DNA from: Sulfurovum sp.
GTDB taxonomy: Bacteria > Campylobacterota > Campylobacteria > Campylobacterales > Sulfurovaceae
Direction of reading: 5' to 3'
DNA length: 64,000 nt
Assembly (NCBI GenBank): GCA_027049035.1
Contig: JALTVI010000115.1
Coordinates: 1 to 64,000 of the forward strand
This document shows, in pieces, positions 1-64,000 of this stretch (positions are counted from its first letter, which is position 1; every line of letters starts with the position of its first letter). A program made the translations under genes and the position numbers. Below the pieces are notes generated by a model, which saw only the letters and a list, made by a program, of their open reading frames with translations, was not told where the DNA came from and did not search any database.

Positions 1-257
1 AACAAATTATTACGTCAAGCTTTTGGTGTATTGAAGAGCGGAAAAGCATTTGATAGGAATTATATGGTTTTACAGTAAAATTATTGTATTTTTACTTGAC
101 TTTTAACACAGAACATTCCTGCGAACGCAGGAGTCTTTGCGTCAATCAATTAAGATTCCGTATCGAATCTGAAATTTAACATCTTCGCACCAGCCGTGAA
201 TACATTCACGGTTCCTATAGTCACCAATAACTAATATACCAGTAACCAATAACGATA
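1..257. other. Intergenic region with two small palindromes
   Basis: I see no supportable gene here. Two hairpins stand out: CCTGCG-AA-CGCAGG at about 118-131, and CCGTGAAT-AC-ATTCACGG at 194-211. The second is followed by the same short tail (GGTTCC) as a palindrome near 6.18 kb. It lies beyond the 3' end of the minus-strand gene at 258 and could act as a terminator or be a REP-like dispersed palindrome. Confidence 0.4.
194..211. repeat. REP-like palindrome, copy 1
   Basis: Perfect 8-bp stem CCGTGAAT / ATTCACGG with a 2-nt loop, preceded by TTCGCACCAG and followed by TTCC. Its layout matches the palindrome at 6178-6195, which also has an 8-bp stem, a 2-nt loop, a GAAT/ATTC core and a TTCC tail. 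Membership of a dispersed family is inference from only two copies. Confidence 0.35.
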
Positions 258-1238
258 TTAAAAGAGGCTATACTCTTCCTTGATCGTGTTGAGAATAGAG
301 CGGTCTGCATTGTAGATGAAGGCGTAGTTGAAGTGCATGCTCTTGAGCAGTTCACGCACCTCTTCTTCGGTTTCGAACCAGTGGGGGTGGTCGATACCTG
401 GCACCTTGGTCTTTGGCGGGGTGAGGACGATGCTCTTGACCCACATGTTGGAGCGTTTGACATACTCGCGCGCTTTTTCGATGTCGGGAAGGTTGTCGAC
501 GAAGATGGCAACCTTGTCGCTCATGCTCGATTTAGTAGAGTTGAGCTTGTGGTCGATGAAAACGGGGATGAAGTGTTTGGTGTAGCGGATGCGGTCGACC
601 GAGTAAGGCAGGTCATTCTCTTTGCAGAAGTCGACCACGCGCAGCAGATACTCCAGGTGAAACGGCGCCATCTCCTTCTCCTGGTAGACAAAGCCGTCTA
701 CCTTGAAGGTAGTACGGAAGAGGGTATCGGATATGGCGTATCCTTCGACCTCTTTGTTCAGGCGCGGCACATCGGGCTTTATCATCTGCATTAGCTCCTT
801 GTCACTGCCGACAAAGAGGATGTCGTCGGAGTTGAGGATCTGCTCGAAGGCTTTGCGCCAGTCATCGGCGATGAAGGCGATGTTGCCCTTATGGGTGAGG
901 ATCATCTTCAAAAAGCTCATCTCATGCTCGAGCAGCCAGAAGAACTTCGCCTCTTTCTGGATGATGACATAGCGCAACAGTTTGAATGCTGCCAGCTGCA
1001 CGTCGGAGACCTTGATCCATGCGATCTCATCGTCATTTCTGACAATCTCGTCATTGTCATAGACAATGGCGTAGGCACCGTTGGCGACAGCCTTGTCTAT
1101 CTCCTCCTGCGAAGAGGAGAAGAAAAGGTCGCCGTGGTCTACCTTGGAGGGGTAGACGGTAGCGCCTTCGATGGCCTGTACCTGTGGTGTGTTGGAGAGC
1201 GTACCCTCTGTGAGATTTACGATATCTTCTATTTTCAT
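258..1238 (-). CDS. MurF N-terminal-domain-like protein of unknown function
   Basis: About 326 aa. I start at ATG 1238 (MKIEDIV), 2 nt after the metG stop, because the longer ORF in the track would overlap metG. The first ~90 residues resemble the N-terminal substrate domain of MurE/MurF ligases: a GDLFF motif followed by alternating GA-AIVY strands and a KV.D..LAA.KLLRY helix. The central ligase P-loop (GT.GK(T/S)) of true Mur ligases is missing, so it is not expected to be a ligase. The rest is unrecognised. It is co-transcribed with metG. I recall similar proteins of unknown function in Campylobacterota. Confidence 0.75.
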   Translation of the reverse strand: MKIEDIVNLTEGTLSNTPQVQAIEGATVYPSKVDHGDLFFSSSQEEIDKAVANGAYAIVYDNDEIVRNDDEIAWIKVSDVQLAAFKLLRYVIIQKEAKFFWLLEHEMSFLKMILTHKGNIAFIADDWRKAFEQILNSDDILFVGSDKELMQMIKPDVPRLNKEVEGYAISDTLFRTTFKVDGFVYQEKEMAPFHLEYLLRVVDFCKENDLPYSVDRIRYTKHFIPVFIDHKLNSTKSSMSDKVAIFVDNLPDIEKAREYVKRSNMWVKSIVLTPPKTKVPGIDHPHWFETEEEVRELLKSMHFNYAFIYNADRSILNTIKEEYSLF

Positions 1239-1240
1239 TC

Positions 1241-3190
1241 TTATCCTATCGGGGTGCCGGGTTTTTTGGGCTTTTCGGGACGGATCATGCAAAGACCATC
1301 CTCATCTTTGGCTGCCAGCAGCATACCTTCGCTGGTGTAGCCCATCAGTTTAGCAGGTTTGAGGTTGGCAACGACACATACCTGGGTGTCCAGCATATCG
1401 TCCGCACTGTACCACTCTTTGATACCCGCAACGATCTGGCGCGGCTTCTCTTCACCAAGGTCAACCTGAAGCAGCAGCAGCTTCTTGCTCTTTGGCACCT
1501 CTTCGGCTTTGACGACGGTACCCACCTTGAGAGAGGTCTGGAAGAACTGGTCGATGCCGATCAGTGCGACCCCTTCCTCTTTTTTCTCCTCTTTTTTTAC
1601 AGGCGCTTTTTTTGCTTCCTCTTTGGTGTCGGCAGGTTTGCCCTGTTCAAGCAGCGGCTCTTCAATGCGCGGGAAGAGCGGCGGGATCTTCTCGATGGTA
1701 AAGGCTTCGATGAGGCGCTTGTTTTTGATAAGCTTTTCCCAGCTTGCATTGTCGATGGTAAAGCCGAGTGCCGAGGCAATTTTTGGGCAGACCTGCGGCA
1801 TAACGGGATAGAGCATGACAGAGACTTTCGCCAAAATGGTGGCGATGAGGCCGTTGAGTGCCATCGCCTCCTCCTCTTTGCCCTCTTTCATCAGGGTCCA
1901 TGGCTGGTACTTGTCGATAGCCTTGTTGGCAACCGTCAGTGGTCGCCAGAGCTCTTCGAGGTAGCGGTGTATCTGCATCTCGAAAAGCAGCGGTTCTAAC
2001 TTGTCGAGAGAGGCTTCGACCTCATCCAGCTCTGTCTGGTAGTATTTGGTGACATTCGATGCATCGACACGCCCTTCGAAGTACTTGCCGCTCATACCGA
2101 TAAGACGGTTGAGCAGGTTTCCAAGGTCGTTGCCAAGGTCGGAGTTGATACGGTCTATGAGCGCTTTCTGGCTGAAGTCGCCGTCGCCGCCAAAGGGAAC
2201 TTCACGCAGCATGAAATAGCGGAAGTTGTCCAGACCGTAAGCGTCTGCCACCTCTTTGGGGTTGATGACATTGCCTTTGGATTTGCTCATCTTCTCACCG
2301 TCTCTTGTCCACCAGCCGTGTGCGGCTATGTGCTTTGGCATCTCGAGTCCGAGGCTCATCAGGAAGGCAGGCCAGTAGATGGCGTGGAAACGCAGGATAT
2401 CCTTGCCTATGAGGTGCACGCGTGCGGGCCAGAAGTCCATCTTGGCTTCATCGGTGCCGTACCCGAGGGCGGTAACGTAGTTCATCAGTGCATCGAGCCA
2501 GACATACATGACATGTTTGGGGTCGTTGAGTTCTGCCGGAAGCTTGACACCCCAGTCGAAACTGGTACGGGTGATGGAGAGATCTTCAAGCCCTCCCTCC
2601 ACAAAGCGGATCACTTCGTTTCGCTTGCTGCGCGGCAGAATGCACTCAGGGTGCGCATCGTACCACGCCAGCAGCCTGTCCTGGTACTTGGAGAGTTTGA
2701 AGAAGTAGCTCTCCTCCTCCACGACAGTGGTGGGCTTGCCGCACTCGGGGCAGAACTCGCCGTCTACAAGCTGGATTTCGGGAAAGAATGTCTCACAGGA
2801 GATACAGTAGTGCCCCTTGTAGACATCTTTGTAGATGTCGCCGTTGTCGTACATGACCTTGAAGGCTTTCTGTACCCCTTTCATATGGTCTACGTCGGTG
2901 GTACGGATGAACTTGTCGTAGCTGATACCGAAATCGTCCCAGAGGTTCTTGAACGTAGCAGAAATTTCATCTGCGTACTCCTGCGGGCTTTTGCCGCGTG
3001 CTTTGGCGGACTCTTCGATCTTCTGTCCGTGTTCGTCGGTACCTGTCAGAAAGAAGGTATCAAGCCCGATCATACGGGAGTAGCGTGCAAGTGTATCGGC
3101 AATGATGGTCGTATAGGCGTGGCCGATGTGAGCGATATCGTTGACGTAGTAGATGGGTGTGGTGATGTAGGCTTTGTGGCAAGATGACAT
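1241..3190 (-). CDS. metG: Methionine--tRNA ligase
   Basis: 649 aa class I aminoacyl-tRNA synthetase that charges tRNA-Met in the cytosol. The HIGH motif (AHIGHAY) lies near residue 22 and KMSKSKGN near residue 310. A zinc-knuckle segment holds CISC and CPEC pairs. After an anticodon-binding helical domain there is a Lys/Glu-rich linker (residues ~520-545) and a C-terminal EMAP/Trbp111-type tRNA-binding domain (SLKVGTVVKAEEVPKSKKL...QIVAGI), as in dimeric bacterial MetRS. Length is normal. It is the first gene of a two-gene unit with the MurF-N-like protein, separated by 2 nt. Confidence 0.97.
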   Translation of the reverse strand: MSSCHKAYITTPIYYVNDIAHIGHAYTTIIADTLARYSRMIGLDTFFLTGTDEHGQKIEESAKARGKSPQEYADEISATFKNLWDDFGISYDKFIRTTDVDHMKGVQKAFKVMYDNGDIYKDVYKGHYCISCETFFPEIQLVDGEFCPECGKPTTVVEEESYFFKLSKYQDRLLAWYDAHPECILPRSKRNEVIRFVEGGLEDLSITRTSFDWGVKLPAELNDPKHVMYVWLDALMNYVTALGYGTDEAKMDFWPARVHLIGKDILRFHAIYWPAFLMSLGLEMPKHIAAHGWWTRDGEKMSKSKGNVINPKEVADAYGLDNFRYFMLREVPFGGDGDFSQKALIDRINSDLGNDLGNLLNRLIGMSGKYFEGRVDASNVTKYYQTELDEVEASLDKLEPLLFEMQIHRYLEELWRPLTVANKAIDKYQPWTLMKEGKEEEAMALNGLIATILAKVSVMLYPVMPQVCPKIASALGFTIDNASWEKLIKNKRLIEAFTIEKIPPLFPRIEEPLLEQGKPADTKEEAKKAPVKKEEKKEEGVALIGIDQFFQTSLKVGTVVKAEEVPKSKKLLLLQVDLGEEKPRQIVAGIKEWYSADDMLDTQVCVVANLKPAKLMGYTSEGMLLAAKDEDGLCMIRPEKPKKPGTPIG

Positions 3191-3274
3191 ATGTGGGGTT
3201 CCTTAAACAAATGAGTTTATTAAATTAGGGAATATTTTAGCCAAAAAGTGCTGTGGAGCGGGTAAACTAACGGT

Positions 3275-3523
3275 ATGTATTATCTTTATATCCTTGAATG
3301 TGCCGACGGCACGCTTTATACCGGCATTACTACAGACCTTGAACGGCGTGTCGAAGAGCACAACGGTTCTGAAAAGGGGGCCAAGTATACCCGTACCAGA
3401 CGACCGGTGAAGCTCTGCTACTCTGAAGTGTATGAAGACAGAAGCAGCGCATCCAAACGTGAGAGAGAAGTCAAAAAGATGTCCCGTGCACAAAAGCTTC
3501 GGTTAATCGAAGAGAGTCTATAA
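3275..3523 (+). CDS. GIY-YIG nuclease superfamily protein
   Basis: 82 aa, about the size of the stand-alone UPF0213/YhbQ-type GIY-YIG proteins. It opens with YYLYILECADGTLYTGITTD, which supplies the GIY and YIG strands as YYLYI and LYTGI, followed by the conserved R (LERRVEEHN) and a downstream Glu in SASKREREVKKM. Members of this small family are inferred DNA nucleases of unclear role. It is divergent from metG, and the ribosome-binding site is weak. Followed by an unrelated hypothetical gene on the same strand. Confidence 0.85.
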   Translation: MYYLYILECADGTLYTGITTDLERRVEEHNGSEKGAKYTRTRRPVKLCYSEVYEDRSSASKREREVKKMSRAQKLRLIEESL

Positions 3524-3550
3524 TATATTTAAGAATATGAAATAGGATGA

Positions 3551-3943
3551 ATGATGTTTGAGCTACAGGAAGAGGGTGCCTCCTCAAACGAGAAGCGTTT
3601 CAGCCAGGAAGAGAAGAAAAAGATCATGGAGAGACTGAATGAGCGCAGGCGTCAGGAGCAGAAGAGCAAAGAGGCGATACGGCGCTACCTCTCGGGAAAG
3701 AAGATTTTCAATTATCAGGGCCGGGAATATTACAAAATCAAAGACTATAAAAACAGTTTTTATATCAGTAAAGAGGTGATGGCATCTCTGGCAGAGACAG
3801 TGGTGGAAGTGGAGCTCGAGCGCAGCGGCTACACTGCCAACCGTAAGCAGAAAGGGTTCATCAAGTGGGACCCGGTGCGTCAGAGCATTCTGGTCTCACT
3901 CAGCAAGGTGCGTGTCTACTACAAACCTTTCGAAGTGGAGTAG
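3551..3943 (+). CDS. Hypothetical protein, charged N-terminus
   Basis: 130 aa (or 129 from the second of two adjacent ATGs). The first ~45 residues are very Lys/Glu/Arg-rich and probably form an amphipathic helix (EEKKKIMERLNERRRQEQKS). The rest is a mixed alpha/beta segment ending KVRVYYKPFEVE. No signal peptide or membrane segment is visible. I do not recognise a family. Its stop lies 1 nt from the convergent stop of the small gene at 3945. An AGGATGA stretch upstream can serve as ribosome-binding site. Confidence 0.7.
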   Translation: MMFELQEEGASSNEKRFSQEEKKKIMERLNERRRQEQKSKEAIRRYLSGKKIFNYQGREYYKIKDYKNSFYISKEVMASLAETVVEVELERSGYTANRKQKGFIKWDPVRQSILVSLSKVRVYYKPFEVE

Positions 3944-3944
3944 T

Positions 3945-4142
3945 TTAGAATTCGAATCCACCGCCTGTACCTTTGTTCATACTGTCGTAAACAGCCTTGA
4001 CGTAGGCATCACGCAGTTCGCACTCAAGCAGCTTTTCACACTGCGTACAGCTTGTTACCCCTTTTTCTTCTTGGCACTTCTTCAGCTCTTCGGTTTTGAC
4101 ACGAAGGGCGATCTCCCACTCATCGAGTACAGCTTCAGCCAT
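3945..4142 (-). CDS. Small cysteine-containing protein downstream of fbp
   Basis: 65 aa, acidic N-terminal helix followed by the pattern CQEEKGVTSCTQCEKLLEC. The four Cys could bind a metal or an iron-sulfur cluster, but this is inference. It starts by sharing one base with the fbp stop, so it is translationally coupled to fbp. The C-terminus is Gly-rich (GTGGGFEF). No recognised family; small proteins of this kind sit beside fbp in some Campylobacterota, as far as I recall. Confidence 0.65.
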   Translation of the reverse strand: MAEAVLDEWEIALRVKTEELKKCQEEKGVTSCTQCEKLLECELRDAYVKAVYDSMNKGTGGGFEF

Positions 4143-4996
4143 TACGCTTTGACTCCGTACGCTTCCTTGAGCTTCTCTATCTCATAGTTGGAGCCGAAGA
4201 AACAGGGACTGGTGTCGTGCGGATGGGAGGGGACAAGCTCCATCAGACGTTTTCCTTTGTTATCAATCGCCTGACCGCCTGCCTGTTCGTAGATGAAAGC
4301 AAAGGGGATCACTTCAAAGAGCTGGCGCAGTTTACCGTGCGGTTTATCGGAAGTGCCGGGGTAGGAGAAAATGCCGCCACCTTTGAGGAGTATCTGGTGC
4401 AGGTCGGGTACCATACCGCCTGAGTATCTCAGACGGTACCCCTCTGCAAAGAGGTCGTCGACAAAACTCTTGTGGTAGTCGCACCAATTCTGTTGTGTAC
4501 CGCCCGGCGCGTTGAGTTTGCCTTTTTCATTCAGCACAAGCTCCTTGCAGACAAGGTTGAAGTAGCCCTCTCTTGCACGGTAGTGCATGGGACGCTCGCC
4601 TCTTACGGCACGTACGATCTCGATGCGCGGTCCGTAGACGACGTAGGCGGAGGCGACGAGGTTCTCAGCCTTGAGCTCACCTTCATAGATGCCGAAGATG
4701 GATCCCACCGAGAGGTTCACATCGGCAAGGCTGGAGCCGTCGAGAGGATCGTAGCAGATGGTGTATTTGCCATTTTCGTTCAGCTGCAGCTCTCCCTCTT
4801 TCTCTTCGCTTACGAGCGACTTGACCAGAGATACGTTTTTGAATGCCTCTTCGATGATGTAATCACTTTTGACATCAAGCTTGAGCTGGTCTTCTCCTGA
4901 AGAGTTCTCTGTATCACAGTATCCGAGATCTTCTGTTTTAATGGCGTTGTCGATCTTGAAAGCGCACTGTTCGATTGTTTCGAAAATGGTATGCAT
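4142..4996 (-). CDS. fbp: Fructose-1,6-bisphosphatase class 1
   Basis: 284 aa gluconeogenic phosphatase that converts fructose 1,6-bisphosphate to fructose 6-phosphate. The metal-binding DPLDGSS motif is present ([14 protein letters not shown]), with the upstream acidic site LVSEEKEGE and the C-terminal substrate region [18 protein letters not shown]. It is shorter than the ~330 aa E. coli enzyme, as usual for Campylobacterota. It lies 9 nt downstream of mobB and overlaps the next small gene by 1 nt, forming a three-gene operon. Its presence fits an autotrophic, gluconeogenic metabolism. Confidence 0.95.
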
Positions 4997-5005
4997 GGGT
5001 ATCCT

Positions 5006-5503
5006 TTATATGGCTTTGGCGTTGTTGTCGATCCATGCCAGAATGGCATCGAGGTCATTAAGATCGAGAATATCGATATTCTCGGGAATGTCGTAGGCAG
5101 CGAGGTCAACCGTATCATCCACGGCGATCGCTTCGGAGCATGGGAAGTAACTCTCATCGATGCCGCCCCTGAAGATGGCGATGCGCGGCAGCGGCAGGGT
5201 TTTGAGACCCTCTACCAGCAGTATGTCGAAGTCATTTACCATCGAAACGATCTCATCGAGCCGCTTTTCACGGTGGGAGAAGTAGGTGGTGCGTGTCGGT
5301 GAGGTAACGACAACCTCAGCACCTGTCTGGAAGAATCGGTAGCTGTCCTTGCCTGCGACATCGAACTGTGCCTTGTCCTTGGGGTCGTTCTTGACAATGG
5401 CAACTTTTCGCGTTTCTATCAGCGCTTTGGCGACCTTTTCCACAAGGGTGGTCTTGCCGCTTCCGGAGGGGCCTGTAAAGGCGATGGCAACTCTGGTTCT
5501 CAC
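5006..5503 (-). CDS. mobB: Molybdopterin-guanine dinucleotide biosynthesis protein B
   Basis: 165 aa P-loop protein. Walker A GPSGSGKTTL is at residues ~11-20, followed by VAIVKNDPKD and DSYRFFQTGAEVVVTSP, both typical of MobB, and the Walker B-like DILLVEGLK. MobB binds GTP and assists MobA in attaching GMP to molybdopterin for molybdoenzymes. The C-terminal quarter is short and acidic. It is first in the operon with fbp. The functional link to fbp is not obvious; this gene order may simply be lineage-conserved. Confidence 0.9.
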   Translation of the reverse strand: MRTRVAIAFTGPSGSGKTTLVEKVAKALIETRKVAIVKNDPKDKAQFDVAGKDSYRFFQTGAEVVVTSPTRTTYFSHREKRLDEIVSMVNDFDILLVEGLKTLPLPRIAIFRGGIDESYFPCSEAIAVDDTVDLAAYDIPENIDILDLNDLDAILAWIDNNAKAI

Positions 5504-5596
5504 ACATTTTCCTTCAATAATTGAGTAGGGGATTATACATCAACCTTTATTGAAACTATGTTAAAATCGGCCAACAAATCAAAAGAAGGAGAAGTG

Positions 5597-6115
5597 ATGC
5601 GGACAATAACAGCGGCACTCTCTCTGACACTCCTTCTTGCGGGTTGCTCGACAAAAGAGTATGCAAAGCTCGAGCAGTCATACGAAAAAGAGAAAGTCTA
5701 CCACGCGAAGCTCATTAAGACTGAAAAAGCGCAGATGTATGAAAACGGGCTTACAAAAGTCCTTCTGACAGCAACCTACCTCAATGAACAGAACGCCTCA
5801 AAAAATGCTGCTCAGGAAGATGAACGTTTTATTGTCGGGCTCTATGTTGACGAAAGTGTGGACAACGCACAACTGAATGACTTCAATCTGACACTGGATA
5901 ATACGCCGCCAAAAGAGATCGTCCCGCTAAAAGAGAACGATCAGCGTCTGAAACTCCTCTCCTTCAAAGCACCCTGGAACCGCTTCTTTCTGGTCACCTT
6001 TCCCTACACACCGAAAAAACGCTTCAAACTGATCTTTGAGAGTGACGTATATGGTCGAAAAGAGCTCGATTTTGCAAAGAAAGCGAAGTATACGTTTACC
6101 CACACAGCGTTTTAA
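5597..6115 (+). CDS. Putative outer-membrane lipoprotein
   Basis: 172 aa from ATG 5597, chosen because AGAAGGAGAAG lies just upstream and because translation then begins with a clean lipoprotein signal (MRTITAALSLTLLLAGCS, lipobox LAGC). The upstream ATG at 5558 would put hydrophilic residues before the signal. The mature part contains predicted beta strands and an N-terminal coiled segment (YAKLEQSYEKEKVYHAKL). It lacks a recognised domain. It stands alone, divergent from mobB. Confidence 0.75.
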   Translation: MRTITAALSLTLLLAGCSTKEYAKLEQSYEKEKVYHAKLIKTEKAQMYENGLTKVLLTATYLNEQNASKNAAQEDERFIVGLYVDESVDNAQLNDFNLTLDNTPPKEIVPLKENDQRLKLLSFKAPWNRFFLVTFPYTPKKRFKLIFESDVYGRKELDFAKKAKYTFTHTAF

Positions 6116-6177
6116 GTCAGATATCGGAAGTGAGGATTTAACGAAGTGTATACCTTTAGGTGAATCCTCGCCCCGTT

Positions 6178-6195
6178 CCGGGAATGAATTCCCGG
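6178..6195. repeat. REP-like palindrome, copy 2
   Basis: CCGGGAAT-GA-ATTCCCGG, followed by TTCC. It resembles the palindrome at 194-211 in stem length, loop length and tail. A second, imperfect element (ATCCCGATCAAGTTCAGGAT) follows at 6263-6282 and resembles the inverted sequence at 20485-20505. Both lie in the convergent gap between the lipoprotein gene and the transglycosylase gene, where they could also terminate transcription. Confidence 0.35.
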
Positions 6196-6293
6196 TTCCA
6201 AAAAGTTTGTTATTTCTATATTGTCCAGAGATCTTCACGTTAAATTGCAGATTGGTGTGAATATCCCGATCAAGTTCAGGATGACACAGAGCC

Positions 6294-7580
6294 TTATTTT
6301 CTAAACCTGTCTGTCATACTCGGGTCGGTAAGTGTCTTGAGGAATGGAAGCAGACGGATCGGTTTGCCTAGAAGGTTCATATAGACGACATAGTTTGTCA
6401 GAACCTTTTTACCATACTCTCTGGCTTCAGCATTCTTCATCTTTTCCATGCTAAGGTAGGGTTCGAAGCGACCCGGTCTAAAATTGCCTTTTTTACGGAT
6501 GAGACGCTTTGTAAAGCCGATACCGCCGTTGTAGGCATAGGCGATGAAGAGCGGATGGTAGAGGTATTTGTTGAGATAGTCGAGATGATAGTCGGCGTAC
6601 TCTATGGCCTTGTAGGGGTTGAAGATATCGTCATAGTCGATACGCTCACCCTTTTGCTTTGCGACATGGTCAATGAGAAACGGCATGAACTGCATCATCC
6701 CCAGCGCGAATGAGCGGGAGACGGCAGCGGGAACGAAACGGCTCTCCTGTCGGGCGATAGCGTAGATAAGTGCTTGGCGCTCAATGCTGTAGTGTTTCAT
6801 CAGATCGCGGTAGGGCATGGGGAAGTAGGATTTGTGGTAGTTGCATGCGCGCGCCTTGATGTAGCTGTGCATTCCGATGGTCTCTTTGGATCGGCAGGTA
6901 TCTGCGAGGTCATCAAGATCGACATTGCCCGAATAGATTTTGCGTTTTATCTTGGCCCATGCAATAGGGTCCCGTGAATCGATACCCCAGACACTGTTTT
7001 TGGAGACTTTCGGCACGACAATGGTGCTTGGGTATTTGCTATGTGTCATATCGGCTGCGAGCAGAGTGTATAAATTGATATGGTAGCTGTTCTTAAGCTG
7101 TGTGAGATATGTGCCGTTTTTCGTGACAAGATAGAGCCAGAAGAGTGCCTTGTCTTTTTCCCATCGATCCTCGTAGATGCGCTCTGCGGCACTGAAGTAT
7201 TGTGCCGCACGCTGCAGTTCGTTACGCTGCACCATGGCGATACCCTTTTTGAAAGCGAAGTGCCCCTGTGAGCGGTTCTTCCATTTGTCGGCATCGTTGA
7301 CCTTGTAGCGTACGGGCGTAGGACGGAAGTTCGGGTAGCTTCCTGTCTTTCGGCGATAGGCCTCTTTGAGCTTTTTGTTGAGGCTGTTTGCTTCACGGAT
7401 AATGCTGCGTGCCTGTGCCGGCGTGGTACTGCGCTGTTTGAGGAAGCGCCAGATGTAGTAGTCCTTTTCGACACTCTTTGGCATATTGTGCACCTGGGAG
7501 TAGGTAAAAGTCTTCGCCTCTGCCGTAGTGACAAGCAAGCTTACGGCAAGCAGCAGCACCCCTATCGCTTTTTTGAGCAT
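6294..7580 (-). CDS. Lytic murein transglycosylase, Slt type
   Basis: 428 aa exported enzyme that cleaves peptidoglycan glycan strands to 1,6-anhydromuramic products. A signal peptide (MLKKAIGVLLLAVSLLVTTAEA) precedes a long helical region like the Slt70 U-shaped domain. The catalytic SLT domain is at ~265-410, with the catalytic Glu at about 279 in IARQESRF, followed by ALGMMQFMP and AYNGGIG. The length is shorter than Slt70 (~645 aa) and usual for Campylobacterota. It lies 3 nt downstream of yggT in a gltX-yggT-slt operon. Confidence 0.93.
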   Translation of the reverse strand: MLKKAIGVLLLAVSLLVTTAEAKTFTYSQVHNMPKSVEKDYYIWRFLKQRSTTPAQARSIIREANSLNKKLKEAYRRKTGSYPNFRPTPVRYKVNDADKWKNRSQGHFAFKKGIAMVQRNELQRAAQYFSAAERIYEDRWEKDKALFWLYLVTKNGTYLTQLKNSYHINLYTLLAADMTHSKYPSTIVVPKVSKNSVWGIDSRDPIAWAKIKRKIYSGNVDLDDLADTCRSKETIGMHSYIKARACNYHKSYFPMPYRDLMKHYSIERQALIYAIARQESRFVPAAVSRSFALGMMQFMPFLIDHVAKQKGERIDYDDIFNPYKAIEYADYHLDYLNKYLYHPLFIAYAYNGGIGFTKRLIRKKGNFRPGRFEPYLSMEKMKNAEAREYGKKVLTNYVVYMNLLGKPIRLLPFLKTLTDPSMTDRFRK

Positions 7581-7583
7581 ATT

Positions 7584-7862
7584 TTACCCCAAAAAGGCGC
7601 GCATCATGAAGATGTCGAGGAATTGCAGCGCAAGGATGATGATGAGCGGTGAGAGGTCGATACCGCCCATGATGACAAAAGGAAAGCGGCGTCTGATCCA
7701 GGCATAGACCGGTTCAGTCAGACGGTAGAGTGTCTGGACAATGGGATTGTAGGGATCAGGGCGTACGAAGCTCAGCAGTGCCGATATGATGACAATCCAG
7801 ATGTATATATTGATAACGGTATGTACAATTTGCAGCAGTGCATAAAAGAATGCGTCGATCAT
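7584..7862 (-). CDS. YggT family integral membrane protein
   Basis: 92 aa with two hydrophobic segments (IVHTVINIYIWIVIISALLSFV and LSPLIIILALQFLDIFMM) and the family signature RPDPYNPIVQTLYRLTEP between them. YggT proteins are inner-membrane proteins with proposed roles in osmotic or envelope homeostasis. It overlaps the gltX-like gene by 4 nt (ATGA) and is followed by the transglycosylase after 3 nt, which suggests translational coupling. Confidence 0.92.
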   Translation of the reverse strand: MIDAFFYALLQIVHTVINIYIWIVIISALLSFVRPDPYNPIVQTLYRLTEPVYAWIRRRFPFVIMGGIDLSPLIIILALQFLDIFMMRAFLG

Positions 7863-9136
7863 GAGATAACCTCCAGTAGATAGGATTTGATGTGCGGATA
7901 GATTTGTGCAAGTTCCGGTCCATCGTCACAGCCGGTAAGCAACAGCTGGAGCGGTGTGAGTAATGCTTCTTCATCCATGCCGCTCTCTTTGCCAAGGTGG
8001 GCAACGAAATCTTCATAGCTGTCGATCATCGGTGCATTCCAGATGATCTCACTGAGCGTGCGCATCATCTCACCCGCTTCACACGCAAAGTCTTTAGGGG
8101 TGAAAATGGTATGGATATAGGTTTCAAGTTCCGAGACGGTATTTGCCTTTTCGGCTTCGAGGTAGACCTTTGCCAGCTTTCCTATGGCCGCATCGGCAAA
8201 ACCAAAGAGTGTCGAAAGTCTCCTGTCGTCCATGCGCAGCAGATGTTCACGGTTGAGATAGCGCAGCGTCTCCATGTCGAAAGGTTCACTTTTGGAGGAG
8301 AGTGCCTCAAGCTCGAACCACTCTATGGCTTCGGGCAGTGTGAAGAGCGGCTTTGGCGCTTTGGGGTTTCCTGCCAGCAGCAGATAGTTGATGATCGCAT
8401 CGGGGATGTAACCCTCTTCAAAAAGTTTTTTGAGTGTCGGAATGTCTGTTTCGCCTTTGGGCGGCAAAAATGAGGGCAGGTGCGCGTAGCGCGTCTTTAT
8501 GTTGCAGCCAAGCTGCTGCTTGATGTGTTCCTGAAGCGGTGAACGTTTAATCAGACTTTCAGGACGGATAACGAGACTGATATCGTTGAGCATGTCTTCG
8601 GCGGCAGAAGCGAAGTCACAGCCCGGTGTTGCATCGGCATGGAGAATGACCGCTTCACCCACTGCATCGGCCGGAGTGGTGATCTTACCCCGGTATAGGT
8701 CATGGAAGCTAACGTCAGTCTGCGGTGCTTTGAGTCGAATGACAAAAGGGGTACCGTCCTCTTTGAGCTTTGCATAGTTTTTGGAGTCCGCTGCCGCACA
8801 GCCGGCTTGGCACGGGATATGCTCAGTCTCTTCGCGTGTGGCTGCTGTACAGGTGCAGAGGTAGGCCTTTTTCTCTTTCAGCAGCTGAAGCGCCAGTGTC
8901 AAATGAATGTTGGCGTGTTCGCTCAGGTGAAAGAGCTGGTCGTGGGTAATGGAGAACTTTTCGAGAATCTGCATGATCTCGGTATCTTTTCCCTCGATGG
9001 TATGCTCTTTGTCCGCGTCATCGATGCGTATGAGAAAAGGCTCCCGGCGCTGTCTGGCGACAACGAAGCTCACAATCGCGGTACGCAGATCATCTATGGT
9101 CAGGTCATGGGTAGGTGAGGGGGCGAATCTAAGCAT
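7859..9136 (-). CDS. Glutamyl-tRNA synthetase paralogue with degenerate active site
   Basis: 425 aa from ATG 9136 (MLRFAPSPT); the longer ORF start is not preceded by a good ribosome-binding site and adds non-homologous residues. The fold is clearly GluRS-like: FAPSPT at the N-terminus, an RIDDADKEHTIEGKD segment in place of RIEDTDxER, a Cys-rich insertion and a C-terminal helical domain. The class I signatures are eroded: LHIG is replaced by LTID (HDLTIDDLRTA), and where KLSKR is expected the sequence reads LPPKGETDIPTL. It may be inactive or repurposed. A functional GluRS is expected elsewhere in the genome. It leads the operon with yggT and slt, divergent from glnS. Confidence 0.8.
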   Translation of the reverse strand: MLRFAPSPTHDLTIDDLRTAIVSFVVARQRREPFLIRIDDADKEHTIEGKDTEIMQILEKFSITHDQLFHLSEHANIHLTLALQLLKEKKAYLCTCTAATREETEHIPCQAGCAAADSKNYAKLKEDGTPFVIRLKAPQTDVSFHDLYRGKITTPADAVGEAVILHADATPGCDFASAAEDMLNDISLVIRPESLIKRSPLQEHIKQQLGCNIKTRYAHLPSFLPPKGETDIPTLKKLFEEGYIPDAIINYLLLAGNPKAPKPLFTLPEAIEWFELEALSSKSEPFDMETLRYLNREHLLRMDDRRLSTLFGFADAAIGKLAKVYLEAEKANTVSELETYIHTIFTPKDFACEAGEMMRTLSEIIWNAPMIDSYEDFVAHLGKESGMDEEALLTPLQLLLTGCDDGPELAQIYPHIKSYLLEVIS

Positions 9137-9263
9137 CCATACGACTCCGTAAGCGTTCTTTGAGATGATATTATAGTGGGTTTGGGTTAACACTCATTTA
9201 AACACGATATTTAACTCTATTTCGATAAAATACGCTACTTTAATTACCCAAAGGCTGCAACAT

Positions 9264-11522
9264 ATGAGTGAGACCAAAGATTTTCTGCGTACCATTGTCG
9301 AAGAGGACCTCAAAGCGGGCAAATACGAACAGGTGCATACCCGTTTTCCTCCCGAACCCAACGGCTTTCCGCACATCGGACATGCCAAGTCGATTGTGCT
9401 CAACTTCGGTATCGCAAGAGACTATGAGGGCATCTGTAACCTCAGAATGGACGATACCGATCCGACCAAAGAGGATATGAAGTATGTCGAAGCACTCAAA
9501 GATGCGGTCAAGTGGCTTGGGTTCGACTGGGGAGAGAAGGTCTACTTTACCTCCGATTACTTTGGAAAACTCTACGACTATGCCGTCGATCTCATCAAGA
9601 TGGAGAAGGCGTATGTCGACAGCCTCAACGAAGAGGAGATACGCGAGTACCGTGGGACGGTGACCGAGCCCGGGCGACGCAGCAAGTATGCCGAGCGCAG
9701 CGTGGAGGAGAACCTTGACCTCTTCGAGCGTATGAAAAACGGTGAGTTTGAGGAGGGGGCGCATGTACTCCGCGCCAAGATAGACATGAGCTCACCCAAT
9801 ATGAAGATGCGCGATCCGCTGCTCTACCGTATCCGCCACGCCAGCCACTACCGTGTGGGTGAGGGGTGGCATGTCTACCCGATGTACGACTTTGCGCACT
9901 GCCTTTCAGACTATATGGAGGGCATTACCCACTCTTTGTGTACGCTGGAGTTTGAGAACAACCGTGACATCTACGACTGGGTCATAGAAACACTGGGGCT
10001 TGAACCGCCGCGTCCGTATCAGTACGAATTTGCCAGACTCAACATGAACTACACGGTGATGAGCAAGCGTAAGCTGCTCGAACTGGTAGAGGGCAACTAT
10101 GTTAACGGCTGGGACGATCCGCGTCTGCCGACCATTGCCGGCTACAGAAGACGCGGCTATACACCGGAGTCCATCGTTACCTTTTGTGAGCAGATCGGTG
10201 TGGCGAAGGCCAACTCCACCGTCGATGTCGCGCAGCTTGAGTTCTGCATCCGTGACGACCTCAACACCAAAGTGCCGCGTGTGATGTGTGTGATGGACCC
10301 GCTCAAGGTCACGATCGTCAACTATGAGGGGAGCGAACTGCTTGATGCCTCCTACTACCCGCACGATGTGCCAAAAGAGGGCTCACGAAAACTGCCGTTC
10401 TCCAAAGAGGTCTACATTGACCGTGCCGACTTCAGTGAAAATCCGCCCAAGGGCTACTACCGCCTGACACCGGACCAACCTGTCAGGCTCAAGCATGCCT
10501 ACATCATCGCCTGCAAAGAGGTGGTAAAGGATGAAGAAGGGAACATCGTCGAGATCAAAGCGGAGTATTTCCCAGACTCCAAAAGCGGTTCGGACACCAG
10601 CGGCATTAAGGTACGCAGTGCCATCCAGTGGGTCGAAGTCGCCAGTGCCAAACCGGTTGAAGTACGTCTCTACGACCGTCTTTTCAAATGTGAAGCACCC
10701 GAGGGGCTTGAAGATATCAACCCCGATTCCCTGAAGGTTATCAAAAACGCGCTTGTCGAGCCGGCAGTTGTCGATGAGAAGCCTGATGTGCGCTTCCAGT
10801 TCGAGCGCGAGGGGTACTTCTACGCCGATCCTGTAGACTACCGTGACGACGCACCGGTCTTCAACAAGATCGTGGGGCTCAAAGATTCGTGGGCGAAGAA
10901 AGAGAAGCCAAAACCCCAAAACAAGCCAAAGCAAAAAGCACAAAAACCGGTACAAAAAGAGGGTGAGGTAGCCCCCATGAGTGCCGAAGAGCAGGGAAGG
11001 TTCGACCGTTTCACCCATGAGTACAAACTCAATCCAGAAGTGGCAAACACCCTTGCGCGTGATGCAAAACTGGCAGACTTTTTCGATGAGGCTGTTGCAG
11101 TATATGAAAGTCCGGTAACTATTGCCAACATCGTAGCCAACGAAGTGGCAAGAGAGTTCAAAGAACACCCGGACGATGCACTGCGCTTCGGACCAAAAGA
11201 GGTTGCCTCACTGGCTAAAATGCTCGATGAAGAGACCATCTCAAGCAAGATCGCCAAGCAGGTCTTTGAAGAGATGGCCAAAACGGGCAAGAGCCCTGAG
11301 ACAATCGTCGAAGAGAAGGATCTCAAACAGATTAGCGACCCTGTCCAGATCGCTGCAGTGATCGACGATGTGATTGCCAAGAACCCTGAAAATGTCGCAA
11401 AGTACAAAGAGGGCAACCAGAAGCTCTTCGGTTTCTTTGTCGGGCAGGTGCTCAAAGCCACCGGAGGAAAAGCCAATCCGAAAGTGGTTAATGACCTTGT
11501 AAGGGAGAAGCTGGAGGCTTAA
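9264..11522 (+). CDS. glnS: Glutamine--tRNA ligase with C-terminal YqeY domain
   Basis: 752 aa. Residues 1-~555 are class I GlnRS: PPEPNGFPHIGHAKSI (HIGH), the VMSKRKL loop (KMSKS equivalent), then the beta-barrel anticodon domains. A Lys/Pro-rich linker (KKEKPKPQNKPKQKAQKP) joins a helical domain of ~170 aa like YqeY/GatB tail domains, ending NPKVVNDLVREKL, thought to improve tRNA binding. The fusion is known from other bacteria. GlnRS is uncommon in this phylum, most of which use GluRS2 plus GatCAB. Alone on its strand, divergent from the GluRS-like gene; it overlaps the convergent neighbour by 4 nt. Confidence 0.95.
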   Translation: MSETKDFLRTIVEEDLKAGKYEQVHTRFPPEPNGFPHIGHAKSIVLNFGIARDYEGICNLRMDDTDPTKEDMKYVEALKDAVKWLGFDWGEKVYFTSDYFGKLYDYAVDLIKMEKAYVDSLNEEEIREYRGTVTEPGRRSKYAERSVEENLDLFERMKNGEFEEGAHVLRAKIDMSSPNMKMRDPLLYRIRHASHYRVGEGWHVYPMYDFAHCLSDYMEGITHSLCTLEFENNRDIYDWVIETLGLEPPRPYQYEFARLNMNYTVMSKRKLLELVEGNYVNGWDDPRLPTIAGYRRRGYTPESIVTFCEQIGVAKANSTVDVAQLEFCIRDDLNTKVPRVMCVMDPLKVTIVNYEGSELLDASYYPHDVPKEGSRKLPFSKEVYIDRADFSENPPKGYYRLTPDQPVRLKHAYIIACKEVVKDEEGNIVEIKAEYFPDSKSGSDTSGIKVRSAIQWVEVASAKPVEVRLYDRLFKCEAPEGLEDINPDSLKVIKNALVEPAVVDEKPDVRFQFEREGYFYADPVDYRDDAPVFNKIVGLKDSWAKKEKPKPQNKPKQKAQKPVQKEGEVAPMSAEEQGRFDRFTHEYKLNPEVANTLARDAKLADFFDEAVAVYESPVTIANIVANEVAREFKEHPDDALRFGPKEVASLAKMLDEETISSKIAKQVFEEMAKTGKSPETIVEEKDLKQISDPVQIAAVIDDVIAKNPENVAKYKEGNQKLFGFFVGQVLKATGGKANPKVVNDLVREKLEA

Positions 11523-12058
11523 AGCCTCGGCTGCGGGATTTTCTGTGCGGGGATCTTTTGCGGTACGATGGGTTTTGGTGTGACGGGAATGTAGCGGGTG
11601 TATTCGGTTTTGACACCTTTTTCATTGATAATGGTCAGTCTATCTTTTGTCAGTAGTGTAATGGTATTGATGCGGATGGGGTTGCCTCTTAGTCTTGCCT
11701 GGTAGGTTGAAGCCAGTGCCTGAAGCGACTGTGGCGTGATAGTGTTTGAGACCTCTTTTGCGAAAGGTACCTCTATTTTGTTGATGACGACCACCAGTGT
11801 GGTGATGTAGCGTTTCCAGATGCCCGAAGCTTTGACTTGCAGGTCTTTGACGAAGTGTTCTCCCTTTTTGAGACTGACTAGGATAGTAATGTCAAACGTG
11901 TGGTCAGCCTTGAGGTTGAGAAACTCCTTTTCGGTGATACGGGTACGGTTCTCGCTTTTGGATGTGGTGACCGTGTGCCAGTTGCCTACTGTCATGTCGT
12001 GCACCTGCTGGGCGTGCAGAAAAAGCGTAGATATTACAAAAAGAATAAAACGCTTCAT
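11519..12058 (-). CDS. Exported protein of unknown function
   Basis: 179 aa with a cleavable signal peptide (MKRFILFVISTLFLHAQ). The mature part is beta-rich with alternating Thr/Lys strands (GNWHTVTTSKSENRTRITEKEF, ADHTFDITILVSL). It ends in a Pro/Lys-rich tail (PVTPKPIVPQKIPAQKIPQP). It resembles small lipocalin-like or secreted stress proteins in layout, but I cannot assign a family. It follows the exonuclease gene by 8 nt and overlaps the glnS stop from the opposite strand. Confidence 0.7.
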   Translation of the reverse strand: MKRFILFVISTLFLHAQQVHDMTVGNWHTVTTSKSENRTRITEKEFLNLKADHTFDITILVSLKKGEHFVKDLQVKASGIWKRYITTLVVVINKIEVPFAKEVSNTITPQSLQALASTYQARLRGNPIRINTITLLTKDRLTIINEKGVKTEYTRYIPVTPKPIVPQKIPAQKIPQPRL

Positions 12059-12066
12059 AGGTTCTC

Positions 12067-12804
12067 CTACTGCAGATACTGCTCAAGTGTAAATTTGAGG
12101 TCTTCGTCCAGGTCGAGGTTCTTGTGCATCCACTGCAGGTACCCCATATCTTCACGGGCGATCTCTTCGATGTCGCGGTCTTTGTATTTTCCGAATTTGA
12201 AGGTTTTGATGAGCACCGGCGTGTTGGTCAGTTCGGCCATCTTCTGCATCGGGTTGACACCGGGAAACTGCTCTTGTGTCAGCTGTACCAGCTTGGAGAG
12301 CAGCAGCTTCATTACCAGAACGTCACCGATGGCGTCATGTGCCTTGATGGTGATGCCCAGCTTCTTTGCTTCCTCTGCCTCGTTTTTGTATAGGTCAAGC
12401 GCATAGCGCAGGTACTGCAGTCTGTGTGCCGGAGAGTCGGGCAGCAGGTGTCTTGCGACGCGAACTGTGTCGATGAGCGTGTAGCGGTTTTTGAAACCCT
12501 CCTTCTCTACCATGCCAAGATCGAACTGGATATTGTGGGCGATCAGGTAGTTTTCCGGTGCATTATAGGTTTCGATGGTCTTTGCAAAAGAAGTCTCGGC
12601 GTAGGGCGGTTTGCCTTCAATGGTTTCAGGGGTAATGTTGTGCACCTCCATCGCTTCGATGCTGATGGGTACTGTGGTGGAGCAGAGTTCGTCGATGACT
12701 TCGATGTTGTCTCTGCCGTGTACGACCATTGCGCCAACCTGAATGATTCGGTCATTCTCCTGGTTTCCTGTTGTTTCGGTATCGAAAAGCACATAGACTG
12801 CCAT
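12067..12804 (-). CDS. DEDDh 3'-5' exonuclease, DnaQ-like
   Basis: 245 aa. The exonuclease domain spans residues ~1-175: ExoI motif FDTETTG, ExoII with NIQFDLGM, ExoIII with HDAIGDV. This is the DnaQ/RNase T superfamily, which releases nucleotides from 3' ends using two metals. The C-terminal 60 residues (FKFGKYKDRDIEEIAREDMGYLQW) match the short DUF3820-like module often attached to such nucleases. It could be a stand-alone polymerase III epsilon-like proofreader or an RNase; sequence alone does not separate these. Confidence 0.88.
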   Translation of the reverse strand: MAVYVLFDTETTGNQENDRIIQVGAMVVHGRDNIEVIDELCSTTVPISIEAMEVHNITPETIEGKPPYAETSFAKTIETYNAPENYLIAHNIQFDLGMVEKEGFKNRYTLIDTVRVARHLLPDSPAHRLQYLRYALDLYKNEAEEAKKLGITIKAHDAIGDVLVMKLLLSKLVQLTQEQFPGVNPMQKMAELTNTPVLIKTFKFGKYKDRDIEEIAREDMGYLQWMHKNLDLDEDLKFTLEQYLQ

Positions 12805-12912
12805 GGGGTTCCTTGGGTGGGAAAAGTGGAGATATCATACCCAATTTAGACTGACATTCCAAACTCTCAAGCCTACATGGTATAATTTGTTGCAAATAGA
12901 GTTCCTCCCAAA

Positions 12913-13012
12913 ATTATCGGTTTCACTCGATAGCTCTGGCAGTCGCAAACGCAAGCGCCCCTTTCAGGGGTTGAGTGCTCCTTTGTCGACATCGAGTGAA
13001 ACCTTGGATAAT
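12913..13012 (+). ncRNA. Candidate structured RNA or 5' leader ahead of the IscU-like operon
   Basis: A perfect 13-bp inverted repeat (GGTTTCACTCGAT at 12919-12931, ATCGAGTGAAACC at 12991-13003) is extended outside by ATTATC/GATAAT. Inside are a GTCGCAAA/TTTGTCGAC partial stem and a CCCC-TTTCA-GGGG apical hairpin. The transcript would be a long rod with a bulge. A TATAAT at about 12881 could start it. It may be the leader of the 13056 gene, a small RNA, or a small mobile inverted-repeat element. I do not recognise a known riboswitch. Confidence 0.4.
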
Positions 13013-13055
13013 CAATTGCATTATAGGGTTGAACAATAAAAGATGGGAGTTTCGG

Positions 13056-13520
13056 ATGGAAATGGATGCGATGGTGCTCGAGCACATGATGAACCCTAAA
13101 AATTACGGTTCGCTGCCGACGGCAAACGGTGAGGGGATGGGGAAAAACCCGGAAAACGGTGAGAAGGTCGCTGTCTATATTCATGTCAAAGAGGATGAAG
13201 AGAAACCCTATATTGACGACATACGCTTTCAGGCGATCGGCTGTTCGACAACGGTGGTTGCCGGTTCCATGCTCACCGAAGAGGCCAAAGGGCTTACGCT
13301 TGACGGGGCGAAGAACCTTGTAAATGCGACAATGAAACTGCTTGAGAAACTGCCGCCTGAGGATGCTGCCTGTTCGGAGATGGTGGCGCTGGCCATAGAG
13401 GCAGCTGTCGATACCTACGAAAAACGAAAAGATGATCCGGAGTACCCCTCCATAACGTATCAGATAGGCGGTACCTGTACCCCAAAAGAGGAGAATAACC
13501 ATGACAACACTGCTGATTAA
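13056..13520 (+). CDS. IscU/NifU-N-like iron-sulfur scaffold protein
   Basis: 154 aa from ATG 13056 (MEMDAMVLEHMMNPKNYG); the longer ORF runs back through the hairpin region and lacks support. The family pattern is clear: the HxxNPxNxG opening, FQAIGCSTTVVAGSMLTE with the second Cys, and DAACSEMVALAIEAAV with the third Cys. The first cluster ligand (the CGD motif of IscU) is missing; the sequence reads GKNPENGEKV. It may therefore act with another ligand donor or have a different role. It overlaps the next gene by 20 nt in another frame. Confidence 0.82.
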   Translation: MEMDAMVLEHMMNPKNYGSLPTANGEGMGKNPENGEKVAVYIHVKEDEEKPYIDDIRFQAIGCSTTVVAGSMLTEEAKGLTLDGAKNLVNATMKLLEKLPPEDAACSEMVALAIEAAVDTYEKRKDDPEYPSITYQIGGTCTPKEENNHDNTAD

Positions 13521-14331
13521 AACCCACGAAGCGTGGCTTGAGATGATGATGGCCGGCTTCATGAGCCATACACACAACCGTGAAACACTGCTGGACTTTT
13601 CAGATATTCTTTTTCGCCACTTCACCTGGATTGAGCAAGAGATGATCAGAACCGGAGAGGCGTACGACTACGACCGTGATGACATTCCCATCAAGGTAGA
13701 GCGTCTCGAGACGATGCTCAAAGCAGTTACCGCGCGTCTGCTTGAGATCGACCTGCAGCTTCTCGGACTGGAGAACAAAGCACTTGCCGAACGCATTGCC
13801 AGTGATATATCCTACATGACCTCCGTCCTGCACGAGATGAACGACGAGGTGATTACGGCATTCAATATGTCCAGAAAGCTTCCGGGAGTGACCATGACTC
13901 AGGAGGCAACCGATGCGCTGACACTCTTTCTGTTTGAAGAGAGCTATAAAGAGTATGAACTGATCATGATCTACAACTATCTCAAACAGCACAGCGGTGA
14001 CGCCTTTTTGAACCGCATTTTTCAGATTCTTATCGACGAGAGCTTTTTCCACCTCAAGCGTTTTGGAGATATGATGGCGAAGATGGGCATACTCGCCGTA
14101 CCGAGAACAATTATGAAAGAGGTCTATCAGGTAGAAGATGTGGTTGGTTTCCTTAAAGCGGGCATTGACGAGGAGCTTGCTGCCAAAGAGGAGTGCCGCA
14201 GGCTCTCCGAAGCGGTGGCGAAGGACAGTGCGCAACTGGCGAAGTTCTTCGACTTTATCAACAACCAGGAGAACTACCACATCGCGCTGATGAAAGAGGC
14301 GCTTGACTATTATGAGAAGGTAGCCGGCTGA
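13501..14331 (+). CDS. All-helical, possibly ferritin-like protein
   Basis: 276 aa, strongly helical. Several segments carry spaced Glu/His: EESYKEYELI, LIDESFFHLKRFGDMM and NNQENYHIALMKEAL. The last two are reminiscent of the ExxH motif of ferritin-like di-iron proteins, but I cannot confirm a complete metal site. It overlaps the IscU-like gene upstream and shares one base with psd downstream, so an iron-handling role beside the scaffold is plausible inference only. No signal peptide. Confidence 0.6.
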   Translation: MTTLLIKTHEAWLEMMMAGFMSHTHNRETLLDFSDILFRHFTWIEQEMIRTGEAYDYDRDDIPIKVERLETMLKAVTARLLEIDLQLLGLENKALAERIASDISYMTSVLHEMNDEVITAFNMSRKLPGVTMTQEATDALTLFLFEESYKEYELIMIYNYLKQHSGDAFLNRIFQILIDESFFHLKRFGDMMAKMGILAVPRTIMKEVYQVEDVVGFLKAGIDEELAAKEECRRLSEAVAKDSAQLAKFFDFINNQENYHIALMKEALDYYEKVAG

Positions 14332-15149
14332 TGGGGAAAAGACACTTTACATCGGTGATTTCACGTTTTTTTGGAAAGTTCGCTTCCAAGCCGTTCCCCG
14401 CGATCATCCAGCACACCATCAATGCCGGCTATGTCAAACTGATGGGGCTTGATATGTCCGAATTCCGCCCGGCGGCAAGCTACGAGACACTCAACAAGCT
14501 CTTTACACGTGCGCTCGAAAAGGAGCGTCCGATGCCGCAAGACCCCAATGCCGTTATCAGCGGCGTGGATGCGCTCATTACCGACTTTGGCACGATAACG
14601 GAGGGAAAGGCGTATCAGATAAAAGGGATGGCATACAGCATTGAAGGACTCTTTGGCGAGCACCACAAAGCGGCGGCAGAGTGGATGGAGGGCGGCGAGT
14701 TTATGAACTTCTACCTCTCCCCCAAAGATTACCACCGATACCATATGCCGATGTCGCTGAAGATCCATTCGCTCACGCATATTCCTGGCAAACTCTACCC
14801 GGTCAATTTCCCGCTGCTTCGCAACAAAAAAGACCTCTTCATCGAAAATGAGCGGGTCATCATCGAGTGTGAAGATGAAAAGGGGCGTATGCATGTGCTG
14901 GTGCTGGTCGGTGCACTCAACGTCGGCAAGATGGTCGTTACGTTCGAGCCGCGTGTGCAGACTAACTCTCATATTACCGAGCCGCAGCACTACACCTATG
15001 AAGACCTTGTGCTTCAACGCGGGGAGCTTTTCGGATGGTTCGAGATGGGCTCGACCCTGCTGACATTCTCTCAAAAAGGTGCGTTCGTACCTGAAGCGGC
15101 CATAAACCGGAAAGTCAAGTTCGGCGATGTCGTCGGATATCTACAATAG
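14331..15149 (+). CDS. psd: Phosphatidylserine decarboxylase
   Basis: 272 aa pyruvoyl enzyme that makes phosphatidylethanolamine from phosphatidylserine at the inner membrane. The self-cleavage site that creates the pyruvoyl group is GST in WFEMGSTLLTF near residue 243. Upstream are the conserved YLSPKDYHRYHMP and NERVIIE segments. The N-terminal SRFFGKFAS is typical of proteobacterial PSD. Length is normal. It begins on the last base of the preceding helical-protein stop codon, indicating one transcript from the IscU-like gene. Confidence 0.95.
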   Translation: MGKRHFTSVISRFFGKFASKPFPAIIQHTINAGYVKLMGLDMSEFRPAASYETLNKLFTRALEKERPMPQDPNAVISGVDALITDFGTITEGKAYQIKGMAYSIEGLFGEHHKAAAEWMEGGEFMNFYLSPKDYHRYHMPMSLKIHSLTHIPGKLYPVNFPLLRNKKDLFIENERVIIECEDEKGRMHVLVLVGALNVGKMVVTFEPRVQTNSHITEPQHYTYEDLVLQRGELFGWFEMGSTLLTFSQKGAFVPEAAINRKVKFGDVVGYLQ

Positions 15150-15161
15150 GAGGAGTTTTTT

Positions 15162-16091
15162 ATGTTGATGGTTAAAGAGATTCAGGAGTACGCCCAGATA
15201 CGTACGAAGGTACGTGCCTACCTCTGCTATATTATGAGCCGGAATATCTCCCAGGCGATTGAATCGAACGATCAGGCAACACTCGACCGTGTCATCGCAA
15301 AGATAGAGAACCTCAAAGAGGCGATTCCGCTGGCAGAAGTGATCTATGCGATCGACGGCAACGGTATTCAGATGGTCGACAACATCTCGTCTAACCCGAA
15401 ACTCAACGGCTACGGCAAAGGGGAGGACAGAAGCGACCGTGCCTACTACTACAAAACGCTCAAAGAGCACCGCTGTATTCTGACCGATCCGTATCCTTCG
15501 CTGGTCAGTAACGAACTGGTCGTTACAGCCTCTTTCCCTATTTACGATACACAGAACCATCTTGTCGCGATCATCTGTGTGGATATTACACTCAAGAATG
15601 TCCTTAAGATGTTCCACCCCAGCTCCATCGACTCCAACTTCGGTCTTGCCAGCAAAGTGATCTACGCGGCATTCTCCGCAGCACTTTTGGGTGTAGCGAT
15701 GCTGCTCTTTATCAAAGGGGTTACAAGCTTTCTACACTTTGGACTCGATTTTAAGAGTATCGATATCAATGAAGTCTTCAAGTCAACCATTCTGCTGACA
15801 CTCTCGCTTGCCATTGCTGACCTGGTCAAAGCGATCTTCGAAGAGGAGGTGCTTGGTAAAGAGAAGAAGTACGGCAGTGCCGACGATACACACCAGACGA
15901 TGGTGAAGTTCCTTGGCTCCATTATCATTGCACTCTCCATCGAGTCATTGATGCTGGTCTTCAAGTCCGCACTGACCGACCCGACCAAGATAGAGTTCGC
16001 CGTCTATCTCATTGTAGGCGTCTCTTTCCTGCTGGTGAGTTTGTCACTCTACATCAAATTCAGCCGACCCGATGCGCGAAACCGGAAGTAG
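15162..16091 (+). CDS. PDC/Cache-type sensor with C-terminal membrane domain
   Basis: 309 aa. Residues ~50-145 form a Cache/PDC ligand-binding domain (VIYAIDGNGIQMVDNIS, DRAYYYKTL, ELVVTASFPIYD). Four hydrophobic segments follow (~165-187, 205-225, 245-262, 275-298). There is no kinase, GGEEF or methyl-accepting domain, so output must come through partners or the membrane domain itself. No N-terminal membrane anchor precedes the sensor domain, so its side of the membrane is uncertain. RBS AGGAGG is at 15150-15155, 13 nt after psd. Confidence 0.7.
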   Translation: MLMVKEIQEYAQIRTKVRAYLCYIMSRNISQAIESNDQATLDRVIAKIENLKEAIPLAEVIYAIDGNGIQMVDNISSNPKLNGYGKGEDRSDRAYYYKTLKEHRCILTDPYPSLVSNELVVTASFPIYDTQNHLVAIICVDITLKNVLKMFHPSSIDSNFGLASKVIYAAFSAALLGVAMLLFIKGVTSFLHFGLDFKSIDINEVFKSTILLTLSLAIADLVKAIFEEEVLGKEKKYGSADDTHQTMVKFLGSIIIALSIESLMLVFKSALTDPTKIEFAVYLIVGVSFLLVSLSLYIKFSRPDARNRK

Positions 16092-16097
16092 GTATAG

Positions 16098-16727
16098 ATG
16101 ATCGATAAAGAGCTGATTATCTTCGATATGGACGGTACGCTGGTAAACTCCTCCATCACCATCGCCAACGCCATCAACTATGTACGTAAACAGCTTGGCT
16201 TCGCGCCGATGGATCCCGAAACGATCCTTGCGCATGTCAACGACCCCTCTATTAACCCTGCGCAGTTTTTCTACCATGCGCCAAAGTTTGCACACGATCA
16301 TGAGCGCTGGTTTTCGGAGTACTATACCCGCAATCATGACAAAGAGCTGGTACTCTATGACGGGATCCGGGAGCTGCTTGCAGAGCTGAAAGAGGCCGGT
16401 TTCAAGCTGGCTGTCGCGACCAATGCCTACCGGAAATCGACCATCGAATCACTCACACACCTTGGTATCTATGTACTCTTCGATGCCATTGCCTGCTATG
16501 ATGATGTCTACAAGGGCAAACCCTATCCCGATATGCTGCTGAAACTGCTTGAAGAGCTGCATGTTGCAAAAGAGCGTGCACTTTTCATTGGCGACGGTCC
16601 GCGGGACGAGCAGGCGGCAAAGCGGGCGGGCATCGACTATCTGATGGTGGACTGGGGGTTTACCGACCACGAGCACGACAATGTCGTCCATACGGTCGAA
16701 GAGCTTAGAAGCGTGCTGCTTGGCTAA
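16098..16727 (+). CDS. HAD-superfamily hydrolase, phosphoglycolate phosphatase-like
   Basis: 209 aa. HAD motif I is FDMDGTLV (nucleophile Asp near residue 10), motif II is the Thr/Asn in LAVATNAYR, Lys is in YKGKPYPDMLLK, and motif IV is FIGDGPRDEQAA. An alpha-helical C1 cap lies between motifs I and II, as in Gph/PgmB. The substrate cannot be assigned from sequence. It lies 6 nt downstream of the sensor gene, the last gene of the operon, and overlaps the convergent gene by 4 nt. Confidence 0.88.
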   Translation: MIDKELIIFDMDGTLVNSSITIANAINYVRKQLGFAPMDPETILAHVNDPSINPAQFFYHAPKFAHDHERWFSEYYTRNHDKELVLYDGIRELLAELKEAGFKLAVATNAYRKSTIESLTHLGIYVLFDAIACYDDVYKGKPYPDMLLKLLEELHVAKERALFIGDGPRDEQAAKRAGIDYLMVDWGFTDHEHDNVVHTVEELRSVLLG

Positions 16728-17050
16728 ATGTCATCACGGTATACATCGGTGATGTCAAAGTCGTAATCGGGTTCGATCACCGGGATGTCTTTGAGTGTTT
16801 TAGGGTCTACCTCATGTTCACTCAGGTTGTAGTCATCACCCTGGTAGAACTTCTGCTCTTTGGCATACTTCTTCTCACGTTCCATCTGCTCTTTCACTTT
16901 CTGTTCGAGCAGCGCTTTGGTATGGTTGGCATCTTCTGTTTTATCCGTCTTTTTTACTGCAGATACGGTCTTTGCCGTTTTGCTTGTGTTGGTTTCTGAT
17001 GCATATGTACACAGGAGTGCAGTGCAGAGGAGAAGAGCAATACTTTTCAT
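16724..17050 (-). CDS. Small exported charged protein
   Basis: 108 aa with a signal peptide (MKSIALLLCTALLCTYAS). The mature part is rich in Lys, Glu and Asp, predicted to be a helix (KALLEQKVKEQMEREKKYAKEQKF), followed by an acidic tail (IEPDYDFDITDVYRDDI). No domain is recognised. It lies downstream of the pilT-like gene by 83 nt on the same strand. Could be periplasmic. Confidence 0.65.
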   Translation of the reverse strand: MKSIALLLCTALLCTYASETNTSKTAKTVSAVKKTDKTEDANHTKALLEQKVKEQMEREKKYAKEQKFYQGDDYNLSEHEVDPKTLKDIPVIEPDYDFDITDVYRDDI

Positions 17051-17132
17051 AAACTGTCCTTATTATTATCATTTGACAATATTATAGTGTAAAGTGGAGA
17101 AAAAGGCAATAGAGAAGGGAGAAGAGAGGAGT

Positions 17133-18263
17133 CTACTCCTCTTTGAAGACGATCTCCTCCTCTTTGATGTTTTTCTTGGCGGTGTATTCCGGACTCAGAG
17201 TGAACATCAGCTTCAGGTCTGCAGGACTGGTAGCATACTGGTAGGCACGCTCTTCAGTGATCTTGTCGGCAAGGGTAAGGTGGAAGAGGGCGGTATCGAA
17301 CGTAACGGAGTCATACATGGTTCCTTCTTTGGCGATGGCATCGGGAAGTTCATTGTCGCGCTTGCTTCTGATGAGCTCTTGTACCAGCGGTGATTTGAAC
17401 ATCATTTCAACTGCGGGGATCATCTTGCCGTCTGTACCCTCGATGAGACGCTGTGAAATGGTCGCTTCTAACGTGCCGGCAAGCACCTGTCGCACCCGGT
17501 TCTGTTCATTGGTCGGGAAGAGGCCGACAAGCCGGTCGATGGTCTCCTGTGCATTGAGGGTGTGGACTGTGGAGAAGACGAGGTGGCCTGTGTTCACCGC
17601 CTGGATGATCGCTTCTGCAGTGGCGAGATCACGGATCTCACCAACCATGATAATGTCGGGGTCTTCACGCATTGCTGCGCGCAGTGCTTTGGCAAAACTG
17701 AGGGTATGTGCCCCCAGTTCACGCTGTTCGATAATGCTCTTTTTGTCGTGAAAGACATATTCCACCGGATCTTCGATGGTGATGATATGGCGTGGATGTT
17801 TTTTGTTAATCATCTCGATAATGGTCGCAAGTGTTGTGGTTTTACCACTCCCTGTTGTACCGGTAACCAGCACCAGCCCACGGCGCAGGTCGGAGAGTTT
17901 TGCCAGTGCCGGAGGCAGGTTGAGTTCTTCAAGTGTCTGGATCACATCGGGGATCAGACGAAAGGCTATGGAGATGCCGTCAACGTGCATAAAGATATTG
18001 AAACGGAAACGGTACTGATTGTCCAATTTGTACGCACCGTCAAAGTCGCGCTTCTTTTTGAATGTCTCTATATCCCCATGTGTCAGCAGTTCGACAAGCT
18101 GATACATGGTATTATCCGTCGGCTGCTCTTCAGAGAGCTTCACGATATCACTTTTTATTCTGGCATAGAGCGGACTGTTGCTTTTGACATGCAGGTCCGC
18201 TCCTTCTGCATCGATCAGCATATAGAGCCAGCGGTTCAGTTCATCTTGTATCTGTTTCATCAC
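17133..18263 (-). CDS. pilT: PilT/PilU-type twitching motility ATPase
   Basis: 376 aa hexameric secretion ATPase that powers type IV pilus retraction. Walker A is TGTTGSGKTTTL, followed by the Asp box TIEDPVEYVF, Walker B MREDPDIIMVGEIRD and the His box TGHLVFSTVHT. The N-terminal domain (WLYMLIDAEGADLHVKSN) matches PilT. No pilin or other pilus gene lies nearby, so partners must be elsewhere. The C-terminal ~30 residues (KKNIKEEEIVFKEE) are lysine/glutamate-rich. PilU is an alternative assignment. Confidence 0.92.
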   Translation of the reverse strand: MMKQIQDELNRWLYMLIDAEGADLHVKSNSPLYARIKSDIVKLSEEQPTDNTMYQLVELLTHGDIETFKKKRDFDGAYKLDNQYRFRFNIFMHVDGISIAFRLIPDVIQTLEELNLPPALAKLSDLRRGLVLVTGTTGSGKTTTLATIIEMINKKHPRHIITIEDPVEYVFHDKKSIIEQRELGAHTLSFAKALRAAMREDPDIIMVGEIRDLATAEAIIQAVNTGHLVFSTVHTLNAQETIDRLVGLFPTNEQNRVRQVLAGTLEATISQRLIEGTDGKMIPAVEMMFKSPLVQELIRSKRDNELPDAIAKEGTMYDSVTFDTALFHLTLADKITEERAYQYATSPADLKLMFTLSPEYTAKKNIKEEEIVFKEE

Positions 18264-18385
18264 GGTTCTCTTCCTTTTGTTTAGCTATATATTTTATATG
18301 ATATCCAAAATTAAACAGATATGTAAAGTTTGAGCGAAGAATCGATATAATCATTGGGAATTCTAAAGAAAAAAGGTTGATACAA

Positions 18386-18508
18386 ATGAGAAAGACGGCT
18401 TTTTATATAGTGGTGTTTGCGTTGGTTGCCTTTTTATTTGGTGGCTGTGCGACATGGCACGGTATCAAAAAAGATACAAGCCACTTTGTCAATGTTATTG
18501 AATCATAG
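18386..18508 (+). CDS. Entericidin-like small lipoprotein
   Basis: 40 aa, too short for the ORF track. It reads as a signal peptide ending in a lipobox (FALVAFLFGGC), then ATWHGIKKDTSHFVNVIES. The GC-x-T-x-x-G-I-x-K-D-T pattern matches entericidin A/B-family lipoproteins, small stress-related outer-membrane peptides. AAAAGG is about 9 nt upstream. The next gene starts 8 nt after its stop. Confidence 0.6.
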   Translation: MRKTAFYIVVFALVAFLFGGCATWHGIKKDTSHFVNVIES

Positions 18509-18516
18509 TAAATAGT

Positions 18517-19287
18517 ATGCAGGATAAGTACGTAGGGGATGTGGGGGATTTTGGAAAGTTTCAGCTCTTCCGCTTTCTTTTCAACCATGCTGACAGCCCC
18601 TTTGATAGAAAGAGACTCGCCCAGATATGGTTCATGCATGAGGGAGAGGGCGAACAGAACAACGACGGCAGGCATATAGACTACTTCGAGCGGATGTCCG
18701 GGACAGATGAGTACCTTGAAGATTCACTGATGTCGCTGCTGATGCGAAACCGTCGGGAAGTAGAGGAGCTTGAACGCCTCAAACTGCTGCCCAATGCAAA
18801 ATTCTTTTACGAAAGGGTACCCAAAGCCTACGAAGACCGTCAGCAGTGGCTGCAGCAGGCACTCTGGTTTGCTCACAAAAGCGATGTGGTGGCAGTTGCA
18901 CCCGACAACGGCATGGCACTCAAGTGTCTGCGCAGCGAAGAACGCTTTGAACTCTTGACGCTTGAGAGGCACTACCGTCAGAAAGTCTATCCGCAAAAGT
19001 ACGTCTTTGCCGATGAGATAGGGCGCTTCTTTATGCTCCCCTCCGTAGAGATCACCATCGTCTATCAGCATCTTGGCCGCTGTATGTCACATGACAGACA
19101 GATTGAGGTATTGATGAAAGTGCTCTCGAAGACCTACCCCTACATCACCGCGATAAAACACCGCCCGTACAGCCCCCGTGTCTTCTTTTTTATGTGCAAA
19201 AGCAGTGTGATTGTCGAGCATCTGAACTACCGTCTTGGAGAGCTTGAAAAGCGGCATCCGGAATTTTGGACACTTTTTAGGCAGTGA
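18517..19287 (+). CDS. Conserved protein with YVGDVGDFGK N-terminus
   Basis: 256 aa. The opening QDKYVGDVGDFGKFQLFRFLF matches a widespread family of unknown function that I remember by its N-terminal YVGDIGDFGK signature. A later YVFADEIGRFFMLPS and TAIKHRPYSP are present. No membrane segment. Some members occur in mobile and defence-rich regions, but here it lies in core genome. I would not assign a reaction. Confidence 0.75.
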   Translation: MQDKYVGDVGDFGKFQLFRFLFNHADSPFDRKRLAQIWFMHEGEGEQNNDGRHIDYFERMSGTDEYLEDSLMSLLMRNRREVEELERLKLLPNAKFFYERVPKAYEDRQQWLQQALWFAHKSDVVAVAPDNGMALKCLRSEERFELLTLERHYRQKVYPQKYVFADEIGRFFMLPSVEITIVYQHLGRCMSHDRQIEVLMKVLSKTYPYITAIKHRPYSPRVFFFMCKSSVIVEHLNYRLGELEKRHPEFWTLFRQ

Positions 19288-19349
19288 TGTTTCTATTTTT
19301 CTCAGTAAAACAGAGTATGATTTCAAAAAGCAATCCATAAGGAAGAAGA

Positions 19350-19766
19350 ATGAAAATGATAGGTTTTGCACTCCTTGCTCTGCCGCTATGGCTGACACCG
19401 CTTGCAGCCGGAGAGCGTGTACCCGGTCCTGCAGTCCCCTATGTTGCGATGATTGCAGTGGGAACGACTATCCTCTTTTTCGCTCTCTGGAGACACTGTA
19501 AGGGGCAGCTGCATGAAAAACATGAACTTCTCGGCGAGAAAGAGGAGAAGATCGCCTGGCTACGGAAAGTAATGGCGCAGAACGAACATGCCAAGACAAA
19601 GCTTGAGCATGAGAACGAAAAAAAGATCATGGAGCTTACGCACACCATCGAGATGCTTGAACGCAAAGCCAAAGAGGGGACAAAGAACCAGGTTGTCGCC
19701 AAGATCGAAGAGCAGCAGCAAAAACGTGCACGGATGCTGGAGCGTGCCGGTCTTTCGGTCGAATAG
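19350..19766 (+). CDS. Membrane-anchored coiled-coil protein
   Basis: 138 aa. A signal-like segment (MKMIGFALLALPLWLTPLAAG) is followed by a membrane span (VPYVAMIAVGTTILFFALW), then a long charged coiled coil (residues ~50-130). The coiled coil contains heptad-like repeats (LLGEKEEKIAWLRKVMAQNEHAKTKLEHENEKK). It probably faces the cytosol. Twelve nt downstream lies another coiled-coil gene, so the two may form a complex. Function unknown. Confidence 0.7.
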   Translation: MKMIGFALLALPLWLTPLAAGERVPGPAVPYVAMIAVGTTILFFALWRHCKGQLHEKHELLGEKEEKIAWLRKVMAQNEHAKTKLEHENEKKIMELTHTIEMLERKAKEGTKNQVVAKIEEQQQKRARMLERAGLSVE

Positions 19767-19777
19767 GGGAGAAAGCA

Positions 19778-20464
19778 ATGAGCGATCATCATGAAACAGT
19801 TGTAGAGAAAGAGGAAGTGGTCTCATCGGAGAAGAGTGTTTCCTACCCCGCTGCAGAGGTGCCTCCCTCTGCACACTATTATGGGCAGATCTCCATGGTT
19901 GTCCGGGAAGTGGAGAATCGCTACAGGGAGGGGATTCTTGCCTATATGGATGTCGTTGCGCAGTATGAAGAGGAGATCGCAGCACTCAAAGAGCGCATTG
20001 CGGCACTGAAAGCGCAAAGTGCGCCACAGGAAGCCCGACTGAGTCTTTTCGGCGAAGAGGTGAGGGTGGAAGAGCGTCTGCTTGACCGTCTCAATGCTGC
20101 CTTCCTGCAAAAAGTTGCCTCTTATGAGGAGTTCAAAAGTGATTACACGGAACTGGTTGATGAAAAAGCCAGACAACAGATAGAAACATCCAAAACAAAA
20201 GAGATACGCCACCTTCATGACGAGATAGAGGAGTCCGAATCGAAACTGCTGGCAACAGAGCTTGAGCGCCTCAACATTCTTGAAAAACTGGAACCGCTGC
20301 GTCAGGAGACAGGGCGGCTGGAACGGCAGGTTACCGAGCTTGAACGCAAGAAGAAGCACTTCGAGACAACCCATCTTCAGCATGTCCATATGAACCCGAC
20401 CGTGCTTCCCCAAGCACCATCTGCTGACACACAGGACGAGCCGATCGATACTGAAACGGAGTAA
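19778..20464 (+). CDS. Soluble coiled-coil protein
   Basis: 228 aa. After an acidic ~40-residue start (VVEKEEVVSSEKSV), residues ~45-200 are almost all heptad-like coiled coil (QYEEEIAALKERIAALKAQ, ERLNILEKLEPLRQETGRLERQ). A short His-containing tail follows. There is no signal peptide. Paired with the membrane-anchored coiled-coil gene directly upstream. I do not recognise it; a scaffold or cell-envelope role would be a guess. Confidence 0.65.
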   Translation: MSDHHETVVEKEEVVSSEKSVSYPAAEVPPSAHYYGQISMVVREVENRYREGILAYMDVVAQYEEEIAALKERIAALKAQSAPQEARLSLFGEEVRVEERLLDRLNAAFLQKVASYEEFKSDYTELVDEKARQQIETSKTKEIRHLHDEIEESESKLLATELERLNILEKLEPLRQETGRLERQVTELERKKKHFETTHLQHVHMNPTVLPQAPSADTQDEPIDTETE

Positions 20465-20484
20465 AAACACTCTGTCATCCTGTC

Positions 20485-20505
20485 ATCACGCACTTGATGC
20501 GGGAT
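20485..20505. repeat. Imperfect inverted repeat, dispersed-type
   Basis: ATCACGCACTTGATGCGGGAT forms a stem with one mismatch (CCGCA/TGCGG type) around ACTTGA. Its reverse complement resembles ATCCCGATCAAGTTCAGGAT at 6263-6282, and both are joined to a GATGACA segment. Such GCACTTGATGCGGGAT elements are common dispersed palindromes between genes. Could also serve as a terminator for the coiled-coil operon. Confidence 0.35.
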
Positions 20506-20584
20506 CTTGACCGTTCCATGATTAACACCCCATTTACCTTACCCCTGTACCATTAGCATACTTCAAATACAAAAGGATCGACAG

Positions 20585-21169
20585 ATGAAAAAGACACTTG
20601 TAATGATTACGGCTGCGGCAAGTATGCTCGCAGCGGCACCCGGTAACGGAATGATGCAAAACGGTATGGGCGGTATGAAGATGCCAAAGTGTATGTGTAT
20701 GAAAAAGATGCAGATGCAGAAGAAGCAGATGAACTCTCCGTTTCTCATTAAACACGGCCTGCCGCATCTTACAAAGATGATTATGCCGTACCTGAACGAT
20801 CCGGCGTTCAATCTGACGGCCGAACAGAAGCAGAAGCTTGCGGTGATCCGCAAAGAGACCATCGGCACCATCAAGTCTCTCAAACCGGAAGTGATGAAAC
20901 TTCGAAAAGAGATTGTCCAGGCAAGTACCGCAGGTGCGAAGGCCGATACGCTGAAAGAGAAGGTCGACAAACTTGCTTCGCTTGAAGCCAAAGCGACAAT
21001 GGCTCACCTTAACTGCATCGAGAAGACCAAAGAGGTGCTGACCAAAGATCAGCTTCTTTTCCTGCTTGCGAACAAAAACAAATCTGCAATGCACGGCAAG
21101 AAGAAGATGATGATGAAGAAGATGAAAATGATGAAGTGTGCTTCCGGTAAATGCGGCGGCAAGCAGTAA
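20585..21169 (+). CDS. Methionine-rich exported protein, Spy/CpxP-like
   Basis: 194 aa with a signal peptide (MKKTLVMITAAASMLAAA). The next ~30 residues are very rich in Met with Cys (MKMPKCMCMKKMQMQKKQM), and so is the C-terminus (MMMKKMKMMKCASGKCGGK). The middle is helical with an LTxxQK motif (FNLTAEQKQKLAVIRKE) like Spy/CpxP/ZraP periplasmic chaperones. Met/Cys tails suggest copper or silver binding, which is inference. RBS AAAGGA lies upstream. Stands alone. Confidence 0.7.
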   Translation: MKKTLVMITAAASMLAAAPGNGMMQNGMGGMKMPKCMCMKKMQMQKKQMNSPFLIKHGLPHLTKMIMPYLNDPAFNLTAEQKQKLAVIRKETIGTIKSLKPEVMKLRKEIVQASTAGAKADTLKEKVDKLASLEAKATMAHLNCIEKTKEVLTKDQLLFLLANKNKSAMHGKKKMMMKKMKMMKCASGKCGGKQ

Positions 21170-21341
21170 ACAAACTTTCACTCTTCCTCCACAGGCTTCT
21201 GCATTGTTGCAGGAGCCGTAAAACACTCCCAGACATATTTTCCCAATCACAGAACAAAAATCATAAGTTGATATAAATAGACTAAAGTTTATTAAGCGAC
21301 CTGTTTACTTTTGTTAACTACAATAGTTTCAAAGGATTTTC

Positions 21342-21785
21342 ATGAACAGACAATCGATGTTACGGATCACACTTTTTATCTCTGTGCTGGCATTCAACCC
21401 GGCTGTTGCACAAACGCTGAACCAGCGGACACTGAGTCTGCTTCAGACGCAGGAGCAGAAAACGCTGGAGAGCGACATTGCCGACGTGCTTGTGCAGAGA
21501 GGGCTGGAAGAAGCAGCAGCCCATAGACTCAGCGGGAAGCTCACGGAAAAGCATTCGGCATCTATGGATATGATGGTCCGGAACATTGTTGACAGCGGAA
21601 TGGCTTCATATTCGGATGTTGTTGCATATCTTGGCGAAGCGGCACTCTTTAGAAGAGAAGCAGATTTGACAAGTTACGATGCACTTGTACGTATGATGAC
21701 ACATATTAAAAAACAGAAACCATCCAGTAAGAGTCTAGCAAAACTGAAGCGTGTGGCTTTCCAAAATGCCTCAGTAGTTGCATAA
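21342..21785 (+). CDS. Small exported helical protein
   Basis: 147 aa with a signal peptide (MLRITLFISVLAFNPAVAQ after a short N-terminal extension). The mature protein is helical; KLTEKHSASMDMMVRNIVDSG and TSYDALVRMMTHIKKQKPSSK are representative. I do not recognise the family. A possible ribosome-binding site AAAGGA lies 11 nt upstream. It is separate from its neighbours: ~170 nt follow the Met-rich gene and ~820 nt precede tetR. Confidence 0.55.
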   Translation: MNRQSMLRITLFISVLAFNPAVAQTLNQRTLSLLQTQEQKTLESDIADVLVQRGLEEAAAHRLSGKLTEKHSASMDMMVRNIVDSGMASYSDVVAYLGEAALFRREADLTSYDALVRMMTHIKKQKPSSKSLAKLKRVAFQNASVVA

Positions 21786-22440
21786 AGAAGGCACAGGCTT
21801 ATATCGTGCAGGGTTTTCCTGCCGGTTGTCTGCATAATGTATATAATATCATATGATTAACATAATATAAATTCTATTAAAAAAGTATATCCGCTCTGCC
21901 GGTAGTATGTTTGTATCTGCATGTTGCTCTCATATCAATCAAAAAAATCGAAATTTATGCTGCAAAATATTGTTGCAGAAAAATCACTCCCGTTTAAATC
22001 AAAAAACGGATCTTCATTTCGCACAAACTTTATCTTTAAAAAAAACGACGCAACAGCAATCATTTTTCGACATCCGCAAAAGTTGGCACGTGAAAAATGG
22101 CAGCTTCATATCCTTGGAATAATCAGACACACAAACCTGTTTTAAATCAAAATGAAAATGTGTAATGTCGTAGTCATACTTTTATCGAAAAACTCTTGGC
22201 GTGAAATGTTCAAACTGTATTGTACATGTGCAACATGTTTGTGACAAAAAATGATGGAGAGGTATTTATTGATACATTTTAATATTTGGAAATATATGAT
22301 GAAAGAAGACTTGGGAAGAGAAGTTCCTATATTTTATAATATGTTAATGCCCTCTTTTGCAATCGATGCAGCTTGCAATATGTCCCAAAGTATGACACAT
22401 GTGTGCAAAGTCCCTGTAGATGGTAAACAGAAGCAATTAA
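21786..22440. other. AT-rich intergenic region upstream of the tetR operators
   Basis: The stretch is AT-rich. Its ORFs (for example 21921-22145 and 22251-22502) have poor starts and no recognisable motif, and one overlaps the operator array. I see no RNA gene with confidence. It most likely holds regulatory DNA for the tetR operon. Confidence 0.4.
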
Positions 22441-22540
22441 ATGAACAAACGTTCATTTGTAGGAAACGGACCTTCCTTATATATGAACAATTGTTCATTT
22501 AAAAAAGATAAGAGAGTTTCTAATATGAACAAATGTTCAT
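22441..22540. promoter_or_regulatory. Three palindromic operators O1-O3, 42-bp phased
   Basis: ATGAACAAACGTTCAT at 22441-22456, ATGAACAATTGTTCAT at 22483-22498 and ATGAACAAATGTTCAT at 22525-22540. Each is a 16-bp palindrome (ATGAAC-N4-GTTCAT). Start-to-start distances are 42 and 42 bp, four turns of B-DNA, so dimers bound here would face the same side. They match the usual size and symmetry of TetR-family operators and lie directly upstream of a tetR gene. Confidence 0.75.
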
Positions 22541-22559
22541 ATATCTTGCTGCCCTCCTC

Positions 22560-22588
22560 TTGACATATGAACAAATGTTCACTATAAT
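22560..22588 (+). promoter_or_regulatory. Sigma70 promoter with operator O4 in the spacer
   Basis: TTGACA at 22560-22565 and TATAAT at 22583-22588 are separated by exactly 17 nt. The spacer is almost wholly the fourth operator, ATGAACAAATGTTCAC at 22567-22582, again 42 bp from O3. Binding of the regulator would block RNA polymerase, so the design implies autorepression of the tetR-methyltransferase-DUF2238 operon. An AAAGGAG ribosome-binding site follows at about 22595. Confidence 0.8.
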
Positions 22589-22606
22589 TACACGAAAGGA
22601 GCTGCT

Positions 22607-23260
22607 ATGGACGGTGACAAGGGCACTTTCGCCCTATCGAAAGGAAGCAAAACCAAAGCCAAAATACTCAAAACGGCACTGAAACTCTTCTCTACCAAGG
22701 GGTACAAAGCTACAACGGTAAGAGATATTGCCGGGGCGATGGGTGTCAAGCAGAGTGCGCTCTACAACCACTTTAAAAACAAAGATGAGATACTTGAGAC
22801 ACTTATTGGTGATCTTACCTCTTCTGCGATCGTGCATCTGTTTGATGACAAGGAGCCTCAGGAGGCTGCCAGAAGCGGAAAAGCACTTTTGGCAGGCATA
22901 GGTACCAAATTCAAGCTGATGAGCTTTGACAGCCAGAATGAGGCCCTTTTCAAGCTGCTGATGCAGGAGATGTTCCGAAACGAGCGTGTCAGGGAGATAT
23001 ACAATGAGCACTTCTATCAGGAGAATGTCAAAAAGCTCTCTACGTATCTCTTTATGATGATGCAGGATGAGCTTATTCGCTCCTCCGACCCGCTTATGCT
23101 GGCCAATGAGTTCTTTGCGCCACTGTTCTTCTATCAGATGCAGGTCAGCCTGCTTAAGCAGGACAAAAAATCGACCTCTTCTGTGGTATCGCTCTTCGAA
23201 AAGCATGTTGAATTCTTCTGGGAGAGCATCCGGATCGAGAAAAAAGAGAGCCTTTTTTAG
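22607..23260 (+). CDS. TetR/AcrR family transcriptional regulator
   Basis: 217 aa. The N-terminal helix-turn-helix (KILKTALKLFSTKGYKATTV, DIAGAMGVKQSALYNHFKNK) is classic TetR. The C-terminal ligand-binding domain is divergent, as usual, so the inducer is unknown. Four near-identical palindromes upstream, one inside the promoter, point to autoregulation. It is the first gene of an operon with a methyltransferase and a DUF2238 membrane protein, which it probably represses. Confidence 0.9.
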   Translation: MDGDKGTFALSKGSKTKAKILKTALKLFSTKGYKATTVRDIAGAMGVKQSALYNHFKNKDEILETLIGDLTSSAIVHLFDDKEPQEAARSGKALLAGIGTKFKLMSFDSQNEALFKLLMQEMFRNERVREIYNEHFYQENVKKLSTYLFMMMQDELIRSSDPLMLANEFFAPLFFYQMQVSLLKQDKKSTSSVVSLFEKHVEFFWESIRIEKKESLF

Positions 23261-23300
23261 GAATATAGTAAAAAATATCAATACATATTAGGAAATATTA

Positions 23301-23918
23301 ATGAAAAAACAGACCGATCTTTTCGCAAACAAGTCAAAAAACTGGGACATGAACTCCAAACGTGTTCAGAATGCAAAAGCGATCGCTGAATTGATCGTAA
23401 AAAATATTAAATTGGATAAAGAGATGGAACTGATGGAACTTGGTGCAGGTACGGGGCTTTTAAGCTACTTTATCGCTCCATTTGTCAAAAAGATTGTTGC
23501 GGTGGACAACTCCCCTTCCATGCTGTTGGAGTTTAAGAACAAATGTGATGAGTTTGCCTGTGAGACAGAAGCAATATTAAAAGATATTACAAAAGACCCC
23601 ATAGAAGGGCGTAGCTTTGACGGCATCATCTCTTCGATGACCATCCATCATGTCGAAGATATTGCCGCCCTATTCCACAAACTCTCTTCACTGCTCAGGG
23701 AAAACGGCTTCATTGGCATTGCGGACCTTGACAGCGAGGATGGCACCTTTCACAGTGACAATACCGGCGTGTTCCATTACGGTTTTGACAGAGAGACGCT
23801 CAAGAAGTTTGCAGAAGCCTCCGGTTTTACCGATATCCGTTTCGAGACCGCTTCGACCATTGCCAAACCGCACCGTGACTTTACAGTCTTTCTTATGACT
23901 GCGAGGAAAGTGGGATGA
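23301..23918 (+). CDS. Class I SAM-dependent methyltransferase
   Basis: 205 aa Rossmann-fold methyltransferase. SAM motif I is LMELGAGTGLLSYFI, motif II carries the acidic VAVDNSPSML, and motif IV/post-I is FDGIISSMTIHHV. This layout is shared with UbiE-like and type 11 methyltransferases. The substrate is unknown. It lies downstream of tetR by 40 nt and overlaps the DUF2238 gene by 4 nt (ATGA). Probably derepressed when the TetR ligand is bound. Confidence 0.85.
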   Translation: MKKQTDLFANKSKNWDMNSKRVQNAKAIAELIVKNIKLDKEMELMELGAGTGLLSYFIAPFVKKIVAVDNSPSMLLEFKNKCDEFACETEAILKDITKDPIEGRSFDGIISSMTIHHVEDIAALFHKLSSLLRENGFIGIADLDSEDGTFHSDNTGVFHYGFDRETLKKFAEASGFTDIRFETASTIAKPHRDFTVFLMTARKVG

Positions 23919-24517
23919 TGCGCGTTGTTTGGGTAGCCGTTTTTTTTGCTGCATTTTTGTGGTCTGCATGGCATCCTAAAGAGTACTTCACCTGGTTTCT
24001 TGAAGTCTTCCCTGCATTGATAGGCTTCGTCCTGATAGTAGCAACCTATCGCACGTTTCCGCTTACACCTTTGCTCTACATACTCATATTAATACATATG
24101 ATTATTTTGATGGTGGGCGGGCACTATACCTATGCTGAAGTGCCGCTCTTTGACTGGATCAAAGAGGTACTGCACCAGAGCCGCAACAACTACGACAAGG
24201 TCGGTCACTTCTTTCAGGGCTTCGAGCCGGCCATACTTGCACGTGAGATCCTTATTCGTAAAGAGGTGGTCAAGAAAAGCCGCTTGTGGCTCAACTATAT
24301 CATCTTGAGTATCGTACTGGCCTTTTCTGCCTTCTATGAACTGCTTGAGTGGGCTGTTGCGGTACTCTCTGGAGAAGCGGCAGATGCATTTCTTGGTACA
24401 CAGGGGTATGTCTGGGATACACAGACTGACATGGCATGGTGTCTTGTGGGTGCGGTGACAGCACTGCTGCTCTTAAGTCGCCTGCACGACAGGCAGCTTG
24501 CCCGCTTAAACAGTTAA
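23915..24517 (+). CDS. DUF2238 (YjdF-type) integral membrane protein
   Basis: 200 aa with about five or six hydrophobic spans. The conserved loop GGHYTYAEVPLFDWIKE and the downstream RNNYDKVGHFFQGFEPAILARE mark the DUF2238 family. The acidic and His residues in these loops suggest metal binding, but the function is unknown. It is the third gene of the TetR-controlled operon and overlaps the methyltransferase gene by 4 nt, suggesting the three act in one response. Confidence 0.85.
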   Translation: MMRVVWVAVFFAAFLWSAWHPKEYFTWFLEVFPALIGFVLIVATYRTFPLTPLLYILILIHMIILMVGGHYTYAEVPLFDWIKEVLHQSRNNYDKVGHFFQGFEPAILAREILIRKEVVKKSRLWLNYIILSIVLAFSAFYELLEWAVAVLSGEAADAFLGTQGYVWDTQTDMAWCLVGAVTALLLLSRLHDRQLARLNS

Positions 24518-24561
24518 GTGTAAGCGCATGAAAGCTACTCTCTGATCTTCTCTTATCCTCC

Positions 24562-24759
24562 CTATTGGACATCGAGCATGGCGTTGATTTTCGCCAGCTC
24601 TCTCTGCTCCTCATTTTTTGTGATCTGTTCGTAGTGGAGTGTCAGTGCACTTCTTAATACATTGGTGGCATCATCGCCGGTGAGTTTTTCGATCTCGTGA
24701 AGCATCTCTATCTGTTTTGATGTCAGTGAAATAGTAACATATGCCGGATTTTTGGGCAT
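24562..24759 (-). CDS. Ribbon-helix-helix-type small regulator
   Basis: 65 aa from ATG 24759 (MPKNPAYVTISL), chosen because GAGGAGTTAC lies just upstream; the longer ORF adds an unrelated hydrophobic start. PAYVTISLTSKQIEMLHEIEKL followed by GDDATNVLRSALTLHYE is a typical beta-helix-helix CopG/MetJ-type DNA-binding fold. No toxin partner lies next to it. Transcribed opposite to its neighbours. Target unknown. Confidence 0.7.
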   Translation of the reverse strand: MPKNPAYVTISLTSKQIEMLHEIEKLTGDDATNVLRSALTLHYEQITKNEEQRELAKINAMLDVQ

Positions 24760-24882
24760 GGTAACTCCTCTGTTGGTGAGGTATTTTATCATCTCTTGGT
24801 ATATGTAGGTTAACAAAAACTGCACCCAAATTATTTTTGGCTATAATTATCACGAATTAAAGCAATTGAGGAGAGAGATAGT

Positions 24883-26235
24883 ATGGAAGAGATTTTGCAA
24901 TTTGTTCTGGCACACCAGATTGAGACGCTGCTGCTTGGCTTTGCGGTTATTGTGCTAGCGTTTATCATCACGCATTGGCAGGAGGTAAAGTTCTGGTGGC
25001 TCAACTTTACCTACAACTTTCCTGTGATTGGAAAATTGTCAATATTAGCACGGGACATCGAAGGATTCGACGAGAATCACAAGTGGTTCTACTCCGAAGA
25101 GCGTCTCTGCCGCGACTACTACAACTTTTACGAGAAAGTTGATGTCGATGATGAATCCTACGACGAAGCAAAAGACTACCTCCACGCAGCAGGAGAGCTG
25201 GGGCGAAAGCCGACACCGACTTTCATCTGGATCATGATCTTTGTACTGGTGATCGTGGAAGCGTTCGGGTTCGCTTACGTATTGGCGGGCTTTACCATCC
25301 CCGGTGCCAGTGAAGCGACACAGCAGAAAGGGGCCATCGGCGTTGCCGCAATGCTCGCCATTTTGCTGGTGTGGCTGACACACCTCACCGGACAGGAGCT
25401 GCACAAGAACACCCTCATCAAGAAGATCAGACGCTGGTACAAAAACGACAATGCCGGGGGTACCAACTGGCGTGACCTCAAGCCTGACGAGAAGCTCATT
25501 ACCATCGACAATACGTTCGATGACAAAGATTCTCCAAACTATATCAGAATGCTCAACAGGCTCGATGTCAACGACAAGGTCAAGACCACCTACACAAAAA
25601 CTATTCTGACATTGGCATTCATCATCGCGGTTGCTGTGGGCGCAACCTATATTCGACACCAGGTACTAGTCCAGGAGATCGCCTCTTCACACGAGAGCGC
25701 CATGAATATCTTCAATGATGATGCGTCACCGTTTGGGGATACCGATGCGAAAGGAGATGATGATGTAGCGGCACTTTTTGGTGACAGCAGCAGTGACGAT
25801 GCCAAGGATGATCTCGCTTCACTCTTTGGTGATGATACGAAAAAGGCCCCCGCTTCTTCGGGTGGAAAGAGCACCAATATAGAAGATGAAACCAATCAGC
25901 GGGGCGGGGACGCTACTTTTATGATTTTGGGACTGCTCTTCATTTTTATTCAGATTCTGGGTATTTTCTTCGGAATGCATTATGACTTTGCCGGGAGAGA
26001 GTCGCGCGAAGCGTATGATCTGCTGCGCGGTTTCAGTACGAAGAAAGCCTTCCTCTCCTACTACGAGCGTGCTAAGACGCATATTGCCAGAGTGGCACAG
26101 CGACAGCTTCAGAAGCTTCAGCATAAAATGAACATCATCAACGACAACATTGGTACCGACGCGGAGACCACCGCCCTGCTCCGCAATAACAAAGACCGTA
26201 CCTTTAAAAAATATCTGGAATTCGAGGACAAATAG
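24883..26235 (+). CDS. Integral membrane protein with acidic LFGD repeat segment
   Basis: 450 aa. Hydrophobic spans occur near residues 8-28, 110-130, 148-168, 240-258 and 350-370. Between the fourth and fifth there is an acidic low-complexity stretch with repeated xFGD units (SPFGD, ALFGD, SLFGD). The C-terminal ~80 residues are helical and basic (LQKLQHKMNIINDNIG). No known family is recognised. It is directly followed, with no gap, by the exported 26236 gene, so the two likely work together in the envelope. Confidence 0.7.
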   Translation: MEEILQFVLAHQIETLLLGFAVIVLAFIITHWQEVKFWWLNFTYNFPVIGKLSILARDIEGFDENHKWFYSEERLCRDYYNFYEKVDVDDESYDEAKDYLHAAGELGRKPTPTFIWIMIFVLVIVEAFGFAYVLAGFTIPGASEATQQKGAIGVAAMLAILLVWLTHLTGQELHKNTLIKKIRRWYKNDNAGGTNWRDLKPDEKLITIDNTFDDKDSPNYIRMLNRLDVNDKVKTTYTKTILTLAFIIAVAVGATYIRHQVLVQEIASSHESAMNIFNDDASPFGDTDAKGDDDVAALFGDSSSDDAKDDLASLFGDDTKKAPASSGGKSTNIEDETNQRGGDATFMILGLLFIFIQILGIFFGMHYDFAGRESREAYDLLRGFSTKKAFLSYYERAKTHIARVAQRQLQKLQHKMNIINDNIGTDAETTALLRNNKDRTFKKYLEFEDK

Positions 26236-27048
26236 ATGAAAAAACTGCTCACACTGCTTACACTCTTTTCTGTACTGCTCCTGGCGCGCAACGATGTGCC
26301 GAGCTGCTACAAGGCACTGCATATCGAAAACCCCGACCCGGTTCCCCAAAAGGAGCTCTTCATTCTGGTAGACCAGACGACACAGCTTGACAAGAAACTG
26401 ATGATCTACACCTACAAGAATATGATGCACTTCATCAAAAACGGCTATGCTGTTACCATTGCATCTTTTTCTTCCAATGCCAATGGAAAATATACGGATG
26501 TGGCCTACTCCGGAAAGCTTGAAACGCTTCTGCCCAAGGAGGCCAAATATGACATTGCCAAAAAGAAGCTTCGCAAATATCAGTCGTGCATGAACGGCCA
26601 GTACCGCTACGCCAAAAAGAAGGCGACAAAAGCGCTGGTGGCTACGCTCAAAGGGGCTAACAAGAAACTGCCCCACTCCGACATCCTCAAATCACTCAAC
26701 GACATTGCCGCACATATCATCAAACCTTCACCGGCAAAGAAGAAGGTGGTACTGCTTGTCTCGGACATGATGGAACACTCTTCCATCACGACGTTTTATC
26801 ACAAAGGCGGTTTAAAGAAAATCGATACCAAAAAAGAGATGGTAAAGCTGAAGAAGAGCGGCTTTACCGCAGACTTCGACGGTGCCGATGTCTATGTGAT
26901 CGGTGCGGGAATGGTAGGCAAAAAAGGCTACCGCGACTCCAAAACCCTCAAAGCGCTGACAGACTTCTGGGAAACCTATTTCAAAGAGAGCCATGCCAAC
27001 CTCAAGGCCATAGGTACGCCGATGCTGCTCGAGGATATCGACAGTTAA
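26236..27048 (+). CDS. Exported von Willebrand A-like protein
   Basis: 270 aa with a signal peptide (MKKLLTLLTLFSVLLLARN). The start of the mature domain (KELFILVDQTTQLDKKL) and later KKVVLLVSDMMEHSS resemble the first and middle strands of a vWA fold, but the MIDAS DxSxS reads DQTTQ, so metal binding is uncertain. ADVYVIGAGMVGKKGYRD follows. Its start codon abuts the stop of the 450-aa membrane protein. Probably periplasmic partner of it. Confidence 0.65.
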   Translation: MKKLLTLLTLFSVLLLARNDVPSCYKALHIENPDPVPQKELFILVDQTTQLDKKLMIYTYKNMMHFIKNGYAVTIASFSSNANGKYTDVAYSGKLETLLPKEAKYDIAKKKLRKYQSCMNGQYRYAKKKATKALVATLKGANKKLPHSDILKSLNDIAAHIIKPSPAKKKVVLLVSDMMEHSSITTFYHKGGLKKIDTKKEMVKLKKSGFTADFDGADVYVIGAGMVGKKGYRDSKTLKALTDFWETYFKESHANLKAIGTPMLLEDIDS

Positions 27049-27072
27049 GATGCATAGGGGTATAATTTCCCT

Positions 27073-27744
27073 ATGAAAAACCTCAAAAACGCTCTCCTCC
27101 TCAAACAGCTCTACCAGCTCAAACAGCTTGGATACCGCTATACCGATGCTTCCATATTTAAAGAGGACGAGAGCTCTCTTGCCCTGCCAAACGATCTTGA
27201 AGCGCTCAAGGCCCAGGCACTCAAGTGTCACCTGTGCGACCTGAGCAAGAGCCGTACCAATGTGGTCTTTGGAGAGGGCAATCCCCATGCCGAAATCATG
27301 TTCATAGGAGAGGGGCCGGGAGCGACGGAGGACAGTATGGGGCGTCCTTTTGTAGGCAGGTCGGGCGAACTGCTGACGAAGATGATAGAAAACGTGCTGC
27401 TGATTCCGCGAAGCGAAGCTTACATTGCCAACATTGTCAAATGCCGCCCGCCCAACAACCGTGCCCCCACTCCTACCGAGGCACACACCTGCCAGCCCTT
27501 TCTGCTCAAGCAGATTGCGCTTGTCAAGCCAAAACTCATTGTGACACTGGGGGCAACCGCCTACCACTACATGACAGGTGACGAGACGAGTATCAGCAAG
27601 GTGCGCGGCAGCATCGTGCAGCAGAACGGCTATAGGCTTATACCTACCTACCATCCCAGTTTTTTGCTAAGGAATCCAAGTGCGAAAAAAGATGTATTTG
27701 AGGATTTGAAAAAAGTAAAAGCGCTGATGGAAACAAAAGAGTAG
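27073..27744 (+). CDS. Family 4 uracil-DNA glycosylase (iron-sulfur)
   Basis: 223 aa. Residues ~55-215 carry the family 4 signature: [18 protein letters not shown] (two Cys of the 4Fe-4S cluster), [29 protein letters not shown] with the third Cys, CQPFL with the fourth, and the catalytic-loop YHPSFLL. It removes uracil from DNA after cytosine deamination. The N-terminal 50 residues are an extra helical extension. Family 5 is less likely because the motif GEGPG..E matches family 4. Confidence 0.93.
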
Positions 27745-27749
27745 TTACA

Positions 27750-28928
27750 CTATTTCACAACTACCATGTTTTTGCCGTTTGTCTTGGCAAAATAGAGTGC
27801 CCGGTCAGCCCTTTCAAGCAATGATTGTACTGTTTCGTTTTCTCTTGATGTTGCTACGCCGAAACTTACGGTTAGTGCACCCACCGTTTCAAAAGAGTGT
27901 GTTTCGACCATTTTCCTGATCGTTTCGATCTTTTCTACAATCTTCTCCTGTTTGCTGCAATTGAAAAGTATTAGGAACTCTTCTCCTCCCCATCTGGCAA
28001 AAATATCGTTCTCTCTCAATTGGTTTTTGATCAGGTCGGCAAACTCTCTCAATACACTGTCCCCTGCAAGATGCCCATAGTGGTCATTGACTGTTTTAAA
28101 GTTGTCAATATCGGCAATCACCAGAGTCACTGTCTGCTCATATTCCAGTGCTTCTGCAAGTTTTTCATCGAAAAAAGATTTTCTGTAAAGCCCTGTTAAA
28201 GGATCACGGTTTATTTTTTCTTCAAGGCTCTGATTGGCTTCTGAAAGTTTTGTGACTTTTGAAAATGTAAACAGCTGATATGTTGTTTCCAGCATAGTTG
28301 CCTTGACCAGGAAGGTGTCCTCTCCAATCATCAACTCTTTCTCTTCGTCTTTTGCATACGCGTAGAGCTCATTAAAACTTTTTACGGGAAGTGAACTGAT
28401 TGAAAAGTTCTTCTCTCTTCTCTCTTTTAGTTCATCCAGATTTTTGATGCTGAAATATTCAAGGAATTTTCTGTTGGCATATTCAATCTTGTTGTTACTG
28501 GTAACTAGAAGGAGGTTGTTCTGACTGTCAAGAATCTTCTTGATCGTATTGTAAAGCAGCTGGTTCTCATTGCTGTATTGAAGCAGTTCCAGTTTGGACA
28601 AGGTAATTTCAGTTGTATTGTGAAGCAGTATCAATACTTTTTCTTCACTGTAATATTCCAAAATTATATTGATATAGTAGTTATTTTTGTAGACTGTCTC
28701 AAGAACATATCGGTTGTTGCCCTTTTCCAATACAGTTTGAATCTCTTCTTCATAGCCTACAATCTCCGGCAAATAGTGCCGAATATCATTCCCCCCTTGG
28801 GTAGCTTCATCAAAATATCTACTGACATTTTCCGAAAAGTCTGTTATGCGGTATCTCCTGTCGACCAGGATATATTCAAAAACATCCTGTGAAAGAATAG
28901 CATTAAGAATGATCTGAATATTTTTCAT
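27750..28928 (-). CDS. PAS-GGEEF diguanylate cyclase
   Basis: 392 aa, cytosolic (no membrane span). An N-terminal PAS-like domain (~10-110) is similar to that of the kinase at 29529: EYILVDRRYRITDFSENV against EYLIIDSDMKIVEYSDKV. A second PAS-like region (~120-210) follows, then GGEEF (~225-390) with the active site RWGGEEFLILF and an I-site RxxD (RENDIF) upstream. It makes cyclic-di-GMP and is predicted to be product-inhibited. It overlaps small GTPase 2 by 4 nt. Confidence 0.93.
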   Translation of the reverse strand: MKNIQIILNAILSQDVFEYILVDRRYRITDFSENVSRYFDEATQGGNDIRHYLPEIVGYEEEIQTVLEKGNNRYVLETVYKNNYYINIILEYYSEEKVLILLHNTTEITLSKLELLQYSNENQLLYNTIKKILDSQNNLLLVTSNNKIEYANRKFLEYFSIKNLDELKERREKNFSISSLPVKSFNELYAYAKDEEKELMIGEDTFLVKATMLETTYQLFTFSKVTKLSEANQSLEEKINRDPLTGLYRKSFFDEKLAEALEYEQTVTLVIADIDNFKTVNDHYGHLAGDSVLREFADLIKNQLRENDIFARWGGEEFLILFNCSKQEKIVEKIETIRKMVETHSFETVGALTVSFGVATSRENETVQSLLERADRALYFAKTNGKNMVVVK

Positions 28929-29401
28929 GTGAATATTTCCTTTGCAAGGGTACTAAAGAGATCGTTTACGTGCTCTCCCCTTTTTGCAGATGTCAAAAAG
29001 GTTTCCGGTTTCAAATCAAAATGCTCGTGTTGTTCTGCAGAGAGAAGATCCGATTTATTATAGGCAACAACATATTTGCCGTCAGGGTTAACCGCTTTAA
29101 AGTGTTTTATATGTCCTTCAAGATTCTCGATGGTTTCTTCTCTATTGCAGTCTGCAACGATAATAGCCCCACTTGCACCGACCAAGTATTGTTCCGGTAT
29201 CTGTTTTTGGGGTGTTGCACCTTCCACATCCCAAATGATCAATTCACACTCAATGGTACCGACAGGCAAAAACTTTTTTGATATTTTTACACCGATTGTC
29301 GTTAAATATTTGTCGTCAAATGTGTTATCGATATAACGTTGTATAAGGCTTGTTTTTCCAACATTGAAGTCACCGAGCAGTAGAATTTTTTTACGTATCA
29401 T
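28925..29401 (-). CDS. Small Ras/Rab-like GTPase 2
   Basis: 158 aa, a single GTPase domain. G1 is GDFNVGKTSLI, the switch I Thr lies in KYLTTIGVKISKKFL, G3 is IWDVEG (with Glu-Gly, no catalytic Gln of the Ras DTAGQ motif) and G4 is NKSD. It is paralogous to the 168-aa GTPase of this operon. It ends 4 nt inside the diguanylate cyclase and is separated from the kinase by 127 nt. Bacterial Ras-like proteins (MglA, Rup) act as spatial switches; here the partner is probably the PAS-GGEEF protein. Confidence 0.88.
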   Translation of the reverse strand: MIRKKILLLGDFNVGKTSLIQRYIDNTFDDKYLTTIGVKISKKFLPVGTIECELIIWDVEGATPQKQIPEQYLVGASGAIIVADCNREETIENLEGHIKHFKAVNPDGKYVVAYNKSDLLSAEQHEHFDLKPETFLTSAKRGEHVNDLFSTLAKEIFT

Positions 29402-29528
29402 TATGTTGTACTATACCTTGTCAAAATACTTTTTCCTCTCAAAATTATCTACTTTCACATGCCTTGGGAAAATAATTGATAAATTTTATCCTTATGTAAT
29501 AAAAAGAAGCTGATTGCATTTATGTATG

Positions 29529-30728
29529 CTAAAAGAGGACTTTGAACTCTGCACCCTCTTTGGTATTTCGCACACTGATACGGCCATCCATATTGTTTTC
29601 GATGACACGTTTTGCAATATTGAGTCCAAGTCCCGTCCCGTCCTCTTTGGTTGTAACATAAAGTTCAAAAATATCTCCGATTATCTCTTCGGGAATGCCG
29701 CCGGCATTATCGCGTACACAAACGCAGGCCTTCCCCTCTTCTGATCTGACTTCCAGGGTTATCTGCATTGCTTCTGACGGATGTTCCGTAAAGGCATCTT
29801 TTGCATTCTTCATTAGTGTCAGTATGACTTGTGAGAATTCATTGGGGTACCCGAACCCCTCAACCGCTTTGTCCCCTTTCAAAACAATCTGTATGTCGTG
29901 GTGCTCATATTCATAGCGTACCAGTTCAAGAAGAGACTCAAGTGTTTCGTAAATATTGAACTTGACTTTTTCTTTGGCTGGTTTGAAAAAGTTCTGGAAT
30001 ACATAGATGGTCTGGTCCATAAACTTTATCTGTTTGAAGATACCGTCGAGCTTTTCAAGCAGAAAGTCAGAAGAGGAACAAGTGTCTTTTTCAATCTTCA
30101 GTTTCAATACCTGGGCAATAAGTTGAATGGCATTAAGCGGCTGTTTCCATTGGTGAATAATCATACTTATCATTTCACCCATCTGGGAGTGCCTATCCTG
30201 CAACTCCAGCATTTTCTGCTTTTCAAGGTTTTTCCTGATCTCTTCATCCACAAGGCGCTGCATCTCTTCATTGAAAAGCTGCAGTTGGTGATTTTGCTCT
30301 GAAATGGTCTTTAGCAGCAATGCTTTTTCATTGCCCTCCTGAACCATCCTTTGCTGCATTTTTGCCAATTCGGTAATATTCTCAAAGAGAATGATTACAG
30401 TTTCGTAGATATCCCCGTTTGTATCCGGTAGACTGTTTCTCCGTCCCGGGCTGATATGGATATGTACATAGCGGTCTGGTGCCTTGAATACATACGGAAG
30501 GGTAAAACGTTTTTCTTTTCCGAGAAAAACCCGCTCTATCTTCTTCTCCATGCCACACAATTCATAGACAGCATCTTCCACTCTCAACGTTTCACAGTCA
30601 TGACCGTCCAATTCACAAAAGTCAAATACCTTGTCTGAATATTCGACAATCTTCATATCGCTGTCAATAATCAGATATTCGTAGTGATGGTTATCGTATA
30701 TCGCTTTCAGTATTTCCTGTACGTGCAT
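29529..30728 (-). CDS. PAS histidine kinase (HQW type)
   Basis: 399 aa without membrane spans. A PAS domain (~10-120) is followed by a coiled coil (~120-190), then the His-phosphotransfer helix with IIHQWKQPLNAI (phospho-acceptor His). Next is a HATPase domain with N-box LMKNAKDAF, G1 DNAGGIPEE and G2 GTGLGLNIAK. No receiver or response regulator lies nearby. It shares 1 base with GTPase 1. The C-terminal region ends in a short Lys/Glu tail. Likely regulated by the GTPase rather than by a periplasmic signal. Confidence 0.9.
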   Translation of the reverse strand: MHVQEILKAIYDNHHYEYLIIDSDMKIVEYSDKVFDFCELDGHDCETLRVEDAVYELCGMEKKIERVFLGKEKRFTLPYVFKAPDRYVHIHISPGRRNSLPDTNGDIYETVIILFENITELAKMQQRMVQEGNEKALLLKTISEQNHQLQLFNEEMQRLVDEEIRKNLEKQKMLELQDRHSQMGEMISMIIHQWKQPLNAIQLIAQVLKLKIEKDTCSSSDFLLEKLDGIFKQIKFMDQTIYVFQNFFKPAKEKVKFNIYETLESLLELVRYEYEHHDIQIVLKGDKAVEGFGYPNEFSQVILTLMKNAKDAFTEHPSEAMQITLEVRSEEGKACVCVRDNAGGIPEEIIGDIFELYVTTKEDGTGLGLNIAKRVIENNMDGRISVRNTKEGAEFKVLF

Positions 30729-31234
30729 TATACACCAGCCATTTCTGAGGCAATTGCATGAAACATCTCTTCCACCCCCTCACCTGTTTTTGCAGAAGTA
30801 AGGAATATGCTTTGTACCATGCCGCCATACATTGTTTGTGCTTTTTTCATGATATCGATGCGCTCTTCCTCTGAGAGAGAGTCTGATTTGTTGACTGCCA
30901 GAACAAGCGGAATGTTTTTGAGATTCCCCTGTAAGAGCGTAATATACATCTCTATATGTTCCAGTGTTTCAAAACGTGTACCGTCTGCAACGAGAATCGC
31001 CCCGTGTGCTCCGATAAAGTATGTTTTGTTCACAGCTTTGGTGTCGGTACCGCCTTCAATGTCCCAGATCATACCCCGCAGTGTGACATGCTCCAGTTCA
31101 ATGAGCTTTTTGGAAATTTTTACTCCAATGGTGCTCAAATAGCTGTCGCTGAATTGATTGTCCACAAATCGTCTAATGAGACTTGTTTTGCCTGTGGCAA
31201 AATCACCTACGAGCACAATTTTTCGGGATATCAT
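30728..31234 (-). CDS. Small Ras/Rab-like GTPase 1
   Basis: 168 aa. G1 GDFATGKTSLI, switch I Thr in SYLSTIGVKISKKL, G3 IWDIEGG (no Gln), G4 NKSDSL and a G5-like TSAKTG. About the same length and order as GTPase 2 (28925), with most of the switch regions shared. It overlaps the OmpA gene by 4 nt and the kinase by 1 nt, suggesting tight stoichiometry. Arf/Rab similarity is a family-level call; MglA-like use is inference. Confidence 0.9.
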   Translation of the reverse strand: MISRKIVLVGDFATGKTSLIRRFVDNQFSDSYLSTIGVKISKKLIELEHVTLRGMIWDIEGGTDTKAVNKTYFIGAHGAILVADGTRFETLEHIEMYITLLQGNLKNIPLVLAVNKSDSLSEEERIDIMKKAQTMYGGMVQSIFLTSAKTGEGVEEMFHAIASEMAGV

Positions 31235-33159
31235 TCTTTCTCCAGATAGTTTTTAAGTAAGGTATCGATTTTGTTGCGGTCGAGTGTAAATTGAATCTCA
31301 ACCCTTCTTGACGCATTCCTGTCTTCTACACCATTGACAATGACAGGATTATTTTCCCCTTCTCCTCTGGTTTTTATCAGCGAATAGACTGGGGAGTGCG
31401 AAATCATCGGATCGTGCGAGAAGTATTTTAGAATATTTTGTGCCCTCTCTTCAGTCAATTTCTTATTATGCATCGCATCTCCCCGGGTATCACTGTAAGA
31501 GAGAAGAAGTATCTGTTTGATATAGGGCTTGTATTCGGAGAGTACATCGAGGTATTTTTTAAACGAAGTCGCCATAATTGCAAGTTTCCTGCTCTCGGGC
31601 TCAATGCTTCCCTTACGAAAGAGATGAAGTGAAGCGAAATTCAGACTGTGGGACCTGCTGTTATAGTAAATGTTATTTGCAAAAGCTCGGTCAAGTGAAG
31701 TATACAGATTTTTTTCCAGTTCCATAAGCTGTTTGATTGTGCGTTTTTCGTTTTCATACGCTTCAAGAGATTTATTCAGGGATGCCTGTTGCTTTTGCAG
31801 TCTCTCCAGTTTGGAAATCATTTGCTGCTTTAGTACCTGCAAATGCTTTTGATAGGTAGCGCTTAACGCTGTTTTCTGTGCTTCATTTCGTTTTTCCTGC
31901 GCTTCAATCAGTTCCTTGACACCTTCTACGGAGAGAGAAATATCCAGAGCGATCTCTTTTGAATAACTGCTTTTCGCAAGCAGATTTTGAATGGATTTGA
32001 AGTGGGAAGGTTCTTTGAGAACACCATGAAGTATGTAACTGCCATCCTCTTTGTGGATTGTTACAACCTCTCCAGTCTGTCTGGAAATACGCTTTTCCAA
32101 AGCATTCATATCATAATATATTTTGAGCTGATAGCCAACATAAAACAGGAGGGCTGAAAGCAGAAGTATGAAAATCCATTTGGCAGGATTGTATGGTTTT
32201 GTATCGGAAATGCTTTCCTCTCTGTTGCTGTGTGAACCAATGTATGCATACATTTTGTCTGAGAGTTCACTCACCTCTTCCGCTCTATCATCGCCATTGA
32301 AGCTTTGAAAAAAATCGGCATACTGTTTGACGACAGAGGCAAAAAACGCATTGATGTTAGAGCGCATTTCGTAATCCGGATCACTGTCAAGAAAAGCAAT
32401 AAGGTAGACCGAACCGGCACTCTCGATATAGAGTGTATCTTTCCCGTAACTGAGTATCTGTACCTCTTCTTTCTCTGCCTTATGGCTGGCTATCCAGTCA
32501 TTAATGAAATCCTTAATGGCACTTGCCATCGATGCTACCATGTGCGGATCGCCGATATTGCTCTCTTCAGTATGCGCTTCACTGATAAGCAGTCCGCTCT
32601 CCTTATGAATAATGAACATTGCAAGAAGGCTTGCGTCAGCACTCTCCTCAAGCAGCAGCTCGGTTTCACTCACACCGCTGAGTTTTGCTTTCAGTTTGCG
32701 TTTGTAGCGCTCTACCGAAAGTCCCTGTTCAACCTTTTGGTTGATCGTCTCCATCATCTCTTTGATAGCCTGTGATACATACTTTGAGATCATACCGCCC
32801 ATAATAGGGTAGAGTGCGTCGATCATTTTATCTTTATTGTCGGCGATTTCCTGTGCGATGACAGGAGAAATGACACTTTGGAGTGCATGACCGAGTGCCT
32901 TCGGGTTCGCTGAAGCACTTTTTGAGATGATCTGCGCAAGATACTCTGAAAGTATCTCTATGGTTCGTTCATCTTTTTCCTGCAGACGCTTCAGCAGCAG
33001 ATCGTCAAAAAGCGGAAGGAGTTTCGCTTTGATCGCTTCAGGATCAAGTGTCTCAAACTCAAGGTGTTCAACCTTCGATGCCAGTTTTTTCAGCAGTGCA
33101 AGCTCATCGGGCAGAAGCAGTGCCTTCAGCCGTTCAAGCTCTGTGTCATTTTGATTCAG
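31231..33159 (-). CDS. OmpA-type membrane protein with possible roadblock/longin-like cytosolic region; start unclear
   Basis: The ORF track starts at ATG 32826 (531 aa), but the frame stays open upstream to 33175. The extension (TELERLKALLLPDELALL, ISPVIAQEIADNKDK) continues the helical N-terminal repeats seen in this family. I use CTG 33159, 7 nt after AGAGGAG. A 2-nt shift at ACAC after ATG 33149 is the alternative. Order: helical repeats, a roadblock/longin-like region (LLAMFIIHKESGLLISEA...YLIAFL), a membrane span (WIFILLLSALLFYVGYQL), a BON-like segment and C-terminal OmpA domain (LLSYSDTRGDAMHNKKLTEERA). It could tether the GTPases to peptidoglycan. Confidence 0.72.
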   Translation of the reverse strand: MNQNDTELERLKALLLPDELALLKKLASKVEHLEFETLDPEAIKAKLLPLFDDLLLKRLQEKDERTIEILSEYLAQIISKSASANPKALGHALQSVISPVIAQEIADNKDKMIDALYPIMGGMISKYVSQAIKEMMETINQKVEQGLSVERYKRKLKAKLSGVSETELLLEESADASLLAMFIIHKESGLLISEAHTEESNIGDPHMVASMASAIKDFINDWIASHKAEKEEVQILSYGKDTLYIESAGSVYLIAFLDSDPDYEMRSNINAFFASVVKQYADFFQSFNGDDRAEEVSELSDKMYAYIGSHSNREESISDTKPYNPAKWIFILLLSALLFYVGYQLKIYYDMNALEKRISRQTGEVVTIHKEDGSYILHGVLKEPSHFKSIQNLLAKSSYSKEIALDISLSVEGVKELIEAQEKRNEAQKTALSATYQKHLQVLKQQMISKLERLQKQQASLNKSLEAYENEKRTIKQLMELEKNLYTSLDRAFANNIYYNSRSHSLNFASLHLFRKGSIEPESRKLAIMATSFKKYLDVLSEYKPYIKQILLLSYSDTRGDAMHNKKLTEERAQNILKYFSHDPMISHSPVYSLIKTRGEGENNPVIVNGVEDRNASRRVEIQFTLDRNKIDTLLKNYLEKE

Positions 33160-33697
33160 GTTTTGACTCCTCTGTCAAAAGAGAACCGACATCTGTTCCC
33201 TGTATCTTCATCGCAACATCAAGCAGCATGCCTGCCATTGCATCACGGGAGAGCTTTTCGTTGCCAAGAGCGTCGAGCCCCTCCTGAAGGGTCGATTCGA
33301 TATGCGTTCTCATCTCGGAGAGATTCTCTCGCATCTTCTCGTTCTCATCTTCGATACTCTCTTTCATGATCTTGAGTTTGGTTAAAAATTCGTTTTTCTG
33401 ATTTTGCAGCTGTGTCTGGAGTGTCTCATCTGTCGTATCAATGAGCTCTTTAAGTTTAGTTCGCTCTTTCTGGGTTGCTGTAGCAAGGTTATCAATTTTT
33501 TGTTCAAGCGCTTCAAGTGAGCGTTCGGTCTCTTTTTGGAGTTTGTTGTGGGACTCTTTGAAAGCCTGCATGATCTTCTTTTCAACATCATTCAGTGTTT
33601 TTCCCAGTGTTGCAAATTTCTCTTCGAACTCTTTCATCTGCGGACCAAAAATCAAATCTCTGATCTGGTCGACATTATTCATATTCTTTTCTGCCAT
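33146..33697 (-). CDS. Coiled-coil protein, first gene of GTPase operon
   Basis: 183 aa, mainly coiled coil (residues ~15-140; QKIDNLATATQKERTKLKEL, IKESIEDEN-type heptads). A globular-looking tail follows (LSRDAMAGMLLDVAMKIQG). No signal or membrane segment. It ends in EESKPESK and overlaps the start region of the OmpA-type gene, with its TGA lying inside an ATGA. Possibly a structural link between the OmpA-type protein and the GTPases, but this is inference. Confidence 0.75.
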   Translation of the reverse strand: MAEKNMNNVDQIRDLIFGPQMKEFEEKFATLGKTLNDVEKKIMQAFKESHNKLQKETERSLEALEQKIDNLATATQKERTKLKELIDTTDETLQTQLQNQKNEFLTKLKIMKESIEDENEKMRENLSEMRTHIESTLQEGLDALGNEKLSRDAMAGMLLDVAMKIQGTDVGSLLTEESKPESK

Positions 33698-33848
33698 TGT
33701 CCCTATCCTTTACATATACAAAATATTCCAAATATTATATATCGATTAGGTATTCTGTTTACTTAATATACCGATAAATAGAGTGATTTTTTATAAGAAT
33801 TAACTATTTTGAAAATAAGAAGTTAAAAAGGAAAAGTTTTGATTGCGT

Positions 33849-33871
33849 TTTTCCGGGCATTGCCCGGAAAA
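33849..33871. terminator. Hairpin between the GTPase operon and acs
   Basis: TTTTCCGGGC and GCCCGGAAAA form a 10-bp perfect stem with a 3-nt loop, 20 nt after the acs stop. A-rich and T-rich arms flank the GC core. It lies upstream of the GTPase operon on the same strand, so read-through from acs would not reach... acs transcription proceeds toward this hairpin and then the operon promoter. No long U-tract follows, so rho-independent activity is probable but not certain. Confidence 0.5.
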
Positions 33872-33890
33872 GAAGCGAAACACTATCTCT

Positions 33891-35843
33891 TTAGCATTTA
33901 CACTGAACGATCTCTTCGATCTTGGTGACGATGCTCGGATCTTCGAGGGTTGAAGTATCCTGAGTGATCTTTTCACCCTTGACGAGGCTTCTGAGGATTC
34001 TGCGCATGATCTTGCCAGAACGTGTCTTCGGCAGGTCCGGAACGAAAGCCATATCGTCACACAGGGCGATGGCACCGATCTCGCTCTTGATAATGGCGTT
34101 GATCTCTTTCATCGTCTCAAGCTCGTCTGCGACACCTTCGTCATCTTTGAGTACGACATAAGCGAAGATCCCCTCCCCTTTGATGTCGTGCGGCTTTCCG
34201 ACAACGGCGACTGCTGCAACATTGTCGTGCTTCTTGATAGCCGCTTCGACTTCTGCCGTACCCATTCTGTGGCCGGAGACGTTGATGACGTCATCAGTTC
34301 TTCCAGTGATGGTGATGTAGCCGTCCTCATCTTTCATCGCACCGTCACCGGTGAAGTAGACAGGCTTGCCGTCTTTCTTGCAATCACCGAAGTAGGACTT
34401 GACAAAACGGTCAGGGTCGCCCCAGATAGTTCGGATCATGCTCGGCCAAGGCTTGGTAATGCACATGAAGCCCTTTTCTCCAACCGGTGTCGGTGTTCCG
34501 TCCTCCTCGATGATCTCTGCAAAGATTCCCGGCAGCGGGAATGTCGCGCAGCCCGGTTTGATGGGGGTGGCTCCAGGCAGCGGGCTGATCATGTGTCCGC
34601 CCGTTTCGGTCTGCCAGTAGGTGTCGACGATGGAGCAGCGTCCGCCGCCGACCTCTTCGTAGTACCACTTCCACGCCGCAGGGTCGATAGGCTCACCGAC
34701 GGTGCCAAGGACTCTCAGTGAAGAGAGGTCGTATTTGGACGGCTCATCCGCCCCCGTTTTGTGCAGCAGTCGAATGGCTGTAGGCGCTGTGTAGAACTGG
34801 TTGATCTGATACTCTTCGACCATTCTCCAGCAGCGACCTGCATCGGGGAAAGTAGGAACACCCTCGAACATCACCGTAGTAGCACCCGCTGCAAGCGGTC
34901 CGTAGACGATGTAGGTATGTCCGGTAATCCAGCCCACATCGGCCGTACACCAGTAGGTATCGTTCTCTTTGATATCAAAGACCCACTCCATCGTCATCTG
35001 TGCCCAAAGGATGTACCCTGCGGAGCTGTGCTGAACGCCCTTTGGTTTTCCGGTACTTCCTGAAGTGTAGAGGAGGAAAAGCGGGTCTTCAGCGTTCATC
35101 ACTTCTGGCTCACAGGTAACCGGCTGGCTCTTGATGAGTTCGTTGTAGGCGTAGTCGCGGCCCGCAACCCAAGTGATCTCTTCGCCGTTTCGCTCTACGA
35201 CACAGACAGCTTCGACACACTCACATCCCTCTTCGAGTGCCTTGTCGACAACGGGCTTGAGCATGTAGGGCTTTCCTTTTCTAAAGGCGCCGTCAGCGGT
35301 GACAACCAGCTTCGCCTCCGCATCGATAATACGGTCACGCAGCGCTTCTGCAGAAAATCCGCCAAAGACGACCGAGTGGATGGCACCGATCTTTGCACAG
35401 GCAAGCATGCTGATAGCCGCTTCGGGGATCATCGGCATATAGAGTACGACACGGTCACCCTTTTTGATGCCGAATTCGTTCTTGAACATGTTGGCGGTAC
35501 GGTTGACCTCGTAGTAGAGTTCGCGGTATGTCAGCGTCTGCTGGTCGCCGTTGTCACCTTCGAAGAGGATGGCGGCTTTGTTCTTGCGCGTGGCCAGGTG
35601 TCTGTCGACACACTGGTACGCGACATTGAGTTCCCCGTCTTCAAACCACTTGTAGAACGGTGCATTCTCTTCGTTGAGTACCTTGGTAAAGGGCTTGAAC
35701 CAGTCGATCTTCTCTTTGGCATACTTCGCCCAGAATCCTTCGTAGTCCTCTTCGGCCTGCTTTACCAGGTCCCAGTACTCATCCATACTCTTGATGGCAG
35801 CGTCTTTGAACAGTTCTTTGTTTGGATAGTAGAGTTCACTCAT
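33891..35843 (-). CDS. acs: Acetyl-coenzyme A synthetase
   Basis: 650 aa, normal length for Acs. It activates acetate to acetyl-CoA through acetyl-AMP. The AMP-binding motif is [16 protein letters not shown], the WTGHTY-type loop reads [13 protein letters not shown], and the adenylation core continues with [11 protein letters not shown]. The C-terminal A10 motif [14 protein letters not shown] contains the Lys usually acetylated by Pat-like enzymes. [13 protein letters not shown] is the hinge. Single gene with its own promoter region of about 130 nt upstream. No adjacent actP. Confidence 0.96.
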
Positions 35844-35971
35844 AAGTGTTCCTTTTTATGGTTATGTTGCAACAATTCTAACATAAAAAAGTAACGGTTG
35901 TGCAAGAAAGAAAAAGAAAAAAAGTTAAATAGGAGTAAATTTATCCTAATTGTAACACCCGGCAGAAAAGA

Positions 35972-37006
35972 TCAGACGATCTCGATCTTCTCTGCAACTT
36001 CGAGGCCGAAGCCGCCAAGGCCAACGAACTCGGTCTCTTTGCTTGTTGTAAGGAGGTTGATCTTTTTGACACCGAGGTCTTTGAGTATCTGTGCACCCAC
36101 TCCAAACTCCTTGGCCTGCTCCTGTGAGATGACCTTGGTATCGAGGAAAACCAGCAGGCCGCCGTTTGTTTTAAGGTATTCTATGGCGTTGTTGAGCGCA
36201 TTGAAGCGTTTGTCGTCAAGAATAAGCTCGATGTCGCTGCCGATATTGTGGAACTTCACATTGGCCGTCTCGTGCAGGCCGTAGAACTGTATGACTGTGT
36301 GACAACGGTCGAGATGGTCTTTGTATGTGTGTTTTTCAACCTTGATGCCCCGAAGTGAAGATTCAACACTTTCGACACGCTTGACAAGCTGTTCATTGGC
36401 AAGGCGGTACTCCACAATGTCGGAGATGTAGACGATGTGCAGGCCGTGTTTTTCGGCAAAGAGTTTCAGGTCGTCCATACGCGCCATCTCTCCGTCATCC
36501 TTGATGATTTCACAGATGACCCCCACCGGTGCGAGACCGGCAAGTTTGCACAGGTCTACCGATCCTTCGGTGTGGCCTGTACGCACCAGTGTGCCCCCGT
36601 CTTTGGCAATGAGCGGAAAGATATGCCCCGGACGCACGAAGTCTTCGGCTACACTCAGCGGACTTGCCAGCTTCCTGATGCAGTCGTCACGCTCTGCGGC
36701 ACTGATGCCCGTACTCGCCGTTGCCGAATCGATTGAGACGGTAAAGGCGGTTTCATGGTTGGAGTCGTTGCGGCTGACCATCGGCATCAGATCAAGTTGA
36801 GAGGCAAGCTCCTTTGTAATGGGCGTACAGATGAGCCCCCTCGCCTCTTTGGCCATGAAGTTGACCATATCAGGGGTCGAGAAGGTAGCGGCATAGACCA
36901 GGTCCCCCTCGTTCTCCCTGTCCTCATCATCCATCATGATGACCATCTTGCCTCTCTTGATCTCGTCAATGGCTTTCTCTACACGTTTTATTGCTTCACT
37001 TGACAT
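35972..37006 (-). CDS. ribBA: 3,4-dihydroxy-2-butanone-4-phosphate synthase with degenerate GTP cyclohydrolase II domain
   Basis: 344 aa. Residues 1-~200 are RibB: DDEDRENEGDL, the RTGHTEGSVDL and GVICEIIKDDGEM motifs. It forms 3,4-dihydroxy-2-butanone 4-phosphate for riboflavin. The following ~140 residues have the RibA fold pattern but lack its zinc site (SLRCDCG) and GRGIGL motif; the region reads VFLDTKVISQEQAKEFG. The second half is probably structural or inactive, as in Helicobacter RibBA, where a separate ribA exists. Expect a true ribA elsewhere. Confidence 0.9.
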   Translation of the reverse strand: MSSEAIKRVEKAIDEIKRGKMVIMMDDEDRENEGDLVYAATFSTPDMVNFMAKEARGLICTPITKELASQLDLMPMVSRNDSNHETAFTVSIDSATASTGISAAERDDCIRKLASPLSVAEDFVRPGHIFPLIAKDGGTLVRTGHTEGSVDLCKLAGLAPVGVICEIIKDDGEMARMDDLKLFAEKHGLHIVYISDIVEYRLANEQLVKRVESVESSLRGIKVEKHTYKDHLDRCHTVIQFYGLHETANVKFHNIGSDIELILDDKRFNALNNAIEYLKTNGGLLVFLDTKVISQEQAKEFGVGAQILKDLGVKKINLLTTSKETEFVGLGGFGLEVAEKIEIV

Positions 37007-37107
37007 AAAAATCCTCTGAAATTGTCTATATAATATTATTTGTATTATAGCGTAAAGGATGTTGGGTTCTTGTTTGAGGTATTATTATATCGCCTATTTT
37101 GTTCTTT

Positions 37108-37260
37108 CTACAGTATCTGAACTTTATTTCTTCCAGTGTTTTTAGCTGAATATAATGCTTTGTCAGCACGTTCAACTATTGAACTACTGGTGTCTTTGTC
37201 AACATATGTAGTCAACCCTGAAAAACCCATCCCAAGGCAAGACTGCACTATTCTAATACT
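37108..37260 (-). pseudogene. 3'-terminal remnant of a GGEEF-domain gene
   Basis: The minus strand translates as ...GFSGLTTYVDKDTSS SIVERADKALYSAKNTGRNKVQIL then TAG. This is the C-terminus of a diguanylate cyclase (the ERADKALYxAKxxGRN motif). The frame enters the IS-like element directly upstream at 37261, and the rest of the gene is not found on the far side of it. It therefore lost its 5' part together with, or after, the insertion. It differs from the gene at 27750. Confidence 0.75.
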
Positions 37261-37266
37261 CCAATT

Positions 37267-38640
37267 CTACCACAACCTGTAAAGCAACAGATAAAGTTCG
37301 GCATATTTTTGCCTCTGTTGCGACTCGATACGCATAAGAAATGTTGCCATCAGGGTAATTTTGTAGATAAAAAGAATCACCAAGAAGCGATTCATCCACT
37401 TCTTGAGATTGAATGCTGCTGCAGCAAGCAAGAGATTGATCTCATCACCGATAAACCCTTTGAGATAATTCCTTGAAAGCCTGTGATCACTTTTGAGGTG
37501 TCCTATCACCGGTTCGATGGCAGCCCGTCTTCTGAACTTTTTTCGCTTCTGTTCCTTTTGGTATTTTGTATCTCTTTTTAGTGGTGTACCGGGAATGCAG
37601 ATAGCGGTACCGTCAACCTCTTTTTTACCACGGTATCCTCTATCACAGATAGCTTCTTTGATAGGTTTGTTTCTATGTTTGTTGGCGTGTGTCAGTGCTG
37701 CTTTGAGTGTTTTGGAGTCATGTTCATTTGTTTGGTGTGCAGCTACACCGACAATGACATTGCTTTTTTCGGTCATGACGATGGATGCTTTGGTACCATA
37801 CTCATACTTCTTATGGTCTTTGCCTTTGGCAATGGCGTAGATATGTTGTTCGTGGAGTGAATAGATCTTGTTGGAATCTTTTCGTTTCTGGTCGGAGACT
37901 TTTAGGAACAGTTCGAATGTTTCCTGGTACTTTTCAAGCTGGGCTTCATCCATATTTCTGCTAAGGTCTCTAATGATGATACCGGTAATAGTCTTGAGTC
38001 TCTTCATTGCAGATCTGGCTTTCTTAATCTTTTTGGGATGACGAAAGAATCGTAATGAGATACGGTGTCCTTTGATCTCTTTGACATAGGTGCGACGCAG
38101 CTGTATCTTCTCTTCTTTGGCAATGTGATGCAGATGGTGTATCATCTTGATGGCAAGTTTACCGTCTGTGGGATAGGTGACATTTTTCTCCTGTACGGTA
38201 GTATCGATGATGACCTGTTTTTCTTGGGCATCTTTACCGTGCAGACCGACACTCATGGCAAAGATCTCTTCTACGCCTTCTTTGCCTATACGTTTTCGAA
38301 ACTTGACTAACTCTGTTGCATCACAAGGAAGGGCTGGAACATACTCTTGCATACCGCAGAAGTATTGGTAGTAGGGATTGCGTTTCCACTGCAATACAAT
38401 ACTCTCATCACTGAGGTTTTCGAGTTGTTTGAGTATCAGCAGTCCGACCATCAAGCGTATCGGCTTTGCAGGTCTGCCTTCATCGCTGTAGTATTTGGCG
38501 AAGGTCTTATCGAAAGTATCCCAGTTTATAGTATCTGCGAGGGCAATGAGAGGATCGTTGCTGTCAAGCATATCACGCAGCTGTGAATGAAAAAGGTTTG
38601 GCTGGTTGGAGGTAGAGGATCTTGGAAGCAATTTTAACAC
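37267..38640 (-). mobile_element. IS5-like transposase
   Basis: 457 aa, intact ORF. The N-terminal region (FAKYYSDEGRPAKPIRLMVGLLILKQL) is a DUF772-type domain, followed by a DDE core: VIIDTTVQEKNV, the CDRGYRGKKEVDG Asp motif and a C-terminal RRAAIEPVIGHLKSDHRL carrying the Glu. This layout is typical of IS5-family transposases. I could not find convincing terminal inverted repeats by eye. It cuts off the GGEEF remnant on its left and lies 106 nt from the CRISPR trailer end. Confidence 0.85.
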
Positions 38641-38746
38641 CTATTTCGACCATGAATCGGTCTCAATCTTTATGTTTATTGGTTGAAATTATACTGTTTT
38701 ATCGCTTCCAATGTGCCTATTTTAGGGAGGTTCTTTGGTTTTTCAA

Positions 38747-40997
38747 GATTGACTATGTAGAAATTTATATGGTCAATTCGACCTATCAACTCAGATGAAA
38801 ATCTGTCAATCTACAACAGTAGAAATTTATATGGTCAATTCGACTTGTCGGAATCAGGTTTTTGCTGAGGGTATCTACAACAGTAGAAATTTATATGGTC
38901 AATTCGACCGAGCGTGGGAAGCTGAAGCTGATCAATCTACAACAGTAGAAATTTATATGGTCAATTCGACTTCCATAATGCGGATTGACGTACCCAAATC
39001 TACAACAGTAGAAATTTATATGGTCAATTCGACTTGCATCCTTTCAAGCTCCATAAAATAAATCTACAACAGTAGAAATTTATATGGTCAATTCGACATT
39101 GGGACGGGAAAGGGGTCAAGATAGGATCTACAACAGTAGAAATTTATATGGTCAATTCGACTTGAAGCGTTTGGGAGAAGTGCATCTCATATCTACAACA
39201 GTAGAAATTTATATGGTCAATTCGACCTTTGGAGAACTGCAAAGGATGCTAACATCTACAACAGTAGAAATTTATATGGTCAATTCGACAAGTGGGGTTA
39301 TCCTCAAAGTTGTTTTATCTACAACAGTAGAAATTTATATGGTCAATTCGACGTCACCTGCACTACTTCCATTATCATCAGATCTACAACAGTAGAAATT
39401 TATATGGTCAATTCGACAAGATCAAGGATCTGAACGAAGAGAAATCTACAACAGTAGAAATTTATATGGTCAATTCGACAAGCATGATAGTAAACATCTT
39501 GAGAAAATCTACAACAGTAGAAATTTATATGGTCAATTCGACAAAGTCAACGGTATGCAGACGGTGTATATCTACAACAGTAGAAATTTATATGGTCAAT
39601 TCGACCACCTGTATCTCCTTCATGTGGTTGCATCTACAACAGTAGAAATTTATATGGTCAATTCGACCGTTCAAACATTGACAATCAGTACAACTATCTA
39701 CAACAGTAGAAATTTATATGGTCAATTCGACATGGTATCTTTAAAGTTGAGGCTTTGAAATCTACAACAGTAGAAATTTATATGGTCAATTCGACCAACA
39801 GGAAAGGTGTTTAGATACTATGAATCTACAACAGTAGAAATTTATATGGTCAATTCGACTTCGTTAGTACCAAAGAAAACATTAAATCTACAACAGTAGA
39901 AATTTATATGGTCAATTCGACATGTTCTCGCGTGTGGGGTACTCTGAAATCTACAACAGTAGAAATTTATATGGTCAATTCGACCACTGAGGGTAATGCC
40001 TGACCTCTGCCTATCTACAACAGTAGAAATTTATATGGTCAATTCGACAGACATGGCACTACGCACCGCTTCGAATCTACAACAGTAGAAATTTATATGG
40101 TCAATTCGACATGGTTGTTCACATGAATATGTTTGCGATCTACAACAGTAGAAATTTATATGGTCAATTCGACAAGATCAAGGATCTGAACGAAGAGAAA
40201 TCTACAACAGTAGAAATTTATATGGTCAATTCGACTATACTGTTAATCTAACTTCTTGGTTTATCTACAACAGTAGAAATTTATATGGTCAATTCGACGG
40301 TTGACAATCCATAGACATTTTAATATCTACAACAGTAGAAATTTATATGGTCAATTCGACCACATACCACTATCTTTGCAATTTCCTCGTTATCTACAAC
40401 AGTAGAAATTTATATGGTCAATTCGACCGTTTGGCAAACAGGAACATCATTTTCATCTACAACAGTAGAAATTTATATGGTCAATTCGACAAGTGGGGTT
40501 ATCCTCAAAGTTGTTTTATCTACAACAGTAGAAATTTATATGGTCAATTCGACACGGAGAAGCCAGTAGAGTTCAAGCGATCTACAACAGTAGAAATTTA
40601 TATGGTCAATTCGACACTACAAATGCGATCATCGATGCTATTGATCTACAACAGTAGAAATTTATATGGTCAATTCGACGTATCGCTCTCTATCCATATC
40701 TTTCTATATCTACAACAGTAGAAATTTATATGGTCAATTCGACACTTCAACGATGGCGGCTCAAACTTCAATCTACAACAGTAGAAATTTATATGGTCAA
40801 TTCGACAAGGCGGAGGTTGAGCTATGCCTTACACATCTACAACAGTAGAAATTTATATGGTCAATTCGACGAGTAACTTTTGATTACCCGCTTTTTGTAT
40901 CTACAACAGTAGAAATTTATATGGTCAATTCGACGTTTGGCCAATTTCTTTTTTGCTTCATATCTACAACAGTAGAAATTTATATGGTCAATTCGAC
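38747..40997 (-). CRISPR. Type V-A CRISPR array, 36 repeats and 35 spacers
   Basis: The 36-bp repeat, read on the minus strand, begins GTCGAATTGACCATAT and ends AATTTCTACTGTTGTAGAT, the standard Cas12a crRNA handle (TCTAC-TGTT-GTAGA hairpin). Spacers are 26-31 nt (mostly 26-28). The array lies downstream of cas2 in the cas operon direction. The leftmost repeat (38747-38782) has lost its GTTGTAGAT arm (now ATAGTCAATC), marking the trailer end. Two spacers are present twice (39290 = 40491; 39418 = 40174). Several track ORFs inside it are artefacts of the repeats. Confidence 0.98.
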
Positions 40998-41110
40998 AGC
41001 TATCATAGCTGCTGTAACCATTTTTGATACATATTGTAACAAAAAATGATCGAGTTTTTCTAAAAAAGAGTTGTCTATTACAAAAAAATCCATAAAGACT
41101 GAAGTTTGCA
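40998..41110 (-). promoter_or_regulatory. CRISPR leader
   Basis: 113 bp between the last perfect repeat and the cas2 stop, AT-rich with poly-A/T runs. It contains no spacer-repeat units. Because the degenerate repeat is at the opposite end and cas2 lies at this side, new spacers are presumably added here. On the minus strand a TTACAATATGTATCAAAAATGG stretch may hold a promoter, though I cannot fix -35/-10 boxes. Confidence 0.7.
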
Positions 41111-41383
41111 TCATATCACAATCACCTCTTCATCATCATGCTTTGCATAGCCATACTTATCTACCTTACACTGTTTAGAAAGCTGAAGAACTAAGATGCT
41201 ATCCGTCTCTTCAAAATACTTATCAAAGCCTTTTTGTATCTCCAGCACTATGATATCTAATATTCGTTTTGAATTTTTAATCTCAAACATCGAGTATTGA
41301 ATACGATGACCGTATTTAGAGAGGAACTTTGCAAATCTTGTACGGATACGGTCATCACTAATGTCATACGCTACAATTACCAT
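41111..41383 (-). CDS. cas2: CRISPR-associated protein Cas2
   Basis: 90 aa ferredoxin-like fold. The opening MVIVAYDISDDRIRTRFAKFL carries the conserved Asp after the first strand, and QYSMFEIKNSKRI gives the second strand. With Cas1 it forms the spacer-integration complex. It overlaps cas1 by 7 nt. The C-terminus ends DDEEVIVI, often involved in strand pairing with Cas1. Length is normal. Confidence 0.95.
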   Translation of the reverse strand: MVIVAYDISDDRIRTRFAKFLSKYGHRIQYSMFEIKNSKRILDIIVLEIQKGFDKYFEETDSILVLQLSKQCKVDKYGYAKHDDEEVIVI

Positions 41384-42357
41384 ACAATTTTACCTTTCTC
41401 AAGTCGAGGATATGCCTCTATTGGTTTCTCCTGTATAAAAGCTCGATAGTATTGCCTTGTATATTCATAGAGTAGTTCTTTGTTTTCTAAAAGTCCTTTG
41501 AGCAAGATCGCAGTATAGTGTTGTGCACTCTTTTTAAATAAGCGATACGATTGATTTACACGAACAAAATCCTTGATATCTATTTGACCTAATGTAAACA
41601 TTTTTCGAACTTGATTATCAACCATTGGGCGAAACGGTTCAATTAAATCGCTTACTAGGGACTTTCGTTGGTAAAAGAGTTGATGATAAACTCCCTTGTA
41701 AGTATCAAATCCATAAAGATGCAACATCGCATCCATAAGGCTAAAAAGCTGCATATAGCCAATATCCAATAGTAGATTCACGATATCCGGTTTAGCTCTT
41801 GGCTTACGGCCCGACCACTCAACCACATCAAACATCTGTCTAAAGTATATCCTTGAAGCACTACCTTCAATTCCAAGAAGTGTATCAAGCTCTGTAGCAC
41901 CGTCGTATACAATCCTATCGTGATAACTATTAAGTTTTTCAATCGCATCTTTCAATGCTTCAGACTTATTGCGTCGCTTGGCAAGATACTCAGTTTGTTG
42001 GGCAATTTTATTTTTGACTATATGTTGCGCGATAAGTGTTTTATCATATTTATACTGTTTTTGACGCAACAGTACATTTCCCTCTGCCCCACTCATCCAA
42101 CTACCATACGGTTTGAGTCCATGAGATAACATCACGATACTAAAACCAAATCGCTTTGCTTTAAGTAGAATACCTGTCGTTAAACTTGCATGTCCTACCA
42201 CAAACAAAGCAAACAATCTATGACAACTTGACTGATGACGCACTTTCCCTTCTGCATCTTTTATAAGCAAATTATCATTGCGAAAACTTATCTTTTCTCC
42301 TCTACTTACAAGCGCAATGGCAACCTGTTTCTGTTTAAAGTCCGGTAAACTCAACAT
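41377..42357 (-). CDS. cas1: CRISPR-associated endonuclease Cas1
   Basis: 326 aa integrase of spacer acquisition. Typical features: the N-terminal beta domain start (KISFRNDNLLIKDAEGKV), the Glu in LDTLLGIEGSASRIYF, the DIGYMQLFSLMDAMLHLYGFD His/Asp region, and the downstream KMFTLGQIDIKDF. Length is normal. It overlaps both cas4 (7 nt) and cas2. With Cas4 it would select protospacers next to a T-rich PAM. Confidence 0.95.
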   Translation of the reverse strand: MLSLPDFKQKQVAIALVSRGEKISFRNDNLLIKDAEGKVRHQSSCHRLFALFVVGHASLTTGILLKAKRFGFSIVMLSHGLKPYGSWMSGAEGNVLLRQKQYKYDKTLIAQHIVKNKIAQQTEYLAKRRNKSEALKDAIEKLNSYHDRIVYDGATELDTLLGIEGSASRIYFRQMFDVVEWSGRKPRAKPDIVNLLLDIGYMQLFSLMDAMLHLYGFDTYKGVYHQLFYQRKSLVSDLIEPFRPMVDNQVRKMFTLGQIDIKDFVRVNQSYRLFKKSAQHYTAILLKGLLENKELLYEYTRQYYRAFIQEKPIEAYPRLEKGKIVW

Positions 42358-42905
42358 GCAACATCACACAAATTATTGTAGATGCAACGATGGCATTTGT
42401 TGGGATTTGGAGAAAATGGCGTATCAAAGCGAAACTGTCGTATCTTTTCCAACAATCGCATAAAACCATTATAATACTTTTCACTCTCTATCGGTAATGG
42501 TATAGGATAACTCTTGTTGTCATCCATGCTATAGAGCTTCAATTTTTCCACACTATACCCCATATCGATAAGGCAATAGTATTGTGCATAAAGCTGATAG
42601 ACATATCCGTCATAGATACGCTTGATCTTTTTCTTCCGTTCTACAAGAAGTTTTTTAACTTTGTCATACATGTCGATTTTGCCGCCGATATGAAATCTAC
42701 TCGAATAAACCTCGATCGTTTGTAAAACATTCTTTGATGTCGTATAACGCTTTTCATCCAAGCTCTTATGCGCTATCGTTCCAGCCACCTGATCCGTACT
42801 CTGGTAAAGCCTCGTATCGATCTTGCCGTAGAGTTGATGAAAATAGATCGATCTCGGACAAAAGATAAAATCATTTAAAAATGAAATAGGAATATACCCT
42901 TCCAT
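42351..42905 (-). CDS. cas4: CRISPR-associated exonuclease Cas4
   Basis: 184 aa. The four iron-sulfur Cys are CPRS near residue 17 and FSPNPNKCHRCIYNNLCDVAC at the C-terminus. The nuclease core (PD-(D/E)XK family) holds IGGKIDMYDKVKK and a Lys/Tyr segment LYAQYYCLIDMG. Cas4 trims prespacers and helps choose the PAM. It starts 2 nt after cas12a ends and overlaps cas1, as in many type V-A loci. Confidence 0.93.
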   Translation of the reverse strand: MEGYIPISFLNDFIFCPRSIYFHQLYGKIDTRLYQSTDQVAGTIAHKSLDEKRYTTSKNVLQTIEVYSSRFHIGGKIDMYDKVKKLLVERKKKIKRIYDGYVYQLYAQYYCLIDMGYSVEKLKLYSMDDNKSYPIPLPIESEKYYNGFMRLLEKIRQFRFDTPFSPNPNKCHRCIYNNLCDVAC

Positions 42906-42906
42906 C

Positions 42907-45900
42907 TTACTCTATCCCTTGAGCGAATCGAAGCCACTCTTTATTGGTGATTGTTAAATCTGCTTTTGCTACATCATCCGCCTCTTTAAATCTTTGCACT
43001 AGCATCAACCCTTTTCGTGCGATATTATATGCACCGTTGGCATCCGCATCTTTTGGCAATGAATTGTCACTTTTTCTACTATCAAAAAACTCTCCGCTGC
43101 TATTTTTTACAGGAGATAGCAAGTAATCATCACCTGTTTTACTGCTCGAATTTCGCATTTGCAACATCAGCTTGAAAAGATAGTGCAGCTTTTTGAAAAA
43201 CTCGACACTATCTTGCATAAGTATATATGCTTGTAAATTTTCTGTTTGTCCGTTAAAAAGCTCTTTAAACGCTTTGGTTAAATCGATAGTTTCGTCATCC
43301 CATTGGTTATTTTTAGAAGGGTTTCTAAAAGTTCTTATACGCTCGCCAAAACTGCATAGCGTCCACTCGGTTCGTGTCCCTTCAGCTTTTCGATGAAAAT
43401 CGTTATAATCAAAACTAAACTCAAAATAATCCTCTTGTTTGTTATAATTTATCGATTTAAATTTGCTAAAAAATTCCCTTGATTTTTCTTTGTTGTAGTA
43501 TTTTGCATCAAAGAGGTTTACAAATCCGGTGGTTGGGTCTATTTTAGAGGTATTCCAAGCCGGCACATAAAATAAAATACCATTTTGTTTGCCCATCTTT
43601 TCAAAGCTAATAAATTTATTGGTTAGCTGCAAAGCTTTAAGCGCACCGCCAAGTTCAGTAGGCTCTTTTTTCTTATCGACCAGATAATTAAGCTTATCTA
43701 TAAGCATTTTCTCAAACTTTTGATACACTTGTTTTTCTACCTTAAAACGCCCTCTTTTGAAGCCAAAATTTAAATCTTCTAACACTACGATAGCATTATG
43801 CTCTACTATCAAAGTTGCAATTTTATGGATAACATGGCTCATATAGCCCTCTTTGAGCTCTTTGATTCTCTCGATACTTTCCCAATTAAGACGGGCTTCT
43901 TCTCTCTCTTTCTCTTTTGCATCAAGCTTTTGATGATAATCTACTTTGTGCTTTTTGCCGTTATAGCTGTTTACTATAGTATTAAGCGAATATTGTTCTA
44001 CTATTCTTCCTTTGCCGTCTATTAGCGCTAGATAAAGCAGATGCCTCTCGCCCCTATCGATACCTATGATTTTTATATCATCCGTATGCTCTTTTATTTT
44101 TTGACGGATAAGATTATTATGCTCTTTATTCGAGAGATTCGAGGCTTTAAAATTTAGCGTGATTGGCACATGAAATTGGAATTTATCAAGCGCAAAACGT
44201 CTATCTTTAATAATCGGATAATTAAATTTATCTTTTAATTCCTTTGCATGGTGCCCCTCTTTCCAAGTTTTCTCACCATATTCGATTGAGCGTTTACGAT
44301 AGAAAATTTCCGCTTCTCCGTTGAGCTTATAAACTACATCTTTTAAATTTGCATCATCAAACACCATACGCCAATAAATCGTATGAAGATTTGGCGTTCC
44401 TTTGCTATATGGCGAAAAGTCTTTATTGTAAATCTGAAATAAGTAGAGTTTACCTTCATCAACAAACTGTTCTATCACTTGTGCATCGATATTTTTAAAA
44501 GCTATTTTATATCCTTGAAGCTCTACTTCTTTATAAAATTCACTTATATCTTGATACTTTTTAGTATCTGTAAAATCAAACTCAAATTCTCGCCAATCCG
44601 GGTGTTTTTTAATCGATGCTTTAAAAAAGTCAATGAGATTGTGGCAATCATCAAGATTAAACGTTTCTCCTTTTTTGTGCGTGCCCTCTTTATATTTAGC
44701 CAAAAGGGATTCCGAAGGGGCAAACTCGTCTATCCTGCGTTTTGAAAAAAATACCTTTGGCAGCATTTTATTTGGACCGGGCAAAAGCTTATATTCAATT
44801 TTCCGGTATACGTTATGCGTACCGCCCTCTTTGATATTTTGAAAAATTTTATTATGCTTTTTATCCATGATACCAAGATAAAAAAGACCGTCTTTCTCAA
44901 AAAGAACACCAAGATTATCTCTTTCTTTATTAACATCCCATCCGTCGAGCAGTGTGCTGTTTTCAAAATTCAATTTAAACTTTTCTTTCGAATAAGGCTT
45001 TTTAGTCAAAAAATTTCGAACCTTGTTAAATAGCGGAATCACCAGGCTTAACGCCTCGTAATAAATATCAAAATAAGCATAAAAAGCGATATCTTTTTCA
45101 AGTTCATCTTTGACATAAAGAGGCTTTAAAAAGTGCTGCAAATTTAATAGCGATTGAAGAAGTGCTTTGATTTTATCTTTATTTTCTCGATCATTATTCC
45201 AAGCTTCATAAGCACTCTCTATTTCAACTCTTAAATCTCTAGCTTCATCGTTTCCATAAGTGCCAAACTCTTTAAAATAATCAAAAAGCGATATCTCTTC
45301 TCCGTATTCTTTGAGCGCCTCCTCTATTTGTGCAATAGAAAAGTAGCTCTTTTTCTTATCAAAAAATTTTCTTCTTTTCTCGTCAATATCAGATGCGTTT
45401 GCTATACGGGGATTTTCTCTTAAATGATGCTCCCACAAGGCATCTTTAATTGTAGAATAGTTCCCAAAAATTGCTTGAGAAATATCGGTAAGAGATTTGT
45501 CGTTTTTGATATACACGGTGTTTAAATCATATTCATTAGACTCTTGAAAAAGCTTATCAAACTTTTCTAATAAGTTTACCTCCCCGTCGCAACACTTAAA
45601 GCGTAAAATATTTGCATCATAATACGCCGCAATTGCCTCGCTCATCTCCTGAGTATCTTCAAAAGATTCAGGAAGCCAAGAGAGAGCTTCCCTATCGCTC
45701 AGAATTTGTTTATAAAGTGGTTTCATATTCGGTAAATCTCGTTTTGATAGTCCATTTTTTCTATGTAGATTTATCTTTTCATTGAGACCTTGAACCTTTG
45801 TGCCATCATCCAAGACAATTCCGCCTATGATGGCGTTATAGATATCAATATGCGTTTGACTCATAAGATATTGATAGTAATCTAAAGAGAATACATCTTC

Positions 45901-46551
45901 TACCGTTGCACCTTTTAAGGCATCTTGCGTGTTAAGTTCTTTTTTAGCATCTTCTATAATTTTCGAATAGCGCTCTTTTATAAGTTCAAAAAGCCTTTTA
46001 TTTTGTAAAAAAACAGGCAAATTCTCATGCACTACTCTATATGCAATTGCCGTATGTTTAGCTTCATTACTATAGATGTTTTTTCTATTTTCATGAAAAC
46101 CGGTTAAATATGTAGTAAATTTCTGGAAGTTTTTTATGATATTCTTATCTTCCGAAGTAACTTCCGGATGCTCCCAATTTGGCAAAACTTTAGTAAGAAG
46201 CTCTTTTTTAAATAGATATTTCCAATTTGGATGCTCCTCAAATGCTTTGCGCATCTGCTTTCGCATTTTCGTTTGAATTTTTTCAAAAACTTTTTCATCT
46301 CGAGCAGAATCAAAAAATAATCGTTCATAACATCGCAACCCTTTGAGCCTAACACTACTTAAAGCTTCAGAGATAAAATCCTTATGGTAAAAATCGATTA
46401 TCTTTTTTAATCTTTCATACTCTTGAGCCCTTTGCTCATCCTCTTTAATCAAGCCTTTTGCCTCGATATGCTCCAATGTTTTGCCAATTGGTTTTAACTC
46501 GAAACGCAATGTCTTTTGCACTGAAAATTGATTGGTCAACTGTAAATGCAT
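42907..46551 (-). CDS. cas12a: CRISPR-associated endonuclease Cas12a (Cpf1)
   Basis: 1214 aa effector that processes its own crRNA and cuts target DNA with one RuvC site. It opens FSVQKTLRFELKPIGKTLE. The crRNA-processing/WED region reads KDRRFALDKFQFHVPITL. RuvC residues are D832 (IIGIDRGERHLLYL), E925 (VVLEDLNFGFKRGR) and D1170 (DADANGAYNIA). The Nuc Arg is near 1133 (LQMRNSSSK). All catalytic residues expected for AsCas12a-type enzymes are in place, so it should be active. The gene is more AT-rich than flanking chromosome, a sign of acquisition. AGGAGAGA precedes the ATG. Confidence 0.98.
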   Translation of the reverse strand: MHLQLTNQFSVQKTLRFELKPIGKTLEHIEAKGLIKEDEQRAQEYERLKKIIDFYHKDFISEALSSVRLKGLRCYERLFFDSARDEKVFEKIQTKMRKQMRKAFEEHPNWKYLFKKELLTKVLPNWEHPEVTSEDKNIIKNFQKFTTYLTGFHENRKNIYSNEAKHTAIAYRVVHENLPVFLQNKRLFELIKERYSKIIEDAKKELNTQDALKGATVEDVFSLDYYQYLMSQTHIDIYNAIIGGIVLDDGTKVQGLNEKINLHRKNGLSKRDLPNMKPLYKQILSDREALSWLPESFEDTQEMSEAIAAYYDANILRFKCCDGEVNLLEKFDKLFQESNEYDLNTVYIKNDKSLTDISQAIFGNYSTIKDALWEHHLRENPRIANASDIDEKRRKFFDKKKSYFSIAQIEEALKEYGEEISLFDYFKEFGTYGNDEARDLRVEIESAYEAWNNDRENKDKIKALLQSLLNLQHFLKPLYVKDELEKDIAFYAYFDIYYEALSLVIPLFNKVRNFLTKKPYSKEKFKLNFENSTLLDGWDVNKERDNLGVLFEKDGLFYLGIMDKKHNKIFQNIKEGGTHNVYRKIEYKLLPGPNKMLPKVFFSKRRIDEFAPSESLLAKYKEGTHKKGETFNLDDCHNLIDFFKASIKKHPDWREFEFDFTDTKKYQDISEFYKEVELQGYKIAFKNIDAQVIEQFVDEGKLYLFQIYNKDFSPYSKGTPNLHTIYWRMVFDDANLKDVVYKLNGEAEIFYRKRSIEYGEKTWKEGHHAKELKDKFNYPIIKDRRFALDKFQFHVPITLNFKASNLSNKEHNNLIRQKIKEHTDDIKIIGIDRGERHLLYLALIDGKGRIVEQYSLNTIVNSYNGKKHKVDYHQKLDAKEKEREEARLNWESIERIKELKEGYMSHVIHKIATLIVEHNAIVVLEDLNFGFKRGRFKVEKQVYQKFEKMLIDKLNYLVDKKKEPTELGGALKALQLTNKFISFEKMGKQNGILFYVPAWNTSKIDPTTGFVNLFDAKYYNKEKSREFFSKFKSINYNKQEDYFEFSFDYNDFHRKAEGTRTEWTLCSFGERIRTFRNPSKNNQWDDETIDLTKAFKELFNGQTENLQAYILMQDSVEFFKKLHYLFKLMLQMRNSSSKTGDDYLLSPVKNSSGEFFDSRKSDNSLPKDADANGAYNIARKGLMLVQRFKEADDVAKADLTITNKEWLRFAQGIE

Positions 46552-46606
46552 TCTCTCTCCTAATATTTAGTTCTCATCATCTTATCATTTTCTCAACCCC
46601 ATTTCC

Positions 46607-46623
46607 CATTTTGGGTCAAAATG
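46607..46623. promoter_or_regulatory. Candidate operator for the WYL regulator
   Basis: CATTTTG-GGT-CAAAATG is a 17-bp palindrome with perfect 7-bp arms, located between the WYL gene stop and the cas12a start (56 bp upstream of ATG). A further half-site CATTTTG follows at 46625-46631. WYL proteins of CRISPR loci are known to bind DNA near cas promoters; binding here is inference. No clear promoter could be placed around it. Confidence 0.5.
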
Positions 46624-46657
46624 TCATTTTGATATCTTACCACAACCATACGGACAA

Positions 46658-47566
46658 TTATTTGTCCATTTCACTCATCTCTCTCAAATATTGCTCCACA
46701 TCCTCTCTCAAACTATCTCTTAGCAACTTAGGTTCAATGATGTGCAGATGGGGTAGCCAGTTTTTGATCTCGGGCAAAAGTTCCATAGGGTGGGTGATGG
46801 TGTAGACAAACTCGGCAGTGCCATCGTTGTGGGGCATGTCGAGTTGTTGGCTGGGGTGGAGGGGTACCTCTTTGAGGTAGCGGGTGGCGTAAGCAGAAGC
46901 GTAGATACGTACATCAAAAGGCATGGCATCGTCATTGCTCCAGATCGAGGCACGGCGGTTGGCTTTGACTATCTCCTCCGGGGTCAAGTCCTGAGGGGTG
47001 TTGGCAAGCAGGGTAAAGTCTCTGATCTTCAGAAAATCAAAGGGGCGTACCTGTGCGGTGGTATCCTCCTTTGCCAGCAGGTACCATTTGCCTTTGGCAG
47101 TGTAGAGTTTGACCGGTGAGACCATTTTGGTAGTGGTAATGTTACGGTTGTTTGTGTAAACAAATCGGCATTTGCATCCCTTTTCAATGCTCTCTATGAT
47201 CGACTCGGCAATCTGCTTGTCTATGCCGCTGTAGGCAATGGCAAACGAGATAAGCGGTATCCCCTCCCCGCTGCCGCCAAGACACTCGATGCTAAGCCCG
47301 GCGTTGGAAGCAAAGGCATGCAACAGTGCAGAAGGTAGACGGCTCATGCGTGAAAGCTGAGAAGTATCGATGCGGTACTCCCCTCTTTTGGAAAGCAGAG
47401 GGATACCCGCACCGGAAATCTTCTTCAAATCTCTTCGTATCGTACGGCTGTCCACACGGTACTGCTCTGCCATCACATTGACATGCAGACGCTCAAACGC
47501 ATACAAACGCCTGAGTATATCGACAATTCTCTCAACAGGCTGTGCCTTTTTTACATACTTTTTCAT
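46658..47566 (-). CDS. WYL-domain transcriptional regulator
   Basis: 302 aa. An N-terminal DeoR/HTH-11-type domain (VNVMAEQYRVDSRTIRRDLKKI) is followed by a WYL domain (~125-200; KMVSPVKLYTAKGKWYLLAKE, where WY sits as WYLL) and a WCX-like C-terminal region (ATRYLKEVPLHPSQQL). WYL regulators often sense ligands such as nucleic acid fragments and occur beside CRISPR-Cas and other defence loci. It lies 107 bp upstream of cas12a on the same strand and could be co-transcribed or regulate it. Confidence 0.88.
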   Translation of the reverse strand: MKKYVKKAQPVERIVDILRRLYAFERLHVNVMAEQYRVDSRTIRRDLKKISGAGIPLLSKRGEYRIDTSQLSRMSRLPSALLHAFASNAGLSIECLGGSGEGIPLISFAIAYSGIDKQIAESIIESIEKGCKCRFVYTNNRNITTTKMVSPVKLYTAKGKWYLLAKEDTTAQVRPFDFLKIRDFTLLANTPQDLTPEEIVKANRRASIWSNDDAMPFDVRIYASAYATRYLKEVPLHPSQQLDMPHNDGTAEFVYTITHPMELLPEIKNWLPHLHIIEPKLLRDSLREDVEQYLREMSEMDK

Positions 47567-47627
47567 GTAAAAATCATAACCAAAAAAGAGCTTCTTTCAA
47601 AATTTTAAAATTTTTTCCAAAAACCCC

Positions 47628-47656
47628 TTGACAAGTAATGCATTTGGTGCTATAAT
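47628..47656 (+). promoter_or_regulatory. Promoter of the tRNA-Gln / tRNA-fMet unit
   Basis: TTGACA at 47628-47633 and TATAAT at 47651-47656, 17 nt apart, both consensus. It drives the two tRNAs to the right. It is divergent from the WYL gene. Confidence 0.85.
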
Positions 47657-47690
47657 GCCGTCCACATAAGCCATAGAGCTTACAGACGAA

Positions 47691-47765
47691 TGGGGTATCG
47701 CCAAGTGGTAAGGCAACTGGTTTTGGTCCAGTCATTCGGGGGTTCGAGTCCCTCTACCCCATCCA
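47691..47765 (+). tRNA. tRNA-Gln (TTG)
   Basis: A cloverleaf is evident: acceptor TGGGGTA pairs with TACCCCA, the anticodon stem ACTGG/CCAGT holds loop TTTTGGT with anticodon TTG (codon CAA), the T arm GGGGGTTCGAGTCCCTC is standard, and CCA is encoded at 47763-47765. The U1-A72 start is typical for bacterial tRNA-Gln. It follows a consensus promoter and precedes tRNA-fMet by 33 nt. Confidence 0.95.
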
Positions 47766-47798
47766 TTTTGAACTTCGGTTCAAAATACTTTCTTCTGT

Positions 47799-47875
<77 letters not shown>

Positions 47876-47925
47876 ATTCAAACTCCCATAAAATCGAACT
47901 TTCAAGCGTTTTAAATACTCAACGA

Positions 47926-49038
47926 TTATTTAGCGATGTCACCATCATTGTCACCACGCGTGGTGACACTCTTTTTGAAGGGGTCAAAGCTGCGCGAAAT
48001 ACGCAACTGCTCCCCCTCGATATAGCGGGCGTATTTTTCAAGGATCATCTTGGTATTGGTGTGTCCGACGATCTGCGCGATCTCCACCACGCTCAACGCG
48101 CCCGATTTGAGCATTGCCGTGATGAAGGTGTGTCGGGTGTTGTAGATCCTGCGGTATCTGATTCCCAGCTCTCTAAGCAGCCGATACCAAGGACCGTAGG
48201 GCGCGTGTCCTCGGATATTGTCGATGCCGTAGAGGTGCTTTCCGTTGCGCGAAAAGAGCCAAATGCTCTTATCCAACCTTGCCTGATTGATCTGATCCTC
48301 GATATAGGGCTTAAGCACGTCAAAGAGCGGTACCCTTCGGATACTCCTTGCCGTTTTAGGCGTGCTTACGATCCCTTTGGATATACTTCTTTTGAGTTCA
48401 ATGACATCCTCCCCGATGTCGCCGATCTGAAGCCCTATCACTTCACCGCTTCGCATACCGGTATAGAAACCGATCGCCAAAAAGTTTCGCAAGGTACGCG
48501 GTGCGGCGGCAAGGATCCGCTCCACCTCTTGGGGCGTAAACGGCTCGATCTTCTCCTCGTCCTCATCGATGCTCTTTTTCTTGGGCTTGGAGATATGCAC
48601 GAAGGGATTTTTCTCGATCACCTCTTCCTGGATGGCGATCTCGAAGATCCCCCGACAGGTGGAGATATAGCTACCGACGGTTTTGGGCTTTAGCTCCTTC
48701 ATCGAAGCCACCCACGCGCGAAGCTCGGATACCTTGATCTCTCGAATATCCCGATTTTTAAAGAACGCCAGGATTTTGGCGACGCGCCCTTTGATCTCCC
48801 AATAGGTCGCCAAATCCTCTTTGGAAAGCAGATAGAGATCGGCAAACTTCTCTATCGGTTCCTCTTTTTGCCTCTGCTCCTTTTGCTTGAGATGCAGCTC
48901 AAGTGCCGGCAGAAATTCCCGTGTGACGCGTTCGCGGTTTTGCGGCGTATCTCGCAAACCGGTACTGCGCTGTTTCCAGCCGTCACGGGTTTTGTATTTG
49001 ATTTGCAGGATTCCCCTGCGGGCATAGATACTTGCCAT
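47926..49038 (-). CDS. Tyrosine-family site-specific integrase
   Basis: 370 aa. An arm-binding N-terminus (MASIYARRGILQIKYKTRDG) like those of Min27/DUF3596-type integrases is followed by a SAM-like core-binding domain and the catalytic domain: the Arg in FYTGMRSGEVIGL, NTRHTFITAML and the HxNTKMILEKYARY with the nucleophilic Tyr. It is oriented toward tRNA-fMet, as expected for an element inserted in the tRNA 3' end. Mild motif variation (NTRH instead of HDLRH) is normal in this group. Confidence 0.95.
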   Translation of the reverse strand: MASIYARRGILQIKYKTRDGWKQRSTGLRDTPQNRERVTREFLPALELHLKQKEQRQKEEPIEKFADLYLLSKEDLATYWEIKGRVAKILAFFKNRDIREIKVSELRAWVASMKELKPKTVGSYISTCRGIFEIAIQEEVIEKNPFVHISKPKKKSIDEDEEKIEPFTPQEVERILAAAPRTLRNFLAIGFYTGMRSGEVIGLQIGDIGEDVIELKRSISKGIVSTPKTARSIRRVPLFDVLKPYIEDQINQARLDKSIWLFSRNGKHLYGIDNIRGHAPYGPWYRLLRELGIRYRRIYNTRHTFITAMLKSGALSVVEIAQIVGHTNTKMILEKYARYIEGEQLRISRSFDPFKKSVTTRGDNDGDIAK

Positions 49039-49085
49039 TATTTGGACTCCTTTGGAGTCACCACAAGCCGCATCGTCATTTTATC

Positions 49086-49310
49086 CTACCAATCTTTCAT
49101 CTTCATCAGACTCATCGCCTGATTGTGCTCTTTGCTGCTTTGCAGCAGCCACGCTTCCAGCTCTTCAAGGTTAAAGAGCATATGCCCGATATAGGGGTTT
49201 TTGACATAGTGCCTCCCCTCCTCCCAAATATTCTCTTTGATCATCTTTCGCGCGGTCTGTTCCGAAATCGCAATGTAATTGGTCAATTGTCCGATTTTCA
49301 CCCATTTCAT
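49086..49310 (-). CDS. AlpA/excisionase-like small DNA-binding protein
   Basis: 74 aa. WVKIGQLTNYIAISEQTARKMIKENIWEEGRHYVKNPYIGHMLFNLEELEAWL is a winged-helix/MerR-like reading head with a wing strand, as in excisionases and AlpA regulators. It overlaps the relaxase gene by 4 nt and is separated from the integrase by 47 nt. It likely promotes excision or regulates the integrase. Confidence 0.75.
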   Translation of the reverse strand: MKWVKIGQLTNYIAISEQTARKMIKENIWEEGRHYVKNPYIGHMLFNLEELEAWLLQSSKEHNQAMSLMKMKDW

Positions 49311-50941
49311 CGCCCCATTCCTTTCTTGGATTTTTGATTCACAGTTTTGTAGTCATTTCGCCACAGTTTTGTAGTCATATCTTTTTTGGTACCTTCTTTT
49401 TGGTGTTTGGCGGCATCGCGGATCTCCTGCATTGTCTTATCCTTGAAGTTGATCTTTAGATCGTACTTCTCGGTAACGGCAAGCACCTTTTGTTTAAAGG
49501 CAAGATCCCCGGATATATCAAGATGATTGCCATACTTGGCAATGCTCATTTCAAGCATCTCTTTGATAGCAAGTTCGTTGCTGTCAATAGTGATGCGTAA
49601 CCGGTCGCCTTTGTCGATGATCTTTCCGTGATCGCCGATGCGATAGACAACCAAGCCCTGCTTGGTGATCTGCGGATCCTTGGTAATGAAGATCTTGTGA
49701 TCGGTCTTACCCAGGATCGCTTTTTCATCCGGCTCCAGTTTTACTTTGGTCTTACGCAACGCTGCCAAAGCTTTACTGTCGCCCTCTAAGGCTTTTTGGA
49801 TCAAAAACTCTTTGTAAGAGATTTGATTTGTCTTTTTGTGGATCTCATCTCGTTTGGCTTTGTAAGCCTTGGAGAGTTCTTGATACTCTTTTTTGCGGTT
49901 GGCAAAAAGAGATTGGTAAATGTTCCGCTTCGCCTTGGGTGTCAAAAAGAGATCCCGCTTGGTTTCGCTAATGAGGCGTTCATACTTGGCTTTGATCGCC
50001 TCTTTTGCCTGAGTGTTCTCCTGCTTTGCTTCGGATAGGAGCTGCTTCTTGGCGGCTCTTAGCTCATCGCTTCGCTTTTTATACTGTTCCCATAGGTCGT
50101 GCTTTGGCATCCCAAATTCCCGTTTGGGCTTGGTATCGATGCTTTTAAACTCCAAAGGCTTTCCAAAACGCTTCTCAAGCTGGGCTTTGGAGAGGCTTCG
50201 ATGGATACTGCTACTTTTTACAAAGAGTTTTCGGCTCTTGTGGGAAATGACCACACCGTTACCCCGCGGCTTGAGTTCCAGGTTGGATTCTGCAAGCACC
50301 TTTTGCAAATCCTCAAAGGTGGCTTTTTCGTCCTTGATGACCTTTTGCAGATCCTCAAGCACCTCCTCCTTGATCCAGGTGGAGAGGTTCTTTACGCCGC
50401 TGTGGATCTCTGCATCTTTGCCTTTGCTTTTGCCGGTGATGTGGCGGCGGTTTTTGTCGATGTGGTTGTCGTATTTGAGCTGATAACGCTCCTCGATCTC
50501 CTCGGCGGCTTTTTGCAGCTTCAAGATACTTTTGATCGGATCGATCCGGTTGTGGGTCTTGGGGCAAATTCTGCTTACAGCGATATGGATATGGAAATTA
50601 TTGGTGTTGTCGTGCGCTACGCTAAAGCGGTAGTGATCCTCCATCCCTATCGATCTAAGCAGATCCTCTTCGATTTGGCGTAATACTTCGCCGGAGGGCA
50701 CCTTCTCATCTTCCTGGAAAGAGATGATCAAGTGCATATTTTTATCGCTCTTGGTGCGCTGATTGAGTTTGTTGTGCTGCTCGATAAAGCGGATGTTCTG
50801 CTCGATGCTCTCAAACGGGCAGTTGGTCATATGCATGTAGTTCTCAGCCACTTTCTCTCCTTCGTGTTCTTTGTCTCGTATATAATCCGCCAGTCCGCCG
50901 AAGCTGCCGGTACCTTTGGAGGGCACCATCTTGACGATCAT
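49307..50941 (-). CDS. Relaxase/mobilization nuclease (MobA/VirD2 type)
   Basis: 544 aa. N-terminal relaxase domain (~1-170) with HxH metal motif NFHIHIAVSRI and an upstream region with DYIRDKEHEG. The catalytic Tyr is probably in the N-terminal 30 residues (LADYIRDK). A long charged coiled coil and a C-terminal domain (TKLWRNDYKTVNQKSKKG) follow. It nicks oriT for transfer. It overlaps the MobC-like gene by 4 nt. The 3' end carries two direct repeats of CACAGTTTTGTAGTCAT (read on plus). Confidence 0.93.
   Translation of the reverse strand: MIVKMVPSKGTGSFGGLADYIRDKEHEGEKVAENYMHMTNCPFESIEQNIRFIEQHNKLNQRTKSDKNMHLIISFQEDEKVPSGEVLRQIEEDLLRSIGMEDHYRFSVAHDNTNNFHIHIAVSRICPKTHNRIDPIKSILKLQKAAEEIEERYQLKYDNHIDKNRRHITGKSKGKDAEIHSGVKNLSTWIKEEVLEDLQKVIKDEKATFEDLQKVLAESNLELKPRGNGVVISHKSRKLFVKSSSIHRSLSKAQLEKRFGKPLEFKSIDTKPKREFGMPKHDLWEQYKKRSDELRAAKKQLLSEAKQENTQAKEAIKAKYERLISETKRDLFLTPKAKRNIYQSLFANRKKEYQELSKAYKAKRDEIHKKTNQISYKEFLIQKALEGDSKALAALRKTKVKLEPDEKAILGKTDHKIFITKDPQITKQGLVVYRIGDHGKIIDKGDRLRITIDSNELAIKEMLEMSIAKYGNHLDISGDLAFKQKVLAVTEKYDLKINFKDKTMQEIRDAAKHQKEGTKKDMTTKLWRNDYKTVNQKSKKGMGR
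49336..49380. repeat. Two tandem copies of CACAGTTTTGTAGTCAT
   Basis: Copies at about 49340-49356 and 49362-49378, in the 3' end of the relaxase gene, where they encode the duplicated ND YKTV-type residues. A third copy lies at 58662-58678 next to the TraK-like gene, in the same orientation. The first and third copies also share the GATT immediately before. Confidence 0.75.
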
Positions 50942-51303
50942 AAAAGCCGCTCCGCGATGGCAAGCAGGCGGGCTTGTCGCGCCTCGATCTTTTCAATGAT
51001 CTGCTGCACATCTTCATAGCTATGCTTTCCAAGCTTCGCTTGCGCTTTGTACTCTTCGTTTTGGGTGAGCCATAGCTTAAAAAGACCTCCCAGCCGACCC
51101 AGATCGGCGCGGGCTTTGATCAGCTCGTCCAAAGCGTGCTGATCCACCACGGAGGTCAAGGGATACGCCAAAGCAAGATCTCGAAGATAACTTGCCGCAC
51201 TCACCCCGCAACTCTTCGCGCGATTTTGCAAAAGAGCCTTTTCAGATGCATCCACACGGACTTTGATCTGTAGATCTCTTTTTCGCTTTTCCGATCTGCT
51301 CAT
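50938..51303 (-). CDS. MobC-like relaxosome accessory protein
   Basis: 121 aa. RSEKRKRDLQIKVRVDASEKALLQNRAKSCGVSAASYLRDLAL is a ribbon-helix-helix start followed by a helical region (ALDELIKARADLGRLGGLFKLWL), the pattern of MobC/TraJ-type oriT-binding proteins. It overlaps the relaxase and ParA genes by 4 nt each. It would load the relaxase at oriT. Confidence 0.82.
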   Translation of the reverse strand: MSRSEKRKRDLQIKVRVDASEKALLQNRAKSCGVSAASYLRDLALAYPLTSVVDQHALDELIKARADLGRLGGLFKLWLTQNEEYKAQAKLGKHSYEDVQQIIEKIEARQARLLAIAERLL

Positions 51304-52064
51304 GCGGCGGCTTCCTTTTTGATGCTGCTTTCAATCACCTCAAATGCCGGTTTGAGGATCTTTTCGACATAGATTTCACTCTCATCATAGATCTGTAGCA
51401 GCGTGGAGAGCTGTCCGATTCTGGCATTGTCATCCGCGTCAAACGCCTCATCAAGCGCATCTTCAAGGATCTTTTTCTCCACATCATCAAAAGCGATCTC
51501 ATAGATGCTCTTGGCATTTTGTCGGCTCAAGTCGATCACATCGCTCTCTGTCAAAATCAGATACTCCGCATCGAGGAAGGCTTGGAAAAAATCTCCATAC
51601 TGAAACTGCAAACGCTTAGGGTTTCTTACTCTTGAAAGAGCGAAGATCACCGGCACATCAAAGCCCTTGATCATCTCATAGGTCTTTTCGGCGTTTTTAA
51701 GATCTTGGTATCCTCCACTCATCGGAATGATAAAGAGATCGATCTTGCGGTAAAGCCGTGTCTTTTTCAATCCCTCAATGATGATGGTGGTGGTTTTGTT
51801 ACCGCCCACATCGATGACGATGTTTTTATCCTTGGATACCAGGATCGTATCTTTCAATACTTCATCCACATCCGTACCGTCTCCGATCTCCACCTGGGAT
51901 GATTTGATCTTGGAGTTTGAGAATGTTTCACTATCTTTGTTTTCATCATCAAACTCAATAAGCTGCACCTCTTGCTTTTTTGCCAAAAACGAAGCTGCTG
52001 CTACCTGGAACGCCACGGTGCTCTTGCTAGCACCTCCTTTTGTGTTTACTACTGCGATTGTCAT
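51300..52064 (-). CDS. ParA-family partition-type ATPase
   Basis: 254 aa. Deviant Walker A VVNTKGGASKSTVAFQVA, switch I area IEFDDENKDS, Walker B-like IVIDVGGNKTT. It lacks an N-terminal HTH, so type Ib-like. No parB gene lies beside it; partnering could be with the MobC-like protein or with the small 59-aa protein directly upstream. It may move the excised element or assist relaxosome positioning. Confidence 0.85.
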   Translation of the reverse strand: MTIAVVNTKGGASKSTVAFQVAAASFLAKKQEVQLIEFDDENKDSETFSNSKIKSSQVEIGDGTDVDEVLKDTILVSKDKNIVIDVGGNKTTTIIIEGLKKTRLYRKIDLFIIPMSGGYQDLKNAEKTYEMIKGFDVPVIFALSRVRNPKRLQFQYGDFFQAFLDAEYLILTESDVIDLSRQNAKSIYEIAFDDVEKKILEDALDEAFDADDNARIGQLSTLLQIYDESEIYVEKILKPAFEVIESSIKKEAAA

Positions 52065-52240
52065 TGTTTTTTACTCCTTATGTTGATTGTGTATCTTTTC
52101 TGCCACTGCAAGATGGCATCTCTAAATCTAAACTCTTCTTCCTCGGTTAGGCGTATAGGCTTGAAGAGATCAAAGTAGTACCGATGGGCGATAGTGACCA
52201 AAGCATCCGCCTCTTTTTGGTTTAGGGTAATAGTGATCAT
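52061..52240 (-). CDS. Small 59-aa protein between trbL-like and parA-like genes
   Basis: Not in the ORF track. It reads MITITLNQKEADALVTIAHR and ends LQWQKRYTINIRSKKQ. It has AAGGAGCGTAACG just before ATG 52240, starts 2 nt after the trbL-like stop, and its TGA overlaps the parA-like ATG (ATGA). The sequence is charged and helical (LTEEEEFRFRDAILQWQKR). Its tight coupling on both sides supports it being real. No family is recognised. Confidence 0.6.
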   Translation of the reverse strand: MITITLNQKEADALVTIAHRYYFDLFKPIRLTEEEEFRFRDAILQWQKRYTINIRSKKQ

Positions 52241-52242
52241 CG

Positions 52243-53568
52243 TTACGCTCCTTTGATCCCACCGGTGCTACTACCGCCGCTTTTGATTTGGCTCATGTCA
52301 AAGCCGTATCGATCTTTATTGGATGAGGACGATTCGCTACCGCCTTTGGATCCCGATGTGCTACTACCTGTTGCAATATTGACGGCTCCTTTGGCAGTGT
52401 TTGCAGCGACTTTGAATGTTCCGCCAACCGCTTTAGCCGCCATTGCCCCGCTACCTTGTCCGACAGTTGAGGAGGCACCGCCGGTAAAACTGCGAATGCC
52501 GCCAGCCGTCATACCTGCCGCCGCTCCAATAGCTGCACCTCCGGTAGCTTTAAGAGTGGTTTTGATAGCAGTTCCTTTGCCTCCACCCGAATTCCCACCG
52601 GCTGCCGCCGCCTCTTTGACGGCACTATAGCCTGCCGAAGCGCCTTGTTGTGCTCCGCGTGATATGTTTCGAATCGAATTGGAAACAAAAGCATGCGCCA
52701 TTTGAACGCCCACGCTGTTATCACCGCCGCCGTGACCGTTAAAGTAGCTGTCCACAAATCCGTTTGCACCGAATGCCACCGTAACCATCATAAGCGAGAC
52801 GACAACCAGCGCAACATAATCGAAAAGGTTACTCCAGGGATCTATCATCATTTGATTGACAATGGTAAATGTGACCGAAATGATCAAAAGCTGCATAAAC
52901 CATTTCGCACCCCATCGTATAACATTGACGACACTGTTGATTGCCCAAGGTCGCGTATATTCAAAACTGCCGAAACCGATCCAAAATACGCCGACATAGA
53001 GGCTAAAGACAAAAAAAGCATAGGTCATCAGCGCAATACCCACCAAAATGGCAACTACAATAGTCTCGATGGCACCGATGGCAACGAGAGTCAGCGATTC
53101 GGGGATGTGTTTCCAGCCGTTGATTTGTATCTTTGTCCAAATGTACCACCACATATGCGATATGTTTTCAACCACCTTGTCTAAGCTTGATACATTGCCA
53201 TGCGTAGCTCTGTTTGCCAACTCCGTAAAGCCGTTAAATACGCTTTTCATCCAACCGGGATGATCGAAGATCGCCAAAAAGAGACCGTAAAAGAGCATGA
53301 ACCGAATCAATGCCGCCATCACCGCACCCAACTCCATCTCTTGACGCAAAAACATAAATCCGAAAGTAATGACCATTTGCATCAAGCCCAGCGTCACAAA
53401 AAGCCACTTTGCAGGTCCCTTGATCGGATCGTAAAAGCTGCTGATCATTTGATCGAACTTATCCATCGTGTACGATGGGAAGTTATTTAAGCTGCCTGCA
53501 AAAAGATCGGGTGAAAAAACAAGCAAAAGCAGTAACGCTACGATCACAAATCTCCATTTTTTATTCAT
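52243..53568 (-). CDS. trbL: TrbL/VirB6-like inner-membrane protein
   Basis: 441 aa from ATG 53568 (MNKKWRFVIVALLLLLV), chosen because AAGGAAGC lies just upstream and the longer start has no such site. At least five membrane spans occupy ~8-290 (for example PIKGPAKWLFVTLGLMQMVI). The last ~140 residues are Gly/Ala/Ser-rich low complexity (GGAAIGAAAGMTAGGIRSF). This pattern is typical of TrbL in P-type conjugation. Overlaps the next membrane gene by 8 nt. Confidence 0.85.
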   Translation of the reverse strand: MNKKWRFVIVALLLLLVFSPDLFAGSLNNFPSYTMDKFDQMISSFYDPIKGPAKWLFVTLGLMQMVITFGFMFLRQEMELGAVMAALIRFMLFYGLFLAIFDHPGWMKSVFNGFTELANRATHGNVSSLDKVVENISHMWWYIWTKIQINGWKHIPESLTLVAIGAIETIVVAILVGIALMTYAFFVFSLYVGVFWIGFGSFEYTRPWAINSVVNVIRWGAKWFMQLLIISVTFTIVNQMMIDPWSNLFDYVALVVVSLMMVTVAFGANGFVDSYFNGHGGGDNSVGVQMAHAFVSNSIRNISRGAQQGASAGYSAVKEAAAAGGNSGGGKGTAIKTTLKATGGAAIGAAAGMTAGGIRSFTGGASSTVGQGSGAMAAKAVGGTFKVAANTAKGAVNIATGSSTSGSKGGSESSSSNKDRYGFDMSQIKSGGSSTGGIKGA

Positions 53569-53749
53569 TATGCTTCCTTTGGCGGTTCCACTTGCGGTTA
53601 AGCAAAAAGAGTTTGACGATACTAACACCGACCATCACCGCACCGAATATCTTTTGATTGGCTTCTCCATCTATTGCCAGATCGAAACCGAATACGACAA
53701 ATGCGGCATATACCGCCGCTTCGATGTAAACTTCAACGGCACTTCTCAT
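53561..53749 (-). CDS. Small two-span membrane protein
   Basis: 62 aa with two hydrophobic segments (VYIEAAVYAAFVVFGFDLAI and IFGAVMVGVSIVKLFLL) and a basic tail (NRKWNRQRKHNE). It overlaps the TrbL-like gene by 8 nt and the small lipoprotein gene by 4 nt. It sits where T4SS operons often carry small membrane proteins; I do not assign it to VirB2/VirB3. Confidence 0.65.
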   Translation of the reverse strand: MRSAVEVYIEAAVYAAFVVFGFDLAIDGEANQKIFGAVMVGVSIVKLFLLNRKWNRQRKHNE

Positions 53750-53916
53750 TTTTGGTACCTGATCGGCGATCTATCGTCCGCGCTCGTATCTTTCGGTTTG
53801 TGTGCAAAATTTTCAAAGCTTTGATCGTTTGCACCGTGATTAGACTCTTTTTTGTCGCTGCATCCCGTCATACCGATAACCAATGCAAGGCTCATGCCGA
53901 TTACAAATCTTCTCAT
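53746..53916 (-). CDS. Small lipoprotein, TrbK-like
   Basis: 56 aa from ATG 53916 (MRRFVIGMSLALVIGMTGCSDKK), which gives a clear lipobox (GMTGC); the upstream start in the track adds an unrelated extension. The mature part is polar and ends FENFAHKPKDTSADDRSPIRYQK, almost the same tail as TrbJ next door. Position right after trbJ and lipoprotein nature match TrbK, the entry-exclusion lipoprotein. Assignment is inference. Confidence 0.65.
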   Translation of the reverse strand: MRRFVIGMSLALVIGMTGCSDKKESNHGANDQSFENFAHKPKDTSADDRSPIRYQK

Positions 53917-53926
53917 CGTCGCCCCC

Positions 53927-54736
53927 TTATCGTTGATACCTAATCGGTGATCTATCGTCGCTATGCGTATCGTCGGGTTCTTTCGCAAAACTCTCTACCG
54001 ATGCGCGTCCCATCTGATCTTCTTGGTTTTGTGCCGCGATATACTCCGCTTGCAGGTTGGCTTGGGTCATAATCGTTTTTTGCAACTTTTGCAGTGACTG
54101 CGTTTGATGATAGGCTAACTGGTTTGCAACGGCAATAGCCGCTTCGGTACCCTTGGCACTGTTCATCGCCTGACGTAAACGCCCCATAAACAGTTGATCG
54201 TTGTGCAAGTCGCGCTCCTGTATCCCAAGCGTTTTAAGAGCATTCAAAGCTGTATCTCGCGTACTTTGATAGATCGTTTTGTACGCTGCCTGAAAGCTCT
54301 GTGCCGTTGCGCCGTTTTGGGTGAGAAACTGATCATATCCGCGAAATATTTGGTTAAACCGCTGATCGATATTGGCGGCGGTGTAGCTTATTGCCTGCCC
54401 TTGCTCCATTGATCGTTTCATCTGCTGTGCCATATTGAGGAAGTTTTGCTTCATGTTCTCCGGCAGCCGTCCGATGTTTTGCACCATCATCCGCAAGCCC
54501 ATGATCTTGCGCTGCCAATCCTGCCATTGGTTCTGCCATTGCAGCAGTTGGGTATAGTATTGCTGGAGTTGTTTGGTGTAGGAGGCTGCACGATCTCCAA
54601 TATCCGCCGCCCATTGTGCGTCTTGAGTGATTTCGAGGCTTCCACCAAAGCCGCCAACGCTACCGGCATTTGCCGAAGTTGTGAAAAACATTGCTGCCGC
54701 CGCTGCCGAAATTCCCAGTTTTTTGATTGTTTTCAT
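53927..54736 (-). CDS. trbJ: P-type conjugative transfer protein TrbJ
   Basis: 269 aa with a signal peptide (MKTIKKLGISAAAAAMFFTTSANA). The mature region is helical with Gln-rich stretches (YTKQLQQYYTQLLQWQNQWQDW), typical of TrbJ/VirB5-like proteins, with the IGRLPENMKQNFLNMAQQM region in the middle. It ends SFAKEPDDTHSDDRSPIRYQR. It precedes the TrbK-like gene by 10 nt. TrbJ helps pilus assembly. Confidence 0.88.
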   Translation of the reverse strand: MKTIKKLGISAAAAAMFFTTSANAGSVGGFGGSLEITQDAQWAADIGDRAASYTKQLQQYYTQLLQWQNQWQDWQRKIMGLRMMVQNIGRLPENMKQNFLNMAQQMKRSMEQGQAISYTAANIDQRFNQIFRGYDQFLTQNGATAQSFQAAYKTIYQSTRDTALNALKTLGIQERDLHNDQLFMGRLRQAMNSAKGTEAAIAVANQLAYHQTQSLQKLQKTIMTQANLQAEYIAAQNQEDQMGRASVESFAKEPDDTHSDDRSPIRYQR

Positions 54737-54769
54737 CGTTTTTACTCCTTTGTGATTTAGATGAAAGAT

Positions 54770-55048
54770 TCAAAGCTCCAGCGGAGCCAAACTCTCTGCC
54801 GTCTGCTTGATCACCCGAAGTTTCATCTCCGCCCTTTCCAATGCGATCAAAAGTGCATCGGCACCGTTGACCGGTGCAGGCTGAGTTCTCATGAGGTGAT
54901 CCGCCAACCGTGACCGCGCCGCATCAAGCTCTTGATCGGCATCGATCATCTCCTGTACTTCTGCCTCCTCCATCTGGAGAATGGAGCAAAACGCCGCCGT
55001 TTCGCCCTGCATCCACTCCAAAAAGTCATTTGCCTTGATTAGCTTCAT
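54770..55048 (-). CDS. Small hypothetical helical protein
   Basis: 92 aa, acidic and helical, no signal. LEWMQGETAAFCSILQMEEAEVQEMIDADQEL is followed by a second helix (LIALERAEMKLRVIKQTAESL). It overlaps the replisome-organizer-like gene by 4 nt, so they are translated together. Function unknown. Confidence 0.65.
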   Translation of the reverse strand: MKLIKANDFLEWMQGETAAFCSILQMEEAEVQEMIDADQELDAARSRLADHLMRTQPAPVNGADALLIALERAEMKLRVIKQTAESLAPLEL

Positions 55049-55902
55049 TTACTTGCCTCCTTGTGTTTATGTTGGATCCATTGGTAAATATCCTTTTTGG
55101 CGTAGCTATAATCATCCGTACCATCATCAAAAAAGAGATGCAGGTGGCTACCGACATCTACTACGCGGTTGATTTGTTTATTTCCCAGTGAATACCCTAC
55201 TAACTGTGTATAGTCAAACTCTTGGATTTTCCGTTTCGTCTCCTCCTGTTGTTTGTTTTGTAGATACTCTTGCTTCCATTTTGTAAAAGCCTCCAGTGCA
55301 TCTTCGTTCCCCTCACGAAATTTCTTACGCATCGTTGATCGATATGCCGGTGGATTTTTTGCGGTTGAACAATACTCTTCAAGCCATCGCTGAAAAAGTG
55401 GGTCGCTTTCTGTCTCTGTGTCTGTCTCTGTCTCTATCTCTATCTCTGTCTCTGTCTCTAGCGTCACACTTTCATCACCGCTTCGTAACCGGTGCGTCAC
55501 ACCTGCGTCACAATGTGACGATGGAAGCTTTTTCTTACCGCTTCTCAAGCGTCTCATTCGTACTGCCGAAGCGGTTTCAGTACCGATATTTTCGGCTGCA
55601 TAAGGCAAGAAGTATTTACCTTGCTCCATCCCCTCAAGCATTCCGTGATTGGAAGCATATTCCAGGACAAATCTCACCGTTTTGGCATCTTCATTGATCT
55701 CTAATGCGATCTCTTCCTCTATCGTTTCAAAAATGCCTTGATACACGATGATCCCACTTGTAGGTATGCTGTATGTGAGAATTTTGATATACGCCAAAAC
55801 ATAGGTATCGCCGCCAGGTATGCTTTGCAATTTGCGTATGCGTAGATCGTCGAAGAAATCCCGCTTGAACTTGAGCCAGTAATAGCGTTTCTCTTTTGCC
55901 AT
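55045..55902 (-). CDS. Phage replisome organizer-like replication protein
   Basis: 285 aa. The N-terminal ~110 residues (YYWLKFKRDFFDDLRIRKL, GDTYVLAYIKILTYSI) match the phage replisome-organizer N-terminal domain, a winged-helix origin binder. A low-complexity stretch follows (about 18 alternating Glu/Thr/Ile residues), encoded by repeated hexamers. The C-terminal ~100 residues are helical. It is a candidate initiator for replication of the excised element. Overlaps neighbours on both sides. Confidence 0.75.
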   Translation of the reverse strand: MAKEKRYYWLKFKRDFFDDLRIRKLQSIPGGDTYVLAYIKILTYSIPTSGIIVYQGIFETIEEEIALEINEDAKTVRFVLEYASNHGMLEGMEQGKYFLPYAAENIGTETASAVRMRRLRSGKKKLPSSHCDAGVTHRLRSGDESVTLETETEIEIETETDTETESDPLFQRWLEEYCSTAKNPPAYRSTMRKKFREGNEDALEAFTKWKQEYLQNKQQEETKRKIQEFDYTQLVGYSLGNKQINRVVDVGSHLHLFFDDGTDDYSYAKKDIYQWIQHKHKEASK

Positions 55903-56102
55903 CAGTCAGCCTTTGGTTTGGCTCTTCTGATATTAGCTTCAATGAATTTTTTCAGATCTTCATATTTGTAATAAACCTTATTACCTATCTTTAAGTATTC
56001 TAATTGTCTCTTGGATCTGGCAACATTTTGAGTGTTAATTGGAATTGGGGGAATATCCATTATTCCTTTTTCAACTTCTTTTGGCGTTATCCATTTTGAC
56101 AT
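55902..56102 (-). CDS. Helix-turn-helix DNA-binding protein, AlpA/excisionase-like
   Basis: 66 aa from ATG 56102 (MSKWITPKEVEKGI), because the longer ORF start lacks a ribosome-binding site. The sequence has a MerR-like head (QNVARSKRQLEYLKIGNKVYYKYEDLKKFIEANI) with a wing strand. First gene of the minus-strand module, divergent from the regulator-like gene at 56202, with palindromic DNA between them. Confidence 0.72.
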   Translation of the reverse strand: MSKWITPKEVEKGIMDIPPIPINTQNVARSKRQLEYLKIGNKVYYKYEDLKKFIEANIRRAKPKAD

Positions 56103-56115
56103 TTTCAATCCTTTA

Positions 56116-56128
56116 TTGCATAATGCAA
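56116..56128. promoter_or_regulatory. Candidate operator TTGCATAATGCAA
   Basis: Perfect inverted repeat TTGCAT-A-ATGCAA in the divergent intergenic region of 56102 and 56202. Related half-sites occur at ATGCAAT (56164-56170), TTGCATAATGG (56195-56205) and TTGCATATTGCATAA (56237-56251). The clustering suggests cooperative repressor binding. Which protein binds is unknown. Confidence 0.5.
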
Positions 56129-56201
56129 GATTTAATTGTATTTGTATCAATAAAGTTATTATAATGCAATAGAAATCAAAAGTCAAGCTGAAAATTGCAT
56201 A

Positions 56202-57080
56202 ATGGTTAAAAAAATAGATATAATTTCATTTATAAATTGCATATTGCATAAAAAAGAGGCTCTTGTGAAGATTTCTAAAAATGATATTTATTCTAAATTA
56301 TTTGGATTTAATCCCTCTACTCTTTATAGATGGAGGGAGAATGAAGAGGAACGACCAGTTTTAGGTTTAATAGATAATATCTTTACACTCTCTGAGCTAA
56401 AAGAGTGGGTCGAAAACAGGGTAATTCCTGCGAGATTTAAAGTACTCCAAGAGCAAGAGCTTGTCTATAAATACGCGAAGCATCAATATTTTAATGTGAT
56501 GGAGACAATTGGAAGCCTTGGCGATATAGCCAATAAAGACTTTATGGATTTCTACTTCAATGTTCTGGTATTCGCTAAAAACAATGTAGAGCAGCAAACA
56601 ACCTATAGTCCGTTTGATATCCAAAAGTCAAGTATTCTCTATGCCGCACGAAACGGGTTCGCCCTTGAAACGCATAATGATGGATTGATGCCAAAATTTG
56701 AAGCAGGCATAGAGCTACTTTCCCATTTTGATTGTTATATCAATCAATTTATTCTTGCAAACATTTTACAAGACTTTCAGCCTATGATAAATACGGAAAT
56801 AGACGATAGCGGCTTTAAGATCGATGTGAGTGTTGAAGCCTATCTACATGCGCTTCTCTTTGCACTTTACGAAGTGCATACGGATAAACCTTATGATGAA
56901 AAGAGAATAATACTGCTTGCTCTGCTAAATGAGTTTTATTCTTTTTTTCGCCTGTCAACAATCTCTGATCAGGAACTTGAGACAGTTTCTTTGGATACCG
57001 CTCTAAAAAAGCATTTTGATATTGTGCAAAAGCATTTTGATAAGCTGATGGAGGGTATTCAAACGACTGGAAATATGTAA
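56202..57080 (+). CDS. Hypothetical protein with HTH-like N-terminus
   Basis: 292 aa (or ~271 from GTG 56265, which has AAGAGG upstream). The first ~70 residues resemble a DNA-binding head (FGFNPSTLYRWRENEEERPVLGL). The remaining 220 residues are helical (YKYAKHQYFNVMETIGSLGDI). AT-rich compared with neighbours. It faces the replication module and is convergent with the candidate nuclease at 57097. It may regulate the element; not recognised. Confidence 0.6.
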   Translation: MVKKIDIISFINCILHKKEALVKISKNDIYSKLFGFNPSTLYRWRENEEERPVLGLIDNIFTLSELKEWVENRVIPARFKVLQEQELVYKYAKHQYFNVMETIGSLGDIANKDFMDFYFNVLVFAKNNVEQQTTYSPFDIQKSSILYAARNGFALETHNDGLMPKFEAGIELLSHFDCYINQFILANILQDFQPMINTEIDDSGFKIDVSVEAYLHALLFALYEVHTDKPYDEKRIILLALLNEFYSFFRLSTISDQELETVSLDTALKKHFDIVQKHFDKLMEGIQTTGNM

Positions 57081-57096
57081 CTTTTCAAAACCGGAT

Positions 57097-57960
57097 TTAA
57101 AATTTTGGACCAGATGAATTTCTCCAGGTATTAGTTATTTCTTTATTTTCCTTTTTCTTCTTTTCTTTCTCATCATTCTCGAATTTTACATACACATTTG
57201 GATTAGGATTGAATGGGGGCGTTTGTCCCGGTGTAGGAGTCGGTTCGAAACCCGGACCATGTATATCTGCTTTTATGATAAACTTTGGCTTTATCTTCTT
57301 ATTTCCTTCTGCAATCTTAATCGTTTCCTTGCTGAAATCTAAATCAAAACCGTTAAGAAATCTATTTAGTTGAGTTGGTAGTGTTGTTGTCTTTGTTACC
57401 TCAATATCATCTAACTTCAATTGTCTATCATTTATATTTTTAGCATCTACCAATTGTTTTAGAAATTGTGTTTCCAATATAGGTAAAAAAGAATTGTGAG
57501 AATACAAAAGATAGTAGGATGAAGTTGTATTTCCAAGAAATCTATTCATTTGTTCTTTCTCAAATCTGTAAAATTTATAATCGTATTCTTGGTAATCACG
57601 TTTTGCTTCAATAAATGAGACTCCGACAAAAGAACTGCCATTGCTCAGATGAAATTCAACTACAAAGGCAATGTCACCAAAATATTGTTCAGCTTTGCCG
57701 TTTTGCTTCCAAATATTGATATTGAAATGATGTTTCAAATTTGATTTTATTGCATAAGCCAAAGATCTTGTTATAAAATCTTCATCCCAGTTGTCTATAT
57801 CATCCTCTACTTTTATCATTTCATCAAACAATTGACATATGAGCGATTTATCAAAAACAAACCAATCTTTAAACAAGTTTCCATTATCTACACAAGCATC
57901 TTCATTTCCACTTTTATATAAATCAAAGGCTTTGTTTATAATGTAATCTAAAATTTGCAT
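57097..57960 (-). CDS. Putative PD-(D/E)XK nuclease-like protein
   Basis: 287 aa from ATG 57960 (MQILDYIINKAFD), preferred because GAGGGAAATTG lies just upstream; two longer starts exist. GDIAFVVEFHLSNGSSFVGVSFIEAKRDYQEY resembles the D...(D/E)xK core of PD-(D/E)XK nucleases (Asp, then ExK as EAK). A Pro/Gln/Asn-rich linker (PTPTPGQTPPFNPNPN) precedes a Lys/Glu-rich tail. It lies between element genes and could be a defence cargo nuclease. Function inferred only from the motif. Confidence 0.6.
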   Translation of the reverse strand: MQILDYIINKAFDLYKSGNEDACVDNGNLFKDWFVFDKSLICQLFDEMIKVEDDIDNWDEDFITRSLAYAIKSNLKHHFNINIWKQNGKAEQYFGDIAFVVEFHLSNGSSFVGVSFIEAKRDYQEYDYKFYRFEKEQMNRFLGNTTSSYYLLYSHNSFLPILETQFLKQLVDAKNINDRQLKLDDIEVTKTTTLPTQLNRFLNGFDLDFSKETIKIAEGNKKIKPKFIIKADIHGPGFEPTPTPGQTPPFNPNPNVYVKFENDEKEKKKKENKEITNTWRNSSGPKF

Positions 57961-58228
57961 CAATTTCCCTCTATGCTTCATTTGAGCATCCCCCGGATGC
58001 GAATACTCTTCAGGACGAAAAATGCCCACCTGTCGCTTGCGGCGGTGGACTTTTTACCCATCCTGCCTTTTATTCAACGTTCATTTTAATCCATTTTATT
58101 GCATTATACTGCATTTTATTGAAATACTCCTTCATATAAACAACATACAATAGCATAGTTAGGAATATTATAGGAATATATAACGAATATAATGGAATAT
58201 GAAAGTAAAACTATGGTATATTTATGGA

Positions 58229-58657
58229 ATGGATATAGCAAAACTTGACAAATACCTGCAACCTCGCAAACAATCGGTGCTTACCCCGTATCTGGAAGAG
58301 ATTCGCTACTTGGTAGAGCGTGGAGCTACACAAAAATCTATCCTGGAGTATCTCAAAAACGAAGAGGGAGTGGAAGTAACGCAATCCTACCTCTCGCGCT
58401 TTATCAAACGCTACATCACCGCCGGTGATACCACGCCAAAAAGAAAGCGTATCCCCGAACCTGTAGCCGAAGCCTCCATCGATGTACCGGCAGAGGATAC
58501 GGTGGAAAATAGAAAAGCCCCGAAGGAAACACCGGCAAAAACTCAGAAAGCCAAAGATCCACAAGATGAGAATAGTGATATCTCCAAAGAGGAGCGGGAG
58601 AAGATGCTCGAAGAGATGATCAAGCGTAATCAAAACGCCTTGGGCAAGTGGGCGTGA
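58229..58657 (+). CDS. TraK-like oriT-binding accessory protein
   Basis: 142 aa from ATG 58229 (MDIAKLDKYL); the start at 58199 is possible but overlaps a likely TATAAT at 58188-58193. LTPYLEEIRYLVERGATQKSILEYLKNEEGVEVTQSYLSRFIKRYI closely follows the pattern of plasmid TraK/TraK-like proteins (helical repeat ending in a RYI block). The rest is Pro/Lys/Glu-rich. Transcribed opposite to the transfer genes. A direct repeat follows its stop immediately. Confidence 0.7.
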   Translation: MDIAKLDKYLQPRKQSVLTPYLEEIRYLVERGATQKSILEYLKNEEGVEVTQSYLSRFIKRYITAGDTTPKRKRIPEPVAEASIDVPAEDTVENRKAPKETPAKTQKAKDPQDENSDISKEEREKMLEEMIKRNQNALGKWA

Positions 58658-58680
58658 GATTCACAGTTTTGTAGTCATAT
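58658..58680. repeat. Third copy of CACAGTTTTGTAGTCAT
   Basis: A copy preceded by GATT and followed by AT, just after the TraK-like gene. It matches 49336-49356 for 21 nt and 49362-49380 for 19 nt, in the same orientation. The two sets lie 9.3 kb apart and enclose the relaxase-to-TraK block. Confidence 0.75.
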
Positions 58681-58694
58681 TAGCCAGTCAAACA

Positions 58695-58922
58695 TTACGC
58701 CACACCCCATTTTCTCTTGTACTCTTCCACCAGTTCATCGGTGGTGATCTCTCCGTTTTCTACCCGAATAAGATCTTTTATATCCTGCTCATTCGGGAAA
58801 ATATCTTCGATAGCTTGGGTGCCGATCACCCAAAGAATCCGATCATACGCCTCTTGGCTGATCTGATCTTTGTACTTGTCCAAATATGCGATGCTTTGTG
58901 CTTTCTTCTGCTCCCATGTCAT
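58695..58922 (-). CDS. Small acidic protein, possible antitoxin
   Basis: 75 aa, helical. The C-terminus NGEITTDELVEEYKRKWG has the look of the C-terminal helix of VbhA/Fic-type antitoxins, but the S/TxxxE(G/N) inhibitory motif is not evident. It overlaps the 58919 gene by 4 nt. The set of three small genes upstream of it is described separately. Function unknown. Confidence 0.55.
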   Translation of the reverse strand: MTWEQKKAQSIAYLDKYKDQISQEAYDRILWVIGTQAIEDIFPNEQDIKDLIRVENGEITTDELVEEYKRKWGVA

Positions 58923-59191
58923 TTGGTCTCCTTTTGAGTATTTTGCCGCAATTTTTCTACAAGATCCATCCAGTGCTTGGCTGCATCTTTTAGCTTCCGT
59001 GCAGCTTCTTGATAGTTTATGTCTTTGAGATCTTTTTTATGAACGTCATTGATCCATATTGTGTTAAATTTCTCTTTGTCTTTTGCATATTGTTCTATTG
59101 CTACACCGTAAGTCACTTTGAGGCGGTGAAGTGCTGCTCCGGCACTGCTAAAGATCTCTCTTAGTGTGTCATATTCCATTGGTGTTGCCAT
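58919..59191 (-). CDS. Small helical protein, paralogue A
   Basis: 90 aa, MATPMEYDTLREIFSSAGAAL start, KKDLKDINYQEAARKLKDAAKHW in the middle. About half the positions match the next gene upstream (59204). The two arose by tandem duplication. A poly-helical structure is likely. Overlaps the 58695 gene by 4 nt. Confidence 0.65.
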   Translation of the reverse strand: MATPMEYDTLREIFSSAGAALHRLKVTYGVAIEQYAKDKEKFNTIWINDVHKKDLKDINYQEAARKLKDAAKHWMDLVEKLRQNTQKETK

Positions 59192-59203
59192 CGCCGTTCC
59201 CCT

Positions 59204-59449
59204 TTAGTTGGTTTCCATATCAATCCAAGGCTTTGCGGCATCTTTCATCTTTTGTGCAGCTGCTTGGTAGTCTATCTCTTTGAGGTCTTTTCGTTTGACC
59301 TCATTGAGCCATACCTGGACAAAGTTATCCTCTGCATCTTTGAATTGTGCTGCATCGATACCCTGCTGTGTCTCAAGTCTTGTAAGTGCCGCCATCGCAG
59401 AGCTGTAAAGCTCTCTTAGTGTGTCGTATTCCATCGGTGTTGCCATCAC
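59204..59449 (-). CDS. Small helical protein, paralogue B
   Basis: 81 aa (80 if the second ATG is used). MEYDTLRELYSSAMAAL and KRKDLKEIDYQAAAQKMKDAAKPW align with the 58919 protein. 12 nt separate the pair. It overlaps the RHH-like gene at 59446 by 4 nt. No recognised family. Confidence 0.65.
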   Translation of the reverse strand: MMATPMEYDTLRELYSSAMAALTRLETQQGIDAAQFKDAEDNFVQVWLNEVKRKDLKEIDYQAAAQKMKDAAKPWIDMETN

Positions 59450-59856
59450 TGCTCCTTGTGTTGAAATCGATCCAAAAGTAGATTGACCGTTTGCGAAAGG
59501 TTCAGCCCCAGGGCTTTCGCCTGAGCCGAGAGCCGCTCGTGTACCTCTTTATCCAAGGTCACCTGAGTGCGTTTGTGCCGGTTGCGTGATTTGCCTACCC
59601 GCATGGCTACACGGAGTTTCCCCAGCTGCTCTTCGCTGAGATTCTCCCTGATCCACTCGTTGAGCCGCTCAAAGACCGACGCATCCACAGGCAGCGTCTC
59701 ATCGAAGTGCTGCAAGGCTTCACGGGCTTTGTCTTTGTTTACGGATTCACGCCAAAAAGAGGGGCTTTTGTCAAAACTGCGACGCAGATACGCCAGGGCG
59801 ATGGTGTACTCTTCTTCATCCCTGATTCGCCACCGATTGGATCGCTGCATCGTCAC
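59446..59856 (-). CDS. Ribbon-helix-helix-like DNA-binding protein
   Basis: 136 aa. The C-terminal ~40 residues (KRTQVTLDKEVHERLSAQAKALGLNLSQTVNLLL) form a strand-helix-helix DNA-binding head, similar in order to MatP or large CopG-type regulators. The N-terminal ~90 residues are helical (DEEEYTIALAYLRRSFDKSPSF). First gene of a four-gene minus-strand unit. It may regulate these genes. Confidence 0.7.
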   Translation of the reverse strand: MTMQRSNRWRIRDEEEYTIALAYLRRSFDKSPSFWRESVNKDKAREALQHFDETLPVDASVFERLNEWIRENLSEEQLGKLRVAMRVGKSRNRHKRTQVTLDKEVHERLSAQAKALGLNLSQTVNLLLDRFQHKEQ

Positions 59857-60204
59857 TCCTGGATATAATTGTTACATTGTAACATATATGAACTTATGGA
59901 TTTGACAAATTTAAAGAATATTCAACATTCCGACTATCAATAAAAGGATCCGCTCTTGATGAAAGTTTTGACCCCCATTCATATATTTTATGGAGTAAAA
60001 TGCCCAATATTCCGAAGCTTTTAGCCGTCATCTTTTAAAATTGGTCTAGAAAAAACCATATGTTTTTCTAGATATTTGGTGAACCGAGGTCATAAAACGG
60101 CATATAGTTTTATTTGTTGTTTCTAAAATCCAGCCAATTCTTCTAAAGCTTCACTTACAATATGTTATAATAGTAAAAAATAATACCGATGAAAGGAGGC
60201 GGTC
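59857..60204. other. Intergenic region with inverted repeat
   Basis: No supportable gene. An imperfect inverted repeat CTAGAAAAAACC / TGTTTTTCTAG lies at 60046-60071, followed by TATTTGG. An AAAGGAGGCGGTC ribosome-binding site and a TATAAT at 60165-60170 precede the gene at 60205. Confidence 0.45.
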
Positions 60205-60510
60205 ATGCTGCACTACCGACGACGCAACTCTACCGAACCGATACCCCGGCAACGCATGCACCGTCATCCGTTGGTTACCCTGGTCAACTGGTCCTATGAC
60301 CGAAGCCGCCATCTGGACGAAGAGCGGCTTAGAGAGATTTTGAGCAGGTTCAACGAACACTATGCCCATATCTATCTGCGTATCTTCAACGAAGTACCGG
60401 CGGAAGTGCTATGGTCATTCGTCGCTGAAAACGGTTTGGATGAGAGCGACATAGAAAATATCTACAACCGAATGCATCGCTTCGGGGTCGATCTGCGTCC
60501 GCTTCGATAA
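60205..60510 (+). CDS. Small protein upstream of nucleotidyltransferase toxin, putative antitoxin
   Basis: 101 aa. Basic start (MLHYRRRNSTEPIPRQRMHRHP), then a helical segment (LDEERLREILSRFNEHYAHIYLRIFNEV). AGGAGG ribosome-binding site. It ends 1 nt into the AbiEii-like gene. Not an AbiEi/DUF4095 antitoxin by eye, so the pairing with the toxin gene would be unusual. Confidence 0.65.
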   Translation: MLHYRRRNSTEPIPRQRMHRHPLVTLVNWSYDRSRHLDEERLREILSRFNEHYAHIYLRIFNEVPAEVLWSFVAENGLDESDIENIYNRMHRFGVDLRPLR

Positions 60511-61412
60511 TGCACTCCTCTTTTGACTTCTCCGATCAAGCCCGACTCTTCGATATCGCCTTGGCGATTTTAGAAGATTACGGTATCACCGCCTGGTCAC
60601 TGGGCGGCGGTACGGCACTTTCGATGCTCTACTACCGACACCGGCTCTCATATGACATCGATATCTTTATCGAATCGTTTGGAGAGATCCAGCGTATTCT
60701 TGATCATCAAGAGGAAATCGCCGCCAACCTAGGTATCGATCGCAAAGCCATCCTCTCTTCTCCTACCGGCGTGACGTTTGTGCTTGACGATGAAGCACAC
60801 GGCTTGAAACTCGATTTTGTCTATTCTCCGGCGCTTACAAGCAAGCCTTTTGTGCAACGCGATGTGTTTAATCACACTGACATTACGGTGCAAACACCGC
60901 TGGAGATCGTCGCCAAAAAGCTCAAATTCCGTGAAAAAGCCACGATCCGGGACTTTGTAGACTACGCTATTGCCGAAGAGAAAGACGGGCTTTTGAGTAA
61001 GCTCAAAACGGAAAATGTAGTCGATATCGATCGCTACTTCGACTTGATCGAAAAATTCGATTCAATCTCCAAAACCCTTTTTGACGAAGAGTTGCGCTGG
61101 CTCATCCCAAATGCCGACATTTCCAAAGAGACATTCGCCGATACGATTTACGGGCTAATGAAGCCAAAAGGCAAAATGATCCGTGTAGCCGTCGATCCAT
61201 CCGGGGAAGTCGTCGCTTTCGATGAGTTTATCCCCGTCTACAAAGAGCATTACGTTCCGATCGGTGAGCTTGAAATCTACACGATCCCAAACACGGGGAT
61301 GGGCTACAAGGAGCTGATGAGGCTGGATAAAGCTAAGATTGTGGAGATGACAATCCAGGAAAACGATTCTCAATTTGGCGTTGAAACTCCATATAACGGC
61401 GATTCCGGATAA
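60510..61412 (+). CDS. AbiEii/AbiGii-type nucleotidyltransferase
   Basis: 300 aa. Nucleotidyltransferase core: SLGGGTALSMLYYRHRLSYDIDIFIE gives the GG(T)A and HRxSxDIDxF motif typical for this family, with a third acidic residue expected in KLDFVYSP. TPLEIVAKKLKFR follows (LEIVAxKL). Toxins of this kind modify tRNA or block growth until the antitoxin neutralises them, giving plasmid maintenance or abortive infection. Overlaps the preceding small gene by 1 nt. Confidence 0.85.
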   Translation: MHSSFDFSDQARLFDIALAILEDYGITAWSLGGGTALSMLYYRHRLSYDIDIFIESFGEIQRILDHQEEIAANLGIDRKAILSSPTGVTFVLDDEAHGLKLDFVYSPALTSKPFVQRDVFNHTDITVQTPLEIVAKKLKFREKATIRDFVDYAIAEEKDGLLSKLKTENVVDIDRYFDLIEKFDSISKTLFDEELRWLIPNADISKETFADTIYGLMKPKGKMIRVAVDPSGEVVAFDEFIPVYKEHYVPIGELEIYTIPNTGMGYKELMRLDKAKIVEMTIQENDSQFGVETPYNGDSG

Positions 61413-61437
61413 AGGAAGTATTTTGGGAAAAGAGCGG

Positions 61438-61833
61438 ATGACGCGTTCTGAGAATATGCGTAGAATTAAAGCAAAAGACACTAAAATAGAACGTATACTC
61501 GCCAAAGCGATGTGGAAAGAGGGACTTCGCTACCGAAAAAATTGCAAAGATGTGTTCGGAAAGCCGGATTTTTGCTTTAAAGGCAAGAAGATAGCGATCT
61601 TCTGCGATAGTGAATTTTGGCACGGCAAGAAGTTTTTAGAGGGCGAAAGATTTAAAACGAATACTGACTTTTGGGAAGAGAAAATAAAACGCAATATTAA
61701 GCGGGACAAAGAAGTGAATGAACGATTGAGAAGTGAAGGTTGGACGGTGCTTAGGTTTTGGGGAAAGGATATTGAAAAAAACGTAGAAAATTGTTTGAAA
61801 GAAATCAAATCTAGGATTATAAAAAATGGATAA
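61438..61833 (+). CDS. vsr: Very short patch repair endonuclease
   Basis: 131 aa from ATG 61438 (MTRSENMRRIKAKDTK); TTG 61423 is an alternative and the track start overlaps abiEii. Vsr motif order: RYRKNCKDVFGKPDFCFKGKKIAIFCDSEFWHGK, with FGKPDF and FCDSEFWHG containing the catalytic Asp and His. It nicks T:G mismatches made by deamination of 5-methylcytosine. The adjacent Dcm-like methyltransferase at the right edge is the expected partner. Confidence 0.93.
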   Translation: MTRSENMRRIKAKDTKIERILAKAMWKEGLRYRKNCKDVFGKPDFCFKGKKIAIFCDSEFWHGKKFLEGERFKTNTDFWEEKIKRNIKRDKEVNERLRSEGWTVLRFWGKDIEKNVENCLKEIKSRIIKNG

Positions 61834-63829
61834 TGACCAAATACTTCAATTAGCGTTTCATGGCAAAATCATAGATCACCTTGGTGTACAAATGTATCAA
61901 AGCCCCATTGCATCAATCGCGGAACTTGTGTCTAATGCATGGGATGCTAATGCAGAAAAAGTTGAAATAACACTTCCTGAAGTCATGGGTGGTGATGCCG
62001 CAATTATTGTCAAAGATGACGGTGACGGTATGACATTAGATGATTGCCAAAATAAATATTTAAATATAGGATACAATAGGAGAGAACATTCCGATACGAG
62101 TCGAGATAGACCTGTAATGGGCAGAAAGGGTATTGGAAAATTTGCCGGATTTGGTATAGCAAATAAAATAAAAATAGACACAATTAGTAAGCAAACCGGT
62201 GAAAGAACAGTATTTGTATTAGATCTTGATCAAATTCGGGAAGGAGATACCTATGTCAACACATCTCCGCTACAATTGATACCTGAACTCATTGAAGAAC
62301 CTGATGAGGAAAGGAAAAAAGATCACGGTACAGAAATTACGTTACTTGACCTTACCTTTGAACGGAAACCCAGTAAAGACATATTTATAAGAGGATTATC
62401 ACGAAGATTTGCTATAAACTCAACTGCTGATAATTTTCAAGTATTTGTTAATGGTACCGAAGTTAAAGAAGAAGATGATTCTTCTAGAATAGAGTTTTCT
62501 TTTCCACGAGACTACAAAAACGATGAAAAACCGGATGGGTTAATTATAAAAGATGGATATGGGATTGAGACAATAAACGGGCAAGAAATAAGTTGGAAAA
62601 TAAATTTTTACAAAGATACCATTCAAGAACAAGACCTACAGGGTATATCTGTTTTTGCACATAAAAAGCTAGCTCAAACTCCTTTTATGTTCAACCTTTC
62701 AGGAGGTCTACCTTCACAAACCGGACCTGAATATTTATCAGGTAAAGTAATTGCGGACTTTGTTGATGAATTGTCAACAGATGTTATATCACCGGAACGC
62801 CAAAGACTTAATTGGGAGCACGGTGAATTAAAACCTCTTGAAACCTGGGGGCAGGAAAAGATAAAAGAGCTTTTAAAAATATGGAAAAAAAGACATCAAG
62901 AGGAAAGAGAAAAGATCATCAAGGAAAAAATCGGTAATTTCGGGCAAAGACTTTCTAAATTACCACCACATGAGCAAAAAGTTATAGAAACTGCTTTAAA
63001 AAAATTGGCTGCATTACCAAAATTGACGACAGAGCAATTTACTGAAATGGGTGAAGCGATATTAATCGCATGGGAAGGTGGTCGTCTAAAAGCTCTAATA
63101 ACCGAGATGGCTGATGTTCAAGATATGACCGAGGAACACTTGCTAAATATTCTTATTGAAGCAAATGTATTGACTTCATTACATACTGCCGAGGCAGTTA
63201 AAACAAAGTTAGAAGCAATAGAAGGATTAAGGCAGCGTATTGAAAGTAGAGAATTAGAAAATGCTGTTAGGGACTATATAGCCAAAAATCCTTGGTTGAT
63301 CTCTCCAGAATGGGAGACATTTGTTGTAGAAAAATCTTTAAAACATATAATTGAAAAAGCCCTAAAAGAAAGTGGCATTGAAGAAGAAGAAGACTGGAAA
63401 AAGCGTGTAGATCTTATATTGAGTAGTGGAAATTCTCTTTTGGTTTTGGAGTTCATGAGACCGGGTCTAAAGATCGATAGAGATCATATGGAAAGATTTG
63501 AATACTACATAGATACGATAAAAGATGCAATTTCAAGTCAGACAGGAGTAATTTTTAAGAGTGAACAAGTTTTTGGATATTTAATAGCAGATAAGATTGA
63601 AAACTCAAAAGGTGCTTTAAAAATAAAAATACAGAAACTTTCAAAAAGTAATATGTATGTTATGGACTGGGAAAGCTTGCTTGAAAAAGCAGAAGCACAA
63701 TGGCAAGAATTCTTAGATATATTAATCGAGAGATCTCCTGATGATCATAGAATTCAAGCCCTAAAAGAAGATGAGTCAAAAGATGATGCTATTGAAGAGA
63801 CTTCTTTATCATCTCCGCCTGCTTCTTAA
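61826..63829 (+). CDS. MORC/MutL-like GHKL ATPase with nuclease-like C-terminus
   Basis: 667 aa. GHKL ATPase domain (~1-230) with AELVSNAWDANAEKVEI (motif I), VKDDGDGMTLDD (motif II) and GRKGIGKFAGFGIAN (motif III), followed by a transducer-like region. A helical middle leads to a C-terminal domain (~480-600) with KRVDLILSSGNSLLVLEFMRPG, a D...ExM version of a PD-(D/E)XK core. MutL-like/MORC-like ATPases in restriction-modification loci are established. It overlaps vsr by 8 nt and the 3' end of dcm by 41 nt. AT-rich. Confidence 0.85.
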   Translation: MDNDQILQLAFHGKIIDHLGVQMYQSPIASIAELVSNAWDANAEKVEITLPEVMGGDAAIIVKDDGDGMTLDDCQNKYLNIGYNRREHSDTSRDRPVMGRKGIGKFAGFGIANKIKIDTISKQTGERTVFVLDLDQIREGDTYVNTSPLQLIPELIEEPDEERKKDHGTEITLLDLTFERKPSKDIFIRGLSRRFAINSTADNFQVFVNGTEVKEEDDSSRIEFSFPRDYKNDEKPDGLIIKDGYGIETINGQEISWKINFYKDTIQEQDLQGISVFAHKKLAQTPFMFNLSGGLPSQTGPEYLSGKVIADFVDELSTDVISPERQRLNWEHGELKPLETWGQEKIKELLKIWKKRHQEEREKIIKEKIGNFGQRLSKLPPHEQKVIETALKKLAALPKLTTEQFTEMGEAILIAWEGGRLKALITEMADVQDMTEEHLLNILIEANVLTSLHTAEAVKTKLEAIEGLRQRIESRELENAVRDYIAKNPWLISPEWETFVVEKSLKHIIEKALKESGIEEEEDWKKRVDLILSSGNSLLVLEFMRPGLKIDRDHMERFEYYIDTIKDAISSQTGVIFKSEQVFGYLIADKIENSKGALKIKIQKLSKSNMYVMDWESLLEKAEAQWQEFLDILIERSPDDHRIQALKEDESKDDAIEETSLSSPPAS

Positions 63830-64000
63830 TATAAGCCGGTGGCAGAGCATTACCGATCATCAGAGCGATTTTATCTCGTGCGATATCGGTAGGAAATTTG
63901 TAATCTTTCGGAAAAGTCTGTAAAAGTGCGGCTTCACGCAGTGTAATCGCCCTATTCTCTTCAGGGTGCAAGAACCTACCTTTAGAAGGGTTGGTGCAGC
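63789..64000 (-). CDS. dcm: DNA (cytosine-5) methyltransferase, C-terminal part
   Basis: Only the last ~70 residues lie in the window; the start is off the right edge, and the track's M is a TTG read as start. The frame continues CTNPSKGRFLHPEENRAITLREAALLQTFPKDYKF, and GNALPPAYI near the end is conserved motif X. These match motifs IX-X of C5 methyltransferases. It pairs with vsr and the GHKL ATPase as a restriction-modification-like cassette. Methylation specificity cannot be seen. Confidence 0.9.
   Translation of the reverse strand, partial: CTNPSKGRFLHPEENRAITLREAALLQTFPKDYKFPTDIARDKIALMIGNALPPAYIKKQAEMIKKSLQ

Follow-up and report, generated by a model that had tools for sequence, protein, structure and literature searches.

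A tetR gene and four palindromic operators in front of it, all set on the same face of the DNA helix, were found to lie beside the chromosome-dimer-resolution site dif, at which replicated bacterial chromosomes come apart, in a Sulfurovum genome, and the arrangement recurs in related families of sulfur-oxidising Campylobacterota. In our judgement the array is probably, though by no means certainly, the operator region of tetR, bound by the encoded protein, and a conserved companion of dif with a putative task at the replication terminus; it is the linkage to dif that suggests this last role. The features of the window (the whole 64,000-nucleotide stretch of DNA analysed) are collected in Table 1.

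Table 1. Window coordinates of the operator array, its promoter, the neighbouring genes and dif
Feature	Position	Strand	Sequence or match
dif, chromosome-dimer-resolution site	21855-21882	-	same core as dif of Sulfurovum sp. NBC37-1 (PMC2731167)
Operator O1	22441-22456	+	ATGAACAAACGTTCAT
Operator O2	22483-22498	+	ATGAACAATTGTTCAT
Operator O3	22525-22540	+	ATGAACAAATGTTCAT
Operator O4, fills promoter spacer	22567-22582	+	ATGAACAAATGTTCAC
Consensus sigma-70-type promoter	22560-22588	+	TTGACA 22560-22565, 17-bp spacer, TATAAT 22583-22588
TetR-family regulator, 217 aa, C-terminal tail KKESLF	22607-23257	+	Pfam TetR_N 2.8e-17
Class I SAM methyltransferase, optional cargo	23301-23915	+	Pfam Methyltransf_25 8e-15
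DUF2238 membrane protein, optional cargo	23915-24514	+	Pfam DUF2238 1.7e-58

An earlier note on this DNA had described four TetR-type operators at exact 42-bp steps, the last of them inside a consensus promoter. Both observations were reproduced at the same positions: the start-to-start steps from O1 to O4 are 42, 42 and 42 bp, and O4 lies between the two promoter hexamers. Within the 64-kb window, three of the four copies match the palindrome ATGAAC-N4-GTTCAT exactly and one carries a single mismatch, while the next-best palindrome outside the array has two mismatches. An Rfam search for an RNA element at the array gave sub-threshold, chance-like matches only.

The regulator has an N-terminal helix-turn-helix domain (TetR_N, 62.7 bits against a cut-off of 24) and a C-terminal domain that Pfam describes as AefR-like (TetR_C_7, 23.4 bits against a cut-off of 22). 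Its structure model is all-helical, with ten helices and a mean pLDDT of 83.5; the best PDB matches are TetR regulators, and the nearest folds are those of ligand-binding TetR repressors. Orthologs were identified in 59 of the 78 genomes of the genus and in 91 of the 150 genomes of the family Sulfurovaceae. A quick tree of the TetR proteins groups them by family (f18, f4 and f16 form clades, and f3 stands beside f9), which is consistent with vertical descent. Other TetR proteins were also encountered. In one Sulfurovum genome (L061, G031 C146:85-802), the gene of a divergent TetR (41% identity) begins 83 bp past dif and is followed by the methyltransferase gene, without GAAC-N4-GTTC operators. 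Two genomes of genus g10 (L237 and L238; G118 C101 and G138 C93) carry a second profile-matching TetR gene away from dif, with no operators nearby.

About 100 Sulfurovaceae loci from 10 genera have the array in front of their tetR ortholog, as expected if the palindromes are TetR-type operators. In 98 loci of this family, the number of operators is four in 85, three in 10 and two in 3. The promoter is also kept and, in agreement with the predicted autorepression, O4 falls within its spacer in nearly all Sulfurovaceae loci. Variation among relatives is found at the central four bases and the outer positions of the operators. The spacers between them are of fixed length, with sequence identities of 0.13-0.47 in the eight loci measured. 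Because half-sites and spacing persist while the spacer sequence is random, the region is best read as a constrained operator array and not as a tandem duplication.

Spacings other than 42-43 bp do occur in relatives, and these are of 32-34 or 21-24 bp, i.e., they differ by whole helical turns. In family f16, which includes Sulfurimonas denitrificans, the four operators are spaced by about 32-32-32 bp; in f18 the arrangements are 22-22-22, 22-33-22 or 33-32-32, and f9 and f3 have three operators about 33 bp apart. All of the 345 spacings from 124 loci in six families are 21-24, 31-34 or 41-45 bp long, with none of 25-30 or 35-40 bp among them. A resultant length of 0.93 near a 10.5-bp period was obtained for 62 distinct genus/arrangement combinations and was never reached in 100000 random draws; as the draws assume independence, this figure is a guide only. 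Judged from these sequences, the conserved property is the helix face and not the distance, with two, three and four turns replacing one another. The same-face placement proposed in the earlier note is thus borne out, as spacing in relatives is conserved, being either constant or altered by whole turns only. Loss of the spacing in relatives, which the note had named as a refuting outcome, is not what is observed. A rigid dimer-dimer contact across 42 bp was considered and rejected, since the two-, three- and four-turn spacings substitute for each other and such contact of neighbouring dimers is not required. Conservation of the face would fit DNA bends that add up in phase, or an arrangement in which several dimers face one shared partner. 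With many evolutionary changes made in whole DNA turns only, the operator spacing constitutes a natural experiment on helical phasing.

Autorepression by TetR dimers bound in phase is very likely. As in other members of the family, the dimers would be expected to bind the four palindromes on one helix face, and a dimer at O4 would overlap the spacer between the -35 and -10 elements and block RNA polymerase at this strong promoter. O1-O3 would extend the complex toward dif, and self-regulation would keep the level of the complex low.

Other copies of the palindrome, for which the earlier note had proposed a genome search, are few. The exact 16-mer pattern is confined to the array within the whole 2.49-Mb genome. 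The relaxed 14-mer WGAAC-N4-GTTCW has 9 matches in the genome, four of them the array and five chance-like, compared with 27 for the reversed control pattern. Since the remaining five are chance-like, the tetR promoter appears to be the only evident target in the genome of the window. Sulfurovum genomes contain 0-2 extra sites each, about the control level, and in genera g2 and g8, which show an excess, the sites inspected (G157, G105) fall within ORFs. A global regulon or a set of scattered chromosomal marks, of the RefZ or SlmA kind, was rejected on this evidence: the motif is nearly absent elsewhere, and the inspected extra sites in g2 and g8 are intra-ORF. In genus g10, a conserved single intergenic operator, TGAACATTTGTTCA, was noticed between two unrelated genes (L274 and L275; G095 C1:21447 and G111 C8:79346); it is a possible second target in that genus.

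A pattern scan of 84,980 species genomes returned 110 stretches with three operators at the pitch of the array. The orthologous TetR is encoded on 59 of them. The remainder are mostly tandem repeats in unrelated phyla, with near-identical spacers, and the array was therefore not accepted as occurring outside Campylobacterota. Two stretches deserve mention. On a Flammeovirgaceae MAG contig (L108, JAHEKQ010000019.1:1-8000), four TGAAC-N4-GTTCA palindromes lie at 1318-1445, spaced by 41, 43 and 30 bp. The sequences between them are dissimilar, and no relative of the TetR was found on this stretch of 8000 positions. A Phycisphaerae MAG contig (L115) carries both tetR and the array, and may represent contamination.

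The plus strand at dif reads GATTAACATAA-TATAAA-TTCTATTAAAA (XerD arm, centre and XerC arm), the whole site being GATTAACATAATATAAATTCTATTAAAA. The site is intergenic and is the only match in the window; the core occurs once in the genome. It precedes O1 by 558 bp. In Sulfurovum sp. NBC37-1 (G004), where PMC2731167 places dif at 1186929, the array occupies positions 1187524-1187663. The cumulative GC skew of the window peaks at 26047, as against dif at 21.87 kb, and the GC skew itself switches sign some kilobases rightward of the array; in complete genomes that begin with dnaA, the array lies at 0.46-0.52 of the chromosome. The published match, the single copy, the intergenic position and the nearby skew switch identify the site as dif. 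Among 102 loci, dif is present in the available upstream sequence of 77, in the same orientation in 75. The distance from dif to O1 ranges in Sulfurovaceae from 40 to about 1350 bp, and several further loci have a variant dif or an intervening gene. Between dif and O1, about 20-45 bp before the latter, many Sulfurovaceae loci (e.g., L204, L213, L223) contain a short, recurring motif that resembles a palindrome and has the form CCATAAAATGG (in Sulfurovum, CACGTATATAGGGC).

To obtain an unbiased measure of linkage, genomes were picked by their dif sequence and TetR was located independently by profile; in 66 of them both were on one contig. The tetR start lies within 2.2 kb of dif in 57 of these 66 genomes (28 of 30 Sulfurovaceae, 25 of 31 in f16 and 4 of 5 in f9), and in 63 of the 66 tetR is on the XerC-arm side and points away from dif. 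ORFs within 3 kb of dif or difH were also clustered for 83 loci (18 genera, five families), a set chosen mostly through tetR, as the 66-genome sample was not. Only tetR was found in every genus (81 loci); the second commonest cluster was xerH (16 of the 83 loci). In 58 loci, the gene neighbouring dif on the far side belongs to one or other of 26 clusters. The linkage of tetR to dif persists while other neighbours turn over. It is not obligatory, since dif is present without tetR in G058, G059, G086 and G093 and tetR lies 3-80 kb from dif in a few genomes; nor was any tetR found near dif in families f6 and f15. One small genome of 1.5 Mb (L058, G030 C1:1160500-1166500) carries a tetR remnant with internal stops, followed by three co-directional 201-aa ORFs with an 830-bp period, the first of which matches the methyltransferase; no operators were found at this locus, and no dif by pattern search.

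The position beside dif, which the earlier note had missed, could be an inherited gene order without function. The protein would then be an ordinary ligand-responsive autorepressor of a small operon, with four operators providing tight repression. We regard this as unlikely, though it merits serious consideration. The autoregulatory layout, the AefR-like C-terminal domain with its ligand-binding structural neighbours and the exceptions to the dif linkage all speak for it, as does the methyltransferase gene downstream of tetR in most Sulfurovaceae, an arrangement to be expected with an ordinary metabolite-responsive regulator. That gene follows tetR in genera g1, g3, g4, g6, g8 and g10, and is absent from this position in g2, g5, g7, g9, f16 and f9; DUF2238 is variably present and rarer. 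The earlier note had proposed autorepression of a TetR-methyltransferase-DUF2238 unit. Its self-regulatory part is supported, but the cargo is not general, as many relatives have tetR and the array without it. Operon regulation was therefore added in particular lineages and is not enough to account for the array; the two cargo genes would be occasional passengers of the autorepression. In several genera tetR stands alone, with its own promoter the only evident target and, in several genomes, convergent unrelated genes behind it, which argues against an ordinary operon repressor. So does the fact that linkage and orientation have survived across five families, with either of two dif/Xer systems, despite the turnover of neighbours.

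The second of these systems, XerH/difH, is used by families f4 and f18, where the order is xerH-difH-array-tetR. Here tetR lies 70-225 bp from difH with the phased operators between them, and xerH, confirmed by Pfam as encoding a phage-integrase-family protein, is divergent on the other side of difH. In Nitratiruptor sp. SB155-2 (G234), tetR is at 1000611-1001237 on the minus strand, and difH at 1001399 according to PMC2731167. This gene order, together with the confirmed identity of XerH, raises the alternative that the ancestral function of the protein was to regulate the Xer recombinase: the array between the divergent genes could repress both, and in XerCD families it would be a relic regulating tetR only. 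We find this rather doubtful. The operators cluster toward tetR and are separated from xerH by difH, and in XerCD families their number and phase are still under selection with no xer gene adjacent. Regulation of xerH is thus conceivable in f4 and f18, but would leave the persistence of the array where xerH is gone unexplained.

By analogy with ArgR and PepA at plasmid cer, the array might instead form an architectural complex that assists Xer recombination at dif. Proteins arrayed in helical phase next to a recombination core would suit such a role, as would the centre distance between difH and O1, which is 62-68 bp in 13 of the 18 XerH loci and 76-105 bp in the remainder; this distance might itself be phased, although 18 loci are too small a sample to say. 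The idea nevertheless seems quite improbable to us, given that O1 stands at no fixed or obviously phased distance from dif in Sulfurovaceae and that some dif-bearing genomes lack tetR.

A link to replication, with the array acting as a fork barrier or the C-terminal tail of TetR contacting the sliding clamp, is very unlikely. About 75 of the 91 Sulfurovaceae orthologs carry a terminal [TS]LF behind a linker whose length varies, 49 of them with Q at -5, so that about half have a Q-x-[TS]-L-F end resembling the bacterial sliding-clamp motif QL(S/D)LF (PMC9690074). However, the window protein lacks the Q, and tails of the [TS]LF type are absent from TetR of f16, f9, f4 and f18; the likeness may serve as a lead only. 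A fork barrier is disfavoured by G007: its array lies 32 kb from dif, and the skew still switches at dif. Finally, the regular 42-bp period might point to a tandem duplication or another sequence artefact without regulatory meaning, a reading to which we give practically no credence and which is refuted by the comparative data, the spacers being unrelated and both the operators and their period being preserved in about 100 loci.

The preferred reading is that of a tetR operator region that also belongs to the dif locus, the four in-phase operators and tetR being its conserved fixed-orientation companion in XerCD/dif and XerH/difH families alike. As the linkage suggests, the nucleoprotein complex could act at the terminus by, e.g., marking, shaping or regulating the dif region. 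More tentatively, and with somewhat more doubt than conviction, we propose that TetR and its phased four-operator array make up an undescribed terminus system of Campylobacterota, in which the sequence-specific complex by dif takes part in resolving chromosome dimers, positioning the terminus or coupling replication to division, and which was kept through the exchange between XerH/difH and XerCD/dif. Given that tetR and its operators have remained next to dif through five families and two Xer systems, the use of a dedicated terminus-binding protein by these bacteria becomes a testable proposition.

To our knowledge, dif loci are usually described as a site of 28-40 bp with no fixed partner, except for the recombinase gene in single-recombinase systems. 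The sites analysed here are those of the dif/XerCD and difH/XerH modules published by Carnoy and Roten 2009 (PMC2731167), and xerH adjoins difH as described there, whereas the available part of that paper mentions no TetR gene or operator array beside dif. Searches of the open-access literature on TetR in connection with dif or XerH, and on TetR proteins with several phased operators, retrieved nothing relevant; resting on open-access papers, the novelty is provisional. With TetR autorepressors of the AcrR, MtrR and TtgR type, the system shares the TetR_N domain, a palindromic candidate operator over its own promoter and the all-helical fold. It differs from them in having four operators, whole-turn spacing over 150 bp, a motif nearly absent elsewhere and a position beside dif. 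At plasmid cer, the architectural DNA-binding proteins ArgR and PepA occupy accessory sequences beside the Xer core site. A candidate DNA-binding protein array likewise lies beside a Xer core site here, but its distance from dif is variable in Sulfurovaceae, and narrower (62-105 bp) in XerH families. RefZ of Bacillus and SlmA of Escherichia coli are TetR-fold proteins with functions in chromosome capture and division. Among the NCBIfam models, RefZ scores highest for the window TetR (58.3 bits, below the equivalog cut-off of 180), and the SlmA equivalog scores 30.6 bits (below its cut-off of 120). The TetR fold is common to all three, as would be a chromosomal, non-metabolic role, which is only proposed here; the sites of RefZ and SlmA are scattered over the chromosome, whereas those of the present regulator form one compact array at the terminus.
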